From the NCBI GenBank assembly GCA_963576735.1, contig OY755196.1:6243912-6307911 (forward strand): DNA of 64,000 nt. Direction: 5' to 3'. Under the pieces are notes generated by a model. The model was not told the origin of the DNA and searched no databases. It saw only the letters and a list, made by a program, of their open reading frames with translations. Both the position numbers and the translations under genes were made by a program. Of the stretch, positions 1 through 64,000 are shown one piece after another; within the stretch, counting starts at the first letter, position 1; each line of letters begins with the position of its first letter. Source of the stretch: Bedellia somnulentella. Taxonomy: Eukaryota; Arthropoda; Insecta; Lepidoptera; Bedelliidae.

Positions 1-382
1 GAAGATATTAGAAGCTAAGTTCGATTGATTACTTTACTGGCCTTGATTTGATTTGGCCGCCGGTTAAGGGTCACGGCGGGTCGCAGCTGTCAGCTGAGTT
101 GCCCGCCTTGTCATCGCGTTTCACGCACACATTGAGCGTGTTGGTGTCAATAGTACTACTTTCTTAGTGCAAATTTTAACAAAATTTGAAAAAAAATAAG
201 TGTGTTTTTTTTCAACGAATTCTGCCTCTATACGTGATAATTAATCATACTTATCAAGGAAAACAGTCATTACAATTACACCCTGTATATAACACACTTG
301 CTATTTATTTTTGCATTTTCACATAATGGTGCAAATGTTTAATTGAAAGCCACTAGGCGGCTTAAAAAAAATAATCTTTAAT
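1..382. other. no gene seen
   Basis: I see no coding signature, RNA gene or recognisable repeat. The last part directly abuts the broken 3' end of the transposase-like gene at 383. Confidence 0.5.
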
Positions 383-1657
383 TTAAAGCATATCGGGCAA
401 TAATGTCACTTTCTGAAGGTCCATAGAAAAAAAGTGTTGATTGGCATCATTGCCTCTCTTTTTATCTTCCCTGTATTTTATTATAGCTTTTTCAGCTTTG
501 AGTTTATGTTGAGCATAGTCCATCTGCAAACTTTCAAGAGCAGGTGATGCCTCACTCGCATTTTTAATTCTTTCCTCAAACACCCCGCAAACTACACATT
601 GATCTCCTTTTGGATATTTTAAGGATATTTTCATTACCTTCATAGTACTTCTATATGTTTCAACAGAATATTTAACACCGGGATTTTTTGATATGAAGTT
701 ATTATACATAGATTGCAGCGTAAGGGTGCGTGGCAAGTAACGTGTCAGCGGTGCGTTGTTCCGCCGGTAGTGGCTTAATGTCGGTTTGTAGCTCATGATA
801 TGTTCTTCAATTATTGTCCTTGATAGCTTTTGTTTCTTGCCTCCTCGATTTTTTTAACATCAGCGTTTAAAGGTATCCGTTTTATAGCTTTACTGAGCGC
901 GGTAATAACACCGTCAGTGCGGTGTCCCAAAGTGTTCAGAAAAAATGCTTTGTAAACATTTGTCTCCTCATTATTTGGGAGATAAAAGTAAAAATATCTT
1001 GACTCATTTTTTATGTGTTTTTTGTCAGAGTTGGTAGCAGATGCAGATTTTTCTTTAACTGGTGCAATTTTCATATATTTATTCAAATATTGGCGGCGCT
1101 GTTCATTGTCCAGTAACCATTCGAAATATCCTCACGCTGTGTTTCTGTTATGTCGTTGCATTTTCGTCTACATTTACCATCGCATTTTTTTGGTATAATT
1201 GGATGCATTGTTTTATTCTTAATGATCTTCGCTGTTTCTAAAGGGTTATCTGATACATCGTTTAAAATACTGCTATCAAAAATTGGGCCAGGATAATTAG
1301 CAATAAACCGAGCTACAGATTGTCTATGGTCATCTGCTGATTTACAATCGGTGAATATAATTGTGTTTGGGTAAGTTGCGATGAAAACTGTAGTGTAACT
1401 GTTGCGTGTGTCTGGTGCAGGAAATTGGATTGAAAGAGGTCGGGGTGTCTCTTCAATGAAAAATGTAGCTTCTAGGACATCAATATCTTGAAAAAAAAAT
1501 CTCACAATATTCATTAAAAAAATGTGATGCAGGCTTTTCTACCAGAGGAATATAGTCCGGATCAGCTACAGAGTCATCACTCGAGTAATCGGTATTAAAT
1601 TCGAGGTTAGTAAAAGATGATGATGGACCAGGGACAGAATTGTTGCTGTTTGATACT
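383..1657 (-). pseudogene. broken arthropod transposase-like protein
   Basis: Reading down the minus strand, an exon begins after a pyrimidine-rich acceptor (..CCGCTTTCAG) at 1657 with an acidic stretch ending DPDYIP. The coding then shifts frame near 1514, near 1105 and near 800. Shared blocks identify the family: KCxxKCxxI....R..I..YW, a GHRTDG segment, the SHYRRxxAP...YLP block, MYxxFxxxNP, KGDQCxxC, and a final DLQKVxLLP. I know this block order from multi-copy uncharacterised proteins of aphids and other arthropods that behave like transposon products; I cannot name the superfamily. The C-terminal half after DLQ is missing, so the copy is truncated as well as frameshifted. The frameshifts are seen; the transposase role is inference. 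Confidence 0.6.
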
Positions 1658-2255
1658 CTGAAAGCGGAAAAATAAGCTAGCTAAACACACGCAACCAATC
1701 ACCGATATTTAAATATAACGAGCAATCATAAGGCAGTATAATTAGTGTTAGTTATAGCGCGAAATATACAATTTATTCACACAACAAACACACCCTAAAA
1801 AGTTAAATCTTTCCAGGTAAACACATGCACTGAGTATTGAAAAAAAACGTTGTTCAACCTGTGTTGTTGATTTAATTCTAAACATAACCTTCAACAACAA
1901 AAAACATCGGTGTTGCCCACTTAAAAATCTCAATAATCATATAGAAGTAAGAATTCATCATGTGAATAAAATAATTACTAAGAACAAGGAAAGTATTCGG
2001 AACCAATTAAAAAAAAAGTTTAAAAGATAGTAACTTAGATTGTTGATTTAAACTATGATGAATTTGACTAAGGTGTGTATTAAAATTATAATGAAATAAA
2101 AAAATTTCTGTAAAGGTGTTAAAGAACTTTCATTGTCTACCACAGCATCAAACATATTAATAAATGATAAAATTTCATGATATCCTTTCCGTCAAACGTC
2201 GATATCTCAATTTGCGGCAATTGAGATGCCACAGATTTTTCACGTTTACTGTTGG
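1658..2255. other. no gene seen
   Basis: AT-rich sequence that would include the upstream intron of the broken transposase-like gene. I see no further exon of it and no recognised repeat. Confidence 0.4.
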
Positions 2256-2553
2256 TTAATTTTTTATCATAACCTGTATTGCAGATATCGTATCGTAACA
2301 GTATTCTTCTAAAACTCCTTCGTCAACCTCAGTGTCCGTGAGCATCATCATATCGGTGCAGTGTTTGAATAGCTGCAAACCGTCCTGCAGGTGTTTGTAC
2401 CTTAATATAAGACATTCGATGTCCAATGATTCATTGCTGCTTTGTTTATTAGCAAAGGTCTCCGATTTGACCCTTGAATTGACTAATTTTTATTTTTAAT
2501 GTTTTCAGCTTTTCGTTATTCCCGCCTGTTGACTTTTTGCTTGTATCAGTCAT
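2256..2553 (-). pseudogene. retrotransposon gag N-terminus-like fragment
   Basis: A minus-strand ATG at 2553 opens a lysine-rich start (MTDTSKKSTGG). One frameshift near 2450 is followed by a helical stretch ending LEEYCYDTISAIQ before a stop at 2256. The helical N-terminus with a YxxxI motif resembles the start of BEL/Pao gag proteins such as the two other copies in this window, but no zinc knuckle or capsid core follows. The assignment is tentative. Confidence 0.3.
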
Positions 2554-2797
2554 TACACACCACGAAACGGTTTGGGCACCACTTTTGTTAAATAAATAAC
2601 AAAAAGAATATAATTTGAATTAATTCCTATTTGTTGTGAAATAATTTTGTACAAAATGTAGAAGAGAGTTTGACATGTCTTGTTATTACCATAGCAACAT
2701 TTCTCAACAGTAAGTAATGAGGGTAGTTTTTATTTAAGGTCAGCTAGTGACACTATCTCAGGTCACAGGTTCAAAATTGCGTTTATTTACGATCGCT

Positions 2798-3040
2798 ACA
2801 TACATACATACATATATCACGGCTATAAATCCCTAAAGGGGGTAGCCAGAGCTAAGGAATTAAAAATCCCTAAGCCACTTTTGGAAAGATGAGTGGGGAA
2901 AAGATGGTACAATAAAGGTTATTGGTGATGGGTCTCAAACCGCATCGCCCAAAAATCCCTTAAAAGCCCTAATACCGTTAGTCGCCTCTTACGTACACCC
3001 ACCGGAAGTGCTATTCTAAGCCGGCACTACACAGCAATAT
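2798..3040 (-). repeat. SINE-like family A, copy 1
   Basis: In plus-strand reading it starts with a (CATA)n run and ends in TAAGCCGGCACTACACAGC. The sense orientation is therefore minus, with a (TATG)n 3' tail. At least ten more copies occur in this window. There is no coding capacity. The 3' end (CTACCCCxxxxGGGATTxxxxxxCGTGA) resembles the RTE LINE tail. Confidence 0.8.
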
Positions 3041-3077
3041 ATATAGGATCGCTGGTTTATTCATAATCACATTTTTA

Positions 3078-3300
3078 ATATTTTGAGATGACGCGCTCAA
3101 AAATGTTGATTGGAACACCCCGCTGTTATTAAGTTTTTTAACAAACAAAGTAAAAGTTCAAAAGTATCCACCAAGAGATGTTGACTTTGATTTCTACAGT
3201 TCAAAAGTGGTCGAATGAGTTTAAAAGGGGAAGAGAGAGCATCGAAGATGGTGGTGGGCCTGTTTCTGCCACTAGCCGAAGCCAATGTGCAAAGAGTTGT
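3078..3300 (+). pseudogene. mariner transposase N-terminal fragment
   Basis: The plus strand encodes the mariner DNA-binding block VQKWSNEFKRGRESIEDGG, which matches the family pattern (W..F..GR.S..D). Frames are broken upstream and no catalytic region follows. It is a short relic next to the 3' end of the BEL element. Confidence 0.6.
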
Positions 3301-3520
3301 GTTTAAGCAAGGAATAAATTCAAACTAAGTCTTGCTTTTAAACACAATTTTACTTTAAATATTTGAATCACAAAATGTACAATATAATATGTTAAGTTGG
3401 CGGTGGTTGGTTGCGTAGTGAAGCTTGTCCCCGCGCCGCCGCCGCCGCTGCTCCTGCGGCTTGCCGTATCATGTGAATCAGGCGTTAACATCCTCCGGGA
3501 CGTTGAAAGCTTTACAGCTT

Positions 3521-6500
3521 TCAAGAATATAGTGGACCCCGTGGCGGACCACTCTGCTCCTGGTCGTCTTCTTCAGTAGGTCCCTGAGTCGGCAGAAGGC
3601 ACATCTTATTGACGGCCCTCCGAAGAATACCCTTTGCTGTGGTTACCTCAGCGACTCTGGTAACGCCGTCCGTGCCAGGAAAGAGACGGATAACGCGTCC
3701 CATTCGCCAATGGAGAGGCGGCAGGTTATCGTCGTTGAGTAAAACTAAGTCCCCCAGCGCAAGCTGGCGCTGTGGAGACTGCCACTTCGTGCGCTGCTGC
3801 AGCTCGGCTAAATATTCTCGACGCCAGCGGTCCCAGAAGTGCTGGCGGATCTTCTCTATAAGCTGATATCTGTTGGGGCTGGTGACAGTGACAGGAGCTG
3901 TTGGTATAGACGTGAGCGGTCTCCCGATCAGAAAGTGGCCTGGGGTCAGAGGAGAAGGATCGGTATAGTTGGTCGAGAGAGGAGACAGTGGGCGTGAGTT
4001 TAGGATAGCTTCAATTTGTGTAAACAATGTCGCTAACTCCTCAAATGTCAAAGAAGCATTTCCAGCTACACGCTTTAAATGAAATTTGGCTGAGCGTATT
4101 CCAGCCTCAAAAATTCCTCCAAATGTAGGGGAATATACAGGGGAAAACATAAATCTAATTCCTTCATAACTAGCGAAATCATAGACAGACTGACGGCTGG
4201 ATCTCAGTAGCCTACCTAATTCATTGTGAGCACCAACAAAATTCCTACCGTTGTCGCAATATATTTCAATTGGTTTACCCCTTCTTGATATAAACCTACG
4301 TAAACATAGAATAAAAGCTTGGGTACTCAGATCACTGACGAGTTCCAAATGAACGGCTTTGGTAGTGAGGCAAACGAATAAGCAAAGATAACATTTTGTT
4401 ATTCTATTACCTCGGCCTTTACGACTACTGATCATAAACGGTCCAGCAAAGTCCATCCCGCACGAGCAGAAAGGGAAAACACCGTTAGTACGCGCCTCTG
4501 GCAGGTGCCCCATGATTGGCTGCATAGTGACAGCACGCATTCTCGCGCACGTGACACAGCGCCGCGCCACGCGCCGCGCTAAACTCCTACCACCAACCGG
4601 CCAATATCTATCGCGCACGGATGACAGTAATAACTGTGGACCTGCATGGAATAAACGAATATGCTCATGGTTCATAATAAGATACATGAAATGATGCTTA
4701 GCATCTAATAAAATGGGATATTTCTTGTCGAAATCGAAACTCGAATTATTTAATCGACCACCAACTCGAACAATTTTATCAGTGTCAATAAACGGTGTCA
4801 ACTGTATTAATTTATTATTTTTTGGTAAACATTTCCCTTGTTCAAGTAGCTTAATTTCTTCGGGAAACGATTCTGTTTGGCTAAACCTAACTAAAATTTT
4901 TAACGAATTATCCAACTCCGTAATATTAAGCGGACCTGACAATCTTTGCCTTAATTTTGTAATATTATTTATAAACCGCAAGACGAACGCAAAACTCCTT
5001 AACAATTTATTAAATGTGGAGTACCTATCGAAATCGATGAGTGACTGTAAATGCGCTCGCTCGGACGCCACAAACAGAGCGTTCACCTTAATATCGGGTA
5101 AACTCTCGGTGGGGTATGAATGCCGCGGCCACTCAGACTCCTCCGTCTTTAGGAAGGAAGGACCCTCCCACCACAAAGAAGATGACGCTAGAACCTGAGG
5201 GTCCACCCCCCGCGAGGCAAGGTCAGCTGGGTTCATACTCGTAGGAACATGCCTGAATTGAAAATCACGTGTTAGTTCGTTAATTTCGTTAACCCTATTA
5301 CATACAAACATTTTTAATTGTTTTACATCAGTCTTTAACCAACCGAGAACAACAGTAGAATCGGTCCAAATTATTTTTTGTTGAACGTTAAAACGTACCG
5401 CTTTGAGAACCTTATCACATAAACGCGCGCCTAGTAGATTACCTAACAATTCTGCTCGTGGGATAGTAGTCGGCTTTAAAGGCATAACGCGAGCCTTTCC
5501 ACAAAATAGGTTCACCGTAACGTCATTGTTTTTATTGACTGAACGTAAATACACGCAAGCAGCATAGGCATCCTTTGACGCATCGACAAAACAATGTAAA
5601 TCTATTGAAATTGGGTCATGGCAAAGAACATTTCTATTAATAGTTATATTTGAGATTAAGTGCAAATTATTAATAAAATTGTACCATGTACTTACATGTT
5701 TTTGAGGTATGGGTTCTTCCCAACTCAATTTTGCAACCCATAATTGTTGTAAAAATATTTTGGCCTTAATAATACATGCACATATTAAACCGAGAGGGTC
5801 AAAAATTTTACAAGTTGTCGTAATGACAGACCTTTTTGTCGGCACTGGAGATGATTCGATGTTGGCTGTAAATTTAATTTTATCAGACTTCGGACAGTAA
5901 TTTAATCCTAGTACACTCGATTCCTTGGTTAAATCGACTAACTCGGAGTTGGAGTCGTCACTGCCGAAAGCCTGTGAACAATTAGTGCGAATTTTCCTTA
6001 AAGGTAAACAAGCCGTATCCAACACCTTTTTAACATTTTTATAGATGTACTGTAGATCGCTCTCAGTCTCCGCACCCGTGTTCAAGTCATTCAAGTCAAT
6101 GTAAAAATCATTTTGAATGACGTTAGCTATAACAGGATCCGTACATTCATATGCTAACTGCAATAAACATCTCGTACTTAGAAATGGAGCAGAAGCCATG
6201 CCATACGTGACGGTGTTCAGCTGCAATACTTGCAAAGTATTGCGTTTTCTGTCACTAGAAGTGGGGTCTCGCCAAAGAATGTGCTGGAGATGACGCTGTG
6301 AGGGGTGCAATATAATTTGCCGATACATCTTCTCCAGGTCTCCTAATAACACGTAACGATGGCCACGAAAACGTAACAAAATGGAAAATAAGTCGCTTTG
6401 AACGACGGCGCCTACGGCTTGAATATCGTTCACCGACTTCCCGGTCGATGTTTTAGCCGACCCGTCAAAAACAACTCTTAACCGTGTTGTTTCACTTTTA

Positions 6501-7479
6501 TTTCGAATGACACAGTGGTGCGGGAGATATACACCAAAGTCCGATTGTTCTACTTCACTTAAATGACCCATTGTACGATATTCCTCAATAAAAGTTGAAT
6601 AAGGTGCCTTTAATTGAGGATTTTTATTTAACTTACTCTCTAAATTTGACAAACGCTTAAGTGATAAATTAAAAGAATTTCCGAGATTCGTTTCGGTTTC
6701 TTTCAGCGGCATTAAAACACAAAATCTTCCATTCTCTAGTCGAGTGGTAGTCTCTAAAAAATGATTCTCACAGAACTGTTCCTCTAGGGATAATGTTTTT
6801 GTGTCAGAAGGCAAATCGTCTATCTGCCAAAATAGTTTAATTGAATTATCTAAATCTAATAGACTTAAGTTGCAGTGAACTTTAGAGCAAAGATTATTAA
6901 TTCCAATAGGGCCGGCTATAAGCCACCCCATCTTAGATTCTTGCAAAGTAGGCAAATTATAACCTAACTTTAACTGATTAGTTCCAATTATATCCCAAAA
7001 TACGTCAGCCCCTAATAAAATGTCAATAGAAGAGGGCTGGAAAAAATGTGGATCAGCTAGTTCAATACTGTTGGGAATATTTAAACGATCAGTATTTATT
7101 TCAACACCGGGTAAAATACCGGTTATTTTAGGCACTATAAGGCAACTAATTTTAGTACTATAAGACGATAAATATGAATTCACTCTCACGTTACAACTTC
7201 CTCCAATATCGCATTTAACATTATTAAGTCCACAAACACTGATACGATGCAAAGATTCCTTACGCAACCCCAATTTATCACAAATATTTTCTGTAATAAA
7301 AGACGATTGACTACCGGTGTCTAACAATGCTCGCACCTTCACGCTTTTATTGTTATATTCATTAACAAGTTCGACCTGCGCCGTGCACAATAGAGTGTGA
7401 GTCATCGTTACCGCTGATAAGGCGACTGGCCCAGCGGCGGCGGTGGCAGCAGGCGCGGCCAGAGATGCGCTTGATCGTA
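3521..7479 (-). CDS. pol: BEL/Pao pol polyprotein (PR-RT-RH-IN)
   Basis: One uninterrupted frame of about 1,320 residues; the same frame runs 58 bases further, to 7537, into the Harbinger terminal repeat. Domains in order: aspartic protease with LLDTGSQSS (about 7300-7340), reverse transcriptase (about 6600-5900), RNase H with FVDASKDAY and WTDSTVVL, NPADLASRG, integrase HHCC zinc-binding region (about 4690-4500), and integrase core with MDFAGPF, YCDNGRNFVGA and FGGIFEAG. The C-terminus ends in the usual LLPTQ region. Oddity: the RT box that should read Y-V/I-D-D reads FYIDLNDL (6083-6115), so the second catalytic Asp is replaced. A long open frame with a dead-looking active site suggests a fairly recent but inactive copy. 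Confidence 0.88.
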
Positions 7480-7609
7480 TTAGGCTGGTTTTACAGTCAC
7501 GCTTACCGTCCGCGCGGGTGGTAAGCGCGGCTCGCAAGCTCGCGGATGACCCGCTCGAAACTATAAAACGAGTTCAGTGCTACGCGGTTTGCCGCCTCGT
7601 ACAGTCGTA

Positions 7610-10600
7610 ATGAGACTTCTCGCATTTGTTATATTATATTACCTATGGAAAAAAAAGCAACGACAACGACGACTACAAGTACATCCTTACAATGCCACTA
7701 GGTTTCTGAGAGGCGCATTCTCTACATCGTTTTCGGATTTAAGAGAACATGGTGACAAATTCTTCAAACATTTCCGTCTGTCTACAACATCATTTGATGA
7801 ATTACTCTGCAAGATAGAACATAATTTAAAACGATCAAGTTTACGTCGAGTCCCTATAGAACCAGTTGAAAAGTTGGCGATTACCTTAAGGTAAGTTGTA
7901 TAAAAATACTTTTTATTTTTAAGTAATTACTTTATTAATTAAATTGTGTTTACAAATAAAAAAAAAACAAACAATGAAAAAGTACTCGCTCCGTAACCCT
8001 CGTTGAAATGAAATTTAGTAGAAATTGTCGTTTCCTGGTGTTAATATTTGAAATGTAATATATTTCACCACAGCTTTGCTGAACAAAATTAGAAATTGTC
8101 GTTTTCTGATGCAGTAGTAGGAAAGTGGTTTATTTCTTCACAGCTTTGCTGAACAGAATTGATGACTGTAGAATGAGACTCATATTGATTTGCAGATTGA
8201 TAGTCTTGCTGCGTGCTCTCACTAGGTACAGATCCGTTAGCTGGTAACGTTAAGTTTGAAAAATATGATGATTGATAGCTCTGCTGTATTGAGACGGTTG
8301 CAGACATTACATTAGAAGAATTAGAATCATTTTCTGGTGACATGATATTGGCATATTGATGTGATGTTTGATAACCTGGTTGCGTAGTAGTATCATTAGA
8401 ATTAGAGATTGGTGATATAATAGTAGAATTTGAGACATTTTCTGGCGACAATATGTTGGAATATTCATTAGATTCATTAGCTGGCGTTACAAAATTTGAT
8501 GTCGACGTCGTACCCACTGAATGTGGCGCGGAAAGATCCATAGCAATTTGCAACACTTTCGAACGAAATAAAAGTTTTTCATAACTGTTAAACGACTTTA
8601 GAATTGGACCAAGAGAATTAAAAAATGCTAAATCGTCAGAGCTTATGTCTGGCATATTTTTGTCCAATAAATCTACTAACTGCCTCTCAAACATGGAGTT
8701 CTCTGGTATCCGCCGTGTATTTTTTCTCTTGCGAGCCCATGTCGGTTTATCTTGGTCAGCCACCGTAGTAAAACTGTTTTGAGAAGAGCCAGGAATATCT
8801 GCGTTCATTGTTACTTGAGCTTGAGTTTCTGATGAACTTGAATATTCATCAATGTTGTTCAAGGATTCTGAAACTACGTTTTCAGTGGTACGATCAAGAA
8901 ACTTCAATTCTTCGAAATAAATATATTTTTTAACTGTTTTTGCACCGCTGCCGGATGGTGTATTTTTCATATTCGCTTTAGTTTTAAAATATCCGTCTCT
9001 TGCAGACTTCCATCGTTGACGTAAGAGCTTATCTGAAAAAAAAACAATAAAAAGTTAACCAATACCTTAATTTTTTTAAATCAACACACAGTCAACAGTA
9101 TCGATTAGCAAAACAGGTCCAGCAGGGTTAGCCAAGTGGCAAGCGTTGAATCGAAACGTGATCGAAACGCTCGCAAAAATGTATGAAAATAATTAATAGA
9201 ACGATATCCCACGTGACTTAGTCGTATCAAATTATGTATTGGTAGCCAAGTGTCATTTTCAGTCGAACGAAACCTCAGTATATAGGTATATGTACATTAT
9301 ATAGGATAATTTGATACGACTACGTGGGATATCGTTCGACAATTATTTCCATACATTTTGCGAGCGTTCGAAACGCTCGCAAAATGTAAAACGCTTGCCA
9401 CTTGGCTAACCCTGCAGTGGTGATATCGTAATTGAGCTACAAATAAACTTCCACACTTATAATATTTGTAGAATTAGTAGAAAGTAGGGTATGAATAAAA
9501 AACAGTATAAGTGGTTAGGCGTGTCACATATTTGCCTGAGTTTTTAATTAAGTAAATTTTAATTTATTATGTACTTCACTTTTTTTTGAAGTAAAATAAT
9601 ATTATGTACTTACGTGTGACACACGTGCTTACCACCTATACTTTTTATTGATTCTATCCTTCTTTCTACATGTGAATAATTGAGACATTACACGAAATAA
9701 CTGTATTTAACTAGTAATCGAAATATTGAAGTTAAATACAGTTCACAACTGTATTTAACTAGTTATTAAAATATTCGTGTAATGTCTCAATTATTCACAT
9801 ACATTGTAGAGTTAAATACAGTTGTAAACTGTATTTAACTAGTTACATAACAAAACTAAACTTGTTTATTTAAGTTAACTAGTATTAAATATTCGTAGTT
9901 TGTTAATTTATATTAGAGGCGACCGTTTAATACACTGCTTTTTTTTTTCAGATTTTTGGCAACTGGCAACACATATTCCGATCTACATGTCACGTACAGA
10001 ATGGGAGTTACTACTATAAGCAATATCGTCAAGGAAGTTTGCATTGAGATATGGGAGAAACTACGGGAAGAATGCATTCCTCAACCAACAACACAAATGT
10101 GGCAACGTATTAGTGCAGAGTTTGAGATGAATGCAAACTTTCCTAACTGTTGTGGGGCAATAGACGGTAAACACGTACGAATAATTAATCCTGCAGGTGG
10201 AGGGTCAATGTTTTACAATTATAAGAATTTTTATTCTATTGTCCTTCTGGCAATGTGTGATGCCAACTATTGCTTTACTTATGTCAACATTGGTTCTTGC
10301 GGTAAAAACTCTGATTCCACTATATTCCAAAACAGTGAACTATTTCAACAGTTGGAAAGAAATAATTTAGGATTACCGGCTCCAAAGTACTTGCAAGGAT
10401 CTAATATAGTAGCACCTCATGTAATAGTTGGTGATGGAGCATTTGGTATATCAAACTATGTCATGAAACCTTATCTTAGAAACGATATGACCTACAAACA
10501 AAAGATATTCAACTACCGTCTAAGTCGTGCCAGGAGGTACATAGAGTGTACATTTGGGATATTATCAAACAAATTTAGAGTGTTTCACACACCAATGAAT

Positions 10601-10828
10601 GCCAGCTTCTCCAATGCAAAAACTATAGTTCAAGCTTGTTGCGTATTACACAATTTTATCAGAGTGCGAGACGGCTACAATGAAAATGATTCACTAAGCA
10701 TTACTGGTTTAATTGACATGGATATTCAGCTAGTTTCTAGAACAGGAAACACACTACGCGAGGTATTTGCTGATTATTTTATATCGCCCGCTGGTAGCGT
10801 GTCGTGGCAAGACAGACATATATTCTAA
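7610..10828 (+). CDS. PIF/Harbinger transposase, two exons
   Basis: Exon 1 is 7610-7890 (donor AAG|GTAAGT) and exon 2 is 9952-10828 (acceptor T10-CAG). Joined in phase they give the family block LAITLRFLATG. The N-terminal half has STTSFDELL and PIEPVEKLA. The catalytic domain (DDE_4 type) shows GAIDGKHV (first Asp), VGDGAFG (second Asp) and RRYIECTFGIL (Glu), then the family's C-terminal CCVLHNF. Total is about 385 residues, normal for the family. I chose the ATG at 7610; an in-frame ATG at 7577 is possible. The role is cut-and-paste transposition with the partner MADF protein encoded antisense in the same element. No stop or frameshift is seen, so it may be functional. Confidence 0.92.
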
Positions 10829-11466
10829 TACAGTTCGATTCAAACTTTATGGCGACTCGGATATTAGCCACTAGTGCAGGTACGCGCAGGTTAGTAGTTG
10901 AATCGCTCCCCGCTGATACCTAATATTGTGTACTGCGCATCGACTCGCGTGATGTTCCGAGCCGCCATCAAGTTTGAATCGGAATGTACAATACGCGCCA
11001 CGAGACTTTGTGTTTGTAAAGTTAGCTGCGCAATCAAGTCTGTACATGTGAACGAAATGAGCGAGACGCACGCATAGACGAAAGCGAGAGCAAAGACGCT
11101 CGCGCCTTGCCGGCTCGCACACCTTGCGTCTTTCGTACCTGTTTTGATTTATTGCGTAGCCACTTGTCGCTAACTTCACAAACACAAAGTCTCGTGGCGG
11201 GTACTGTACCTATTTAATTGATTTGAATCTACGTTAATATTAAGTAACGACTTTTATACGAATATAAGATTAATTAATAAAAATAATACAAACATACCTA
11301 TGTCTTTCTTTATATAATTTTCTCCAAAGAGTGCTTCCCCAACTTCTTCCCAAGCTTTATTTTTTGCATCTTTGTTTTTATAAAATTCATCCGATGAATC
11401 CCATAGCAATGGTCGACAGCGAACTTCCTCGATCAACCGTCCCGTATCGATGTAATTCTGATTCAT
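8089..11466 (-). CDS. MADF-domain protein of the Harbinger element
   Basis: Exon 1 is 11466-11298 (donor ATAG|GTATGT) and exon 2 is 9032-8089 (acceptor TTTTTCAG). They join in phase 1. The N-terminal 95 residues form a MADF (Myb/SANT-like) DNA-binding domain: LIEEVRCRPLLWD, AWEEVGEALFG, then KLLRQRWKSARDGYFK across the junction and YIYFEELKFL. The C-terminal half is low-complexity, rich in Ser, Asn and Gln. Harbinger elements need such a second protein to bring transposase to the nucleus and the ends. Its intron contains transposase exon 2, and its own exon 2 lies inside the transposase intron, so the two genes interlock. Confidence 0.88.
9122..9415. mobile_element. MITE inside the Harbinger introns
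   Basis: Inverted termini GCAGGGTTAGCCAAGTGGCA and its complement enclose 294 bp, with further inner inverted blocks (ACGTGGGATATCGTTC in both orientations). CAG flanks both ends. There is no coding capacity. Class not assigned. Confidence 0.75.
9470..9669. repeat. imperfect inverted repeat, MITE-like
   Basis: The left arm (AAAAACAGTATAAGTGGTTA with GTGTCACA) pairs imperfectly with the right arm (TGTGACACACGTGCTTACCA then CTATACTTTTTATTG). Arms are about 65 bp around an AT-rich loop. It lies in the shared Harbinger intron. Confidence 0.55.
9670..9800. repeat. palindromic MITE with repeated GTTAAATACAGTT
   Basis: A perfect 27-bp inverted repeat (starting ATGTGAATAATTGAGACATT) bounds 131 bp. 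Inside, and again just outside at 9810-9845, the motif AACTGTATTTAACT occurs in both orientations. It lies just upstream of transposase exon 2. Confidence 0.7.
10837..10980. repeat. 144-bp hairpin repeat
   Basis: GATTCAAACTTTATGGCGAC at the left and its near-complement (GTCGCCAT-like, GCCGCCATCAAGTTTGAATC) at the right form 25-bp arms. It starts immediately after the transposase stop codon. Confidence 0.6.
10986..11209. mobile_element. MITE with about 40-bp inverted termini
   Basis: Both ends carry the CGCCACGAGACTTTGTGTTT block in opposite orientation, bounded by GTAC. It is 224 bp and non-coding, and sits in the MADF intron. Confidence 0.75.
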
Positions 11467-11696
11467 TTTGGCGGCGACAGTACACATGCGCGCGTCCGAT
11501 CGGCGTGACTGTGTAACGCACACTGGACACTGTAGCTCCTTGCCCGCGCGCGGTTGAAAGGCGCGGCCGAAATACCGTCAGCGCGGGCCATCCGCGCGGT
11601 TTATTTTACTATGTAACGATCTAAGGCACTCAAAGCTCGTCACCCGCGACGCGTATCAACCGCGCTGGCGAAAGCGGCACTATAAAACCAGCCTTA

Positions 11697-12868
11697 CACG
11701 AACCTTTCAAACGACACTGATAAGATTGATGACCGCTTCGTAAACAAATAGTACACAATTTAAATTGAGTAACGTCGCGTACCCTACTATCAATATCTAA
11801 ATCTTTAAACTTTGCACATTCATGAACAAAATGGCTCTTGTTACATATGACACAAGGTTGACATCGTTTATTAACATTATCCGATGATGTAAAAAATGCT
11901 CTTACGTTTTTGTTATGGGAAATAGGCCTTTGTTCGTACTTGTCGTTTCGATTATAATGGGTTGTTTCTAAAATGTCTGCGCGACTTCGTAAAAATGTGT
12001 AAAATTGATCGAGTGTCGGTAATTCGAACAAACTGTTCTTATGTTCTTCCCACTTTCTACTCGTATTGGAATCTAACTTTGCTGAGGTAATAAATATTAA
12101 AAGAACATCCCATTGTTCGGTAGGAAGTCCCAAAGACTGTAGAGATCTTAAATTTTTAGATATGTGATCAATTAAGAAACGTAATGCCTTAAAAGATTCT
12201 TTGCTCATAGATTCAATACTTAATAATGACTTGAGATGATTATTTATAAGGATATTTTTGTTATTGTATCTCTCGCATAGTAGTTGCCACGCATTGTTGT
12301 AATTGTTTGCAGTAAACTCGAGTGATCTAATTACCACAGATGCACTACCCTCCAAACTAGACCTTAGATAATGAAATTTATTTATTAATGGTATGGATTC
12401 ATTTTGATTTATAAGAGAATCAAATGTGTCACGGAATTCGAGCCACTTTAAATAATTCCCATCAAATTTTGCTAAATCAATAGTGGGTAGTTTAATCGAG
12501 TTAAAAGAATGTGAACATGAACCAGCCACACTTTCATTAAGATTTGACTCTTTGTGAGAGGAAAACTTTTCAATTAAGTCTTGCGCAATGGAAAGAAGAG
12601 AATAGAATTGAGTTTCTATAGTATCTCTCTCAGTTAACTGTTCGTCCACGTTCGGCGACAGTATCTCTATTTCTGTCTGTAAGTTGTTAAAATCAGAGAG
12701 TAATTCTTGAAATTTTACCATTCTCATTGATAGATCCTTAATTTGAATTGAAGTTATTTTATCCGCCAATTGAATTAAAACATTTAAATGATCTTTAAAC
12801 TTAGTTAATCTACCTTTTATAATACTACGTTTCTTTAATAAATCTTTAAGCATGTCTTTTCCTTCCAT
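11697..12868 (-). CDS. gag: BEL/Pao gag
   Basis: It starts at MEGKDMLKD (12868) with an N-terminal coiled-coil, then the DUF1759-type capsid region: LPTIDLAKFDGNYLKWLEFRDTFDSLI is the conserved block (key residues L-P-x-F-x-G and W-x-x-F-x-D). LLCERYNN and two CCHC-like knuckles (CVICNKSHFVHEC and CTICLRSGHQSYQC) follow. The open frame continues 67 bases into the Harbinger terminus. It is the upstream partner of pol at 3521-7479. The C-terminal link to pol is not in frame. Confidence 0.85.
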
Positions 12869-12904
12869 TATAAATATTATAATAGAACAATTAACGTAGC
12901 ACAA

Positions 12905-13529
12905 GAAACGTTAAAATAACCAAACCTCCCAAAGCACTGTCTAGTACTTTATAATCCAACCGCCAATCTGTCTATGCGACGCGCGCGCCGATCACAACTT
13001 CAGCTAAAGGTATCGGCAGCAGCTGTAGTAGTCTGCTCGGAACACCCGAACTTTATTTGATGTTTTTCACTGAAATAGTCGGCAGTTGCGTGTAAATAAA
13101 TTTGAATTTTATGTATTATTTTGATGAAGGTAGTTAACAATGATAGGCAAAATAATTGTAAATGATAACGTCTAAATGATAAAACTTCAATAAGAAATTT
13201 GTGTAGTGATTGAAGTAGGGAAAAAAACTTGTCAATTTCGTCTGAGCCAATAAATTGGTTTAGGTTTGCTTGAAGTGCAAATAAAATGGAAATTGATAAA
13301 AATATAGTAGGTAGTTAAATAACTTATTATGTAAAAGATAATTGATTGATTTTGTAACGCTAAGGCCAAAGAGTGAATTAGACAATACGCTTTAAATTAA
13401 CAGCAAGATATTGTTTCAACACTTTGGGGCGATAAATATCTACACAACATGAATTGGAAAGACAGGAAAGGATAAGAATAGAAGGATGTAGGTAGGCCAA
13501 TACTTCCCTTGGGATGAACAAACAGATGC
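12905..13529. other. BEL 5' leader region, no gene
   Basis: The first 150 bp are upstream of gag and GC-richer; an LTR would be expected here, but I cannot match it to sequence beside pol. The remainder is AT-rich and featureless. Confidence 0.4.
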
Positions 13530-13752
13530 AGGCCTATCGCTGTTTTGTACGAATACACTGTCACATGACTAAGTACAACTCAGCCATGTGGGTTTCCTCA
13601 CGATGTTTTCCCTCACCGTTAGCAACCATGATAAATTAACCACACATATAACTTTAGAAAAGACAAATTGGTGTAGGCCCGTCCCAGGATTGGAACTCAC
13701 GCCCTTCTGTTTTTCGGGCGGGTGTTCTACCCACTGGACTATCATGAGCTAT
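13530..13752 (-). repeat. tRNA-derived SINE family B, copy 1 (truncated)
   Basis: Matches the full copy at 60460-60823 in reverse, from the tRNA-like head (GTGGGTAGAACACCCGC and GTTCCAATCCTGGG on the minus strand) to the GCCTGC...ATCGC block. The 3' tail is missing. Confidence 0.75.
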
Positions 13753-13977
13753 TATTTTAACAATGTACATGAACAATGGTTTCCGCACTAGGTTAAATCC
13801 TGTATAGCGGGTAACCTTACAAGATAGTTTTTTTTTAATTTAAACATTTCTTTTTTTTTATTAAGACTAAGTTTAACACTAAAAACCACACAGAAAAGCT
13901 ATGTGAATATTATTGCTATTTTATTAATTAAAAAATAATAGAAAAGAAACTTATACTAATAGAATTAATATGTCTGT

Positions 13978-14015
13978 GGGTGGTGTGTATGTATGGTGTG
14001 TGTGTGTGTTTGTGT
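13978..14015. repeat. (TG)n microsatellite
   Basis: GTGTGTATGTATGGTGTGTG-type dinucleotide run in an otherwise featureless gap (13753-14133). Confidence 0.7.
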
Positions 14016-14133
14016 GCAAGTTTATTTTTGAACGATTAGTACGTCTTCAGTTTCATCGTATGTCATACCAAACATTCTGTTATCACATTTTTTAATTTGT
14101 ATCTACTCTTATTTCAACGTATCTACTCATATT

Positions 14134-15187
14134 TCAACTTTTCATCACGGCATCAGAAAGTTTCTCATTAATAAGTGAATTTGAAAACACCGAGCAGGTG
14201 TCTGACAGTGAGACCCTATACTCTTCTAAATGTTCCTCGTTCGATTGATCCGACCTGCCCAATTTTGTAACAAGTTTTACTGGATCGGGTACCAGGAGAA
14301 CATTACCTTCCTCGTCTTGGATGACAAACATGCATACATACATACATACATATACTCACGCCGTTAATTCCCATTGGGGTAGGCAGAGACTATCGATCGC
14401 CACTTCGTACAATCCTGGCAAACCTCTCTGGCTTCGTCTACATCCATCAATCTTTTCATACGTGCTCTTTTTATCTTCATACTTCGGATGCCTGCCTTTT
14501 TGAGCACACTTTCAATTTGGTTCAAGTGTGTCTTTCGAGGCCGTCCTCTACTAACATTACCTTCCACATTAGCTCTATAGATACCTTTTACCAATTTCCT
14601 ACCATCCATCCTCTCGATGCGCCCAAACCACCTCATCTCATGACAAACTTCGAACAAAAATAGGTGTACTTGTAATATCTAAAATACTTAGATTCCATAT
14701 TAAATAATGTAGCTGTAAAAATGCCCAAATTCATGTTAAACCTGTCATCTCCTAATATTAAGCAGTCGTCCCCACTGATATACGCCGGACTTGCCTCCTC
14801 TTTGGGTAATAACGTTGCTAGTACAGCCATTAAATAAAAGGTCTTCATAGTTAAGGTGTTAGCATTCCCAGATTTACGTTGATAGCTAATTTTACAGCGT
14901 ATCTTGTTCTTTATGTCAACCAACGTTGTTCTACAATGCGAATTAATCCAAGCGTGAATGAATTGCTCATCAAATCCAAACTGACGTAGGAATTTCTCTT
15001 CGAATTGTAACATTAATTCTCCTTGTGATTTGTCGTACTTGGACACATCCACTTCCAGAGAAATAGCGTCATCGATCTTTAATCCCTTCTCAATGCATAT
15101 CTGCGAATTCTTTTCGTTCAGGTCTTCAGGAGCCGTTCCGGAATTAAACACTATATGAGGCAAAAACATCGGAACAAATCTATAATA
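14134..15187 (-). pseudogene. endogenous RNA-virus RdRp fragment (virga-like)
   Basis: The minus strand encodes the palm region of a positive-strand RNA-virus RNA-dependent RNA polymerase. Motif A is DVSKYDKSQ (ORF residues 41-49). Motif B is SGNANTLTMKT, where the usual Asn is Lys. Motif C is SGDDCLI. A downstream block holds PDPVKLVTKLGR then HLEEYR. The DxSKYDKSQ and QRKSG signatures are those of the alphavirus-like supergroup, closest to virga- or tobamo-like polymerases, known also from arthropod viruses. There is no helicase or capsid and no 5' half. An RTE LINE tail (14330-14639) interrupts it with a 9-bp duplication, and the reading frame is the same on both sides. It is therefore an integrated, non-retroviral virus relic, not a contaminant. 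Confidence 0.85.
14330..14639 (-). mobile_element. RTE-type LINE 3' fragment inside the RdRp relic
   Basis: Encodes an RTE-like ORF2 C-terminus: RWFGRIERMDGRKLVKGIYR, RGRPRKTHLNQIESVLKKAG, EAREVCQDCTKWRSIVSAYP, then a 3' end CTACCCCAATGGGAATTAAC and a (TATG)n tail. ATGACAAAC at 14321-14329 and 14640-14648 is the target duplication. It is 5'-truncated, as usual for target-primed insertion. Confidence 0.88.
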
Positions 15188-15246
15188 TTATAACTTAAAG
15201 ATACAAAACAACTAATAATTAGATTTAAAATTATATAAAAATACAT

Positions 15247-15383
15247 AACATAAACGTTCACGCCGTTTATCCCCGAAGGGGTTGGCAGAGGTACCGATAC
15301 TTCTGTGTCCAGAGAAATGTACCCACGTTTTGCATGGACAGTGTACTCACGTGATAGGGGGCAGGCCTATCACCGTATATATA
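15247..15383 (-). repeat. SINE family B, copy 2 (3' part only)
   Basis: Only the tail-proximal part is present: ATAACATAAACGTTCACGCC, CCCCGAAGGGGTTGGCAGAG, then CACGTGATAGGGGGCAGGCC. The head is missing. It bounds the 5' side of the RdRp relic. Confidence 0.8.
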
Positions 15384-15408
15384 AAAATAGATTGTTAAAA
15401 TAGATAAT

Positions 15409-15954
15409 TTGGATTTGCCGAAGTTTAGTGGAGATCTCACTGAGTGGCTTAGTTTTTGGAACATGTTCCAAAGCCTGGTGGATCGGAGGTCAGATTTGTC
15501 GCCAGCTCAGAAATTGGCCTACCTTCGTTCATCCCTGCGGGATGAGGCTTTGGACATGATGAGTCATCTCACTGTGACTGATGATAGTTATCCCACTGTT
15601 GTGGAACTTCTAACCCGAAGGTACCATAATGTAAGACGGCTTGCGGACCAGCATGTTGCTCGGATTCTCACCTTGTCCAGGATTTCTAACCTGAGTAGGT
15701 TGCGGGTGGACTTTTTGAATCCAATGCTGGTTTCTTTTAATGCATTGAAGATTCTCGACCTACCTGTAGATTTCTGGTCCTATTTATTATTACATATTGT
15801 GCTAGAGAAACTTCAACCCGAGTTAAAGGTTCGCTTCGAACACAAATTTGGAGGTGATAGTGCCTCTCATCTTCCTCCCTTTTCGGATTTGTTGCTTTTT
15901 CTGGAGAATGAGTGCCGGGTGGGAGACATTTCAGGGGTTCTTCCTAGTTCTTGA
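15409..15954 (+). pseudogene. BEL/Pao gag fragment
   Basis: The capsid block DLPKFSGDLTEWLSFWNMFQ matches the DUF1759 pattern of BEL/Pao gag, followed by KLAYLRSSLRDEA and LLTRRYHN. It lacks the N-terminal coiled coil and the zinc knuckles. It differs from the 11.7-kb and 53-kb copies, so a third BEL lineage is represented. Confidence 0.75.
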
Positions 15955-15989
15955 CTAGGGAGTCAGCCGGTTCGTGTGGAACCGAAGTC

Positions 15990-16246
15990 GTGGCGTGTGA
16001 ATCAGCCACGTTTGACCGAACGGAGAGATACCAGAGTTTATATGGCGCCGCCTCTATTTTGGAACAAGATGTGTACGTAGATGATATCTGCACTGGTGCC
16101 GATACAGAGGCCTCGTCTATTACGCTCAGAGATGAATTGATTGGCATTTTGAAATCGGCAGGTTATGAACTTGGAAAATGGTTATCTAACTCACCTGCTT
16201 TATTGTCTGGATTGCCTAGAGAGCACCAACAGGATCCTCACATTTT
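15990..16246 (+). pseudogene. BEL/Pao RT fragment
   Basis: Contains the RT motif-C block DVYVDDICTGADT followed by the BEL-type SAGYELGKWLSN. Unlike the pol at 3.5-7.5 kb, the YVDD box is intact, but almost all the rest of pol is gone. It follows the gag fragment in the same orientation, so the pair looks like one internally deleted element. It runs directly into a Gypsy gag start. Confidence 0.75.
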
Positions 16247-16254
16247 TACCTAAC

Positions 16255-17952
16255 ATGGATGTTAACAATGATGTTTTGGATAAGTTTTTGTCAATCTTAC
16301 AAAATGTTAGAGGGTTAGATAAGCCTAGACTTACTTTTAATGTTAACGTCATCCCAGAATTCGATCCAATGTTGAAAGACCAAACTGTTTTAACGTGGCT
16401 TACTAAGGTCGAAGAGTGTGCTGAAATTTATGGTTGGGACGATAGGGAAACGATTCATTATGCGCTCCCGAAGCTGACCGGGGTGGCAAAGACATGGTAC
16501 CAAGGTTTGCCATCCTTATTGTTTACTTGGTCCGAATGGAAGAGGAAGCTTATTGAGTCGTTTCCATGTCGTGAGGATTACGCTGAGCTTTTAACAGAAA
16601 TGTTGTCAAAGAAAGTTAAGTACGGTGAGTCCTTGGAGCACTATTATTACGCAAAGGTCAATTTATTGAACAGATGCAAAATTTATGGCAGGCAGGCAGT
16701 AGACTGTATTTTATATGGTATAGAAGATCGTGCGATAAAAGTCGGGGCTCAAGCTGCTCAATTCACCGAACCCGAACAGGTACTAAAATACTTTAGGACG
16801 GTAAAGGTAGGGCAAATTAGGGATCGTGACACTCGTAGTGACGAGAGATCGTACAATTCATCTAAACCCAGTACTTCCCGAGAAAACACAGGATCCTCTG
16901 ATATAATGTGTTTTAACTGTAACGAGACTGGGCACCGTAGTTCAAAATGCAGTAAACCGTCTGTCAAATGCTCATATTGTGAAAGAATGGGACATTTAGT
17001 AGAATACTGTTATAAAAAAAGGTTGGTGAAAAATCAGGAGAAGGATCAGGGACAAGGTAAGGATAAGAATGAGAAGCAGGTAGCAGAATTGACTATCGAC
17101 GATGCAAACAATAAGTACATGATAGATATTAAGGTTAATGGTGCGACAGTAAAATGTCATGTTGACTTAGGGAGCCAGTGCTCTTTGATTAGGACGGATA
17201 TTGTTAATAATCTCGGACTTAACATTGCACAATCTGAGAAGTTGCCTGTTCTAAGAGGCATTGGAGGTAATATTATTAAACCAGTTGGAATGGTTTCCTG
17301 TGCAGTTGAAGTTCAAGATATTGAAGAGGAAATCACCCTTTATGTTGTCGATGACTACGTTATTAATCAGCCCGTATTGCTAGGACATTCATTCACTGAA
17401 ATACCTGACATAGTCATTACAAAAACCCCAACTGAGTTAATATTCCAAAGAGTTTCAACTAACAAGGTCCATTTGAAGTCTTCCAAGCCCGGAAAATGCT
17501 TAATGCCGCTTCTCGTTGTATCATCGTCTTCTGTCACTGGTTCTGTGCTCGTCCATGGCTCACTGCGAGGTCCCGAAGGTAGCGAATATTATCTCATTCC
17601 CGGATGCTATGAAATTACTCGTGGTTGTAGCGCTCTTCTTATTTTAAATGTGTCTTTCGAAGACATAATAATTGATAATGGTTTGCTCATAACTCGTGCT
17701 ATTTACAGACAAGATAGCGGTGTTATTTTAAACAGTTGTAGCGTAGTTTTTGACAGTGAAGAAGTTGATAAGTCTATTAATTGCGGAGATAGTCTTAGCG
17801 GAGAAGAGCGTCTACAGCTGCAGGGACTATTGTCGAAGTATGGTGACTGTTTTTCTAAGGGCCTCGATGATCTTGGTTTTACTAATGCAACCGAGATGGT
17901 TATTGAATTAGAGGATTCACAGCCGGTGGTGTACCGACCTTACCGCATGTAG
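16255..17952 (+). CDS. Ty3/Gypsy gag-protease, truncated before RT
   Basis: Starts MDVNNDVLDKFLS; the same frame is open further upstream through BEL debris. The capsid region has WLTKVEECAEIY and ALPKLTGVAKTWYQGL. Two CCHC zinc knuckles follow (CFNCNETGHRSSKC and CSYCERMGHLVEYC), then an aspartic protease with HVDLGSQCSLI and LLGHSF. The frame stops where RT would start (PVVYRPYRM). The protease Asp is in a D-L-G-S rather than D-T/S-G context, which is atypical. There is no stop inside 560 codons. Confidence 0.82.
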   Translation: MDVNNDVLDKFLSILQNVRGLDKPRLTFNVNVIPEFDPMLKDQTVLTWLTKVEECAEIYGWDDRETIHYALPKLTGVAKTWYQGLPSLLFTWSEWKRKLIESFPCREDYAELLTEMLSKKVKYGESLEHYYYAKVNLLNRCKIYGRQAVDCILYGIEDRAIKVGAQAAQFTEPEQVLKYFRTVKVGQIRDRDTRSDERSYNSSKPSTSRENTGSSDIMCFNCNETGHRSSKCSKPSVKCSYCERMGHLVEYCYKKRLVKNQEKDQGQGKDKNEKQVAELTIDDANNKYMIDIKVNGATVKCHVDLGSQCSLIRTDIVNNLGLNIAQSEKLPVLRGIGGNIIKPVGMVSCAVEVQDIEEEITLYVVDDYVINQPVLLGHSFTEIPDIVITKTPTELIFQRVSTNKVHLKSSKPGKCLMPLLVVSSSSVTGSVLVHGSLRGPEGSEYYLIPGCYEITRGCSALLILNVSFEDIIIDNGLLITRAIYRQDSGVILNSCSVVFDSEEVDKSINCGDSLSGEERLQLQGLLSKYGDCFSKGLDDLGFTNATEMVIELEDSQPVVYRPYRM

Positions 17953-17968
17953 CCGATATTCAGGTAGG

Positions 17969-18468
17969 CATAAACACGACAGTGCATAAGACAACACAAA
18001 AAAGCCCATCGGAATTACTTTTTGGATTTAATATTCCCAACCGATCGCATGGTATTCTTAGTTCTATCATAAACGACACTCTTAACGTACCGAGTCCAGA
18101 AAAGCTACAAGATGTCAGAGAAAAAGCAAAAGAAAAGATCCAAGAACAGCAAGAAAAGGATACAGACAGATTTAACAAAAAAAGAAAACCAGGTAAAGTA
18201 TATGTAGAAGATGATCTAGTTAGGGTAGAAAGATAGGTACCCCATGACGGTAAATCTCATAAACTAGTTAATAAATATCAAGGACCTTATCGCGTAGTAA
18301 AAGTGCTCCCTAATGATCGCTATTTGATTGGAGATACGCCATTAACTAGAAAAGGCCGTAGGTACGAAGCTGTACGAAGTTGCGCTGGATAAAATCCAGC
18401 CGTGGCCTAATTTTGACAGAAACTTAGAATCAAGTGATGATAGTAATCTTAGTGCTAATGAAGACTGA
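17969..18468 (+). pseudogene. Ty3/Gypsy integrase C-terminal fragment
   Basis: The frame begins at the end of the catalytic core (KTTQKSPSELLFGF). It then has a coiled-coil stretch, KPGKVYVEDDLV, an in-frame stop (18234), and the GPY/F domain NKYQGPYRVVKVLPNDRYLI. A frameshift near 18375 precedes PWPNFD and an acidic tail. Confidence 0.78.
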
Positions 18469-18479
18469 TTTCTCTGTAA

Positions 18480-19030
18480 GTAACATTAATATAGTCTAAC
18501 ATTAAAATTTGTTCTTATAGTAGGTATAGTTAAAAAAAAAATTGAATAGAAAAATGCAATATAAAATAGACCTTAAATATTAAATAATGAATAAAATAGT
18601 AGAAATATTAAAAATAGAATTAAACGTTATGTAAAATTGTGTGAAAAGTTGTTGTGTAAAAAGTTGTTTAAAATTTGGTTACTCGTATTTTGAGTGTAAC
18701 AAATAAGTAGCAGTTTTTATTTTAGTTGTATTAATGTTTATTAAAGTTAAAGATTTTTCATAATTGATTTGTAATAAAAATTAATCAGGTTTGTTAATGA
18801 TTTAATATAACTAATTTATAATTTGGTACGATTAATTTCTAATTAAATAAAATTGATTTATAATTTAATATGATTAATCTTTAATTTTATTGGTTTATAA
18901 TTCAGCAATAAAATATTTTTATTCGTATTTACATTTGTATTTGAATTAAATTGCAAATGTAAAATTATTTTTATTGATTATTTTTTTATTGAAATATGTT
19001 ACAATGTTAATTGATTTTATTGTTTTATTG
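18480..19030. other. AT-rich stretch, possible Gypsy 3' end
   Basis: Very AT-rich with loosely repeated TTTATAATTxxxTATGATTAAT units. An LTR could lie here, but no second copy is visible for comparison. Confidence 0.35.
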
Positions 19031-19140
19031 TTGTAGAGAGGTTTGCCTGGATCATACAAAGTGGCGATTGATAGTCTCTGACTACCCCAATGGGAAATAA
19101 TGGCATGAGTACTCGTATATGTTTGTATATATATCTGCAT
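19031..19140 (+). repeat. RTE LINE 3' tail, short copy
   Basis: GAGAGGTTTGCCTGGATCAT then GTCTCTGACTACCCCAATGG and a decayed ATATGTxTGTAT tail. Same family as 14330-14639 and 53513-53704. Confidence 0.8.
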
Positions 19141-19268
19141 AACTTGGACCTACAATTTGAACAAAATTTTCGCAGCGTCATCTGAGTGATAATTAATTTG
19201 ATGTCTTCTTGTATTATCAGCTTAGCGATTTAGAAGCCTACTGAGATTTATAATAAAAAAGGACTTAC

Positions 19269-22200
19269 GCCAAAATTCAAAACAGTATACTTCAAACTGA
19301 CATCAGGGTCATCATCAAAGTTAAGATTTATAAACCAGCTAAAATCATCTGTAGTCCTGTTTACGTTCACAATGCTGATAGTGTCCCATTTTGTAGCAGC
19401 AGCAGCTTTCTCATAGACGCTCACCACTAGGAGACTGACATCATCATGATATTGTTGGGATGCGTGTTTCTCATCAGGAAGTATCACTGCTTCGACTTTG
19501 AAGTATTCAGTTTTATACACTATATGTGTTGTGCCGATCATAAGACTGAAATTTTTTATCAATTATGTCTCACTGGCAAAAATTTATAGAAAAATCGTAG
19601 TAAAAAGGATGTGTGCAGCAATTATTATATTAAAGATGTTAAGTACCTTGCGATTATAATTTTGTTATGTTGCAATATAATATTTTTGATATGATATTTT
19701 CTAAATATATTATCAACAATACCGTCCGATACACACCACAACTCACAAACACACACAATCGCGCACACACTAAACTTGCACATAGTACATACATAATAAA
19801 GCCTTTATTTCCCATTTTTACATAAACTTTATGGATTTTTATATTCTTTATATTATGTCGCAGGAAAATCGTCAAACTCGTTAACTTATAAGTTTCCTAG
19901 TGTTAGCGTCATTAATATTTTAATACGTCATTTTAGTCATGAGTACGTTATCCGGTCAATATACAGGTGTATTGACCGGTCAATGTTCAAGTATATTGAC
20001 CGGTCATGAGTCTGGTTCCAACTGTCAGGAAGTCATGAGTATAGTATAGCATTGACATGAGTTCAGTACGTCAACGGAGTGGTCATGAATACAGTTACAG
20101 GGAGGGGTAGGGCGCTCTTGTTTTTCGACACCTGACAGGCCGGCCAGTCTGTTCGTCGCAGCCGTGCGAAGTAGACGTCTAAGGTTCAAGTGCTAGAATT
20201 AATAAGTGAAGAGAGAAAGTGTTAAGTGCCAGTAAAGTTGAAATTAAATAAATAATTTCAAATTATAAGTGCTGTATCATTTCGGACTCCAATACTAGGA
20301 AACTTGTAAATTGACGGAAGTCCGTCAAACAGCAAACGAATTTACATCTTTCCTGATAGGTTTTAGGAAACTTGTAAAATAACGAACTCACCTCAGGAAA
20401 TTTGTAAGTGGGGATATTTTTTGACAAGTTTCCTAGTTTTGAATTTATAATTTAGGAAATTTGTAAGCCTCCTAATGGCTGGTAGTGAAGTTGTTAATAG
20501 AACCAGTTACTTATGATGATTGGTTAAGAAGTGAGTTGAGTAAAGAAAAAAACATGAATTTAAAGTGGTTTTACAACAATGTTTTTGATATTTTCAAATA
20601 TAAATGAGGAACTGGACTAAGAAGGCTTTTCTGGCCGTTAGTCTTACGTAATAATAAACGAAAACTACGAATAATTTATTACGATGACGGATTTTTAAAC
20701 TATTTTCCATTTGTTAATCTACCAACCTTCTGACGTGCTCTTCATACACTCACATCACAGTAGCGAATTACTACTAAAATCAGAAGGTGGCGCTGGGTAT
20801 GCAGCCACTTCACCTAACAATCACTTAAAAAGCCTTTGGTTTCCTATTAGGACAACCGCGGGATAAAATATTATGAATGTAGTTAATTTGTAAGAGTTTA
20901 AAATCTTACAAGCATCGGTTAAGAATAGCACTAACATATTTCTGGCGGTAACCTATAACAATGGATGTCATTGGAGGCGATGCGGTTGGAGACCTATCGC
21001 CAATAATGTTTACATTACAATACAATCTTTTCCCCTTTAACTTCCAAAAGTAGCTAAGAAATTTTTATTCCGACGGTCAGGCTACCCACCCTTTCTATGG
21101 ATTTATTGCCGCAAGTATAGGTATGTATGTATCGGTATAAAATCGCTCTTTAAAAAAAAGGTACTTCATACTTCATAACAATAAAGTATGACGGTGTATA
21201 CTTAAACAATTTATCCATACTAATATTATAAATGGGAAAGTGAGTTTGTTTGTTTGTTTATTTGTTCCGCTTTCACGCCATAACTACGAAACCGATACCC
21301 TTGAAATTTTGCAGACGTATAGTTAGAAGCCTGGATTAAATAATAGGATACTTTTTATCCCGGAAAAATTTATGTTCCCGAGGGAAAACAAAAATATTGT
21401 ATGCTTGCTGGATGTATTGGAGATGGCGCTGTGTGTCGTTTAAAACAAAGTAATATATTGCAAACTAATATAAACATGTAAATTTAGAAGCTAAATGATA
21501 CGATGATGAATCCACGAAAATGAGAAATATGCAAGGGTTCCCACAGGAGCATCAAAAAACCTTAACTCATATCTGGCTCAACATATTGCAGCGAATATTT
21601 TTTTTATCGATGGATTTAAAATCAGACTCTTCGTTAATGGTCATTTTGGAAAGATTAAGATTAATTAAGGGGTTTCTTCCATTTTCATAAAAATAAGTGT
21701 ACGTTTAAATGACAAATTTGTTGGTTAATAGTAAGATTTATAAAAAATAAAGCTTAAAAAAAATTTACGCCGCCGGTAACGTCTCCGTGGCGAAGCGGTA
21801 TAACTATCTACTATGAATATTTAATTAAAACTATTATGAATTAATCGTCTTGAATTCGTATCTCAGGTGATTCATGCTTTTTGTATTATTATTTTTGTTT
21901 TGTTAGCTTAGAATAGCAATATGTAAAAAAAATAGCAAGCACTATCCCTTCACTTTAGCGATTATTTTGGATGGAGATCCACCACTAACCATCCCCATAT
22001 TCGCTCGCAATCGCTGCAAGCTCTCCCACTATCACGAACGATCAGTGTAGGGGCAGCATAGGGCCGCCGCCGCCGAAGCGCCCAACTACTATCCGTATTT
22101 TTACTTACTAAAGATATTCTCATTTCTGATCATAGGTTGGTTCAGAATGGGTTGTTTCATGATTTTTATGAGAAATTAAACAGGATTTTTTTGGAACTCA

Positions 22201-25200
22201 TCCCCTAAAGGATTGATATAGCAAATGAAAGTAATAATGATGATAATGATTTTTGTCGTTTTGGTATCTAGAAACAAAAAACTTGGTGCGATTAAATTTA
22301 TGAAATTCATCTATCAATCATTCATAAGTATTAACTAACGGCCATAAATTCCTTATAAGGGTAGCCATAGATTCAGAGATAGTAATTTTGCATCCACTTT
22401 TGGAAATATATTGGGAAAAGGTAGTAAAATAAAGGTTATTAGTGATTGTTTACAAACTGCATCGCCCAACAATCACTTAAAAGGCCTCAATGTCTTTTAT
22501 GGCCTTTACAACACCCGCGGGAATATAAATACAAAAAAAACAGAAGTTGAGATAGTGTTTCGTTATTTTGGATGTAAACCGATTGCAAAAAATGTAGTCC
22601 ACGCGGACGAAGTCGCGGGCAAAAAGCTAGTATTTAATAAATACTCTTAAAACTTTAAATTTTATGTTAGTAACAGCAAATAATAGCAAATTAATAGATT
22701 ATCATTAGTAAAGCAAGGAAAATATAAGTTTCGATTGTCGAGTTGGCAAGACGCGCGAATGCGTCACGTCACGTGACCGCCGCCAGCCAATCCGCATTGA
22801 CTAACACCTCTTCGCGCCATCAGCGCTGCATTGACAACTTTCCTAGCGGGATTCAGGAAACTTGTAAAGTTCCTAAAATACAGAATTTGAAACCCGGAAA
22901 CTTGTCAAAAATGATCCCCACTTACAAATTTCCTGAGGTGAGTTCGTTATTTTACAAGTTTCCTAAAACCTATCAGGTAAGATGTAAATTCGTTTGCTGT
23001 TTGACGGACTTCCGTCAACTTACAAGTTTCCTAGAAAACTTATAAGTTAACGAGTTTGACGATTTTCCTGCGACATACGAGTACATTGCTATGATAGGGA
23101 TGATATTATATTTCGAAAAAAAGTGAACGAAATTCTTCTTCGAATAATAAATAACATTAATGAAATTAAAATTACTTGCGGCAACTTTTGCCGGGCTGCG
23201 TCTTGTCAGTGTATTCTCCTATTCATAAACTAATGTTAAAATGTGTGTTTGACTCAATACGTAATGAACGTAGAGATTTAGCAGCGGAATCTTATACTAT
23301 TACAAAAAATATAATGTGACAATGACATACTTTACATATATGTTTTATTTATTATAGTAGGTAATTTGTCTTTTGAATTCATGTTTTTTTTAATAATTAG
23401 CTATTCAAGTTTAAGTTCATTGAATTTTTAACAGACTTCAAAAAAAGGAGTGTTCTCAATTCGACCGTTTTTTTTTTATATTTGTTCGCCGGTTACTTGG
23501 CCATTTATGAACCGAATTTGATTACTACTTTTTTTATTAGAAAGAAGATACTCCTGAAATGGCACCATGATGAGGATACCAGGGTCTGATGATGGGATCC
23601 TGGAGAAATCGAGGGGAACCCTCAAATTTTATAGGCACATGTACCGCGTTTAACATGTTTTCTGAAGTTATATTGGCATTTGCTTCTGGAAATCATAATG
23701 TTATGCTGCTGAGCTGCTGATAGAAGGTGTAGGTCCCCAATCACAAGGAGTTAGGAAATAGTTCTTTCAAGATTTCTATATAGATGTATATTCCTCTTCG
23801 TAGCTTTTATGAAGAGAAGTACAGGTTTGCTGTGTAGTTTCGGCTTAGAATAGCACTACCCCACTTCTTACGGTGGGTGTACGTAAGAGGCGACTAACGG
23901 TATTGGGGCTATTAAGGGATTTTTGGGCGATGCTGTTGGAGAACCATCACCAACAACCTTTATTTTACCATCTTTTCCCCACTAAACTTTCCAAAAGTGG
24001 CTGAGGAACTTCTAGTTCCTTAGCTCTGGCTACCCTGGTATGTATGGAAGTACAGGTTTACTAAACATTTCTTTAGTTATGTTACCGAGAAAGTACCGGA
24101 TGTAGGGAACGCAAACACTACTTAAAAGTGTAAAAGAAACAAAGGCTCGAAGAATTTCGCACTGGCAGCCATTGACACGGTAGCTCAATTGGCAGAGCGA
24201 CGGGGGCGTATACCCGAGGTCGCGGGTTCGATCCCCGCCTGTGTTGAAATTTTTCTTTCCTTTATTTATCCTTTATAAAAAGCACGTGCTTCCGGATCCC
24301 AAGGCCCCAAAGTCTCGAAGGAGGACCCCGAAGGAGACAAAATAATATCGTTGGGGTAGAGAGGAATAGTCACCGCTGAACCAACCCTGCGAGAAGCGGA
24401 AGCTACGTGGCAACCGGCAAAAGTATCGACACATGTCGCACACCAAACTAAATGGATGGAACTCCTACACTTACTAAAGCACGCCTTAAGATGTTATTGA
24501 TTGTTGCATGTCTGGATAAACGGCCGGCATTTCGCTGACAAGAAAGTCCATGTCGACCCCAAACATCTACCCAGTCACCACAACGACATCTTTGCGGTTC
24601 GTTGGTGCATAATCCTAATCTCAAACAAATACAGAAGGTCAAAGTGGTTCGATCGAGCAATGTCCCGACGGTCGTGCCTTCTCCGCAATGCCAACAGCAT
24701 TGCGTATAAGGATATCGGTAGTTAGCTTCCATATTGGCTCATCCCACTGCCTTTGTACTCATTTATTTTCGGGTAAATCCTGCCCGCCCACTAATGTTTG
24801 CCAAGCCAACACCCCTTCAGTCAAGCCCACGATCTCAACATTCCAAGGGATGGGCATAGAATAGTACCAAAGAGACTACGTGTGCTATGTGCTGAAGAGC
24901 CGGCAGAGCCACATTACGGACGTTACGGATCCCTATTCCACCGAAATGTACAGGAAGACTAGCCTGCATCCAAGCATCTTCCGAAATATAAACATTTAAA
25001 ACCTCGGTTAATGTACGGAAAATAATAGAGTCCAATTTATCTAGCAACTTAGGAAACTGCCAAACATTACTGCACCGTAAAATAGAAATAAATTTAGGAA
25101 CAAAAAAACATAATCAAACAGTTTATAGTGAGGTACAATTGGCGGTCTTATCGCAAAAACGATCTCTTCCAGGCAACCTTTGGAAGTTGTGATCGGTAAA

Positions 25201-28200
25201 TTAGTTATTTGAGTAGATGCACAAAACAAGGCCAAAAACAATAATCATCTAATAAGCTTACTTTAAAAGAAACTTATTTAATTAAACATGACGTAAACAT
25301 AAAGAAACGTTCACGCCGAATATCCCCGAAGGGGTTGGCAGAGGTACTAATACTTCCTTTTGCTTTTTCACCTGGTGCTCAGAGTACCCACGTTTTGCAT
25401 GTACCACTGTACTCACGTGATAGGGGGCAGGACTATCGCCGGTTAGTACGAATACACTGTCACATGACTAAGTACAACTCAGCCATGTGGGTTTCCTCAC
25501 GATGTTTTCCCTCACCGTTAACAACCGTGATAAATTAACCACACATATATCTTTAGAAAAGACAAATTGGTATAGGCCCGACCCGGGATTTGGACACGTT
25601 TGCTCGATAACCGGTGTTCTACCCATTGAGCTGTCACGTCGTCGTAAATAAAATAACAAAAATATAAATAATAATTATACAAAATAATATACATATTGTA
25701 ACGTTACTTCTCACTCCTGGGATGCTATAGCTACCCAGAAGCCAGAAGTAACTAAAAGAAGAAAGAAAGAAACGGAAGGATAGAAAATAAATGGAAGATA
25801 TATATACCACAACAATGTTTATTATAAATAAAAATATCCTCAACAATAAATCCTAGCAAAAACCTAAACACGAAACCTAATATATCAAAATTATATAATA
25901 AAAGCATTCAGCTTTAAACCCAGCTCCTGCTGCGATGGGTGGCTCGACGGTAAGGGTTGCGACTCCAACTTTCTGACTGCGTCAATCCGGGGCAGCTCAA
26001 GTGTAAGGGACTGCAACTCCGGGGAGCTTGCGTCAACCAGGGCAGCTCAAGAAGGGGCTGCGACTCCGGGAAGCTTGCGTCAATCAGGGCAGCTTAAGTG
26101 TAAGGGGGTTGCGACTCCAGACGGGTATACATTTTTAATAAATTAAGTTAGTCCAGAATATTGTTTCTGACGTTCTTTTCAATTTCTTCCAAAATAATGA
26201 TGATGCCCCCATCGCCCCAGGAGCTGAATCAAGACTACTATCTGCCAACAAGCATCACTCAACTTAAATTTTTTAATAAACCTATATTTTTTTAAAAGGA
26301 TTAAAGTATTCCTTAAAAGAAGTCACAAAGAAAGTAGTCCAAATAACAGTGAGAGATTTATAATGAATTAGGAATATATAATAGAAAATAAATTAGGAAA
26401 GACAATAAAGGAGGAATCATTATCAACCCACTTACAATATTAAACATCATACATACATATACTCACGGCTATAAATCCCTTAACGGGGTAGCCAGAGCTT
26501 TGAAATGACAAATTCCTCAGCCACTTTTGGAAGCTGATTGGGGAAAAGATGATAATAATAATGACATGAAATGAAATGACTTGATCGTGGAGCTTAGCAG
26601 CAAGCGCATCGGTTGTCGAGTAGATGATGTTGCTGTAAATAATATCAGCTATGCTGATGATATGGTGCTGCTGAGCCCCACGGTCAAAGCTCTGAATGAA
26701 TTGTTACGTACTTGTGCCGGTTATGCTTCCAAACATGGTTCAATGTACAATGTTAAAAAGAGCGAATGTTTGGTCTTTGGAGCCGACGGGAAGAAAACCC
26801 CAGAAACTATACCAGCTATTAAATTAAATGAAGTGGTACTACGTCGCGTCACTAAATTTAAATATCTGGGGCATATTGTGACCGACGACCTCAAAGACCA
26901 AGAGGATATAGAGAGGGAACGCAGAGCGATGGCGGTCCGCTGTAATATGCTGATTCGTAGATTTGCTCGGTGTAGCAAAGAAGTCAAAATTAGTCTATTT
27001 AAAGCCTACTGTCAGGTATTTTATACGTGCACCCTATGGACCAGATATACGCAGCGGGCCATCACTGCTCTGCGAGTCCAATACAATAATGGTTTCAGAA
27101 TGTTGTTGGGGCTGCCTCGCTTCTGCAGTGCTTCGGGCATGTTTGCGCAGAACCATACAGACGACTTTTATGCCATTATGCGCAAAAAAGCCGCTTCGTT
27201 GCTCTGCAGGGTGCGGTGCAGCCCTAACTCTATCCTGAGGACCATAGCTGGGCGCTACGACTCCCTAATAATGCAGCATCTTGCGCGGGTGCTAATTGAC
27301 TGATTGTGATACTGATTAATAATAATAAATAGATTATATTGTATACTAACATAGGCTAAGATAATAATGTTACTAATACTATGGACCCTTGTTGTCTGAT
27401 TTAATAAATAAATAATAATAATAATAAACGTTTTTGGTGACGGGTCTCCAACCACATCGCCTAAAACATAAAATAACATAACATAAACGTTCACGCCGAA
27501 TATCCCCGAAGGGGTTGGCAGAGGTACTAATACTTCTGAACATCACGTGACTTTGTCACCTGGTGTTCAGAGTACCCACGTTTTGCATGGACAGTGTACT
27601 CACGTGATAGGGGGCAGGCCAAACATCATTTAAAAAGCCCCTATACCGATCACTCACGGGTAGAAATGGGGTAGTGTTATTCTAAGCCGACATACACGGC
27701 AAAACTTAAAATATTAAACAATACATTCATATTGTTATTTAACCCTCGGCGTGCCTGGTAGAAAAAAGTTATATGGCGTGCCTGGTGGGTCGGTGAGACC
27801 CTAAATTTAAATATTTTTTTTCTCCTAAAAATTGATATCAATGTAGTATATTTTTTTATTTTATAATAAAATTAAACATGTTTTTAGGGTTTTAAATAAA
27901 ATACGTGTTCGAATTAATAATATTTTCAAAAGATTTCCTAATTAAACTTTTACCTTGTTTTTTAACGTAGAATTAAACATCTTATGTTCATAAACATGCA
28001 AAATCAATTAAAACTAAAGAAATCACAATCAGACTTTGGGGATCATAATGCACATAGGTTATCTTATATTCTAAGCTAAAATAATTAGTCTTCTGCATTT
28101 CCGACATCATTTTTAGGAACATAGCAATTTCCACACTGGAAAATTGCATGTTCTATCACTTTGATGATCACATGATCCTTTCACTACTGGAGCAGGCCCC

Positions 28201-31024
28201 GGACTGAGGTAGCGGGCGGGGGGCGACAATCAGTTCACTACGGTCAGCTACTGAGAGCGGTTGCGCGCGAATTTCAAATTACAATGAATTATAACTGTTT
28301 AACGGCTGCGGTGGGTCTCACAGACCCAACCAGGCATGCCGAGGGTTAATGGAAATTAAAATATTTAATAAAATAAATTGTAAAGCGGCCAGTACACAAT
28401 GGCGGACGATGGCCCACTGCTCGCCATCGCCACTGTGTACAGGGGGCAATGGTGCATGATGGCGGACAATTGCCGATCGTGGCGCGCAATGGCGAAGTTG
28501 TCGGTTTTTCGGGCACACTTCAAAGGAATCGTGGCGTAGCATGGCCGGTGGTGTTTCCACAATGGGCCATTGTTTAGTTCGTCACCGGCCGCTCATAGAT
28601 ACTTATACTTTTTTGGAATATTTTATTGCAAAATGTATTTATAATCACTATATGACGTAAAAATACCATAAATAGCGCCATATATAAAATAAATTCATAC
28701 ATAATAATAAATAAATAGCTGCAGCCATAATTACTTCGACGTCCATCGCAAGTGGATTGCCAGGCAGTAATGAGCAATGGGCCATTGTGTAAACACCAGT
28801 TGATCGTGGCCTACAATTGCCAATGGTGAGCAGTGGGCCATCGTCCGCCATTGTGTACTGGCCGCTTTAGGCTACGACCTAACACCAGCAACCTTCTTGC
28901 AGAAAACCAAAGGCTGTGAGTAAATTTTAACAAAAAAATAAGAAATAATTATCTGACAATAAACAAGATTGTCAAACTGGTTATTTTCGAGAAAATTCTT
29001 AAACTTTTATGTCTTTGATATGCCATTTACCTCTAAAACCATTTGGGTCTTCTAAGTGGTATACCAAAGGGAAAAACTTCTCACATACATAACACAAAAT
29101 ATACATCACAATATAAATATTAAATCGAACTAAAATAATATTTTCATACATACCCTTCAGCAGGTCTTGCAGCGGTCACGAAAATTCCCGGTTTGATACA
29201 GGCAGCCATACAAAAAATGCCTATAGATTTCGGCGCACCCACAACATATGCGATCCAGGGATACTTTACAAAAGCGTCACTATATGATGTTTTCGTTAAA
29301 TTTTCCGAAAAGGACATGTTGTATCTCGTTGGTGGTAGTCTGTTATAAACTAGAACACAGAAATATATAATTTTATTAATTACACATTTGTATAACTTTA
29401 ATGTTAATAATATTTTTTTGAGTAGAGGGTCGTAGGTAGGTTGATCCAAAAGAAGACTCAAGCATTCACGCCGTATCCAAAAGAAGTGTTGCCAAATCTG
29501 GAGGTTTTACCCCAATTGAGACTTTTTAGGGTCCCTGAAAGATTTTTGAGGTTCTTTGTCATCCATAACTAACCAAGTAACATATAACATAACATATAAA
29601 TGTTCACGCCGAATATCCCCGAAGGGGTTGGCAGAGGTACTAATACTTCTGAACATCACGTGACTTTGTCACTTGGTGTTCAGAGTACCAACGTTTTGCA
29701 TGGACAGTGTACTCACGTGATAGGGGGCAGGCCGATCGCCGTTTTGTACGAATACACTATCACATGACTAAGTACAACTCAGCCATGTGGGTTTCCTCAC
29801 GATGTTTTCCCCCACCGTTAACAACCATGATAAATTAACCACACATACGTCTATGCAAAAGACAAATTGGTTTAGGTCCGACCCGGGATTTAACTAATCG
29901 TTTGCATGATAATCGGTGTTCTACCGAGCTATTGAGCTATCACAGTTGTTATCCAATATGAGAAAATGTGTTTAAACGTATGCAGTCTGAGTTTTTAGTC
30001 TGAAAAATATACTGATTTTAGGGGTTTATAGAAAAGGAAATAGCGGTTAGAGCTAATAATAAAGTAGAATGGGCAAAAAGTTTAGTGACAATCCACTTGA
30101 CTGTCCACCGGCCTGATTAAGCATCTTTAGCGACCGCGATTGTGTCGCAAGTTGCAATATTGTCGCTGTCCAAAGTGTCAAATCACTTATAAAATGACAT
30201 TGACCGCTACAATCGTGCAACTTGCTGCACAGTCGTCAGTTGCAAAAGATACGTAATCAGGGGGCGGGAAGACCTTCGTTTTGAGCACAGTTTTGACATG
30301 CGCTGTGTTTAAACACTATTTGCGAAACAGCAGACCATGTTTATAACTCACTTAAACAAATATTTTTTTATGTAGATCGTTATTACTCTGCCAGCATGCC
30401 AGCATGGTAAACTCTGGCCAAATTACTCTTTACAGGGTAAAATTGAGCATTTTGGGTCGTTATATGGACTGCAAGAAATTAATAAATGTGGATTATTCTA
30501 CAATTACTACAAGAATATTATAACTCACTCAAACAAGTGGTAAAGGACATATAGAAGAAACGAAGAATGTCAATTTACGTAAATGATTCAGTGCATTTCA
30601 ACTGAAAAACAAATGTATGAACAACAAAAGTCAAAAGATTGAATCAACCAATTATGGTGAAGAGATAACCTACTCTGACAATTAGTATTAAGTGGATTTA
30701 TTCTAGCAATTTTGGACTGAACTACGTTTGGTTTCTGCACTATTTAGTAAAATTCTCTATGGATCAAATAAATAATGTACTCACAAGGCAGGTATCCGTA
30801 GTATGAAGAATGAAAGAGCATGAATGAAAAATCTATTAATCAGGTCATCAAACCGTTATGAAACTCGAGAGATTGGCCAAGATCATACAATTCATTTTTT
30901 CAACCTATAGGATCGAATCACGCCAGTATATTGTATGATAAAGCAACTTACAAACTTCGTCATCCGATATCGTGTAACTACATTTTGCACTCATAGAAAT
31001 AATAATGAACATCACAATAATCAT
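19269..31024 (-). CDS. secreted serine-protease homologue, partial, three exons
   Basis: Exon 1 is 31024-30952, exon 2 is 29349-29154 and exon 3 is 19545-19269. All have consensus GT..AG ends and compatible phases (1, 2, 0). The product starts with a signal peptide (MIIVMFIIISMSAKCS). The trypsin-like fold follows: KYPWIAYVVG, FCMAACIKPGIFVTAAR (aligning with the C-G-G..TAAHC block), HDDVSLLVV (the Asp102 region) and VLNFG (the GWG region). His57 and its neighbouring Cys are replaced by Arg-Pro, so it should not cleave peptides; insect homologues of this type act as cofactors or binders in haemolymph. The last exon with the Ser195 region is not seen. Introns are 1.6 and 9.6 kb and full of TEs. 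There is a paralogous first exon at 58627. Confidence 0.7.
19901..20294 (+). mobile_element. solo LTR-like insertion
   Basis: 394 bp starting TGTTAGCG and ending CTCCAATA, flanked by CTAG on both sides (19897-19900 and 20295-20298). It lies exactly where the left inverted repeat is broken. It contains palindromic GGTCAATATAC/GTATTGACC elements at 19953-20007. The TG start fits an LTR; the TA rather than CA end is unusual. Confidence 0.6.
20925..21135 (+). repeat. SINE-like family A, copy 2
   Basis: Diverged copy in sense orientation, from TTAAGAATAGCACTAAC to a GTATGTATGTATCGG tail. It is inside the long-TIR element. Confidence 0.7.
21213..22631 (+). mobile_element. non-autonomous Helitron
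   Basis: The 5' end TCCATACTAATATTATAAAT and TTTATCCCGGAAAAATTTAT early in the body are hallmarks of abundant lepidopteran Helitrons. The 3' end has a short CGCG-stem hairpin (ACGCGGACGAAGTCGCGGGC) followed by AAAAAGCTAGT, the CTAG(T) terminus. There is no Rep/helicase coding. A family A repeat (22336-22530) is inserted inside. Confidence 0.75.
22336..22530 (-). repeat. SINE-like family A, copy 3
   Basis: Recognised by CTAACGGCCATAAATTCC, AAGGGTAGCCATAG, CCACTTTTGGAAAT, GCATCGCCCAACAATC. Diverged, and inside the Helitron. Confidence 0.7.
23078..23430. other. no gene seen
   Basis: AT-rich; no coding or repeat structure recognised. Confidence 0.4.
23430..23760 (+). repeat. dispersed repeat with AGACTTCAAAAAAAGGAG start
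   Basis: The opening ACAGACTTCAAAAAAAGGAG, then TTCTCAATTCGACCG and a poly-T run, resembles a repeat I know as common in insect genomes. No second copy is in this window, so the call rests on recognition alone. Confidence 0.4.
23829..24050 (+). repeat. SINE-like family A, copy 4
   Basis: Well preserved from TGCTGTGTAGTTTCGGCTTAG to CTCTGGCTACCCTGG, ending early in the 3' hairpin region. Confidence 0.8.
24110..24290 (+). repeat. family C tRNA-like repeat, copy 1
   Basis: A tRNA-like core (24175-24247): 7-bp acceptor GACACGG/CTGTGTT with two wobbles, D-arm GCTC..GAGC, T-arm GCGGGTTCGATCCCCGC. The anticodon arm gives only four pairs with an 8-base loop (CGGG..CCCG), unlike a working tRNA. Flanks AGAATTTCGCACTGGCAGCC and GAAATTTTTCTTTCCTTTAT recur at the other copies, so it is a repeat, not a lone tRNA gene. 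Confidence 0.7.
24285..25047 (-). pseudogene. non-LTR retrotransposon ORF2 C-terminal fragment
   Basis: Blocks appear in order on the minus strand: DAWMQASLPVHFGGIGIRNV, RLGLCTNEP..CRCG (zinc-binding), HGLSCQRNAGRLSRHATINN, then ETLGPWDPEARAF. This C-terminal layout, with a CxC..HxxxC finger after RT, is typical of several insect LINE clades; I do not assign one. Frames are broken between blocks and RT itself is absent. Confidence 0.7.
25305..25638 (-). repeat. SINE family B, copy 3
   Basis: Nearly complete, from CGTTCACGCCGAATATCCCC through CACGTGATAGGGGGCAGGAC to the tRNA-like head (TGACAGCTCAATGGGTAGAA on the minus strand). Confidence 0.85.
25940..26125. repeat. about 50-60-bp tandem repeat
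   Basis: About three units of GGTTGCGACTCC..GAGCTTGCGTCAAxCAGGGCAGCTCAAGTGTAAG-type sequence with small indels. GC-rich against an AT-rich background. No coding. Confidence 0.65.
26552..27424 (+). mobile_element. 5'-truncated non-LTR retrotransposon
   Basis: Begins inside RT: motif C NISYADDMVLLSPTVKALNE, then LIRRFARCSKEVKISLFKAY, with the frame open from 26581 to the stop at 27301. The tail is a (AATA)n microsatellite. The YADD active site is intact in the fragment. The clade is uncertain (CR1/L2-like by the YADDMVLL wording). It is inserted in a family A repeat. Confidence 0.75.
27471..27620 (-). repeat. SINE family B, copy 4 (5'-truncated)
   Basis: Tail-proximal 150 bp only, from the (ATAAC)n tail to GATAGGGGGCAGGCC. 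AAACAT flanks both ends as a target duplication. Confidence 0.85.
27743..28345. mobile_element. piggyBac-type MITE
   Basis: TTAA at 27739-27742 and 28346-28349 flanks termini CCCTCGGCGTGCCTGGT and ACCAGGCATGCCGAGGG, with inner GGGTCGGTGAGACCC / GGGTCTCACAGACCC. TTAA duplication and CCC ends define piggyBac derivatives. 603 bp, no transposase. Confidence 0.85.
28381..28869. mobile_element. MITE with TAAAGCGGCCAGTACACA termini
   Basis: Inverted ends are identical over about 40 bp (TAAAGCGGCCAGTACACAAT...). The inner sequence has repeated CAATGGC/GCCATTG words. 489 bp, non-coding. The target duplication is not obvious. Class unknown. Confidence 0.8.
29582..29945 (-). repeat. SINE family B, copy 5 (near full length)
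   Basis: From the AACATATAAATGTTCACGCC tail to the tRNA-like head GTGATAGCTCAATAGCTCGG on the minus strand. It sits between serine-protease-homologue exons 1 and 2. Confidence 0.88.
30112..30262. mobile_element. small MITE, 151 bp
   Basis: Imperfect 65-bp inverted arms starting CCTGATTAAGCATCTTT and ending AAAGATACGTAATCAGG, with GCAAGTTGCA in both arms. Confidence 0.65.
30263..30950. other. intronic sequence, no feature
   Basis: AT-rich intron 1 of the serine-protease homologue; no repeat or coding block recognised. Confidence 0.4.
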
Positions 31025-31189
31025 GGCTGCAGTGAATGCAAAGTAATAAAATACTAATGCAAGATTATGTCAGCGTACTTGTACAGCTTTGTATGTACAG
31101 GAAATGTGATCATTTTATTTGCATTTTACCAAGCGGTTTTGTTCGATGCATTTAATCGAATAGCAACCATGAAATAAAATTAGATGTAG

Positions 31190-31395
31190 AGTGTCGGCTT
31201 GGAATAGCACCAACTCATTTTTTTCCCGCGGGTGACGTAAGAGGCAACTTACTTAGGCTTTTAAGAGATTTTTGGGCTATGTGTTTGGAGACCAACAACC
31301 TTAATTTTATTATCCTTTACCCATTTTACTCCTAAAATAGATATAGTTTTTTCATGTTGAAGGTTTTGCTGCCCTTAATTGGGATTTATAGCCAT
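31190..31395 (+). repeat. SINE-like family A, copy 6
   Basis: Diverged sense copy from GTGTCGGCTTGGAATAGCAC to GGGATTTATAGCCATTAG. Confidence 0.7.
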
Positions 31396-31759
31396 TAGTA
31401 TAATATACTAAAGCAGTAGTTTTAGATTAAAATCCATATTGAGGTACACTACACAGCTACACAACTAATATACAGTAAGAATTAAATAAAGCAAATTTTA
31501 CTTTGCTTGAACACTGAGCAAACCTAGGAGTTATAAGCAAAAGAGCTCTTCGTTTTCTTTTAATATTTGCGTCAACTTTTAAGTCAGTCTATACAGTTTA
31601 CACAACTATATGGGACGTAGATATTTGAATCTCTAAACTCTGCCTAATAGGATTAATCTTTAACTGTCCCCATTTTTACCTGTATCAAATACTATGGTGC
31701 TAGAAGGTTCGGTTGGGCGTAGAGGCCACGTACGGGACGATGCAGAGTTGGTAGGCTTA

Positions 31760-31985
31760 CTTATTACCTTTGTCAAGTGTGAGAGCTACAAGATTCGTAA
31801 GTTCATGAACCGCATCAGAGCAAAGTCTCCCACTTCGAAAACCAAACTGGTTTTGGCATAGAAGTTTTTTATCCTCTAGGTAACTATTTAATTGTTGTAG
31901 AATGAGGCGTTCGAGTAACTTGGATAATGCTGGAAGAACTGATATGGGCCTATAATTATTTACACAAGAAGGATCACCGAATTTA
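31760..31985 (-). pseudogene. non-LTR RT fragment
   Basis: The minus strand encodes FKFGDPSCVNNYRPISVLPA, LSKLLERLILQQLNSYLE and NQFGFRSG, the NYRPIS and QFGFR blocks of a jockey-group reverse transcriptase. It ends abruptly next to the start of another LINE on the plus strand. Confidence 0.75.
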
Positions 31986-31995
31986 AAGTTGTCAG

Positions 31996-33149
31996 TTGTC
32001 CGCTCGGTGCGATTACGATAGCACGCGCATAGATAACAACAATTTCCAATCGATCCTATTGAGCACGTATTTTGTCAAATTAATATATATATTTATTTAT
32101 ATTATTATAGTGAACAAGAAAAACACAGGATTGCTGTGTTTAAACTGTAATAAGTGGATACATGGCACCTATGCCGCCATTACAAATGATCAACTCGCCG
32201 CTTTGTCATCCACAGGGTCGGTGGATTGGGAATGTCGCGCCTGCTCAGGGTCGATAAAACCGAAACGTATATCAATCATACTGCCGGATGATGAAGACTC
32301 CCAAAACGAGTGTCGATGGAGTATCGAAGCCAAAAAAATCCTATCCGTCATACGTCGAGAAGTAGCGGTCGTTGTCCGAAACGAGCTTAAAAAATCACTC
32401 AACGAATATGCGTCTCAAATCGAACATATAACAGAATCAACATATAATAGAACATAAAACAGGGAATATGATGATCGACTAAAATATGTTGAAAATCACT
32501 GCATAGATCCCAAAAACGAAAACAAACATTTAAAAACTCTTAACGAGGTACTTGAACAAAGATTAAACAAAATGGAGCAAGAACAAACGAGTAACAATGT
32601 TGAAATCTGTGGAATCTTGGAAAGAGAGAATGAAAAAACAACCGAAATTACAAGTGTAGTATGTTCCAAATTAAACTTAGGTTAGTGTCGTTTTCACCAC
32701 CGACTTCACTGGCACTGATTCTGGAGTCGTGGCTGGCAGCCAGCCAGGCGTCACGACGGCCCGCGCGCAGCGTCACCATGATGGGGGCAGCGGTAGAGGC
32801 TCGCTGGGTCTGTGCACTGCCGGCACGGACGGGTTTCTTTTTATCGGGAGACTGAGATTATATCCTCTTTGTTTAAGTTTAATTTTAAACTTACTGCACT
32901 TGTAATTTCGGTTGCTATTATATTAGTGAGTCCCTTACACCGACCACAGCATACCTTCTATGGAAAGCCAAATCTGAACTAAAAGAAAAGGAATTATGTA
33001 AGTATGTGTGGCTCAAAAATGGCACAATATTTGTCCGTAAGACAGAAAATGATAAACCATACATTGTGCGCTCAATCAGCGACATAGATAGACTATCAGT
33101 GGATCTGCGAAAAAACTTGGTACGTACAACCAACCGCTTAACCCAATAA
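31996..33149 (+). pseudogene. LINE ORF1 (PHD finger + FP-like domain), rearranged
   Basis: Order: PHD-type finger (CLNCNKWIH..CRAC), basic linker, coiled coil, an in-frame stop at 32455, coiled coil resumed to CSKLNLG (about 32682), then a segment in inverted orientation (32690-32925). The final FP-domain end follows on the plus strand (ESLTPTTAYLLWKAKSEL, CKYVWLKNGTIFVRK). The inverted segment read on the minus strand encodes the missing middle (TEITSAVSLKLNL..LAASHD..SEVGG), so the ORF1 is internally inverted. ORF1 proteins of this architecture bind RNA in insect LINEs. The inversion and stop make it dead. Confidence 0.75.
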
Positions 33150-33367
33150 ACACGACTTCGGCTCTAAATCAACGGATACGAAACTACCCTACTCATAAGA
33201 AAAAAAAATGATTTTATTAAGTAAAACAAGGCTACACAATATAACTAATAACAACTAATAACTTGTCAACAGATGACCCACATACGTATTTGTTTAGTTT
33301 ACTGTCTGTTCCTTTACTATTTATTTAATTTTGTTTACTTCAAATGTGGCAGACACAGATTTTTTTA
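33150..33367. other. LINE inter-ORF region, no gene
   Basis: AT-rich sequence between the ORF1 end and an inserted SINE. Confidence 0.4.
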
Positions 33368-33690
33368 ACATAAACATAAACGTTCACGCCGTTTTATCCC
33401 CGAAGGGGTTGGCAGAGGTACCAATACTCCTGAACTCACATGGCAAGCGCCATCTAGTTTCCAGAGAAGGTACCCACGTTTTGCTTAGACAGTGTACTCA
33501 CGTGATAGGGGGCAGGCCTATCGCCGTTTGTACGAATACACTGTCACATGACTAAGTACAACTCAGCCATGTGGGTTTCCTCACGATGTTTTCCCTCACC
33601 GTTAGCAACCATGATAAATTAACCACACATATGACTTTAGAAAAGACAAATTGGTGTAGGCCCGTCCCAGGATTGGAACTCACGCCCTAC
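33368..33690 (-). repeat. SINE family B, copy 6
   Basis: From AACATAAACATAAACGTTCA through GATAGGGGGCAGGCC to CAATCCTGGGACGGGCC (minus strand). Head slightly truncated. It lies within the LINE between ORF1 and ORF2. Confidence 0.85.
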
Positions 33691-33945
33691 AGATTTTTTT
33701 GTTTATATATTATTTAATTATGTGTAGTGTAGTGTAGGCCTTAACTGAAAACCAGTGTTTTGCCACTTGGCAATATCAAGCACTGAGTTAGGACCTAGTT
33801 TGTGTTACCATAGCACTAATTTTAAGTTTAAAAATATTGTTTTTTTTCACTTTATGTATTGTTTTTCATATTGTATGTGGTGTTATGTTAACATAAATAA
33901 ACGAGTTATCTATCTATCTATACGTATATAACTGAAACAAACCAT

Positions 33946-36549
33946 TTGAATTGGAATAATTTTACCATAGACGTACGAAAAAACCAAAACAGACTTCTAA
34001 TACTCCATGTTAACATATGCTCACTGATAAAAAGGCACGCCAATATTGAATATGTAATCCAGTCAAGAACAAAACTTATTCATCTTATCGCCATCACAGA
34101 GGTAAACATCACAGAATTGATTAAAAACCTGTTTGAAATCACTGACTACTCGATGTACACGGATCTAAGAAGTAATCGGCGCGGAGGTGGCATCGTCATA
34201 TACGCCCATAAAAGCATATCCCTCACAAGATTGCCTACTAAGATGTGTCATTGTGAATCAATAATAGGGAACATTCATACAAGTGATAACTATGAGTTTG
34301 TTCTATGCGCCATATACAGACCACCGAATCTAAATAAGACTAAATTTATTAGTGAACTCTCATGTGTCTTAAACAAGTTACCCCAAAAAGCTAATTGTGT
34401 TTTAATAGGAGACTTAAATATTGATATTTGTGACCCGAACCCTACTTTGAGTGCTTATCTAAATACGCTAAGTGAATTTGGTTTTGAGTGTTGTATCAGC
34501 CAGTATACGCGTGTTCACGAAGGTAAGCGCGGCAAATCCAAATCGTGCTTAGACCATTTTTTCTTCCGAGATGTATGTTTAGGTAAGTTTTATCATAGTG
34601 TGCGATCAGCTGTAATAAGCGATGCACTAGCCGATCATAACATAATCGGGTTCTCGCTAGTGAGCGAGAAACCACTAAGTAAAGCCCATCGATTTAAGAC
34701 TGTGTATAAACTAGATAACAAAAAAGTGATAAGTGAGCTATCCCAAATAGACTGGAATGTGGTATTATATAATGATGATCCAAATAAAATATTAGACTAC
34801 ATAGTGGATCAATTTAATCATGTTTATATAAAATGACAATATAGCTTGAAAATAGATTTAAATAAAAACCAGGACTGCAACTGGATAAATAATAAAATAT
34901 TATACATGAGTAATAAGAAAAAAAAAAATTTCAGATATGGAAGAACGACGAAAACAATAAAATAAATATATTAATTTACAATTTATAGAAACAAAACTAA
35001 CAAGATTTTGAATAATACTAGGAATAACTATATAAAACGAGATATATGTAATAATCTAAAAAACTCGAAAAAAGTTTGGCAAATCATTAATAGACTGTGT
35101 GGTAAAATTGTTAGTGCTTTAGACGATGCATTATTAAGATTATTTAAAGTTAAGCCAAATGAATAAGCAAATAAATTTGCACAGGAATTTCAGCATAATA
35201 TTGATATTGTTAGCAACTCATGTTGTTTGCCCTTGCTCGACAAAAATACATTCACAAGACTACCAGACCTTTCAATGAGATTAAATCAGTTAGATGAGGA
35301 GATTCTGTATTAAATTATATTAAGCATAGACGATAGCAAAAGTCCAGGTCAAGATAAAATTCGTGCAAAAGATCTAAAAAAGACGGCTAATATAATGACA
35401 CCCGTACTTACCCACTTAATCAACTCATGTATCACCAAGTCTATATACCCAGATAAACTTAAAGTAGGTATTGTACGTCCTATATTCAAAAAAGGCAGTC
35501 ACTTGGACACGAACAATTATAGGCCTATAACGATACTCTCTTGTATAGACAAAATCATCGAAAGGTACATGTTAAAGGTGAAATTAACAAGTTTTTGTCG
35601 AGCAATGGCATACTGCATGAGCGGCAGTTTGGTTTTCAGAGAGATAAAAGTACATCACAGCTTCTTAAGCAGTCTTGTGACGAAGTGAATAGTTATCTGG
35701 ACAAAAAAAACATGTACTTGCGATATTCATTGACTTTAGTAAAGCGTTTGGTGTTTTAAAGTATAATATACTGTACACTAAGATGCAGCAAAATGGTATC
35801 CAGGGCCCGTTGTTGGAATTATTAAAAAAATACCATAGCAACAGATTCACTGCTGTAAACATAGGTGGGGAACTGAGTAAAATGATACCTACAACCAAGG
35901 GCACAGCTCAAGGTTCAATAATCGGTCCGACAGAGTACCTCATCTATGTCAATGATATGTGTAATATTTTTAGATACAGCTCGGTATACCCATTTGCTGA
36001 TGACACATATTTGTTAGTTGCTAATGATAAGCCACAGGTAGCACAGGAGCAGATACAGCACTTTGACCAGCTGTGTAAGTGGTCACATGACATGGGACTA
36101 GCCATAAATTATAACAAAACCAAAATTATGCATATACATTCTCCGTTTTTGAAAACAAATCATATCACCAAAGTTAAAGCCCACGAACACAGCTGTTTAC
36201 ACGGGAGTGCTGGTGTGTGTGCTTGTGATTATTTGGAATTGGTAAACCAGCATGTGTACTTGGGCATAATAATCGACCATTATATTCAATTGGGGACCCC
36301 ACACCGATCATTTCTGTACTAAGCTCAGAGCGACAATGGCAAAATTAAATATTTTGAAATACGAGTTACCGTATAGCACAGATACTGTATATGGCATTAG
36401 CAGATTCAACAATTAATTACGGCCTTTCTTGTTATGGTAGAACATACAAAACATATCTGTGCAAAATATATGATTTACAAGCAAGAATTTTAAAACTAAT
36501 TGTACATTTAAAAACTAAACATATTTACAAAGACAAGTATGATGAGCTA
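33946..36549 (+). pseudogene. LINE ORF2: endonuclease and reverse transcriptase
   Basis: The APE-type endonuclease is open at 33946-34836, with HVNICSL, AITEVNI, RRGGGIVIYA, CAIYRPPN, LIGDLNID and ADHNIIGFSL. After a stop and AT-rich decay, RT follows: DKIRAKDLKK, FKKGSHLDTNNYRPITILSC, a frameshift near 35570, QFGFQRDKSTSQ, GTAQGSIIGP, and motif C FADDTYLLVA (36000). It breaks at 36549, where the ISL2EU element is inserted, and resumes in frame at 41154. It belongs with the ORF1 at 31996-33149. A jockey-superfamily-like LINE; the clade is not assigned. Confidence 0.82.
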
Positions 36550-36816
36550 TTTGAATGAGAGGTTTTCCTTTCTTTCTTTTTTTTTTCTTCCCTGTTCTCA
36601 GGATAGATGGCGCCTGACTTGCTATGTTACTGGTAGGAACGGAACGTCACACCGTTTTTCACACTTGGATGTAATGATATCGTAAAACGGAACGTACATA
36701 AAAATGTTCTGATTTGAAATTCTAAATAAATATCAGTTTAAGCCAAGATAGCTTAAAAGCAACGACGGTATTTATATTCAACATTCTTTTTGTTGTTTAT
36801 ACTCGCCAAAAAGAAA

Positions 36817-37767
36817 ATGTCCCTAGAAAAAAAGAAGAGGAGTCTGTGCCTTGTGGATTTATGTAAAAATGAAGGAATACATTTTTTTTCTAAAGATGAA
36901 AATCGTAAAGCGCAATGGGTACAAGCTATCGTACATTTTAAACCTGGACGAACCATAAAAAAGCATTCGCACATATGCTCAGCACACTTTCATCCGAATG
37001 ATTTTGTAAGAAAACCATTATCGGTGTCACGTTCAAGTAAGTTCATCAAAGTTTACGTATTGTTAGCAATTCCATTGTTCAAAATTGAATAGCGATTCAT
37101 TTATGCTATATCAGATTATATTCTAATAATAGTTTGCCTACCTATTTTAGATGTGGCATCAAAAATTTTGACGAAAACAGCCATTCCATCGATATTTCCA
37201 TTGAAAAATATATCTTCACCTCCCATATCATCCAAAGATCAATTTTCATCATCATACAATGCTCCAGAAGCTGCTGAGCACCAAGAGTCCCTGGCTCCCA
37301 CCTTCTCTCAAATAAAAAAAACATACGCACGAAGTAAGCATACAATTAAGTTTCTTGTTGGAATTACTCCCAGTGGCATGATAAATTATGTTTCCCCATG
37401 TTATGGTGGATCGGCCACAGACAGGCAAATCATAGAAAGAAGTTCTATACTAGACAGATTTGATTACAATGACGAAATAATGGTAGATAAAGGTTGAAAT
37501 GTCCAAGATATTTTCATGCCATATGGAGTTAAGGTTAATATCCTTTTTCAAGAAAGGGAATCAAATTGGTCCGCAAACACTTTAACTAACTATAAAGTAA
37601 AGTAGCCAGCAAACGAGTGCACGTAGAAAGGATAATTGGATTATTGAAAACTTATAAAATATTATGTCAACCATTGAATCAAACTGAAACAATGTTGTCC
37701 AGTGACATTGTATTAATTTGTGCTATGTTAGTCAATTTCCGCTCAAGTATTGTAACACAATTTTAGC
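36817..37767 (+). pseudogene. THAP-domain DDE transposase (ISL2EU type)
   Basis: Exon 1 (36817-37036, donor A|GTAAGT) encodes a THAP zinc finger: CLVDLCKNEGIHFF, W, and the C..H pair in HICSAHFHPNDF. Exon 2 (37151-37767) has the DDE region: SKHTIKFLVGITPSG, CYGGSATDRQI and EIMVDKG. A stop at 37495 follows, then GVKVNI, a frameshift near 37600, and RVHVERIIGLLKTYKIL with CAMLVNF at the C-terminus. The region between THAP and DDE is short, and part of the usual N-terminal catalytic block is lacking. Two lesions make it inactive. Confidence 0.8.
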
Positions 37768-37935
37768 TTTGTAGTGTCGGCTTAGAATAATACTACCCCA
37801 TTTCTTCCGGTGGGTGTACGTAAGAGGCGACTAACGGTATTTGGGCTTATGACGGATTTTTGGGCGATGTGGTTGGAGACCCGACCCCAACAACCTTTAT
37901 TTTACCATCTTTTCCCCACTCATCTCATCTTTCCC
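37768..37935 (+). repeat. SINE-like family A, copy 7
   Basis: Sense copy from TTTGTAGTGTCGGCTTAGAA to TTTTACCATCTTTTCCCCAC; the 3' part is lost. It directly follows the transposase stop. Confidence 0.8.
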
Positions 37936-37984
37936 AGTTTATGGGGAGTCTGCACATTCTTTTGCCATCGTAAAACGTTAGAGC

Positions 37985-38435
37985 CGAGAATTAAAACACG
38001 GCAAGGAGTCGCTTAAAGATGATCCCAAGTCGGGACGCCCAAAAACTTTTTTGGAAACTGTTTTTTTGATATTGTGAAGGAATTTTATTTATTGATTACC
38101 TACTAAAAATACTACAATGAAATGAACTTATTATGCGGCATTGTTGACAAAAATACGTCAAGTGGTTGTCGAGAAAAGGAGAGGTAAACTAGCGAAAGGC
38201 ATCCTGTTTCTGACAGCTCGCTGAGACAGGATTTGAAGAAATCAATCATCCACCCTACAGTCCAGACCTGGCCCCTAGTGACAAAACAACAACGGAAACC
38301 GCCGTAGGCCGTAAAAAGCATTTTGAGGGCAAAGACTGCGATTTCTTGGCAGGGTTAAAAGCTCTTTGTAATAAATGTAAGAAGTGCATTGAAGTAGATG
38401 GAGATTTTATTGAAAAATATTTTTTTTATACATTT
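37985..38435 (+). pseudogene. mariner transposase relic (second subfamily)
   Basis: Pieces of a mariner transposase in order: ELKHGKESLKDDPKSGRPKT (helix-turn-helix region), EKRRGKLAKGILFL, GFEEINHPPYSPDLAPSD and KCIEVDGDFIEKY (C-terminus). Much of the catalytic centre is deleted and frames shift. It differs from the mariner at 49612. No termini recognised. Confidence 0.75.
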
Positions 38436-38587
38436 CTATCAGCAGTTTTAATACCTAGGTTCAGGGCTTTTCAGCCGCCCCTCGTATGTTTTCATTTTAT
38501 AAATCATAATAAAGACCTAACAGAGCATGAAATGATTAAAGCTCTCGGCACCACCCTAAAATAAAAAATCTGTTAACTTTATTATTT

Positions 38588-40419
38588 TTAATTGTATAAA
38601 TATCTATGTAAAAGAGCATTTTTAAAATATATGTCATAAAAGTTTATTAGTGTTTGCAACATTGTTGTTAGAAATCTTTCATCTTTTCTAATTATTATTA
38701 TTTTAAAATCCTTAATTGTGTACATACAGAAGTAAGCCTTCCAGTACATAGCAACTGGCCTTGCACTTGATAATAATAATTGTAATGTTCGTGAAGTTTC
38801 AAACACCCTTCTTTTTCACACAAGTACAAATATGGCACTGTTTCTGGGGATATGACTTTGTCTTTTGCAGTATATGGGCATTTGACTTCAAGTACACTGT
38901 CAGAGCCTACTAGCCGATCTGATGTGCTAGCCAAGAATTGAAATTCACTACAAAATCTGCAAGATTGCTTCAAATTCATGAACAGCCTCATCTTCATACT
39001 TAACACCATTTATGATGGATGGGGTTAACAAATCTGAAGCTTTAACTAGAGAGGCCGCAATTTTTTTTTCACCACTGGTGGCTTTGCAAATCCTGCCAAA
39101 ATTGGAACTATGGAGCCGTGTTAGTCGCTCCTTTTTCCACAATTTGCGGTCTTTCCTTGTCTTCTCTTCAAGGGCATCTCTTTCCTCTTTATTTAAGTTT
39201 CTTTGCTCTAAAAACTCTTCTTCTGGCGTGAGTTGACGATAGTTATGGTCGGCATATATGCCCTGCTTATCAGCTGGTTTGATGATCTGTGCTATTGGCA
39301 TGATGTTACATTGAGTACTCTGGCCACAGAATTTGGCTACTGCATTTTTAAAAGTTTTCATAAAATCTTTTGGAGTCTCAACAATGGGTCTTGGGTCAAA
39401 AGATATCATTTCTTTGTACTTTGTATTTTTGACTTTTAGAACTAGTTCTTCAGCCTTTACAGGCTCTCCAGTGTGCAACTTTCTTGGCTGATGGAATGTC
39501 TGCAGACCAGAAGTAACACTTCTCTTCAGTTTGATTCTTTTATTTTGATGCATGTCAATTATACCGCAGATAACAACGAAAATGTGCTTGCATTGAGCAT
39601 ATGGCCCCATTCCAGCTGCACCTTCACATTGTGCTTCTAATACAAGGTGGTTTCTCAATCTCACAACTACATTGTACACAATGGTTTTTCTCATTTCTGA
39701 TAAAACCATACCAGTGACATAGTAATCACCATGCTCTTCAGCTAATCGGCATGACAGTAAAAAGTATTCGTCATACATATTGCGTGAAGAAGCAATGTTT
39801 TCTCTCTGTGCGAGACGGCAGAAAATTTCCATTTCCTCATTGTTTAAAGATGGCATTAGTGAGCTGCTGTTGACATCTTGAAAATATTGAGGTGGTGGAA
39901 GTGCAATTTCATACACGGTTTCTGGGTCAGTGATGAGGGGACCAAACAGTTTATCGTAATCCGCAAGTCTGCAACAAATAAAAAGTTAGGAGTAACATCT
40001 AGGTTATTAACGTCCGAAATATTTACATTTATTCTTCTACATGAGTGCTGCGGTAATCACGGTAATTTTCATTAGATAAGATATAATAGCTGTTTAGTGT
40101 CGTCTTAGAATAACGCTTACGGTATTGGAGTTTTTAAATGATTTTTGGGCGATGCAGTTGGTGCCATCACCAAAAACCTTTATATTACCATCTTTTCCAC
40201 ACTCAACTTTCCAAAAGTGGCTGAGGAATTTCATTCCGGAACTCTGGCTATCCCTTCTAGGCATTTAAGGCCGTGAACATATTCATGTATGTAAAATATA
40301 AAAGGGTTATAATATATACCTTTGTACGAGAACAGCTTTCTTTCCTGTCAATTTCGCGTTTCTCTTCCGAAGCTCTGATTTTAGGTCCGCCACGGACCAA
40401 GAACCGTAGTCTTTGCTCA
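38588..40419 (-). pseudogene. SAP and YqaJ nuclease protein of ISL2EU element
   Basis: Exon 1 (40419-40321) encodes a SAP domain: WSVADLKSELRKRNAKLTGK. It joins exon 2 (from 39969, acceptor TTTGTTGCAG) in phase to continue RLADYDKLF. Further on are a C..H..C cluster (CEGAAGMGPYAQCKH), RLHSSNFGRICKA, and a YqaJ-type exonuclease core with FLASTSDRLVG, VLEVKCP (D..E-x-K) and HYNYYYQVQGQLLCT. Frameshifts near 38950 and 38710 split the core. YqaJ proteins are lambda-exonuclease-like; in these transposons they probably process DNA ends. The first intron holds family A copy 8. Confidence 0.78.
40095..40290 (+). repeat. SINE-like family A, copy 8
   Basis: Sense copy from TGTTTAGTGTCGTCTTAGAA to ATTTAAGGCCGTGAAC with a degraded tail; in the SAP-YqaJ intron. 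Confidence 0.75.
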
Positions 40420-40582
40420 TGGTGAAAACCCGCAGGCTAATTATAACGGTAAAAAAAACAAAGATGAAACAACAAAATCAAAACTTAACGAAAACAACGA
40501 ACAGACGAAACTGAATTTAAACAATGCGCGAGAAAACTTGGTTACATTCAGAAGCAAGCAGCAAACAAACGTGTTATCATAG

Positions 40583-40840
40583 TCATAAATAAAAGATGTT
40601 ATTAAAGGAAAGAAAAATTTCGACACTGGCGGGGTTTGAACCCGCGACCTTCGGGTATACGCCCCCGTCGCTCTGCCAACTGACACTGTAGCTCAGTTGG
40701 CAGAGCGACGGGGGCGTATACCCGAAGGTCGCGGGTTCGAACCCCGCCAGTGTCGAAATTTTTCTTTCCTTTAATAACATCTTTTATTTATGAGTAATAA
40801 TCCCCACATGAGGAATTCATGTCAAAACACATTAAATTAT
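40583..40840. repeat. head-to-head palindrome of family C tRNA-like repeat
   Basis: Two arms of about 100 bp (40583-40680 and 40695-40790) are almost perfect inverse complements around a 14-base centre. Each contains the tRNA-like core; the right one is complete: acceptor GACACTG/CAGTGTC (7 perfect pairs), D-arm GCTC/GAGC and T-arm GCGGGTTCGAACCCCGC, flanked by GAAATTTTTCTTTCCTTTAA. The right arm continues to AATAATCCCCACATGAGG. A pol III A box and B box are present in both directions. Confidence 0.85.
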
Positions 40841-40941
40841 GTGTTATCATAGATTGTAAAGATAGATAAGAATAAGTCGTTCGTGGTAATATACGTTACT
40901 CTATGGTGATATGACACATGTTTTTAAAGTTGACATTGGCG

Positions 40942-41015
40942 AATTTCCAATTCCTTAGCTCTGGCTACCCCTTCTAGGGATTTATAGCCGTGAGCATATG
41001 TATGTATGTATGTAC
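40942..41015 (+). repeat. SINE-like family A, copy 9 (3' end only)
   Basis: AATTCCTTAGCTCTGGCTAC, CCCTTCTAGGGATTTATAGC, CGTGAGCATATGTATGTATG: just the 3' terminal hairpin and tail. Confidence 0.8.
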
Positions 41016-41153
41016 AATGGCGAAATTATTGTGGCAACACGATTGAGGCCACGAAGAAAAAATTTAAGTAAGTAACGTAGTTACATCAACGCCATCTACA
41101 GAGTTCTAGGAAACTATGTTGTTTTTTTATTTCTCAAAAAGAAAACCTCTCAT

Positions 41154-41452
41154 TCTGCAAAGTATTTAATGTTTACAATAAAGTAAAAATTAATATTATT
41201 TCAGCATATCATAAACAAAATAATAATCTAAGTAGAAACAAAAGAAATGATAATTTAAGATCTCTGCCATATATGCCGCTGTATTTAAAACCTAAATGTA
41301 ATAATATGTATGGAGAAAGAGTATGGAGCTACATCATGCCAAATATGCTTAGTAATCTACCGAAAACTATTGTAACGAAACTGCAAAATAAAAATAAAAT
41401 TCAGGTTTTATCTATATTAAAAAATCATTTTTCTAAATGCTGTGATGTATAA
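41154..41452 (+). pseudogene. LINE ORF2 C-terminus, after the ISL2EU insertion
   Basis: Continues the frame of the piece ending at 36549: FCKVFNVYNKVKI, LRSLPYMPLYLKPKCNNMYG, ERVWSYIMPNMLSNLP, ending at TAA 41450. It restores the expected length of a jockey-group ORF2 tail. Confidence 0.8.
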
Positions 41453-41641
41453 ATGAACATGTCTTTGGGTGGATTTCAACAAGACCGTTAAAATATTGAT
41501 TTCCGTGGATTTTTTTAAATCAAGGTTTTTATTTATTGTTGATCGATATTATTGAAGTTTTTCATAATTTATACATTATATCTTAATATCTAACAGATAA
41601 CTTATAAAACTAGTGAGATTTACATTATTAAAAATTCAATG

Positions 41642-41725
41642 CCATGGCAATGAAACAAGAGTACATGGAAATGAAACACGCGTGCACGGAAATGAATCAA
41701 GCGTCCACGGGAATGAAAATCCTTT
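41642..41725 (+). repeat. 21-bp tandem array, first block
   Basis: Four units of CATGGAAATGAAACACGCGTG type at exactly 21-bp spacing. An open frame runs through it (HGNETRV repeated), but I consider that incidental. Confidence 0.75.
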
Positions 41726-42288
41726 TAAAATTGTATATCTCACAATGAGAAAGCCATATTCAGATATTATTATTTTTGCAGTGAGTGTCTACTTTAATTG
41801 AATTAACTAAACATTTGTCAATTATTTTTAACATTGTTGGTCTCAGACATAGGCCTCCTTCAATGATCTCTGAGACAAACAGTCCTGTGCTTTTCTTGTT
41901 ATCCATCGATAGCCTGTAATCTTGTCTGATTATCAACTTTTTTTTAATTGTATTGTATTTATTTTGTATATATATAAAAAAAAGTTAAATAAAACAAAGG
42001 TATCGGAATCAAAGTAGGTAACGTACTATTATTTATTTAAAATAACTAGATTGACAAAATAAAATAGACAGTTGGTTATACAAAATATCATTTTTAAACA
42101 CTTACAACACAAATTTTGTTTTTAAATCCAAAGCTGAACAAGGCACATTTTTTTTAAAACTAAGACAAATTTGAGAACCTAGAGGACGTTTTACTGGCAA
42201 TAATCACAGCCCATTATTATCAAAAAGAGTAATACTATAATTATCTTATTTTTCATCTTCTGTCAAGTAAATACAAAAATTCATAAGC

Positions 42289-42462
42289 TTAAAACTTATG
42301 GATAATCTTTAACAATTGCACAATCTTTGTATATTGTCTGTTTCTCTTATACGATTCTGATCTCGTAGTACACGATCGCTTCTTATTTTTTTGGCGTCGC
42401 TTTTGCTCAGCCAATCTTTTTCTTTCTTTTCTGTCCTCTTCGGTAAATTTTTGTTTGGACAT
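42289..42462 (-). CDS. 57-residue basic protein, function unknown
   Basis: MSKQKFTEEDRKERKRLAEQ start, then a Lys/Arg-rich helix (RRQKNKKRS), ending with LLKIIHKF and a stop at 42289. The ERKRLAEQKRRQ wording resembles N-terminal basic regions of transposon proteins. It lies between the two 21-bp repeat blocks, so it may be the remaining coding part of that element. It could be chance. Confidence 0.35.
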   Translation of the reverse strand: MSKQKFTEEDRKERKRLAEQKRRQKNKKRSCTTRSESYKRNRQYTKIVQLLKIIHKF

Positions 42463-42892
42463 CACGACACCTTAAAATAAGCAGCCCATTATTATCATCA
42501 TTTAAAGAATATGTGTGAGTGAGCGATTTAGGTCTACTAGGTATTTCATGACGATGAATTAATATTTAATTTAAAAGTTTGAAGATACCTCTGAGTTTGA
42601 TGTATCATATAAAATAAATCTGTCATATTTTTTTCGATTCCTATACTAATTGTCAGTACTAATAGCGCTAATTAGTATGTGGCGGTCGAAAAATTTTATA
42701 AGCTTTGAAGCCTAGTATAAAATATCTTCCTTAACACGGATCTTATAATATTTTCTCATTGTCATATAATACCTTGTATTAACTATGAGCTCATAGTAAG
42801 CTTGAAAGCATAATTTTGTTAAATACTTAAAAATTCCATGAGACTGTTTTGTTATTCGCTATTAATGTAATACTTTAGATTTAATCATACCA

Positions 42893-43090
42893 TGGCAATG
42901 AAAAAAAATATTATGGGAATGAAACACTAAGCCACGGAAATGAATCACCAGGCCATGGAAATGAATGACTATGCCATGGAAATGAAAAATCAGGTCACGG
43001 AAATGAAATTCTTTTCATTTTAGTGGCTGTTTTTTCATTTCCATAGCAAATTTTGACCACGGAAACCATGAAAATGAAAGCATGGCAATG
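42893..43090 (+). repeat. 21-bp tandem array, second block
   Basis: Five to six units of CATGGAAATGAATxxxxxxGC at 19-23-bp, mostly 21-bp, spacing, then inverted and direct solitary copies (CATTTCCATAG, CATGAAAATGAAAGCATGG). More solitary copies are at 43232, 43427 and 43624. Confidence 0.75.
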
Positions 43091-43099
43091 AAAAACAAG

Positions 43100-44237
43100 G
43101 CAAAAATGTTAAATTACTTATCACTTATTTATTATTCGAATGATTAAATACTAAACATACATCCATAATAGAAATAATGTTCTATTGAATTCCTTTACAA
43201 GAAGACAATCTTTCAAAGACATAAGTTATACCTACCCATGGCAATGAAAGAGAAAATGACGAGTAACGAAAAAAAATTATACTTACATTTAAGGCGCGAA
43301 AACGCAGATACTTATGTACTTCCTCCTACGTTGAGCACTTGGGCGGCACTAAGACGTAACGTTTAGCGCAGAGTGGGGGTGAAGAAAGTCTTTTAATAAA
43401 ATGATATTCCTAAATAAGTATAGGGCATGGTAATGAATGGTGTTCCTGGGACAAATGAGTTTGTAGTAACTATTAGTTGTATTGTTGGAATATTTGAATA
43501 AACGTTTTTCACAACGATACTACAACTATTCAAGTAACAAATAAAGCTATGTTTTTGTAAAAACAACCAATAGATTTTTTTCAATAAGCTATAATTCACG
43601 TCAAGGTGGCGTGCGGACAACCTCGGAAATGAAAAATTTAGAGGTTTAACGTTTTTTTGTGGAATATCTATTACTATTTCATCTCATTAGAAAAAAATAT
43701 TTAAAAGTTATAACTACGTCTTTCTGTATGGATTTCATCGATGCCATGTTATAAATGGCCCCGGGAAATTCACTCCTTTCTTCTATTTATTTAATGAATT
43801 GTTTTTAGAATATAAGCACACGTAAATATGTATTTAAATAAAAAGCCGAGCTGGCAGTCTACTAAAAACCTAAAAGGTTTTCAGACTGTCTGCTCGAGTG
43901 TTGTAAATATTTTTTAAAATAAACAATGTTAAATATTAATTATTGTTTTTTAAACATTGGATTAACCACTGCTTTTTTGAAATAAGTTGGGAATCTGCCT
44001 GACTTGAAACATAGGTTAAAAATATGCGTGAATTTGATAAACAGAGAGACTTTTTATAGATGTTCGGTTTCCAGACTGCTGATTTTGAAGTTTTTCCGCT
44101 CATTCTTTACTGATGTTAGCAAAATAATGGTTTACAAAATATAATATATATATTAGCTGTGTAGCGTCGGGTTAGAATAAAAGAAAAGGAAAGAAATTAT
44201 TTATTCATTGCCTTAGGGTACAATAAAATATTACAAT
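43100..44237. other. no gene seen
   Basis: Holds scattered CATGGxAATGAA words up to 43640 and a small hairpin (CAGTCTACTAAAAACC / GGTTTTCAGACTG) at 43856-43890. No coding block is convincing. Confidence 0.4.
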
Positions 44238-44497
44238 TACATACATACATACATATACTCACGCCTGTAAATCCCTAGAAGGGGTAGCCAGAGCTAAGGA
44301 ATTAGAAATTCCTCAGCCACTTTTGGAAAGTTGAGTGGGGAAAAGGTGGTAAAATAAAGGTTGTTGGTGATGGGTCTCCAACCGCATCGCCCAAATATCC
44401 CTTAAAAGCCCCAATACCGTTAGTCGCCTCTTACGTACACCCACCGGAAGAAATGGGGTAGTGGTAGTAGGGTAGCCGACACTACACAGCAAAATAT
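44238..44497 (-). repeat. SINE-like family A, copy 10 (best preserved)
   Basis: Full length in reverse: (CATA)n, CTCACGCCTGTAAATCCC, AAGGGGTAGCCAGAGC, CCACTTTTGGAAAG, GCATCGCCCAAATATCCC, CGCCTCTTACGTACACCCAC, ending GCCGACACTACACAGC. Confidence 0.88.
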
Positions 44498-44999
44498 TAC
44501 AATTTTTTCAAAGAAAACACATAATTTTAGCAAAGAACAAAACAATAAAATATAATTAATAAAACATTTAGAGATAGATATACATACATAATTAAAGTAA
44601 CCTCAAAGGCAAAGAATAGGTTGATGACTCAGCTTTTTTAAAGGAATAGCCTTTAAAACTGATTTTCAGTCAGAACCGTTGTCACGCCACGGACCTGAGT
44701 ACAAAGTATATCTTTAAATAATAAATCATAACATAATACTACTATAACTATAAATAATACTTAAATATATTTTACATAACCTTAAGATATATTATTACAA
44801 ATTGTAAATATAGAAAACTAACGATTAGAGATAATACTCAGACGTACGATAATCTAAATCAGAATATTTTTTACAATACATAAAATTTTATCATTAATAC
44901 AACCGTTACATAAAATTACTTCTTAGTGTGGTGGATTGTATTGGAAAAGGTTTTCTGCAGCGTCAATAAATGTCTCCTAAGCATACGCTTAAAAGACAA
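44498..44999. other. no gene seen
   Basis: AT-rich, no structure recognised. Confidence 0.4.
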
Positions 45000-45192
45000 C
45001 CCACCAAAAACATTCTGTAAAAAACTAGCCAAGTCTCGATAGAGCTGCTTGTTTATCTCTAAAAAGTAATGAAATCTCTAAAATAGTTCATAAGGGGAGC
45101 CAAGTCTAAGGTTCCTTACTGCGATTTATTTAACTTGCTCTCTCGAGCTCTATCGAGACTTGGCTAGTTTTTTACAGAATGTTTTTGGTGGG
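45000..45192. mobile_element. 193-bp MITE with 47-bp near-perfect arms
   Basis: The left arm starts CCCACCAAAAACATTCTGTA and continues to GTCTCGATAGAGCT; the right arm is its exact complement. Non-coding. It sits just beyond the 3' end of the Helitron coding region. Confidence 0.85.
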
Positions 45193-45263
45193 ATTTCACT
45201 TCTTTTTGACAGGACGTAGACTGATTGAATGGTTACATTTCCTTATTAGGAAGTTTTTCCTTT

Positions 45264-48200
45264 TTAGAAGTAGTTTTTTTTATTATAACTAATCTTTCTT
45301 TTCTTTTTTTCCGGTTCTGTGTCTTGTACAGTAGCAACAGTTTTTCGTATTGCCCATTCTCGTTCATTATTTATTCTTCTAGATGGTTTGGATTGTTTAA
45401 TTTCTGAAAAACCGTTGTATTCGGTAACCGCTGATACTTGAGCCTTTATACTATTGAAGGAAATATTTATAAGGTGCACCCCATGAAGATTGGTTCCTCT
45501 TGAAAGCGCCACGTAGGTTTGGCCACAAGAGGATAAAGAGGTTCCAATATCCATGAGGGCACTTTCTAGGCTTAGGCCTTGGCTCTAATCAAATTATTAC
45601 CAATTTTTTTTATTACTTGTTTAGGCTTTTGTTTGGTCTTCCGGGTCCCATTTTACTTTTTGTATAACGCCTATCGACCCATTCACTAAACCTAAACTAA
45701 CATCAATGTTTCTCCTAAGCAATACTTTAGCTCCCTCTTTAATGATTATAGTCTCTTCTAATCCAGCAGTCATCGACGTATCATCTTCGTATTTATTTAA
45801 ACACGCCCAGGCTTTCTTTATCATACTTTTTGAACAATCCAAGGAATCTTTAGCTATCAACTTTATCTTGGGGTGCGGAATCGCTTTTAACATAGCATTA
45901 TTTAACTGCATACACATATTTCTAGTTGGTAGTAAACAAACAGTATTTTCTGGTAGGTTACTTAAATATTTGTGATATTTCTAACAACCTACCGTCGTTG
46001 GAATGCGAGAGCAGAGTTATCAATCTGTTAGACAGTATATCTCTATCCATTTGAGTTGTCACTCCGACTCTGATTCTTTTTAACATTTCTACAAATGTAG
46101 AATCGTCCAACTGTCTCATATTCAACGTGAGTTCGTCGTAACTGAAAAGTTCAGTCCATAAGTTTGGAATACTTAAGGAACCTATAAGTTTATTGATTTC
46201 TGAAGGGGTTAGCTTTTCAAACGGCGACTTTTCTCGAACGGGTGGAAGTTGCAAAAGATCACCAAGCACTAAAATGTGTTTTTTCCCCAAACCAACCATC
46301 TTTTACGTCAGAAGTATCAAATACTTCACATATACGAAGATTTATGTAGGCTAATGTTACATTAGATATCAAAGACACTTCATATATAATAAATAATTCG
46401 ACATTTTTTAAGTCTGCCCTTAAAACTTGAAGCACTTCGTCTGAAAGCGGTTTGTATTTAGGAGTTTGCTTGTGCTCGACAGGTAATTGTAGTAATCTGT
46501 GAATGGTTAATCCGTTTATGTTAAATGCTGCAATTAAAGTCGGGGCAGTGATTACAACATTTTTATGCAGGTGGTTTTTAATCCATATTTTCAAGGTTTT
46601 TATTAAATAGCTCTTGCCCGTGCCACCGGTGCCACTAACAAAATGACGCAATATTTCTTTTTGATTCATAATTTTATTAGTGACTGTATCAAATACCTTT
46701 TTTTGATCAGCATTCAGTTTATCTATCATTGCCTGCTCATTTACTTCAGATGTCTCCGCTTCAACTAAATCAAAGTTGTTTAAATATTCCATAGCATTGA
46801 CCGCTTCCAACTCTTCAAAGTCTAATGGATTGTCGGGTCTTTCGTCTACTATATTTTCCCCTTCTTCGTTAAGTTCTGCTACTTTTTCCTCTACCTTTTC
46901 AAAAGCTGTTTGTAAATTATTTCGTAATTCATTCCGTAAATTTACGTAGCGTAACCCTTCTTGTAAATCGTCTTTTACAGCATTAAATGCTTCTGTGTAA
47001 GTCTCGTATTGCATTTTTAAGTCGTCTAGTATTCTCCAAGATTTAAATAATAACAATAAGGATGAGAAATATTTCCTGGCAATTGCTCTACATCATATAG
47101 GTAATGGTTTATTAAGTATGCTCTATCCCGTTTTTTCAGGTATTTTTTATTTGCAAAAACATAGTATTCTACTTTATTTGAAATTGGTCGTGCAATAACT
47201 ATATCATAGTTTTTAGAAAAGTCAAATAGATCTCTAGCAGGGTAAACGTTGTCTGTCCAGGAATCATAATATATATCAGTCGAATTCGGGTCAAGTTCAG
47301 TCATTTCAGCTTTCGATTTGACCCTGCGATTACGATGAATGTTTACGTCTAACCATCTTATTGTTGTTTGTGGATCTGTACCGTTAAGTGGTATTCCCAA
47401 TAATGTGTCGCTAGCTTCTAATATCATTAAACATATCAGTTGCATGGGTCTTTTCACTTTTAGTAGTTTATTTGGTCACATAGTAGTTCAAAATTGCTGT
47501 TTTCTCTCCAACATACTGAATATCTATATTTCCATTCCATGCCAACAGTAAAACAGGATTGTAGTCATTAATCATATCTGACTCCTTTGAGCGGACAATA
47601 TTGTAGAGACGATTATTAGAGCTGAGAGTTTTTCTTGCCGCTATAGTTTGAAAAATGTCTCTAATGATAAGGAAATCCGTCACAGTCCGAGGAAATCCAA
47701 AACGGCAAACAGAAACAAATCCTTTTTTCGTTTTCTTTTTCCTCATACAATAACTGTTATGTTTGTGCATTTGATACGAAGTGACCCGTTGATGTAAAGT
47801 AGGAGATATATCTTTCTTTGGAATGGCACATGTCACGTATTTTGAAATAAATGACGCTACCTCGTCGATAGATGATTTATGTAGAATAGGTGCATCCTTA
47901 ACCCATAACATCAAGTGGAAATGCTGAGCACCCCTGGATTGGTACTCTCGACGCCAAAAGTAATGAATAATTTTGCCTAAAGGTTCATCCGCACTAGTTA
48001 TAAAGTCTAACATAGAATGAAACTTGTTATCTATAAAACGTGAGGTAGATACCGGGTCAAGAGCAACCAATTCACTAATAGTTTTATTAGCCATTTCAAC
48101 GCCGTTAACTTCCCTGATGTACTCTCCCAAATCCTCCCACATCCACTCAGAAGGACTCTTGTTAAGAAACCAAGTAGCGGGACCGTAATGCTGAGTCATG

Positions 48201-49463
48201 CAACTTACATCGTTTCTTGGTTTCTTCCAGAACTGTTCGATGTTCCTCAGTCTACCAAATATTGCGGTCAAATCACCTTCTAGCTGGTCATTGTTAAGCA
48301 TTTGGAGATACTGTTCTGCCGTAATCTTGTATCTCTGATTAGCACATTTCATTTTATAAAAGATACCGGAGCTTAATTGACGCATATTAGCATCATTCAA
48401 TAAGAAAAATAGGTACTGTTGTTTAAGTCTGAATTGGGAATGTTTTGACATAAGCCGGGTTTAAATAAATTCACTACAAGTTACTTTCTGCTGCCGATTT
48501 TGAAATTGGCCGTATTTTCCTTCTACATATAAATGTGGAAAACATTTCACATCAAGGTCTTTATCTCGGGAATCAATCGGTGCTGTGTTTACTTTAAGCA
48601 TTTGGTAGAGTTCTGAAGCTGGTGCATTTTGTCGTCGTTCATGTAAAGGATATATAGTGTAATGCTCATAATCAGTTTCCTTTTCTTTTGTGATTTGTGT
48701 TAAGAGTGCTGCTGTACCATCTTCTAAAATATCTTCTTCAACGGGATCTGGTGTAGTTGAAACATTATGTTGAATATTTTCATGTATGTCTATCAGCTGG
48801 TTAGGTAAATCCGGTAATTTTATATGGGCATAATGTTCATTTACATTTTTTAGATATTTTAATGCTTTGTAAACTTTATTAACGTCAACAATGTCTTGCC
48901 ATACAATATTTGCCTTACAAATAAATTAAGAATAAATAAAGGAATACAATATTTGCCTTGTTTGGAGTACTTCGGACTATAACATAAAGTTCTGGATTTT
49001 CTATTATTCCGTCTTCAGGTTTTGGGAGCTTTCTTAGTGTTTCTTCTATCGGAAGCGGTAAATGAAAAGTCCTGCCCTTCACTTTTTTAACCATCTGACG
49101 ATTTGGTAAACGTTTATTAGCCACAGGATTCATTGTGACCACCACTTGAAACGCTTGAGCTCGTTGAATTAAAATATTCTCATAATCGTTCAATTGAGCT
49201 ATATATGGTGGAACAGTGCTTACGTACAAGTCGTTGAGGATAAAGACTGCAGGCATTTGATTAGCTCGAATCTTAGTAAGGCATGTATGACAAATGTGCG
49301 GACTATGAGTTATTTGGCTAGAATTATAGTAGTTCAGGAGCTGATTCCATATATCTGTAGATATGGGCTTTCTTAAACGCTCAATGAAACAAACGTCCCT
49401 GGAGTAACGAAAACTTCGTATTCGCATGACATACAATTTTGTTTCTTCTGAAAAAAAATTCAA
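45264..49463 (-). pseudogene. autonomous Helitron Rep-helicase, decayed
   Basis: Minus-strand order: N-terminal finger region (CHTCLTKI, then PAVFILNDLYVSTVPPYI), linker (48900-48470), Rep domain (48451-47468) with the HUH motif RGAQHFHLMLW and downstream QYVGEKTAILNYYV. A PIF1-family helicase follows: Walker A SGTGGTGKSYL (about 46620), IIYEVSLIS at the Walker B site where the usual DE reads YE, GDLLQLPPV, LTLNMR, and the C-terminal QTYVALSRG (about 45515). At least five frameshifts or stops split it. Rolling-circle transposition is the family role. Neither a TC start nor a CTAG end was found nearby, so the boundaries are unknown. Confidence 0.85.
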
Positions 49464-49493
49464 AGTTCAGGATATTTCCAGACATACACCAAT

Positions 49494-49608
49494 ATTGTAA
49501 TATGACTAAGAAAAGATGTGCGTCGCTGAGTTTTTAACGGGTTAGTCTCGCAACAATACACTTCCCGAATCCGAAGTAGAGTCAGTAGAGTAAGATTTAA
49601 CTTACGAA
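49494..49608 (+). repeat. exon-like repeat, copy 1
   Basis: About 85% identical by eye to 57653-57776 (ATATGACTAAGAAAAGATGT, ACAATACACTTCCCGAATCC). It has two extra stops relative to the other copy and is cut by the mariner insertion at 49612. Confidence 0.7.
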
Positions 49609-49611
49609 CTA

Positions 49612-50908
49612 CGAGGGGCATGCCAAAAGAAACTAGATACTCAAAATTTATAAAATTTATTCGTTATTACAAGTATCGATCTTTTCAAAGTATTCACCCT
49701 GAGCTGGTATACACTTTTCCATTCTGAACCAATTGAAAAATACCTGTGACCACTCTTCTTTAGATACCTCAGAAATCTCGAAATTATAGGCAACCAGCGC
49801 TTCTTCTTTGCTTTCAAACCTCTTCCCCTTTAGTTTTTCTTTGATTTTTGGAAACAAATCAAAATCACAAGGCGCTAGGTCAGGGGAATATGGCGGGTGA
49901 GGGAGAATTTACACATTTTTCGAGTTGAAAAAGTCTAGTGTTCTGGCAGAGGTGTGCGGCGCCGCATTGTCGTGGTGCCAGAGAAGGTGCCGGATTCTTG
50001 ACTTTGGTCGCTTGTCACACCAAGCTGATATTACTGTTGGGGCACAAACTGTCACATACCATTCGGAGTTCACTTTTCTTTCATTCTCTAGCACCACAGT
50101 AGCATATGCACAGTAGTATGACCCGTTTTGCAGAAAAACGAGGCGACCATTTGTTTCTGTGTGCTTCGTGCACGGCGACATTTCGTTGGAGTTGGCTCGT
50201 CTTCAAAGCACCATACAGTCGACTGTCGCTTTGATTTGGGATCATAGTTCTATAGCCATGTTTCGTCACCAGTCACTATATCATGTACGTTTTTATTTAC
50301 GCCTCCGTTGAATTTATCTATCATAAATAGGCATAAATCCACCCGACGGTCTTTCTGCTAATCGGTAAGTTTGTGCGGCACCCATCTCGAACAACGTTTA
50401 CGGAGAGAAAGGTGGTCGTGAATTATGGTTTGCATTGCTGCTGATCCAATTCCTAGTTCTCGCTCTAGCTCTACATATGTAATTTGTCGGTTTTCGCGAA
50501 TAAGTTTTTCGACTGCACGAATGTTTTCTTGCGTGACCGCGGTTGGCGGCCGGCCGGTCTTCGCTTCATCTTCGAGACATCCCCGTCCTCTTTTAAATTC
50601 AGCAAACCAATTGAATACTGTTGCTCGGGAACAAGCAGACTCACTATAAGTAGAAACCAAAAGTTCAAAACATTCTTGAGGCTTTAACCTTTTCTAAAGT
50701 CATAATAAATCATAGCGCGAAAATCACGTCGCCTGAGCTCCATTGTTCAGTGAATTCCCGCCAGATTCTCGGAAAAATTATGCTCATTCACATAAAAAAT
50801 AAATAAAAGAAGTGTGTTCTTTATTCAAATATATCAATAAAAACCAGCCTATAAGATGGTGTATAGCTAACTAACTGCTATATCTAACTTCTTCTGGCAT
50901 GCCCCTCG
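49612..50908 (-). mobile_element. mariner element with both ends
   Basis: 1,297 bp, the normal mariner length. Termini CGAGGGGCATGCCAAAAGAA (49612) and the complement of CGAGGGGCATGCCAGAAGAA (50908) are flanked by the TA duplication at 49610-49611 and 50909-50910. It encodes a broken transposase. Confidence 0.92.
49650..50743 (-). pseudogene. mariner transposase, frameshifted
   Basis: Starts MELRRRDFRAMIYYDFRKG at 50743. A one-base shift near 50685 leads to ECFELLVSTYSES and the helix-turn-helix block WFAEFKRGRGCLEDEAKTGR (the WVPH..L linker follows at about 50370). The catalytic part has a block ending HHDNAAPHTSARTLDF (D of the mariner D,D34D) and then FPKIKEKLKGKRF at the C-terminus. Several shifts near 50270, 50100 and 49900 break the frame. 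Ends remain intact, so it could be moved only in trans. Confidence 0.85.
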
Positions 50909-52094
50909 TACTACTACTAACTTAAGACTTGTTTTATTGTTGTTCTTACATACATCTGTATTATGAGTAATAAAGTCAATTTCTGTATAATGAAATTGAC
51001 TTTATATAATTAGAAATAAATGTCTTCTCGTCTTCTGTGTCTTCTAGTGGTTTTTGTAGAGAAAAAAGGGGAATAATTTAGCCGGTATCGGCGTTTTTAT
51101 ACAAAAGTTTTGTTGTTTCATGTCGGGCACGATACGGCTCTTGATAGTTCAAGTTTTCTGCCAGTGTCAGCGTGTTTGTGTTTAAGCGCTTCAACATACT
51201 GGGGGGCCATTGAAGACTAGTCTTCAATCTAACTTCCACATCTCCTTCCAAGTGAGCTGGTGGCTTCTAGGTGCATCACTCCAATCGTCCTGGTAGGTCT
51301 GGTGGCTCTTGCATGGTGAGTGACCTGCCGAGGAGAAAATGCCTTGGTGTGAAAACTGCCAAATCATTTGGGAGGAGGAAGAAAGGTAGGTCAAGTTTTC
51401 AGAATGACCTCAACCCGGGCAAAAAAGGGAGGATAGTTCCTCAGATATGAAGTGGGTGTTACCCATTTATTAAATTAAGCTAGCTGAATGCCAGCCTCTG
51501 TGCTTCAAATGTTATTTAAGGAAGGATGCATAAGCCAGAGAAAGATTAATAAAAATCATGAATACTAGCAGCTACACAAATGAAATAATTGAATTTAAAA
51601 TAAATAGTTAAATTACCAATATCAACTAAATGTGTTTGTTGGCATAAAATATTTTGCTGGGCTTTCCCCTTGAGAAAATAAAAGTATAAAGAAAATGATG
51701 ATGATGACCATGGTGATTGATCATCGTGCTGATTCAAATACATCTGATAAAAGAATCTAAAAAATATGTATTTACTAAAGTTCAAAGTCGATGAACTTAC
51801 AAGGTCAACTACCTCGATGTCAATGACCTTTAGGTAGTCAGCTGTTTACTGTACCTAGAAGGAAAAACATAACAAAATCGTATAATGTGATTGATCCATG
51901 TGTAGGATGTTGATAAAGTGTATAAGTGTAAATGCATTGTATAAAATAAAATATTTGTAAATGAATATAAATTAAAGGTTAACCTATAAACAATGGTTGA
52001 ATGTTGGTTATGTATGAATTCATTCAACATAGGTAATTAACAACTAATTCGTTTTGGTAAGGTGTAAGTATCACCAAGACGGTAATCTGGTGCC

Positions 52095-52640
52095 TTAGAA
52101 ACGTCTAGTTTTAAGTCTACGAGTTCTAGTAAGTTTAGTAAAAGAACTTCTACTAACAAAATTACAAACTGGTGATTTCTGTGGGAATGAATGGGAAATA
52201 TTGCCAGCTATAATCCAGCCTAGCTGTGAGTTATGCAGCATGGGTAGGCCTGGACCTAATGTGAGCCTTTCGGAGCCAAGAATATCCCAGAATAGATCGC
52301 CTCCAATCATAATATCAACCTTTAGTAGTTGATTGAATTGAGGGTCAGCTAATGTGATAACTGAGGGAAGAGTGATACTTGAAACATCAATGGGTTGATT
52401 AGAATGCCTTTTTGCAATGGAAGGCAACATCAAAAAGGTGTGAAGATGTGAGTATGTACCTGTGCGGGCGCGAATTACCGCTGAGCACTGTTGTGGTCTC
52501 AGGTTAAGAGAGGTGTTCCCAACGCCTGTAACACTGTGGTGTATCGAGGGTGTGGAAGTTAACTTAAGGCGATTCCTTAAGTCAGCGGAAAGAAAGGAGT
52601 AGTATCTAGCAAGCATCTGACTGTCTCCACCTTACCATTT
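52095..52640 (-). pseudogene. BEL/Pao protease and RT N-terminal fragment
   Basis: IMIGGDLFWDILGSERLTLG and LGWIIAGNI are the conserved BEL block between protease and RT; the same block is DVFWDIIG..LGY in the 3.5-7.5-kb pol. The protease Asp motif lies in a neighbouring frame and is degraded. The frame ends at 52095. Confidence 0.75.
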
Positions 52641-52789
52641 TGGGGATTGGTGATGTCAATCATGGCAGTGGATCGAATGATCCCAGAAGGGGAGACTGGG
52701 GGACTGAGAGAAAGCGACTGAGGCATGGAAGTGACAGGATGTGTTGATGGAGCAACATCATTTTGAAGAAGGGGAGAGCTATGTATCAG

Positions 52790-53045
52790 AGTGTGATGGC
52801 GTCCACCACACTTGCGACAGTCTCCGTAGGTCAGTCACTTGGCAACCATATGGTCAGACCGAAGGCAATTTGTGCAAACCTTAAGCCCAGTGACCCAACT
52901 CCGTCTATCCTCCAATGAAAGCTTCCTGAAACGTAAGCATCGGAACAGTAAATGTTTACCTTTGCAAAGGGGGCACTTGAAGTTAGTATTGGTCGTTACT
53001 GTTGATGCTAGAGGGGCATTGGGTAAACGTGAGGGCAATTGAGGA
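52790..53045 (-). pseudogene. BEL/Pao gag zinc-knuckle fragment
   Basis: CPLCKGKHLLFRCLRF and CTNCLRSDHMVAK, then a stop at 52835 followed by the third Cys/His block (CRKCGGRHHTLIH) in frame. This is the end of gag. Confidence 0.75.
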
Positions 53046-53291
53046 TTGCTAGCCTCATCATGGAAACAATAAATGCTTGAGGTGGATTTATTATTTGTTA
53101 ATTGTTAATAGGAGTGTGCTTTGAACCCTGTGATGAATTTATTTTAAATTTACTTTGAGGTAAAGTCTCTAAAATGTCAGCTCTAATCTTTAAAAAATCT
53201 TTTAAATCATTATAGATTGGAACTCTAAATGAAGATTGCCTTTATATTCTTCCCATTTGACATTGGTATTTTGATCAAACTTTGAGGAAGC

Positions 53292-54300
53292 CTAATAAAT
53301 TAAAATAGAATCCCAGTGTTGAATTGGTTGACCTAAATTCTGTAGGGCCCTAACATTCATAAAGATGTGATCACTTAAAAAGCTCAGAGCCTTGTCAGAT
53401 TCACTCTGCATAGTCTTTAGATTAAAAAGTGCACTAAGATGATTATTAACTAATTGTTTTTTATTGTTGTACCTTTCACATAATATATTCCAGGCATCAT
53501 AATATGTAATTATTCTTCTCATAAATGCTATTTTATTCTTCTCACTTCGGACCCCCGCCTTTATAAGAACGTTTTTAAGCATGTATGAGAAGAATAATGA
53601 ATGTAAGGGAAGCAAGAGAGGTTTGTCAAGATCGTACTAAGTGGCGATCGATAGTCTCTGCCTACCCCAATGGGAATAATGGGCGTGAGTATAAGTAAGT
53701 AAGTATAATATGTAATTACAATCGCACACCTCAATATTTGCTATAACCCTAGCTGCTTCAACTTGTAGGTATGAACAGAGGTAATGAAATTTATGAATGT
53801 GTTTAATATGATTATTATTATGAATTAATGATTCTAATGTATCTCTGAATGCAAGCCATTTAAAGTATGAACCTTCAAACTTAGGTATAGTGATTTTAGA
53901 TAGCCTAAATCCCATTGTGCCTTGACCATTACAGTGGCAGGGATAGGCGGCCTTTGACCGTTCAGCGGCATCTTCGAAATGGTCTGCAGGCTTGTTGACA
54001 CCGAGCAGATTTCGTGTCTTCAGAATATTAGAACAGAATTCATTTGATATGAGTTCTCTTTCATCTAATTCATAATCTAGGTTACTAAAATTCAGAGCTT
54101 CCATTTGAGATTGCAGGTGTTCAAATTGAGAATTTAACTCCAAGAACTTATCTAGCTTTAATGATAACATCTGTTCATCCCTTGATAACAATTGATGGGA
54201 TTCTAACAAATATTTCTTGAAGTGGGTTATTTGCCCTTTGATATAACTGCGTTTACAACTGAGTGCAGTATATTCCTCACTTATGACTTTAACAAGGCTA
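53292..54300 (-). pseudogene. BEL/Pao gag, split by a LINE tail
   Basis: The N-terminal coiled coil (LVKVISEEYTALSCKRSYIK onward) leads to the capsid block SKITIPKFEGSYFKWLAFRD and FHYLCSYLQVEAARV. It is interrupted at 53704-53513 by an RTE tail and then resumes with AWNILCERYNNKKQLVNNHL and LGQPIQHWDSILIY. Confidence 0.78.
53513..53704 (+). mobile_element. RTE LINE 3' tail inserted in BEL gag
   Basis: Matches the copies at 14330 and 19031 (AAGTGGCGATCGATAGTCTC, TGCCTACCCCAATGGGAATA, tail AAGTAAGTAAGTA). A 14-bp target duplication ATAATATGTAATTA is present at 53499-53512 and 53705-53718. Confidence 0.9.
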
Positions 54301-54419
54301 GAACTTCTGCTGTGTTGTGAAGTAATTGGTTTGAGAGTTGTTTGGACTGTCTGTCATGATGAAATAAGCCAACAAATGTATAAATTAAATATATTTTTTT
54401 AATATTTTGCAATAAAAAC

Positions 54420-54640
54420 CACATAATTTAATAATAAAGTGACCTATTAAATCTTTTTGTTCATGAAAACCTTTTGTGGGGATTATTACTAATAAATAAA
54501 GGAAAGAAAAATTTCGACACAGGCAGGAATCGAACCCGCGACCTCGGGTGTCAATGGCTGCCAGCGCGAAATTCTTCTATCCTTTATTTCTTTTACACGT
54601 TTAAGTAGTGTTTGCGCTTCCTACCTCCGAATTTTTACTA
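54420..54640 (-). repeat. family C tRNA-like repeat, copy 4
   Basis: Minus-strand reading: AGAATTTCGCGCTGGCAGCC, GACACCCGAGGTCGCGGGTT, CCTGCCTGTGTCGAAATTTT. The D-arm and anticodon part are deleted. The flanking body contains TTTTGTTCATGAAAACC, repeated again at 54720. Confidence 0.7.
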
Positions 54641-55254
54641 ATTCGGAAGGCCACTTGTCTATCTTTTCAGATAGAATGCAAATGTTGAAAACGCTTAACT
54701 ATCACATAATTTAAATCTTTTTGTTCATGAAAACCTCATGTGAGGATTATCTATACATTGTATAAAATGAAGTTGCAAAGGGCGCCCAAATTGGTGGCGC
54801 CTATGCGGTTTTCAATATTGGAAAGAAGACATTCCAGGAATTCTATAGGTGTATAATTTAGGTGTACCTACTTAAGAAATTATTAGAGTAATCGTAACAG
54901 TTATCAGACGGACGGAAGAAAAACGAGCTTTTTGGAGGCTTGCATTGCGTGCGCTGCTGAAATTACTCAAAATACAGAATAACAATGTATGGGGGAATTA
55001 TTCTTCTCAAAAAGGTCTATAAAAAGTCCACAATAGCATATGTCTACCCTTTAAGGTTTAGCCAAAATAACGATTTTAGTGGTGTTCAAGTTTAATTTAC
55101 GAAATGTCTTTTTTTTCAATTACTCGATGTTCCTACCGACATAGACCAATAAACATAAAACAAAATGCATATCAAATTAAAGCTGATGAAATGAGGATTC
55201 CGAATATATACATATCATAACACTTTTATGTTAATATTAAATCACAAGATGCAT
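54641..55254. other. no gene seen
   Basis: Contains a second partial copy of the family C body (54705-54750); otherwise AT-rich and featureless. Confidence 0.4.
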
Positions 55255-55424
55255 TTACAATGCCGAGGGCAGAGATGGCGGCGGCGGCGGCTGCGTTCCG
55301 TCGTTGTGTCAGTCGGTCGGTCCGCATAGCACGACAGTGGCGGCGAGTGGCGGCGCGCGGCGGCGACGGCGGTGGTGGGGGTGGGCTCACATTTAGGTGC
55401 GCGACCCGAACGGGCAGAGTAGAG
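55255..55424 (+). other. GC-rich CGG-repeat stretch, possible first exon
   Basis: The GC content rises sharply, with GGCGGCGGCGG runs. An ATG at 55260 opens MPRAEMAAAAAAFRRCVSRS, and GAG|GTGAGT at 55425 is a good splice donor. It could be a promoter-proximal exon of a host gene. The foldback-like element begins immediately after. No downstream exon was identified. Confidence 0.35.
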
Positions 55425-55429
55425 GTGAG

Positions 55430-56850
55430 TTGGAACAGGCTAAAACAGATACCTGTTGTAACAGTTTCTGTTCCAGAAAAATAACAGTTCCAAAAACCTG
55501 TTACTATATAACAGGCTGTTTCATTTCATTTAAGCAGACCAGACTGGACTGGAAGACTGTTATCTGTCAGTTCTGCTATGCTTGGAACAAGCTCGTAACT
55601 CTTCTATCATATTGAGGTAGAAAGAGATAACTGCACATTTTGGAACATCCTCCTAACTTTTCTCTCATATCGCGATAGAAAGAGAAACCAGAACATTTTG
55701 GAACAAGATCGTAACTCTTTCATCATATCGAGATAGAAAGAGATACCAGCATATTTCGGAACATGTTCTATGCTCTTCTATATAATATATAAGAGAGGAG
55801 ATAGCAGATCAATTTATAATTGGTTTTGTTTCTCTCTTCTAACTAACCCTAACAAATGAAACAGAAATAGGTAAGTTTGTTTTCTATATCGGATTTGTTT
55901 ACAATTTTCAATAAGGTTAGTATAATCGGTCTCTTTTATGAAACAGCTACTAACTACTTAAATCCGAGTTTATTATATCCTAAGAAAACAATTAATTATT
56001 TATTTATTATTACTTACAATTAAAAACTTATATCTAAGCAATGTGTCTCACAAAACTAATTACACGGATTGACTGTGAGATCAGTCTCATAAATTAGCTT
56101 TGTAAAATAATTAAATCGAATATGATTTAGGCTTTTAACTTGGAGTCTAGTTGGATTCTATAATACTTTTGATGTTTGATATGATGCCATTTCGTGTGGT
56201 TTGAATAAATATTTTCAAATACCATATCAAATATCTGCTGTCTCCATTCTTATATATTAGACTGTGTGAATGTGCTGTGCTGGTATCTCTTTCTATCTCG
56301 ATATGATAAAAGAGTTACGAGCTTGTTCCAAAATGTTCTGGTTTCTCTTTCTATCGCGATATGAAAGAAAAGTTAGGAGGATGTTCCAAAATGTGCAGTT
56401 ATCTCTGTCTATCTCAATATGATAAAAGAGTTACGAGCTTGTTCCAAAATGTTCTGGTTTCTCTTTCTTTCGCGATATGAAAGAAAAGTTAGGAGGATGT
56501 TCCAAAATGTGCAGTTATCTGTTTCTATCTCAATATGATAAAAGAGTTACGAGCTTGTTCCAAAATGTTCTGGTTTCTCTTTCTATCGCGATATGAAAGA
56601 AAAGTTAGGAGGATGTTCCAAAATGTGCAGTTATCTCTTTCTATCTCAATATGATAGAAGAGTTACGAGCTTGTTCCAAGCATAACAGAACAGACAGATA
56701 ACAGTCTTCCAGTCACAGTCTCAGTCTGTTCTGTTTTGTATCCTGTTACAAAAAGCACAACAGGTATCATTGAAACAGGTAACATTCTATATAGAGATCT
56801 GTTCCAAACTGTTCCGGATAGATACCTGTTTTATTTATCTGTTACGATAA
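55430..56850. mobile_element. foldback-like element with long inverted arms
   Basis: Outer inverted blocks AACAGATACCTGTT (left, 55443) and GATACCTGTTTTATT (right, 56821), CTGGAAGACTGTTATCTGTC against GACAGATAACAGTCTTCCAG, and TTGGAACAAGCTCGTAACTC against its complement define arms of about 300-500 bp. The right arm is expanded by tandem repeats. No coding. The middle (55860-56250) is AT-rich. Confidence 0.8.
56303..56690. repeat. 116-bp tandem repeat in foldback arm
   Basis: Units start ATGATAAAAGAGTTACGAGC at 56303, 56419, 56535 and (partial) 56651: exact 116-bp spacing with few differences. Each unit has TTGTTCCAAAATGTTCTGGT and TCGCGATATGAAAG. Confidence 0.9.
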
Positions 56851-57094
56851 ATACGCATCACCCCTAGGGCAGACACGTGAGGGCAGATAACGTTAATGGT
56901 TGTGTCGAATTATAAAATGTTCAGTGCGGCGCGGCGCGGCGCTTCGTTACAAGTTTACAATTGATTTTTAAAATTTAATGTATGTGATTCATTTTAAATA
57001 ATAATTTTCTACAAAGAAACCTTGAATAGGTAAAATATAGGTAGTTAAGTTTCGGTAAAAATAAATAAGTAGGTACTTAGGTATAAGAAAGCAA

Positions 57095-57123
57095 ATTTAC
57101 AGTACGAAGTCTGTAGGGTCAGC
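57095..57123 (+). repeat. possible Helitron 3' end
   Basis: ACGAAGTCTGTAGGGTCAGC followed by TAGT resembles the CTAGT terminus of the Helitrons here. The stem is weak. Confidence 0.35.
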
Positions 57124-57134
57124 TAGTTACTAGC

Positions 57135-57290
57135 TACTAATAAATAAAGGAAAGAAAAATTTCGACACAGGCGGGAATCGAACCTGCGACCTCGGGTATA
57201 CGCCCCGACGCTCTGCCAATTGAGCCACACCGTGTCAATGGCTGCCAGCCAGGTCGCGGGTTCGATTCCCGATTATTCTTTATTTATTAA
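57135..57290 (-). repeat. family C tRNA-like repeat, copy 5
   Basis: Minus strand: GGCAGCCATTGACACGGTGT, GGCTCAATTGGCAGAGCGTC, GAGGTCGCAGGTTCGATTCC, then CTGTGTCGAAATTTTTCTTT. A second T-arm-like AGGTCGCGGGTTCGATTCCC lies directly beside it on the plus strand (57249-57270). Confidence 0.75.
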
Positions 57291-57299
57291 TAAAGTGAC

Positions 57300-57652
57300 C
57301 TGCCGATGAAAGGAAATCTTTCTATTAATTCGTCCCGCTTTATTTGGATAGTTTTTGCAACTCAATACGGCACAATGAGGCATTTTTTATATTTGGCTTG
57401 ACATCCGTCACCGAGAACGTTCGAGCGCGGACTCAATTGCAATTTACTTTTTTTGATTAACACTCCATGTTTCTTATATCCGCCAACAAACTACTATGTA
57501 GTTTGGCGGAATTACTGTTAACAAATTTTGTATGTTATTAAAACGAAATAAAGCATTAAAAAAAAAACTAATGGCGCTAAACTAAGATAATTTCACTCAG
57601 TTTTTACACGCAAAGTACATGCACTTGCGTCATCTATTCAAATACAGATCTG
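57300..57652. other. no gene seen
   Basis: Only a short hairpin (CCGCCAACAAACTAC / GTAGTTTGGCGG, 57481-57510). Confidence 0.4.
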
Positions 57653-57776
57653 TGGTAATATGACTAAGAAAATATGTGTGTTGCTAAGTTTCTTACGGGT
57701 TCTTCTAGCAACAATACACCTTCCGAATCTGAAGTAGAGTCAGTAGAGTTAGATTTAACTTATACGTAAGTTTTTA
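57653..57776 (+). repeat. exon-like repeat, copy 2
   Basis: An open frame from ATG 57679 reads MCVAKFLTGSSSNNTPSESE, continues in an acidic stretch, and ends at a consensus donor GTAAGT (57773). It resembles the acidic N-terminal exon of transposase-like genes such as that at 383-1657, but no downstream exon follows. Confidence 0.5.
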
Positions 57777-58626
57777 ACGTTAAAAAAATAGAGAACAATT
57801 CTTTTCATTTTGAAATAAATATTTTTTTATCTTTTAATGCTAAATAATATTGTCTACGTGGATGTAATTGCTGGCGAAAACCTAACCAATTGAACACAAA
57901 CAAATAACACCATATAACGTGCTGCTATTGTTAAATTGGTTATCACAGTTGTAAAGGAACTGTTAGTAAATAATTATGTTTCAATTATAACCCAAAAACT
58001 AGGGCTGCCATCGATATTTTTCAACAAAGTTTATAAAATAATACCAAATTTAAGTTGATTTTTTTCATATTTTTTTATTGACTATAAAAATTAGTCTCGT
58101 TAGTCTAAACAATCGAAGGTCCTTAAAGCCAATCCAGCTAATTTGAGTAATAGTTTTCCATTTACCGAACGAATTGAGCATTTTCAAGCCTTGTTTGTTA
58201 TTAATTCATTATGTTTTAAACAATTTACTGACTTTTAGCTAAGTGAGAACTTACTTAGCTTCCTCCCTCTTAGTTTTTGTTCTTGTTTAATCGGGCCAAT
58301 TAATGTTAATCGATCGGGCTGGCTATTGAATATAAAATAAGTAGGTAACGGTTAGTTTAATTGCAATTAAAAATAAGTTGTTGGCAGTTTAGTTGCCGAA
58401 AACTTTTCGTATCCAAGCAAGCATGAGAGTTCACGAGACAAATAATTCAATACAGTCAGTACCCAATCGTACGAAATGGCAGCCCTGACAAATACATACC
58501 TCGATATTGAAAGAAGTAGGTAAGTCTACTATACAAAATTGTGTGCACAATATTTTTTTACAAATTATTTGTCAAACTCTTTCTTGAGATATAAAAAAAT
58601 ATAGTATTAAAAACTGTCTCTGAAAA
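57777..58626. other. no gene seen
   Basis: AT-rich; presumably upstream of the paralogous protease-homologue exon. No repeat recognised. Confidence 0.4.
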
Positions 58627-58702
58627 ATGAAAATTAGTATTGTTAGTCTACTTTTATGTTTGTACAAGTGTAGTTACGCTGATGGCTCTGACGACGAAGT
58701 TT
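58627..58702 (+). CDS. first exon of a serine-protease homologue paralogue
   Basis: MKISIVSLLLCLYKCSYADG forms a signal peptide, followed by SDDEV and a phase-1 donor T|GTAAGT. The end of the exon (SDDEV, same phase, CSY before it) matches exon 1 of the gene at 31024, so the two are paralogues on opposite strands. No later exon was found before 64000; it may lie beyond the window or be lost. Confidence 0.55.
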
Positions 58703-58804
58703 GTAAGTAATTCCAAATACAGCAGCTTAGTCTCGGCTAAGCTGCTATAAGCTATATTAATCCTATCGAGTAATTATTCTGTAACGCTATCGAGTAATGC
58801 TGCG

Positions 58805-58927
58805 TAGTGTCTGTGCTGGCTTAGAATAGCACTAGCCCATTTCTTCCCGTGGGTACGTAAGCGGCAACTAAGGGTATTAGGGCTTTTTAAGGGATTTTTG
58901 GGCGATGCGGTTGAAGACCCATCACCT
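58805..58927 (+). repeat. SINE-like family A, copy 11 (5' half)
   Basis: GTGCTGGCTTAGAATAGCAC, CCCATTTCTTCCCGTGGG, GATTTTTGGGCGATGCGGTT; breaks off after CCCATCACC. Confidence 0.8.
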
Positions 58928-59384
58928 TCGGTCATATATACCAAAGATACCACACTACATACAAATTCAACGCCCAAAATTGGACCGCAACCAAAACTTG
59001 TTACAAATAAATAAATGCCATTATATCTCATCAAGAATTTTTATTAATCTACTTTATTTACAATTCAATAAGGGTCTGTTTATATTGAGCATATTAGGCA
59101 GATATAGCATTATTCAATCGTAACTGCAAAACCAACACATGTAAATATCTATTTTTCTACAATTATCGACCTTACCGCAATCACTTATACTTAATATTTA
59201 TTGCAAGTAAACAACTTTTTGACATCCCAGTAGAAGTACTTACGATGTGGTGATGGAATACAAGAAAGGCAAGGAGTCGAATTGGCATGAATTTTATTTT
59301 ATGCAAAAACGTCAAAATTATTAGTTTACTTTAATATAAGATACTATGTTACTTTGAAGAAATCATTCTTTATGATAGACCCTT
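58928..59384. other. no gene seen
   Basis: AT-rich; no coding or repeat recognised. Confidence 0.4.
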
Positions 59385-59730
59385 TTGATCGGAACACATA
59401 CCTACGTCGAACAAATGAGGATATTATAAATGTCACTAGAATTGCTAAGATTAAAAAGACAGCGAAAGACCTCGAGCTGTCATAGTTAAACTAAGTTCTG
59501 CACGCCAACGCGACATATTACTAGCAGCCATTTCGAAGTTTAACAAATCAAAAAAGAAACATGAAAAGCTTAATTCACATCACTTAGGCTACACCGGTAA
59601 TTCTACTCCTGTGTACTTCTCCGAGCACCTCGCCCCCTCGAACAAACATCTGCACGCGGCTACTAGACTACGAGCAAAAGAGCAAGGCTACCGATTCGTG
59701 TGGAAACGGAACGGCAGGATATATATATAG
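59385..59730 (+). pseudogene. FP-domain (LINE ORF1-like) fragment
   Basis: After a frameshift near 59470 the plus strand encodes RAVIVKLSSARQRDILLAAI, KFNKSKKKHEKLNSHHLGYT, VYFSEHLAPSNKHLHAATRL and GYRFVWKRNGRIYI, then a stop. These are the FP-domain blocks of LINE ORF1 proteins (also known from baculovirus FP25K). It is a different subfamily from the FP end at 32925-33149. The 5' part is degraded. Confidence 0.75.
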
Positions 59731-60459
59731 TCTGTATCAATTAGAAAAAATAACTTTGTAAACAATGAAACGTCAATGACGCTTTAGTATTTTAGTGTTG
59801 TTACCAATACTATTGACGGCGACGTAAAAATCGAATACGCTACTAATGGTAAGTAAATTTTTGATCCAATTTTATAGTATACTTATAAAACAGACGTAAA
59901 CTACAGAATGTGTTCCTTATAATTACATAAATACATACATATACTCAAGCTGCTAGTTCCAATTTAGGTAGGCAGACACTATCACTATAACTAGTACTGT
60001 ATTTTATCATAAATTTATTTCCTCAAAACATTACAGTTTTAACAACCAAATACGTTATTTATGATTACAAGAAAAATCTCAATAGCTTAAATTAAATCTT
60101 AATTGTAGTGGTGAATGGAATAACAAACCTTATCTTTTTTGTAAAACAAGCGAACACGGGTGCCAATCATTAGTTCCACAAGATATAGTTCTATAGAACT
60201 GTTGGGGCACTTTTGATGCTTTTACTTGTCGCATTTAAACGATATATATTTTGCGGTCCACTTGATTATATAAAATTTTATTAGTAGTTTAATTATCAAG
60301 GTATTCGACTACAAAAAACCAACATGATGGTTAAAATTTCATTGACAAGTATGAAATGTATGGTTAACACACATTTGATTTTTTTGTTAGACTAGATGCC
60401 AGCAAACAATTAAACATTCATATTCATATGACGGAAATTGAAAATGGGTTATTTTAGTA
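59731..60459. other. no gene; short RTE tail scrap
   Basis: A degraded RTE-type tail in reverse is at 59934-59990 (ATACATACATATACTCAAGC, AGGTAGGCAGACACTATC). The rest is AT-rich. Confidence 0.45.
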
Positions 60460-60823
60460 CCGATCGTGATAGCCCAGGGGGTAGAACACTCGGTTATCGT
60501 GCAAACGACTAGTGTTCAAATCCTGGGTCGGGCCAACACCAATTTGTCTTTTCTTAAGACACATGTGTGGTTAATTTATCATGGTTGTTAACGGTGAGGG
60601 AAAACATCGTGAGGAAACCCACATGGCTGAGTTGTACTTAGTCATGTGACAGTGTATTCGTACAAAACGGCGATAGGCCTGCCCCCTATCACGTGAGTAC
60701 ACTGTTCATGCAAAACGTGGGTACTCTGAACACCAGGTGACTAAGTCTCGTGATGTTCAGAAGTACCTCTGCCAACCCCTTCGGGGATATACGGCGTGAA
60801 CGTTTATGTTATGTTATGTTATG
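60460..60823 (+). repeat. SINE family B, copy 7 (full length, sense)
   Basis: The reference copy. A tRNA-like head with A-box region GATAGCCCAGGGGGTAGAAC and B box GTGTTCAAATCCTGG, a unique body with conserved CACGTGAGTACACTGT, and a 3' end CAACCCCTTCGGGGATATAC then GGCGTGAACG and (TTATG)n. Target duplication TTATTTTAGTA at 60449-60459 and 60824-60834. Confidence 0.92.
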
Positions 60824-61081
60824 TTATTTTAGTAATTTAAGCAAGAATAACTTATACATATACATATTAGTTTAGCTATTAAATATAGTATAGTATTTAG
60901 TATTAATGTATAATTTAGGGTGTCTAACACCGACTCAGAGACGATGTCACCTTTTAATGCTCTCATTGAATCGACTATTGCACATATCTCTCATAAGATT
61001 TTATTTGCAATTGGTAAAAATATTTGGAAAAACAGTTCAATTTAATGCACCAACAAACATTCTGAAATGAACACATACAAC

Positions 61082-61176
61082 ACACGACGGGGGCGTATAC
61101 CCGAAGGTCGCGGGTTCGAACCCCGCCAATGTCGAAATTTTTCTTTCCTTTAATAACATCTTTTATTTATGAGACA
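61082..61176 (+). repeat. family C tRNA-like repeat, copy 6
   Basis: Starts mid-core: GACGGGGGCGTATACCCGAA, GGTCGCGGGTTCGAACCCCG, CCAATGTCGAAATTTTTCTT, then the CTTTAATAACATCTTTTATT body. 5'-truncated. Confidence 0.8.
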
Positions 61177-61696
61177 TACAACACAATTTCAACTATGTCC
61201 CATTAGCTATTGTTCTATGTAGTACCAGCGGGTATCGCACCCACTTACCTTCATAATATTTCATTTTTTTTCATTACTTATTATTTATTTCTTTACATAT
61301 ATTTTATCGGATTATACATACTAGAAGCGGGTATAAATAATTGGGTAAGGTACCTTCACCTTACGTTTGTTTTTTTTTAATTTCGATATACGGTTTGGTT
61401 AAGTTTTCATTTTCTACATTCTTTTTTTAACAATTACACAGACCTGCAAATTTTACCTTTTATTTTCCCCTTTTGGATTTGAATGCTGATCTTGGGGTAT
61501 TTTGGTGCGTAGATTACGAATATGTACTTGGTTTTTTTCTATCACCCTCAGTTTTTTGAAAAATCCCAATTTATAAAATTGAACAAAAACACGACTTTAT
61601 TTGAGTATTTATTTTTTATTACAATTAAGAAACAATTACATGACTTTAAAACATTAAAAATATATTTGGGGGACAATAAAAAAATAAATAAAAATA
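61177..61696. other. no gene seen
   Basis: AT-rich with long T runs; nothing recognised. Confidence 0.4.
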
Positions 61697-62390
61697 TCAA
61701 ATACTTTTGTGGTATCTTGCTTTTTTTTCACTGAAGCTCCGATTGTGAGATTTTCGCTTGAAATTGCGACTTGCATCATCTCGCTTTAACAGCCAACAAT
61801 AGTCTGCCATCATTGTTTTATTCCACTTTCCCTGATAGCGACGTTCCATCTCCTTCAAATCCTGGTGAAATCTTTCGCCTTGCTCTTCACTTACAGCTCC
61901 CAAGTTATCAGGAAAGTAGTTCAAATGTGAATTAAGGAAATGAAGTTTAATGCTCATCGAACATCCCATTTTTCCGTAATCTTCAATCATTTTCTCCACA
62001 ATTTCTTCATAATTTGGGCTTTAAGGTTCTCTCCATACCACAGGCGATAGGAGATCAAAGGTATTGTTCTTTCCTTATGACCACTTTCGAAGTTCACGAA
62101 CGCACGTCGTACAAACTTTATGTGGGACCCACTGTCTATCTTGATTGGCAATTGTTAAGCCAAAATACATATTGTAAACATTACTTATGAATTCAGTAAT
62201 GTAATGCTGCTGTTTTCTCAGCATAAACTGCCCACAAATGTATCAAAAATTGTCCGGAGAGTTTAAACACTTTCGCGATGACATTTTTCAAGTGAGCGTT
62301 ATGAATTGCACAGAAGTACTGATTTGTAGAAAAAATGATATTGCTATTTATACAAAAAATATATCATCTACCTTCATCAACTCTTTTCTA
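61697..62390 (-). pseudogene. C-terminal fragment of a multi-copy arthropod protein
   Basis: An open frame at 61999-61697 reads MGCSMSIKLHFLNSHLNYFP, GAVSEEQGERFHQDLKEMER and MMADYCWLLKRD. I recognise this GERFHQD..ERRYQGKW..ADYCW pattern from large uncharacterised, transposon-like families in arthropods and Hydra. Upstream (62390-62000) the same strand has broken pieces, including an NFESGHKERTIPL-like stretch. Function unknown. Confidence 0.6.
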
Positions 62391-62399
62391 ACGATTTAA

Positions 62400-62865
62400 G
62401 TGAAGTGTAGTGTCTAATGCATTCAGTGCATTTTTTGTTTAATTCGAATCGATTTAAATAAAATATTATTTAAAAACTAGGAAGGCCTAGGTAATTTTGG
62501 AAAAATTAAACGATGCTAAATAACTAAAAAACCTGACGTGATGGAATTTTTTAAATATTTTTCCTGTAATCAGCGCCCCAAAATCTATCCAAATCAGTCA
62601 TCAAAACTGAAAGGGGAAAACCATTGCAGACCTGTGTTATTAAATCACAGGTGCAAACTTTTAAAAACGTTGAAATCGATTTACGTCAAGATTGCTTTAC
62701 ATACAGCCAAATATATGTCGCGTTGTCAAGATCGGGTTGCAGAGAAAATCAGTATGTATTTCTGCCGCAAGAATATTAAACGATAAGTATTATTTATACA
62801 ATATTAATTTAGAATATAGTCTTTTAAAAAATCTTAATCGCGATCATAATGACAGAAATTGACGC
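62400..62865. other. no gene seen
   Basis: AT-rich; open frames here have no recognisable domains. Confidence 0.35.
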
Positions 62866-62891
62866 GTCCAAAGTCGCGGGCAACAGCTAGT
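62866..62891 (+). repeat. Helitron 3' end
   Basis: GACGCGTCCAAAGTCGCGGG hairpin then CAACAGCTAGT, matching the end of the element at 21213-22631. The body could not be traced upstream. Confidence 0.55.
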
Positions 62892-63533
62892 CCATACATA
62901 TTTTTTGTTTAAAATACAATAATTTACGGTGTTATAGATATAATTCACTGCGATTTATACAGATATATTGAACCTTGTAGTATCGATTCATCAATCGGTA
63001 ATCGATTACTGGCATTCCTTCAATATCATTCAATATTCGCATTCGCATTCAATATTCGCATCCCTAATTTTTGCATTAGAAAAGATAACAAATAACCTCA
63101 ATGTTTTTCATCTAATCTTATATTTAGAGTTTCGCAAGATTATGCAATATTTAGCTCCAATTACTACTTAAATTATGTTTAGTAAGTGGACAACTGTTTT
63201 TCCATATTGACGGATGTAAAATTTAAGTGTTGTGGAAGTAGTTTCTTGATGAAATCCAAGATTATATACCCGGCAATGGTTTGTTTACAAACTTTATAAC
63301 TCTATTTGATATGCAATATACAAGGAAAAATGAAGAATGTTCAGCTCTACAAATACGCAATATGGATAGTCTTAAGTTAATAAGATAATTTATACCTTAC
63401 TTTCGGATAATTAAGTTATTTCTTATTATATCTTAATTTTTGTATTTCTATATTTATAATTTCATCACGGGGTACGGTAGACTCGATCGAAACCTTACCT
63501 GAATAATAAAGTATAACAAATAATGGTTTTGAG
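62892..63533. other. no gene seen
   Basis: AT-rich. A short CATTCAATATTCGCAT direct repeat is at 63027-63062. Confidence 0.4.
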
Positions 63534-63543
63534 TCGACAACAT

Positions 63544-63833
63544 AAACATAAACATAAACGTTCACGCCGAATATCCCCGAAGGGGTTGGCAGAGGTACTA
63601 ATACTTCTGAACATCACGTGACTTTGTCACCTGGTGTTCAGAGTACCCACGTTTTGCATGGACAGTGTACTCACGTGATAGGGGGCAGGCCTATCGCCGT
63701 TTTGTACGAATACACTGTCACATGACTAAGTACAACTCAGCCATGTGGGTTTCCTCACGATGTTTTCCCTCACCGTTAATAACCATGATAAATTAACCAC
63801 ACATATGCCTTTAGAAAAGACAAATTGGTCAAA
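63544..63833 (-). repeat. SINE family B, copy 8 (5'-truncated)
   Basis: Very well preserved body, lacking the tRNA-like head (breaks after GACAAATTGG). Target duplication TCGACAACAT at 63534-63543 and 63834-63843. A young copy. Confidence 0.9.
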
Positions 63834-64000
63834 TCGACAACATCTATCCGCAAAATTCGGATTGTCGAGTATTTCATGCTGGGGTATCTTAATATTATAC
63901 ACGCAAAAAAATTTCAGTAGCGTTATCTACCGTACAAACAAGGAACTACTATGTCATTGCACAGCTTGGTCCTGCCACTATAAAATATTTTTTTTTCTTT

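What the first reader, a model, noticed from the sequence alone, without database searches (positions are those of the whole stretch)
14134..15187. Endogenised positive-strand RNA-virus polymerase in an insect genome
The minus strand carries RdRp motif A (DVSKYDKSQ), motif B (SG...T...K) and motif C (SGDD) in correct order and spacing, plus a downstream PDP..KL..KLGR block. The wording is that of virga/tobamo-like polymerases of the alphavirus-like supergroup, which normally have no DNA stage. A LINE inserted in it with a target duplication shows it is true chromosomal DNA. Apart from the LINE, the polymerase region shows no stop over about 350 codons in two pieces.
Basis: partly seen in the sequence, partly recalled or inferred. 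Interest (0 to 1): 0.88.

Follow-up and report, generated by a model that had tools for sequence, protein, structure and literature searches.

The report
Fossil RNA-virus polymerase in insect chromosome
A piece of the copying enzyme of an insect RNA virus has been stuck in this insect's chromosome long enough for a jumping gene to land in it; such viral fossils are well known, but the same genome also holds younger, repeated copies of related viral genes that deserve a closer look.

Summary
The core observation holds. Minus-strand 15187-14640 and 14331-14134 encode two pieces of a Martellivirales-type RdRp (Pfam RdRP_2, E 2.1e-44 and 2.7e-12). A 310-bp interspersed repeat with a 9-bp target duplication splits them. 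The nearest entry of a viral structure library is an unnamed long viral protein at 67% identity; the next is Beult virus at 41%. Corrections: about 183 + 65 stop-free codons, not 350; the homology runs upstream across a TAA; motif B has K where 24 of 24 relatives have N. It is a decayed endogenous viral element, a known kind: related cases are reported in ants, tephritid flies and aphids.

The stranger result lies outside the window. All 22 RdRP_2 matches found in the 549-Mb assembly are on two of 486 contigs. One set sits in a BEL/Pao element with 99.65% identical LTRs that carries an open RdRp and SP24 cassette repeated at 3,165-bp spacing. Another is a helicase-RdRp tandem array about 104 kb left of the window. 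Whether these contigs are special (W chromosome?) could not be tested.

The parts
14640..15187 (-). RdRp piece 1: palm with motifs A, B and C (open frame 14633-15187; its last codons come from the insert)
   Evidence: PF00978 E 2.1e-44, profile 180-351; 66% identity to P0001 over 90%
15188..15208 (-). upstream edge of the viral homology, with in-frame TAA at 15190-15188
   Evidence: whole-genome PF00978 match covers window 14630-15208; tblastn reaches 15208; codon
15023..15049 (-). motif A DVSKYDKSQ
14840..14878 (-). motif B RKSGNANTLTMKT, off consensus (K for N)
14762..14776 (-). motif C SGDDC
14330..14639 (-). LINE-like interspersed repeat inserted in the RdRp, simple-repeat tail at its low end
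   Evidence: 9-bp flanking duplication, tail, 7 other matching places in the window
14321..14329 (.). target-site duplication, left copy
14640..14648 (.). target-site duplication, right copy
14134..14331 (-). RdRp piece 2 with the PDPVKLVTKLGR block (14254-14289), up to a TGA
   Evidence: PF00978 E 2.7e-12, profile 344-410; 63% identity to P0001
15226..15376 (-). part of another interspersed retroposon-like repeat, its simple-repeat tail facing the upstream edge of the viral piece
   Evidence: 6 other matching places in the window; alignment

Best explanation
The locus is a decayed endogenous viral element. RNA of an insect virga/nege-like virus (order Martellivirales) was copied into DNA by a host retroelement's reverse transcriptase and inserted into a germline chromosome (copying and route inferred). 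About 250 codons of its RdRp remain recognisable. A LINE-like repeat then inserted into it with a 9-bp target duplication (shown); the viral homology is crossed by an in-frame TAA (shown) and a motif-B residue kept by every relative examined is changed (shown). It most likely makes no polymerase and drifts as neutral DNA (inferred). A small-RNA role is possible and untested. Related viruses entered this genome several more times; in one case a BEL/Pao element carries the viral genes, so BEL/Pao capture is a concrete route in this genome, though not shown for the window copy.
For: RdRP_2 on both pieces, in register. Relatives at 66, 64 and 57% identity. Model of piece 1 with mean pLDDT 79, best viral-library match 67% identity over 182 columns. 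Tree: window with P0001 and P0004 at 100/96, with P0005 at 100/98. Position inside an 11.9-Mb contig. Target duplication. TAA inside the homology. Departures at 4 of 33 conserved columns, against 0 of 33 in each of the three closest relatives. A more broken relative at C27:8760870-8764930.
Against: Piece 1 stayed open over 182 codons; for a 5% chance of that, neutral divergence can be at most about 11%, so the copy is not very old or has decayed slowly. Departures at conserved columns are not unique: P0017 8 of 34, P0027 5 of 35, P0003 4 of 34, of 21 rows examined. No poly(A) or target duplication was noticed at the outer ends of the viral piece (read by eye, no systematic test), so the route is open. 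Four IMG/VR scans found no relative.
Confidence: 0.92

Rival explanations
1. The fragment is a working part of antiviral memory: it lies in a piRNA-producing, transposon-rich region and yields antisense small RNAs against related viruses.
For: Transposon-rich surroundings. Small RNAs from insect viral elements are reported, e.g. 24-29 nt reads from some aphid elements (passages, PMC11978097). Relatives of the virus appear in sequence collections.
Against: No small-RNA data could be examined. Strand relative to any piRNA cluster is unknown.
Confidence: 0.15
2. A domesticated host gene: the polymerase piece is kept for a protein-level function.
For: 182 codons of piece 1 are open. Group-B copies elsewhere differ between C27 and C28 by 41 synonymous and 24 nonsynonymous codons and no stop in 642 codons, a dN/dS-like ratio of 0.18, but two infections by related strains explain that as well.
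Against: Frame split by an insert, TAA in the homology, motif-B residue changed, only part of the domain present. In the group-A array 0 synonymous, 11 nonsynonymous and 0 stop changes among six copies show no constraint after amplification.
Confidence: 0.03
3. Contamination or misassembly: RNA-virus cDNA from an infected sample joined to the contig.
For: Close relatives at 57-67% identity exist.
Against: A repeat with target duplication sits inside it; the contig is 11.9 Mb; a more decayed relative lies on another contig.
Confidence: 0.02
4. A retroelement or cellular polymerase that merely resembles a viral RdRp.
For: All share a palm fold; a group II intron reverse transcriptase appears in the PDB fold list.
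Against: RdRP_2 at E 2.1e-44 with motifs A, B and C in order; that reverse transcriptase has 13-14% identity against 67% for the best viral match.
Confidence: 0.005

Closest known systems
Hepe-Virga RdRp EVEs of ant genomes (PMC6540820, passages)
   Same: RdRp fragments of the same virus assemblage in insect chromosomes; [quoted passage not shown]
   Different: Other hosts; here a fragment split by a dated repeat insertion, in a genome that also has tandem arrays
Virgaviridae nrEVEs of tephritid flies (PMC10689555, passages)
   Same: Short fragments of the same virus group (4 of 64 nrEVEs), one annotated RdRp, 227 nt
   Different: Window copy is longer (about 750 nt of viral homology)
Virga/nege-like virus group with 'pervasive endogenization into insect genomes' (Kondo et al. 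2019; title only, as cited; the paper is not held)
   Same: Same virus assemblage and phenomenon, by its title
   Different: Not readable here, so overlap with this species is unknown
Beult virus and unnamed A0A8K1XFG4
   Same: Exogenous relatives of the RdRp: 41% and 67% identity over 172 and 182 alignment columns. Beult virus: Hepe-virga clade, found in D. suzukii by RT-PCR but not by PCR of DNA (passages, PMC5888908)
   Different: RNA viruses, not chromosomal
eBxnv-1, nodavirus RdRp in a Bel/Pao element of a nematode (PMC5177903, passages); chuvirus glycoproteins in BEL-Pao elements of mosquitoes (PMC7642597, passages)
   Same: BEL/Pao capture of RNA-virus genes, as in array A of this genome
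   Different: Other virus groups; a word search for 'tandem' in both texts found 0 occurrences. Not shown for the window copy

Membership tests
Non-retroviral endogenous viral element | Homology to a non-retroviral virus protein | tested here: met
   PF00978 on both pieces; viral-library match at 67% identity
Non-retroviral endogenous viral element | Embedded in host chromosomal DNA | tested here: met
   Inside C28, 11.9 Mb; repeat inserted with target duplication
Non-retroviral endogenous viral element | Present in independent individuals or assemblies | not testable with these tools
   One assembly held
Martellivirales (virga/nege/kita-like) RdRp | RdRP_2 profile above cut-off with motifs A, B and C | tested here: met
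   152.6 and 46.7 bits against 27; motif B off consensus
Martellivirales (virga/nege/kita-like) RdRp | Methyltransferase and helicase upstream in the replicase | tested here: not met
A helicase stands beside the RdRp in group B elsewhere
Nege/kita-like subgroup | SP24 virion membrane protein near the replicase | tested here: inconclusive
   Not seen in the window frames scanned; present beside the RdRp in array A, a different virus (34% identity)
Functional RdRp | Complete RdRp domain and conserved motif B asparagine | tested here: not met
   Profile 180-410 of 440 only; K for N; frame interrupted
LINE-mediated integration of the viral piece | Poly(A) and target duplication at its outer ends | tested here: inconclusive
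   None noticed by eye; outer ends abut other repeats
BEL/Pao capture of the viral piece | Viral piece between two Pao LTRs | tested here: not met
   No direct repeat between window 1-4500 and 12000-16000 beyond a 56-bp repeat shared with the insert

The most novel reading that the evidence does not exclude
This genome is capturing insect nege/virga-like viruses repeatedly and recently, into two repeat-rich chromosomes. A young BEL/Pao element has taken up an undamaged RdRp and SP24 cassette and multiplied it in tandem, partly fused in frame with Pao pol, and a second helicase-RdRp piece was amplified separately on both chromosomes. The window copy is an old member of that continuing process, which may supply virus-derived small RNAs, perhaps from a W chromosome.
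Probability: 0.15. Interest if true: 0.75.

Novelty: new member of a known kind. Interest (0 to 1): 0.45.

Why it matters
The window copy adds one more dated trace of an insect virga/nege-like virus. Its genome matters more: it offers copies at very different stages side by side, from an old broken fragment (window) to near-identical tandem units inside a BEL/Pao element with both LTRs. That makes the routes of RNA-virus endogenisation (LTR-element capture, tandem amplification, chromosome bias) directly testable within one species.

Tried and rejected
IMG/VR was scanned four times with piece 1, A1, A3 and P0005: no relative. NCBIfam gave nothing useful. The first structure model, from 4 sequences, was poor (pLDDT 39.7) and was not used; 26 sequences gave 79.1. 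Pao LTRs around the window element at 3.5-12.9 kb were not found. Other RdRp pieces in the window: tblastn with 28 proteins gave only chance-level rows elsewhere (E 0.12 or worse). The W-chromosome idea was to be tested by placing protein-kinase genes (PF00069) on contigs, and SP24 (PF16504) was to be sought genome-wide; neither search was ever answered. The clustering of six loci on two contigs has a crude chance of 7.9e-9 if the contigs had been named beforehand, but they were not, and duplication within a chromosome may link some loci. Domestication of group B was not accepted, because two infections by related strains explain the synonymous excess equally well. My notebook entry calls the upstream stop TAG; it is TAA.

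Full report
WHAT IS THERE. Two open pieces on the minus strand match Pfam RdRP_2: 15187-14636 (E 2.1e-44, profile 180-351) and 14355-14134 (E 2.7e-12, profile 344-410). Motifs A, B, C and the PDPVKLVTKLGR block are in order. Between them lies an insert, 14330-14639, flanked by the 9-bp duplication ATGACAAAC. It has a simple-repeat tail and 7 other matching places in the window. The stop-free length is about 183 + 65 codons, not 350. The whole-genome Pfam match reaches 15208 and contains a TAA; tblastn with P0005, P0022 and P0024 reaches 15208-15211. Downstream the homology stops near 14146-14137 in most rows, about 50 residues short of the relatives' ends.

WHAT IT IS KIN TO. A search of about 5.8 billion proteins gave 3 hits for piece 1, best P0001 at 66% over 90%, and 27 for P0001. 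All carry PF00978; most come from short unnamed contigs, so they may be viruses or other integrated copies. In a tree of 22 rows (20 of the 28 proteins; 8 short or irregular ones left out) the window piece groups with P0001, P0004 and P0005 (100/96 and 100/98). A model of piece 1 (26 sequences, pLDDT 79.1) matches A0A8K1XFG4 best in the viral library (67% identity, no name at hand), then Beult virus (41%), with Hammarskog virga-like virus (38%) and Bemisia tabaci negevirus 1 (38%) among the first seven. Beult virus is placed in the Hepe-virga clade (passages, PMC5888908); Hammarskog virga-like virus in Martellivirales. By sequence the solved relatives are alphavirus nsP4 (E 4.8e-4 to 3.3e-3); two S100-A9 rows at E above 0.5 are chance.

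DECAY. Of 33 columns conserved in at least 85% of the other rows, the window departs at 4; P0001, P0004 and P0005 at none. Three rows depart as often or more (P0017 8 of 34, P0027 5 of 35, P0003 4 of 34), so this is suggestive only. The clearest change is K for the motif-B asparagine, kept by 24 of 24 relatives with a letter there. An open piece 1 limits neutral divergence to about 11% at the 5% level. The insert differs from its other places in the window by about 15-20%, and from one on C27 by 7%.

HOST. The window is C28:6243912-6307911 of a 549-Mb, 486-contig assembly. Of 16 window frames given to Pfam, most are transposon-like (Pao, gypsy, LINE, PIF1-type helicase), some gave nothing, and two matched the RdRP_2 finding. 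The transposase at 9917-10828 is 91% identical to one of Pararge aegeria.

THE REST OF THE GENOME. Piece 1 finds 19 matches and PF00978 22, from 28 candidates, none in the 14 control genomes. All 22 lie on C27 and C28, which hold 4.5% of the bases. They form at least six loci. Group A, C27:2807-2824 kb and 2879-2884 kb: six copies with the domain open over profile 2-435 or 6-435 and one broken into two frames; copies 99.3-99.8% identical, unit 3,165 bp (3,164 in the second block), the first copy offset by 5,731 bp. Each unit holds a Pao peptidase region, the RdRp (492 aa) and SP24 (205 aa, E 2e-18). In one copy peptidase and RdRp share a 731-aa frame. The first block lies within a BEL/Pao element: 287-bp LTRs 99.65% identical at 2801200-2801486 and 2827520-2827806, gag and pol parts in order, and in each unit examined an LTR fragment in inverted orientation. 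C27:2809605-2811915 was not fetched. Among copies, changes are 0 synonymous, 11 nonsynonymous, 0 stop in RdRp (6 copies) and 2, 6, 0 in SP24 (7 copies): young and without sign of constraint. Group B, C27:3666-3679 kb and 3754 kb, and C28:6127-6139 kb (four units of 3,048 bp, the last ending 104 kb left of the window): helicase and RdRp up to profile 257-272, so without motif C, in frames up to 1439 aa. C27 and C28 versions are 96% identical with 41 synonymous and 24 nonsynonymous differences in 642 codons (ratio 0.18, p 2.4e-11 against neutral proportions). Their edges differ, so two entries of related strains, each then amplified, is my preferred reading; selection on host copies is not excluded. 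The last two loci are a broken relative of the window copy at C27:8760870-8764930 and a single piece at C27:5580249.

MECHANISM. For the window copy: viral RNA, reverse transcription by a host retroelement, insertion, later repeat insertion, decay. Only the last two are shown. Array A shows viral genes bounded by Pao sequence and an inverted LTR fragment, as expected if Pao reverse transcriptase switched template to viral RNA and the product inserted into a Pao copy; that step is inferred.

KNOWN OR NEW. Martellivirales EVEs in arthropods are stated as known (passages, PMC12548735), with cases in ants, tephritids and aphids (citing other work); helicase pieces of plus-strand RNA viruses are reported in lepidopteran chromosomes (passages, PMC6338049). 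So the window copy is a new member of a known kind. BEL/Pao capture of RNA-virus genes is known from a nematode and mosquitoes. I found no report of a tandemly repeated virga/nege-like RdRp and SP24 cassette in a BEL/Pao element in the searches, which cover open-licence papers only.

Noticed in passing
L002-L007, L009, L010 (G000 C27:2801200-2827806): BEL/Pao element with 99.65% identical LTRs carrying an open nege-like RdRp and SP24 cassette, repeated at 3,165-bp spacing.
   Followed up: partly
L015 4935-7127 (-) (G000 C27:2878935-2881127): 731-aa open frame joining a Pao peptidase and an RdRP_2 domain.
   Followed up: partly
L018, L019 (G000 C28:6126954-6139560) and L023-L025 (C27): Head-to-tail helicase and truncated RdRp units on both contigs, 96% identical, with an excess of synonymous differences.
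   Followed up: partly
G000 C27 and C28: All 22 RdRP_2 matches found in the assembly are on these two contigs, 4.5% of the bases; whether they are sex chromosomes is untested.
   Followed up: no
L021 868-2079 (+) (G000 C27:8756868-8758079): 404-aa open frame with a double jelly roll-like domain (PF21738, E 1.2e-119) a few kb from a broken RdRp relative; a capsid-type fold by its name.
   Followed up: no
C27:2884563-2885858, C27:3673482-3674777, C28:6224033-6225336: mariner-type transposase copies 99.8-99.9% identical, two of them next to the viral arrays; a recently active element.
   Followed up: no
window 13528-13747 and 15226-15376: Two partial copies of one interspersed repeat on either side of the viral piece, the later half lying first; 5 and 6 other matching places in the window.
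   Followed up: partly
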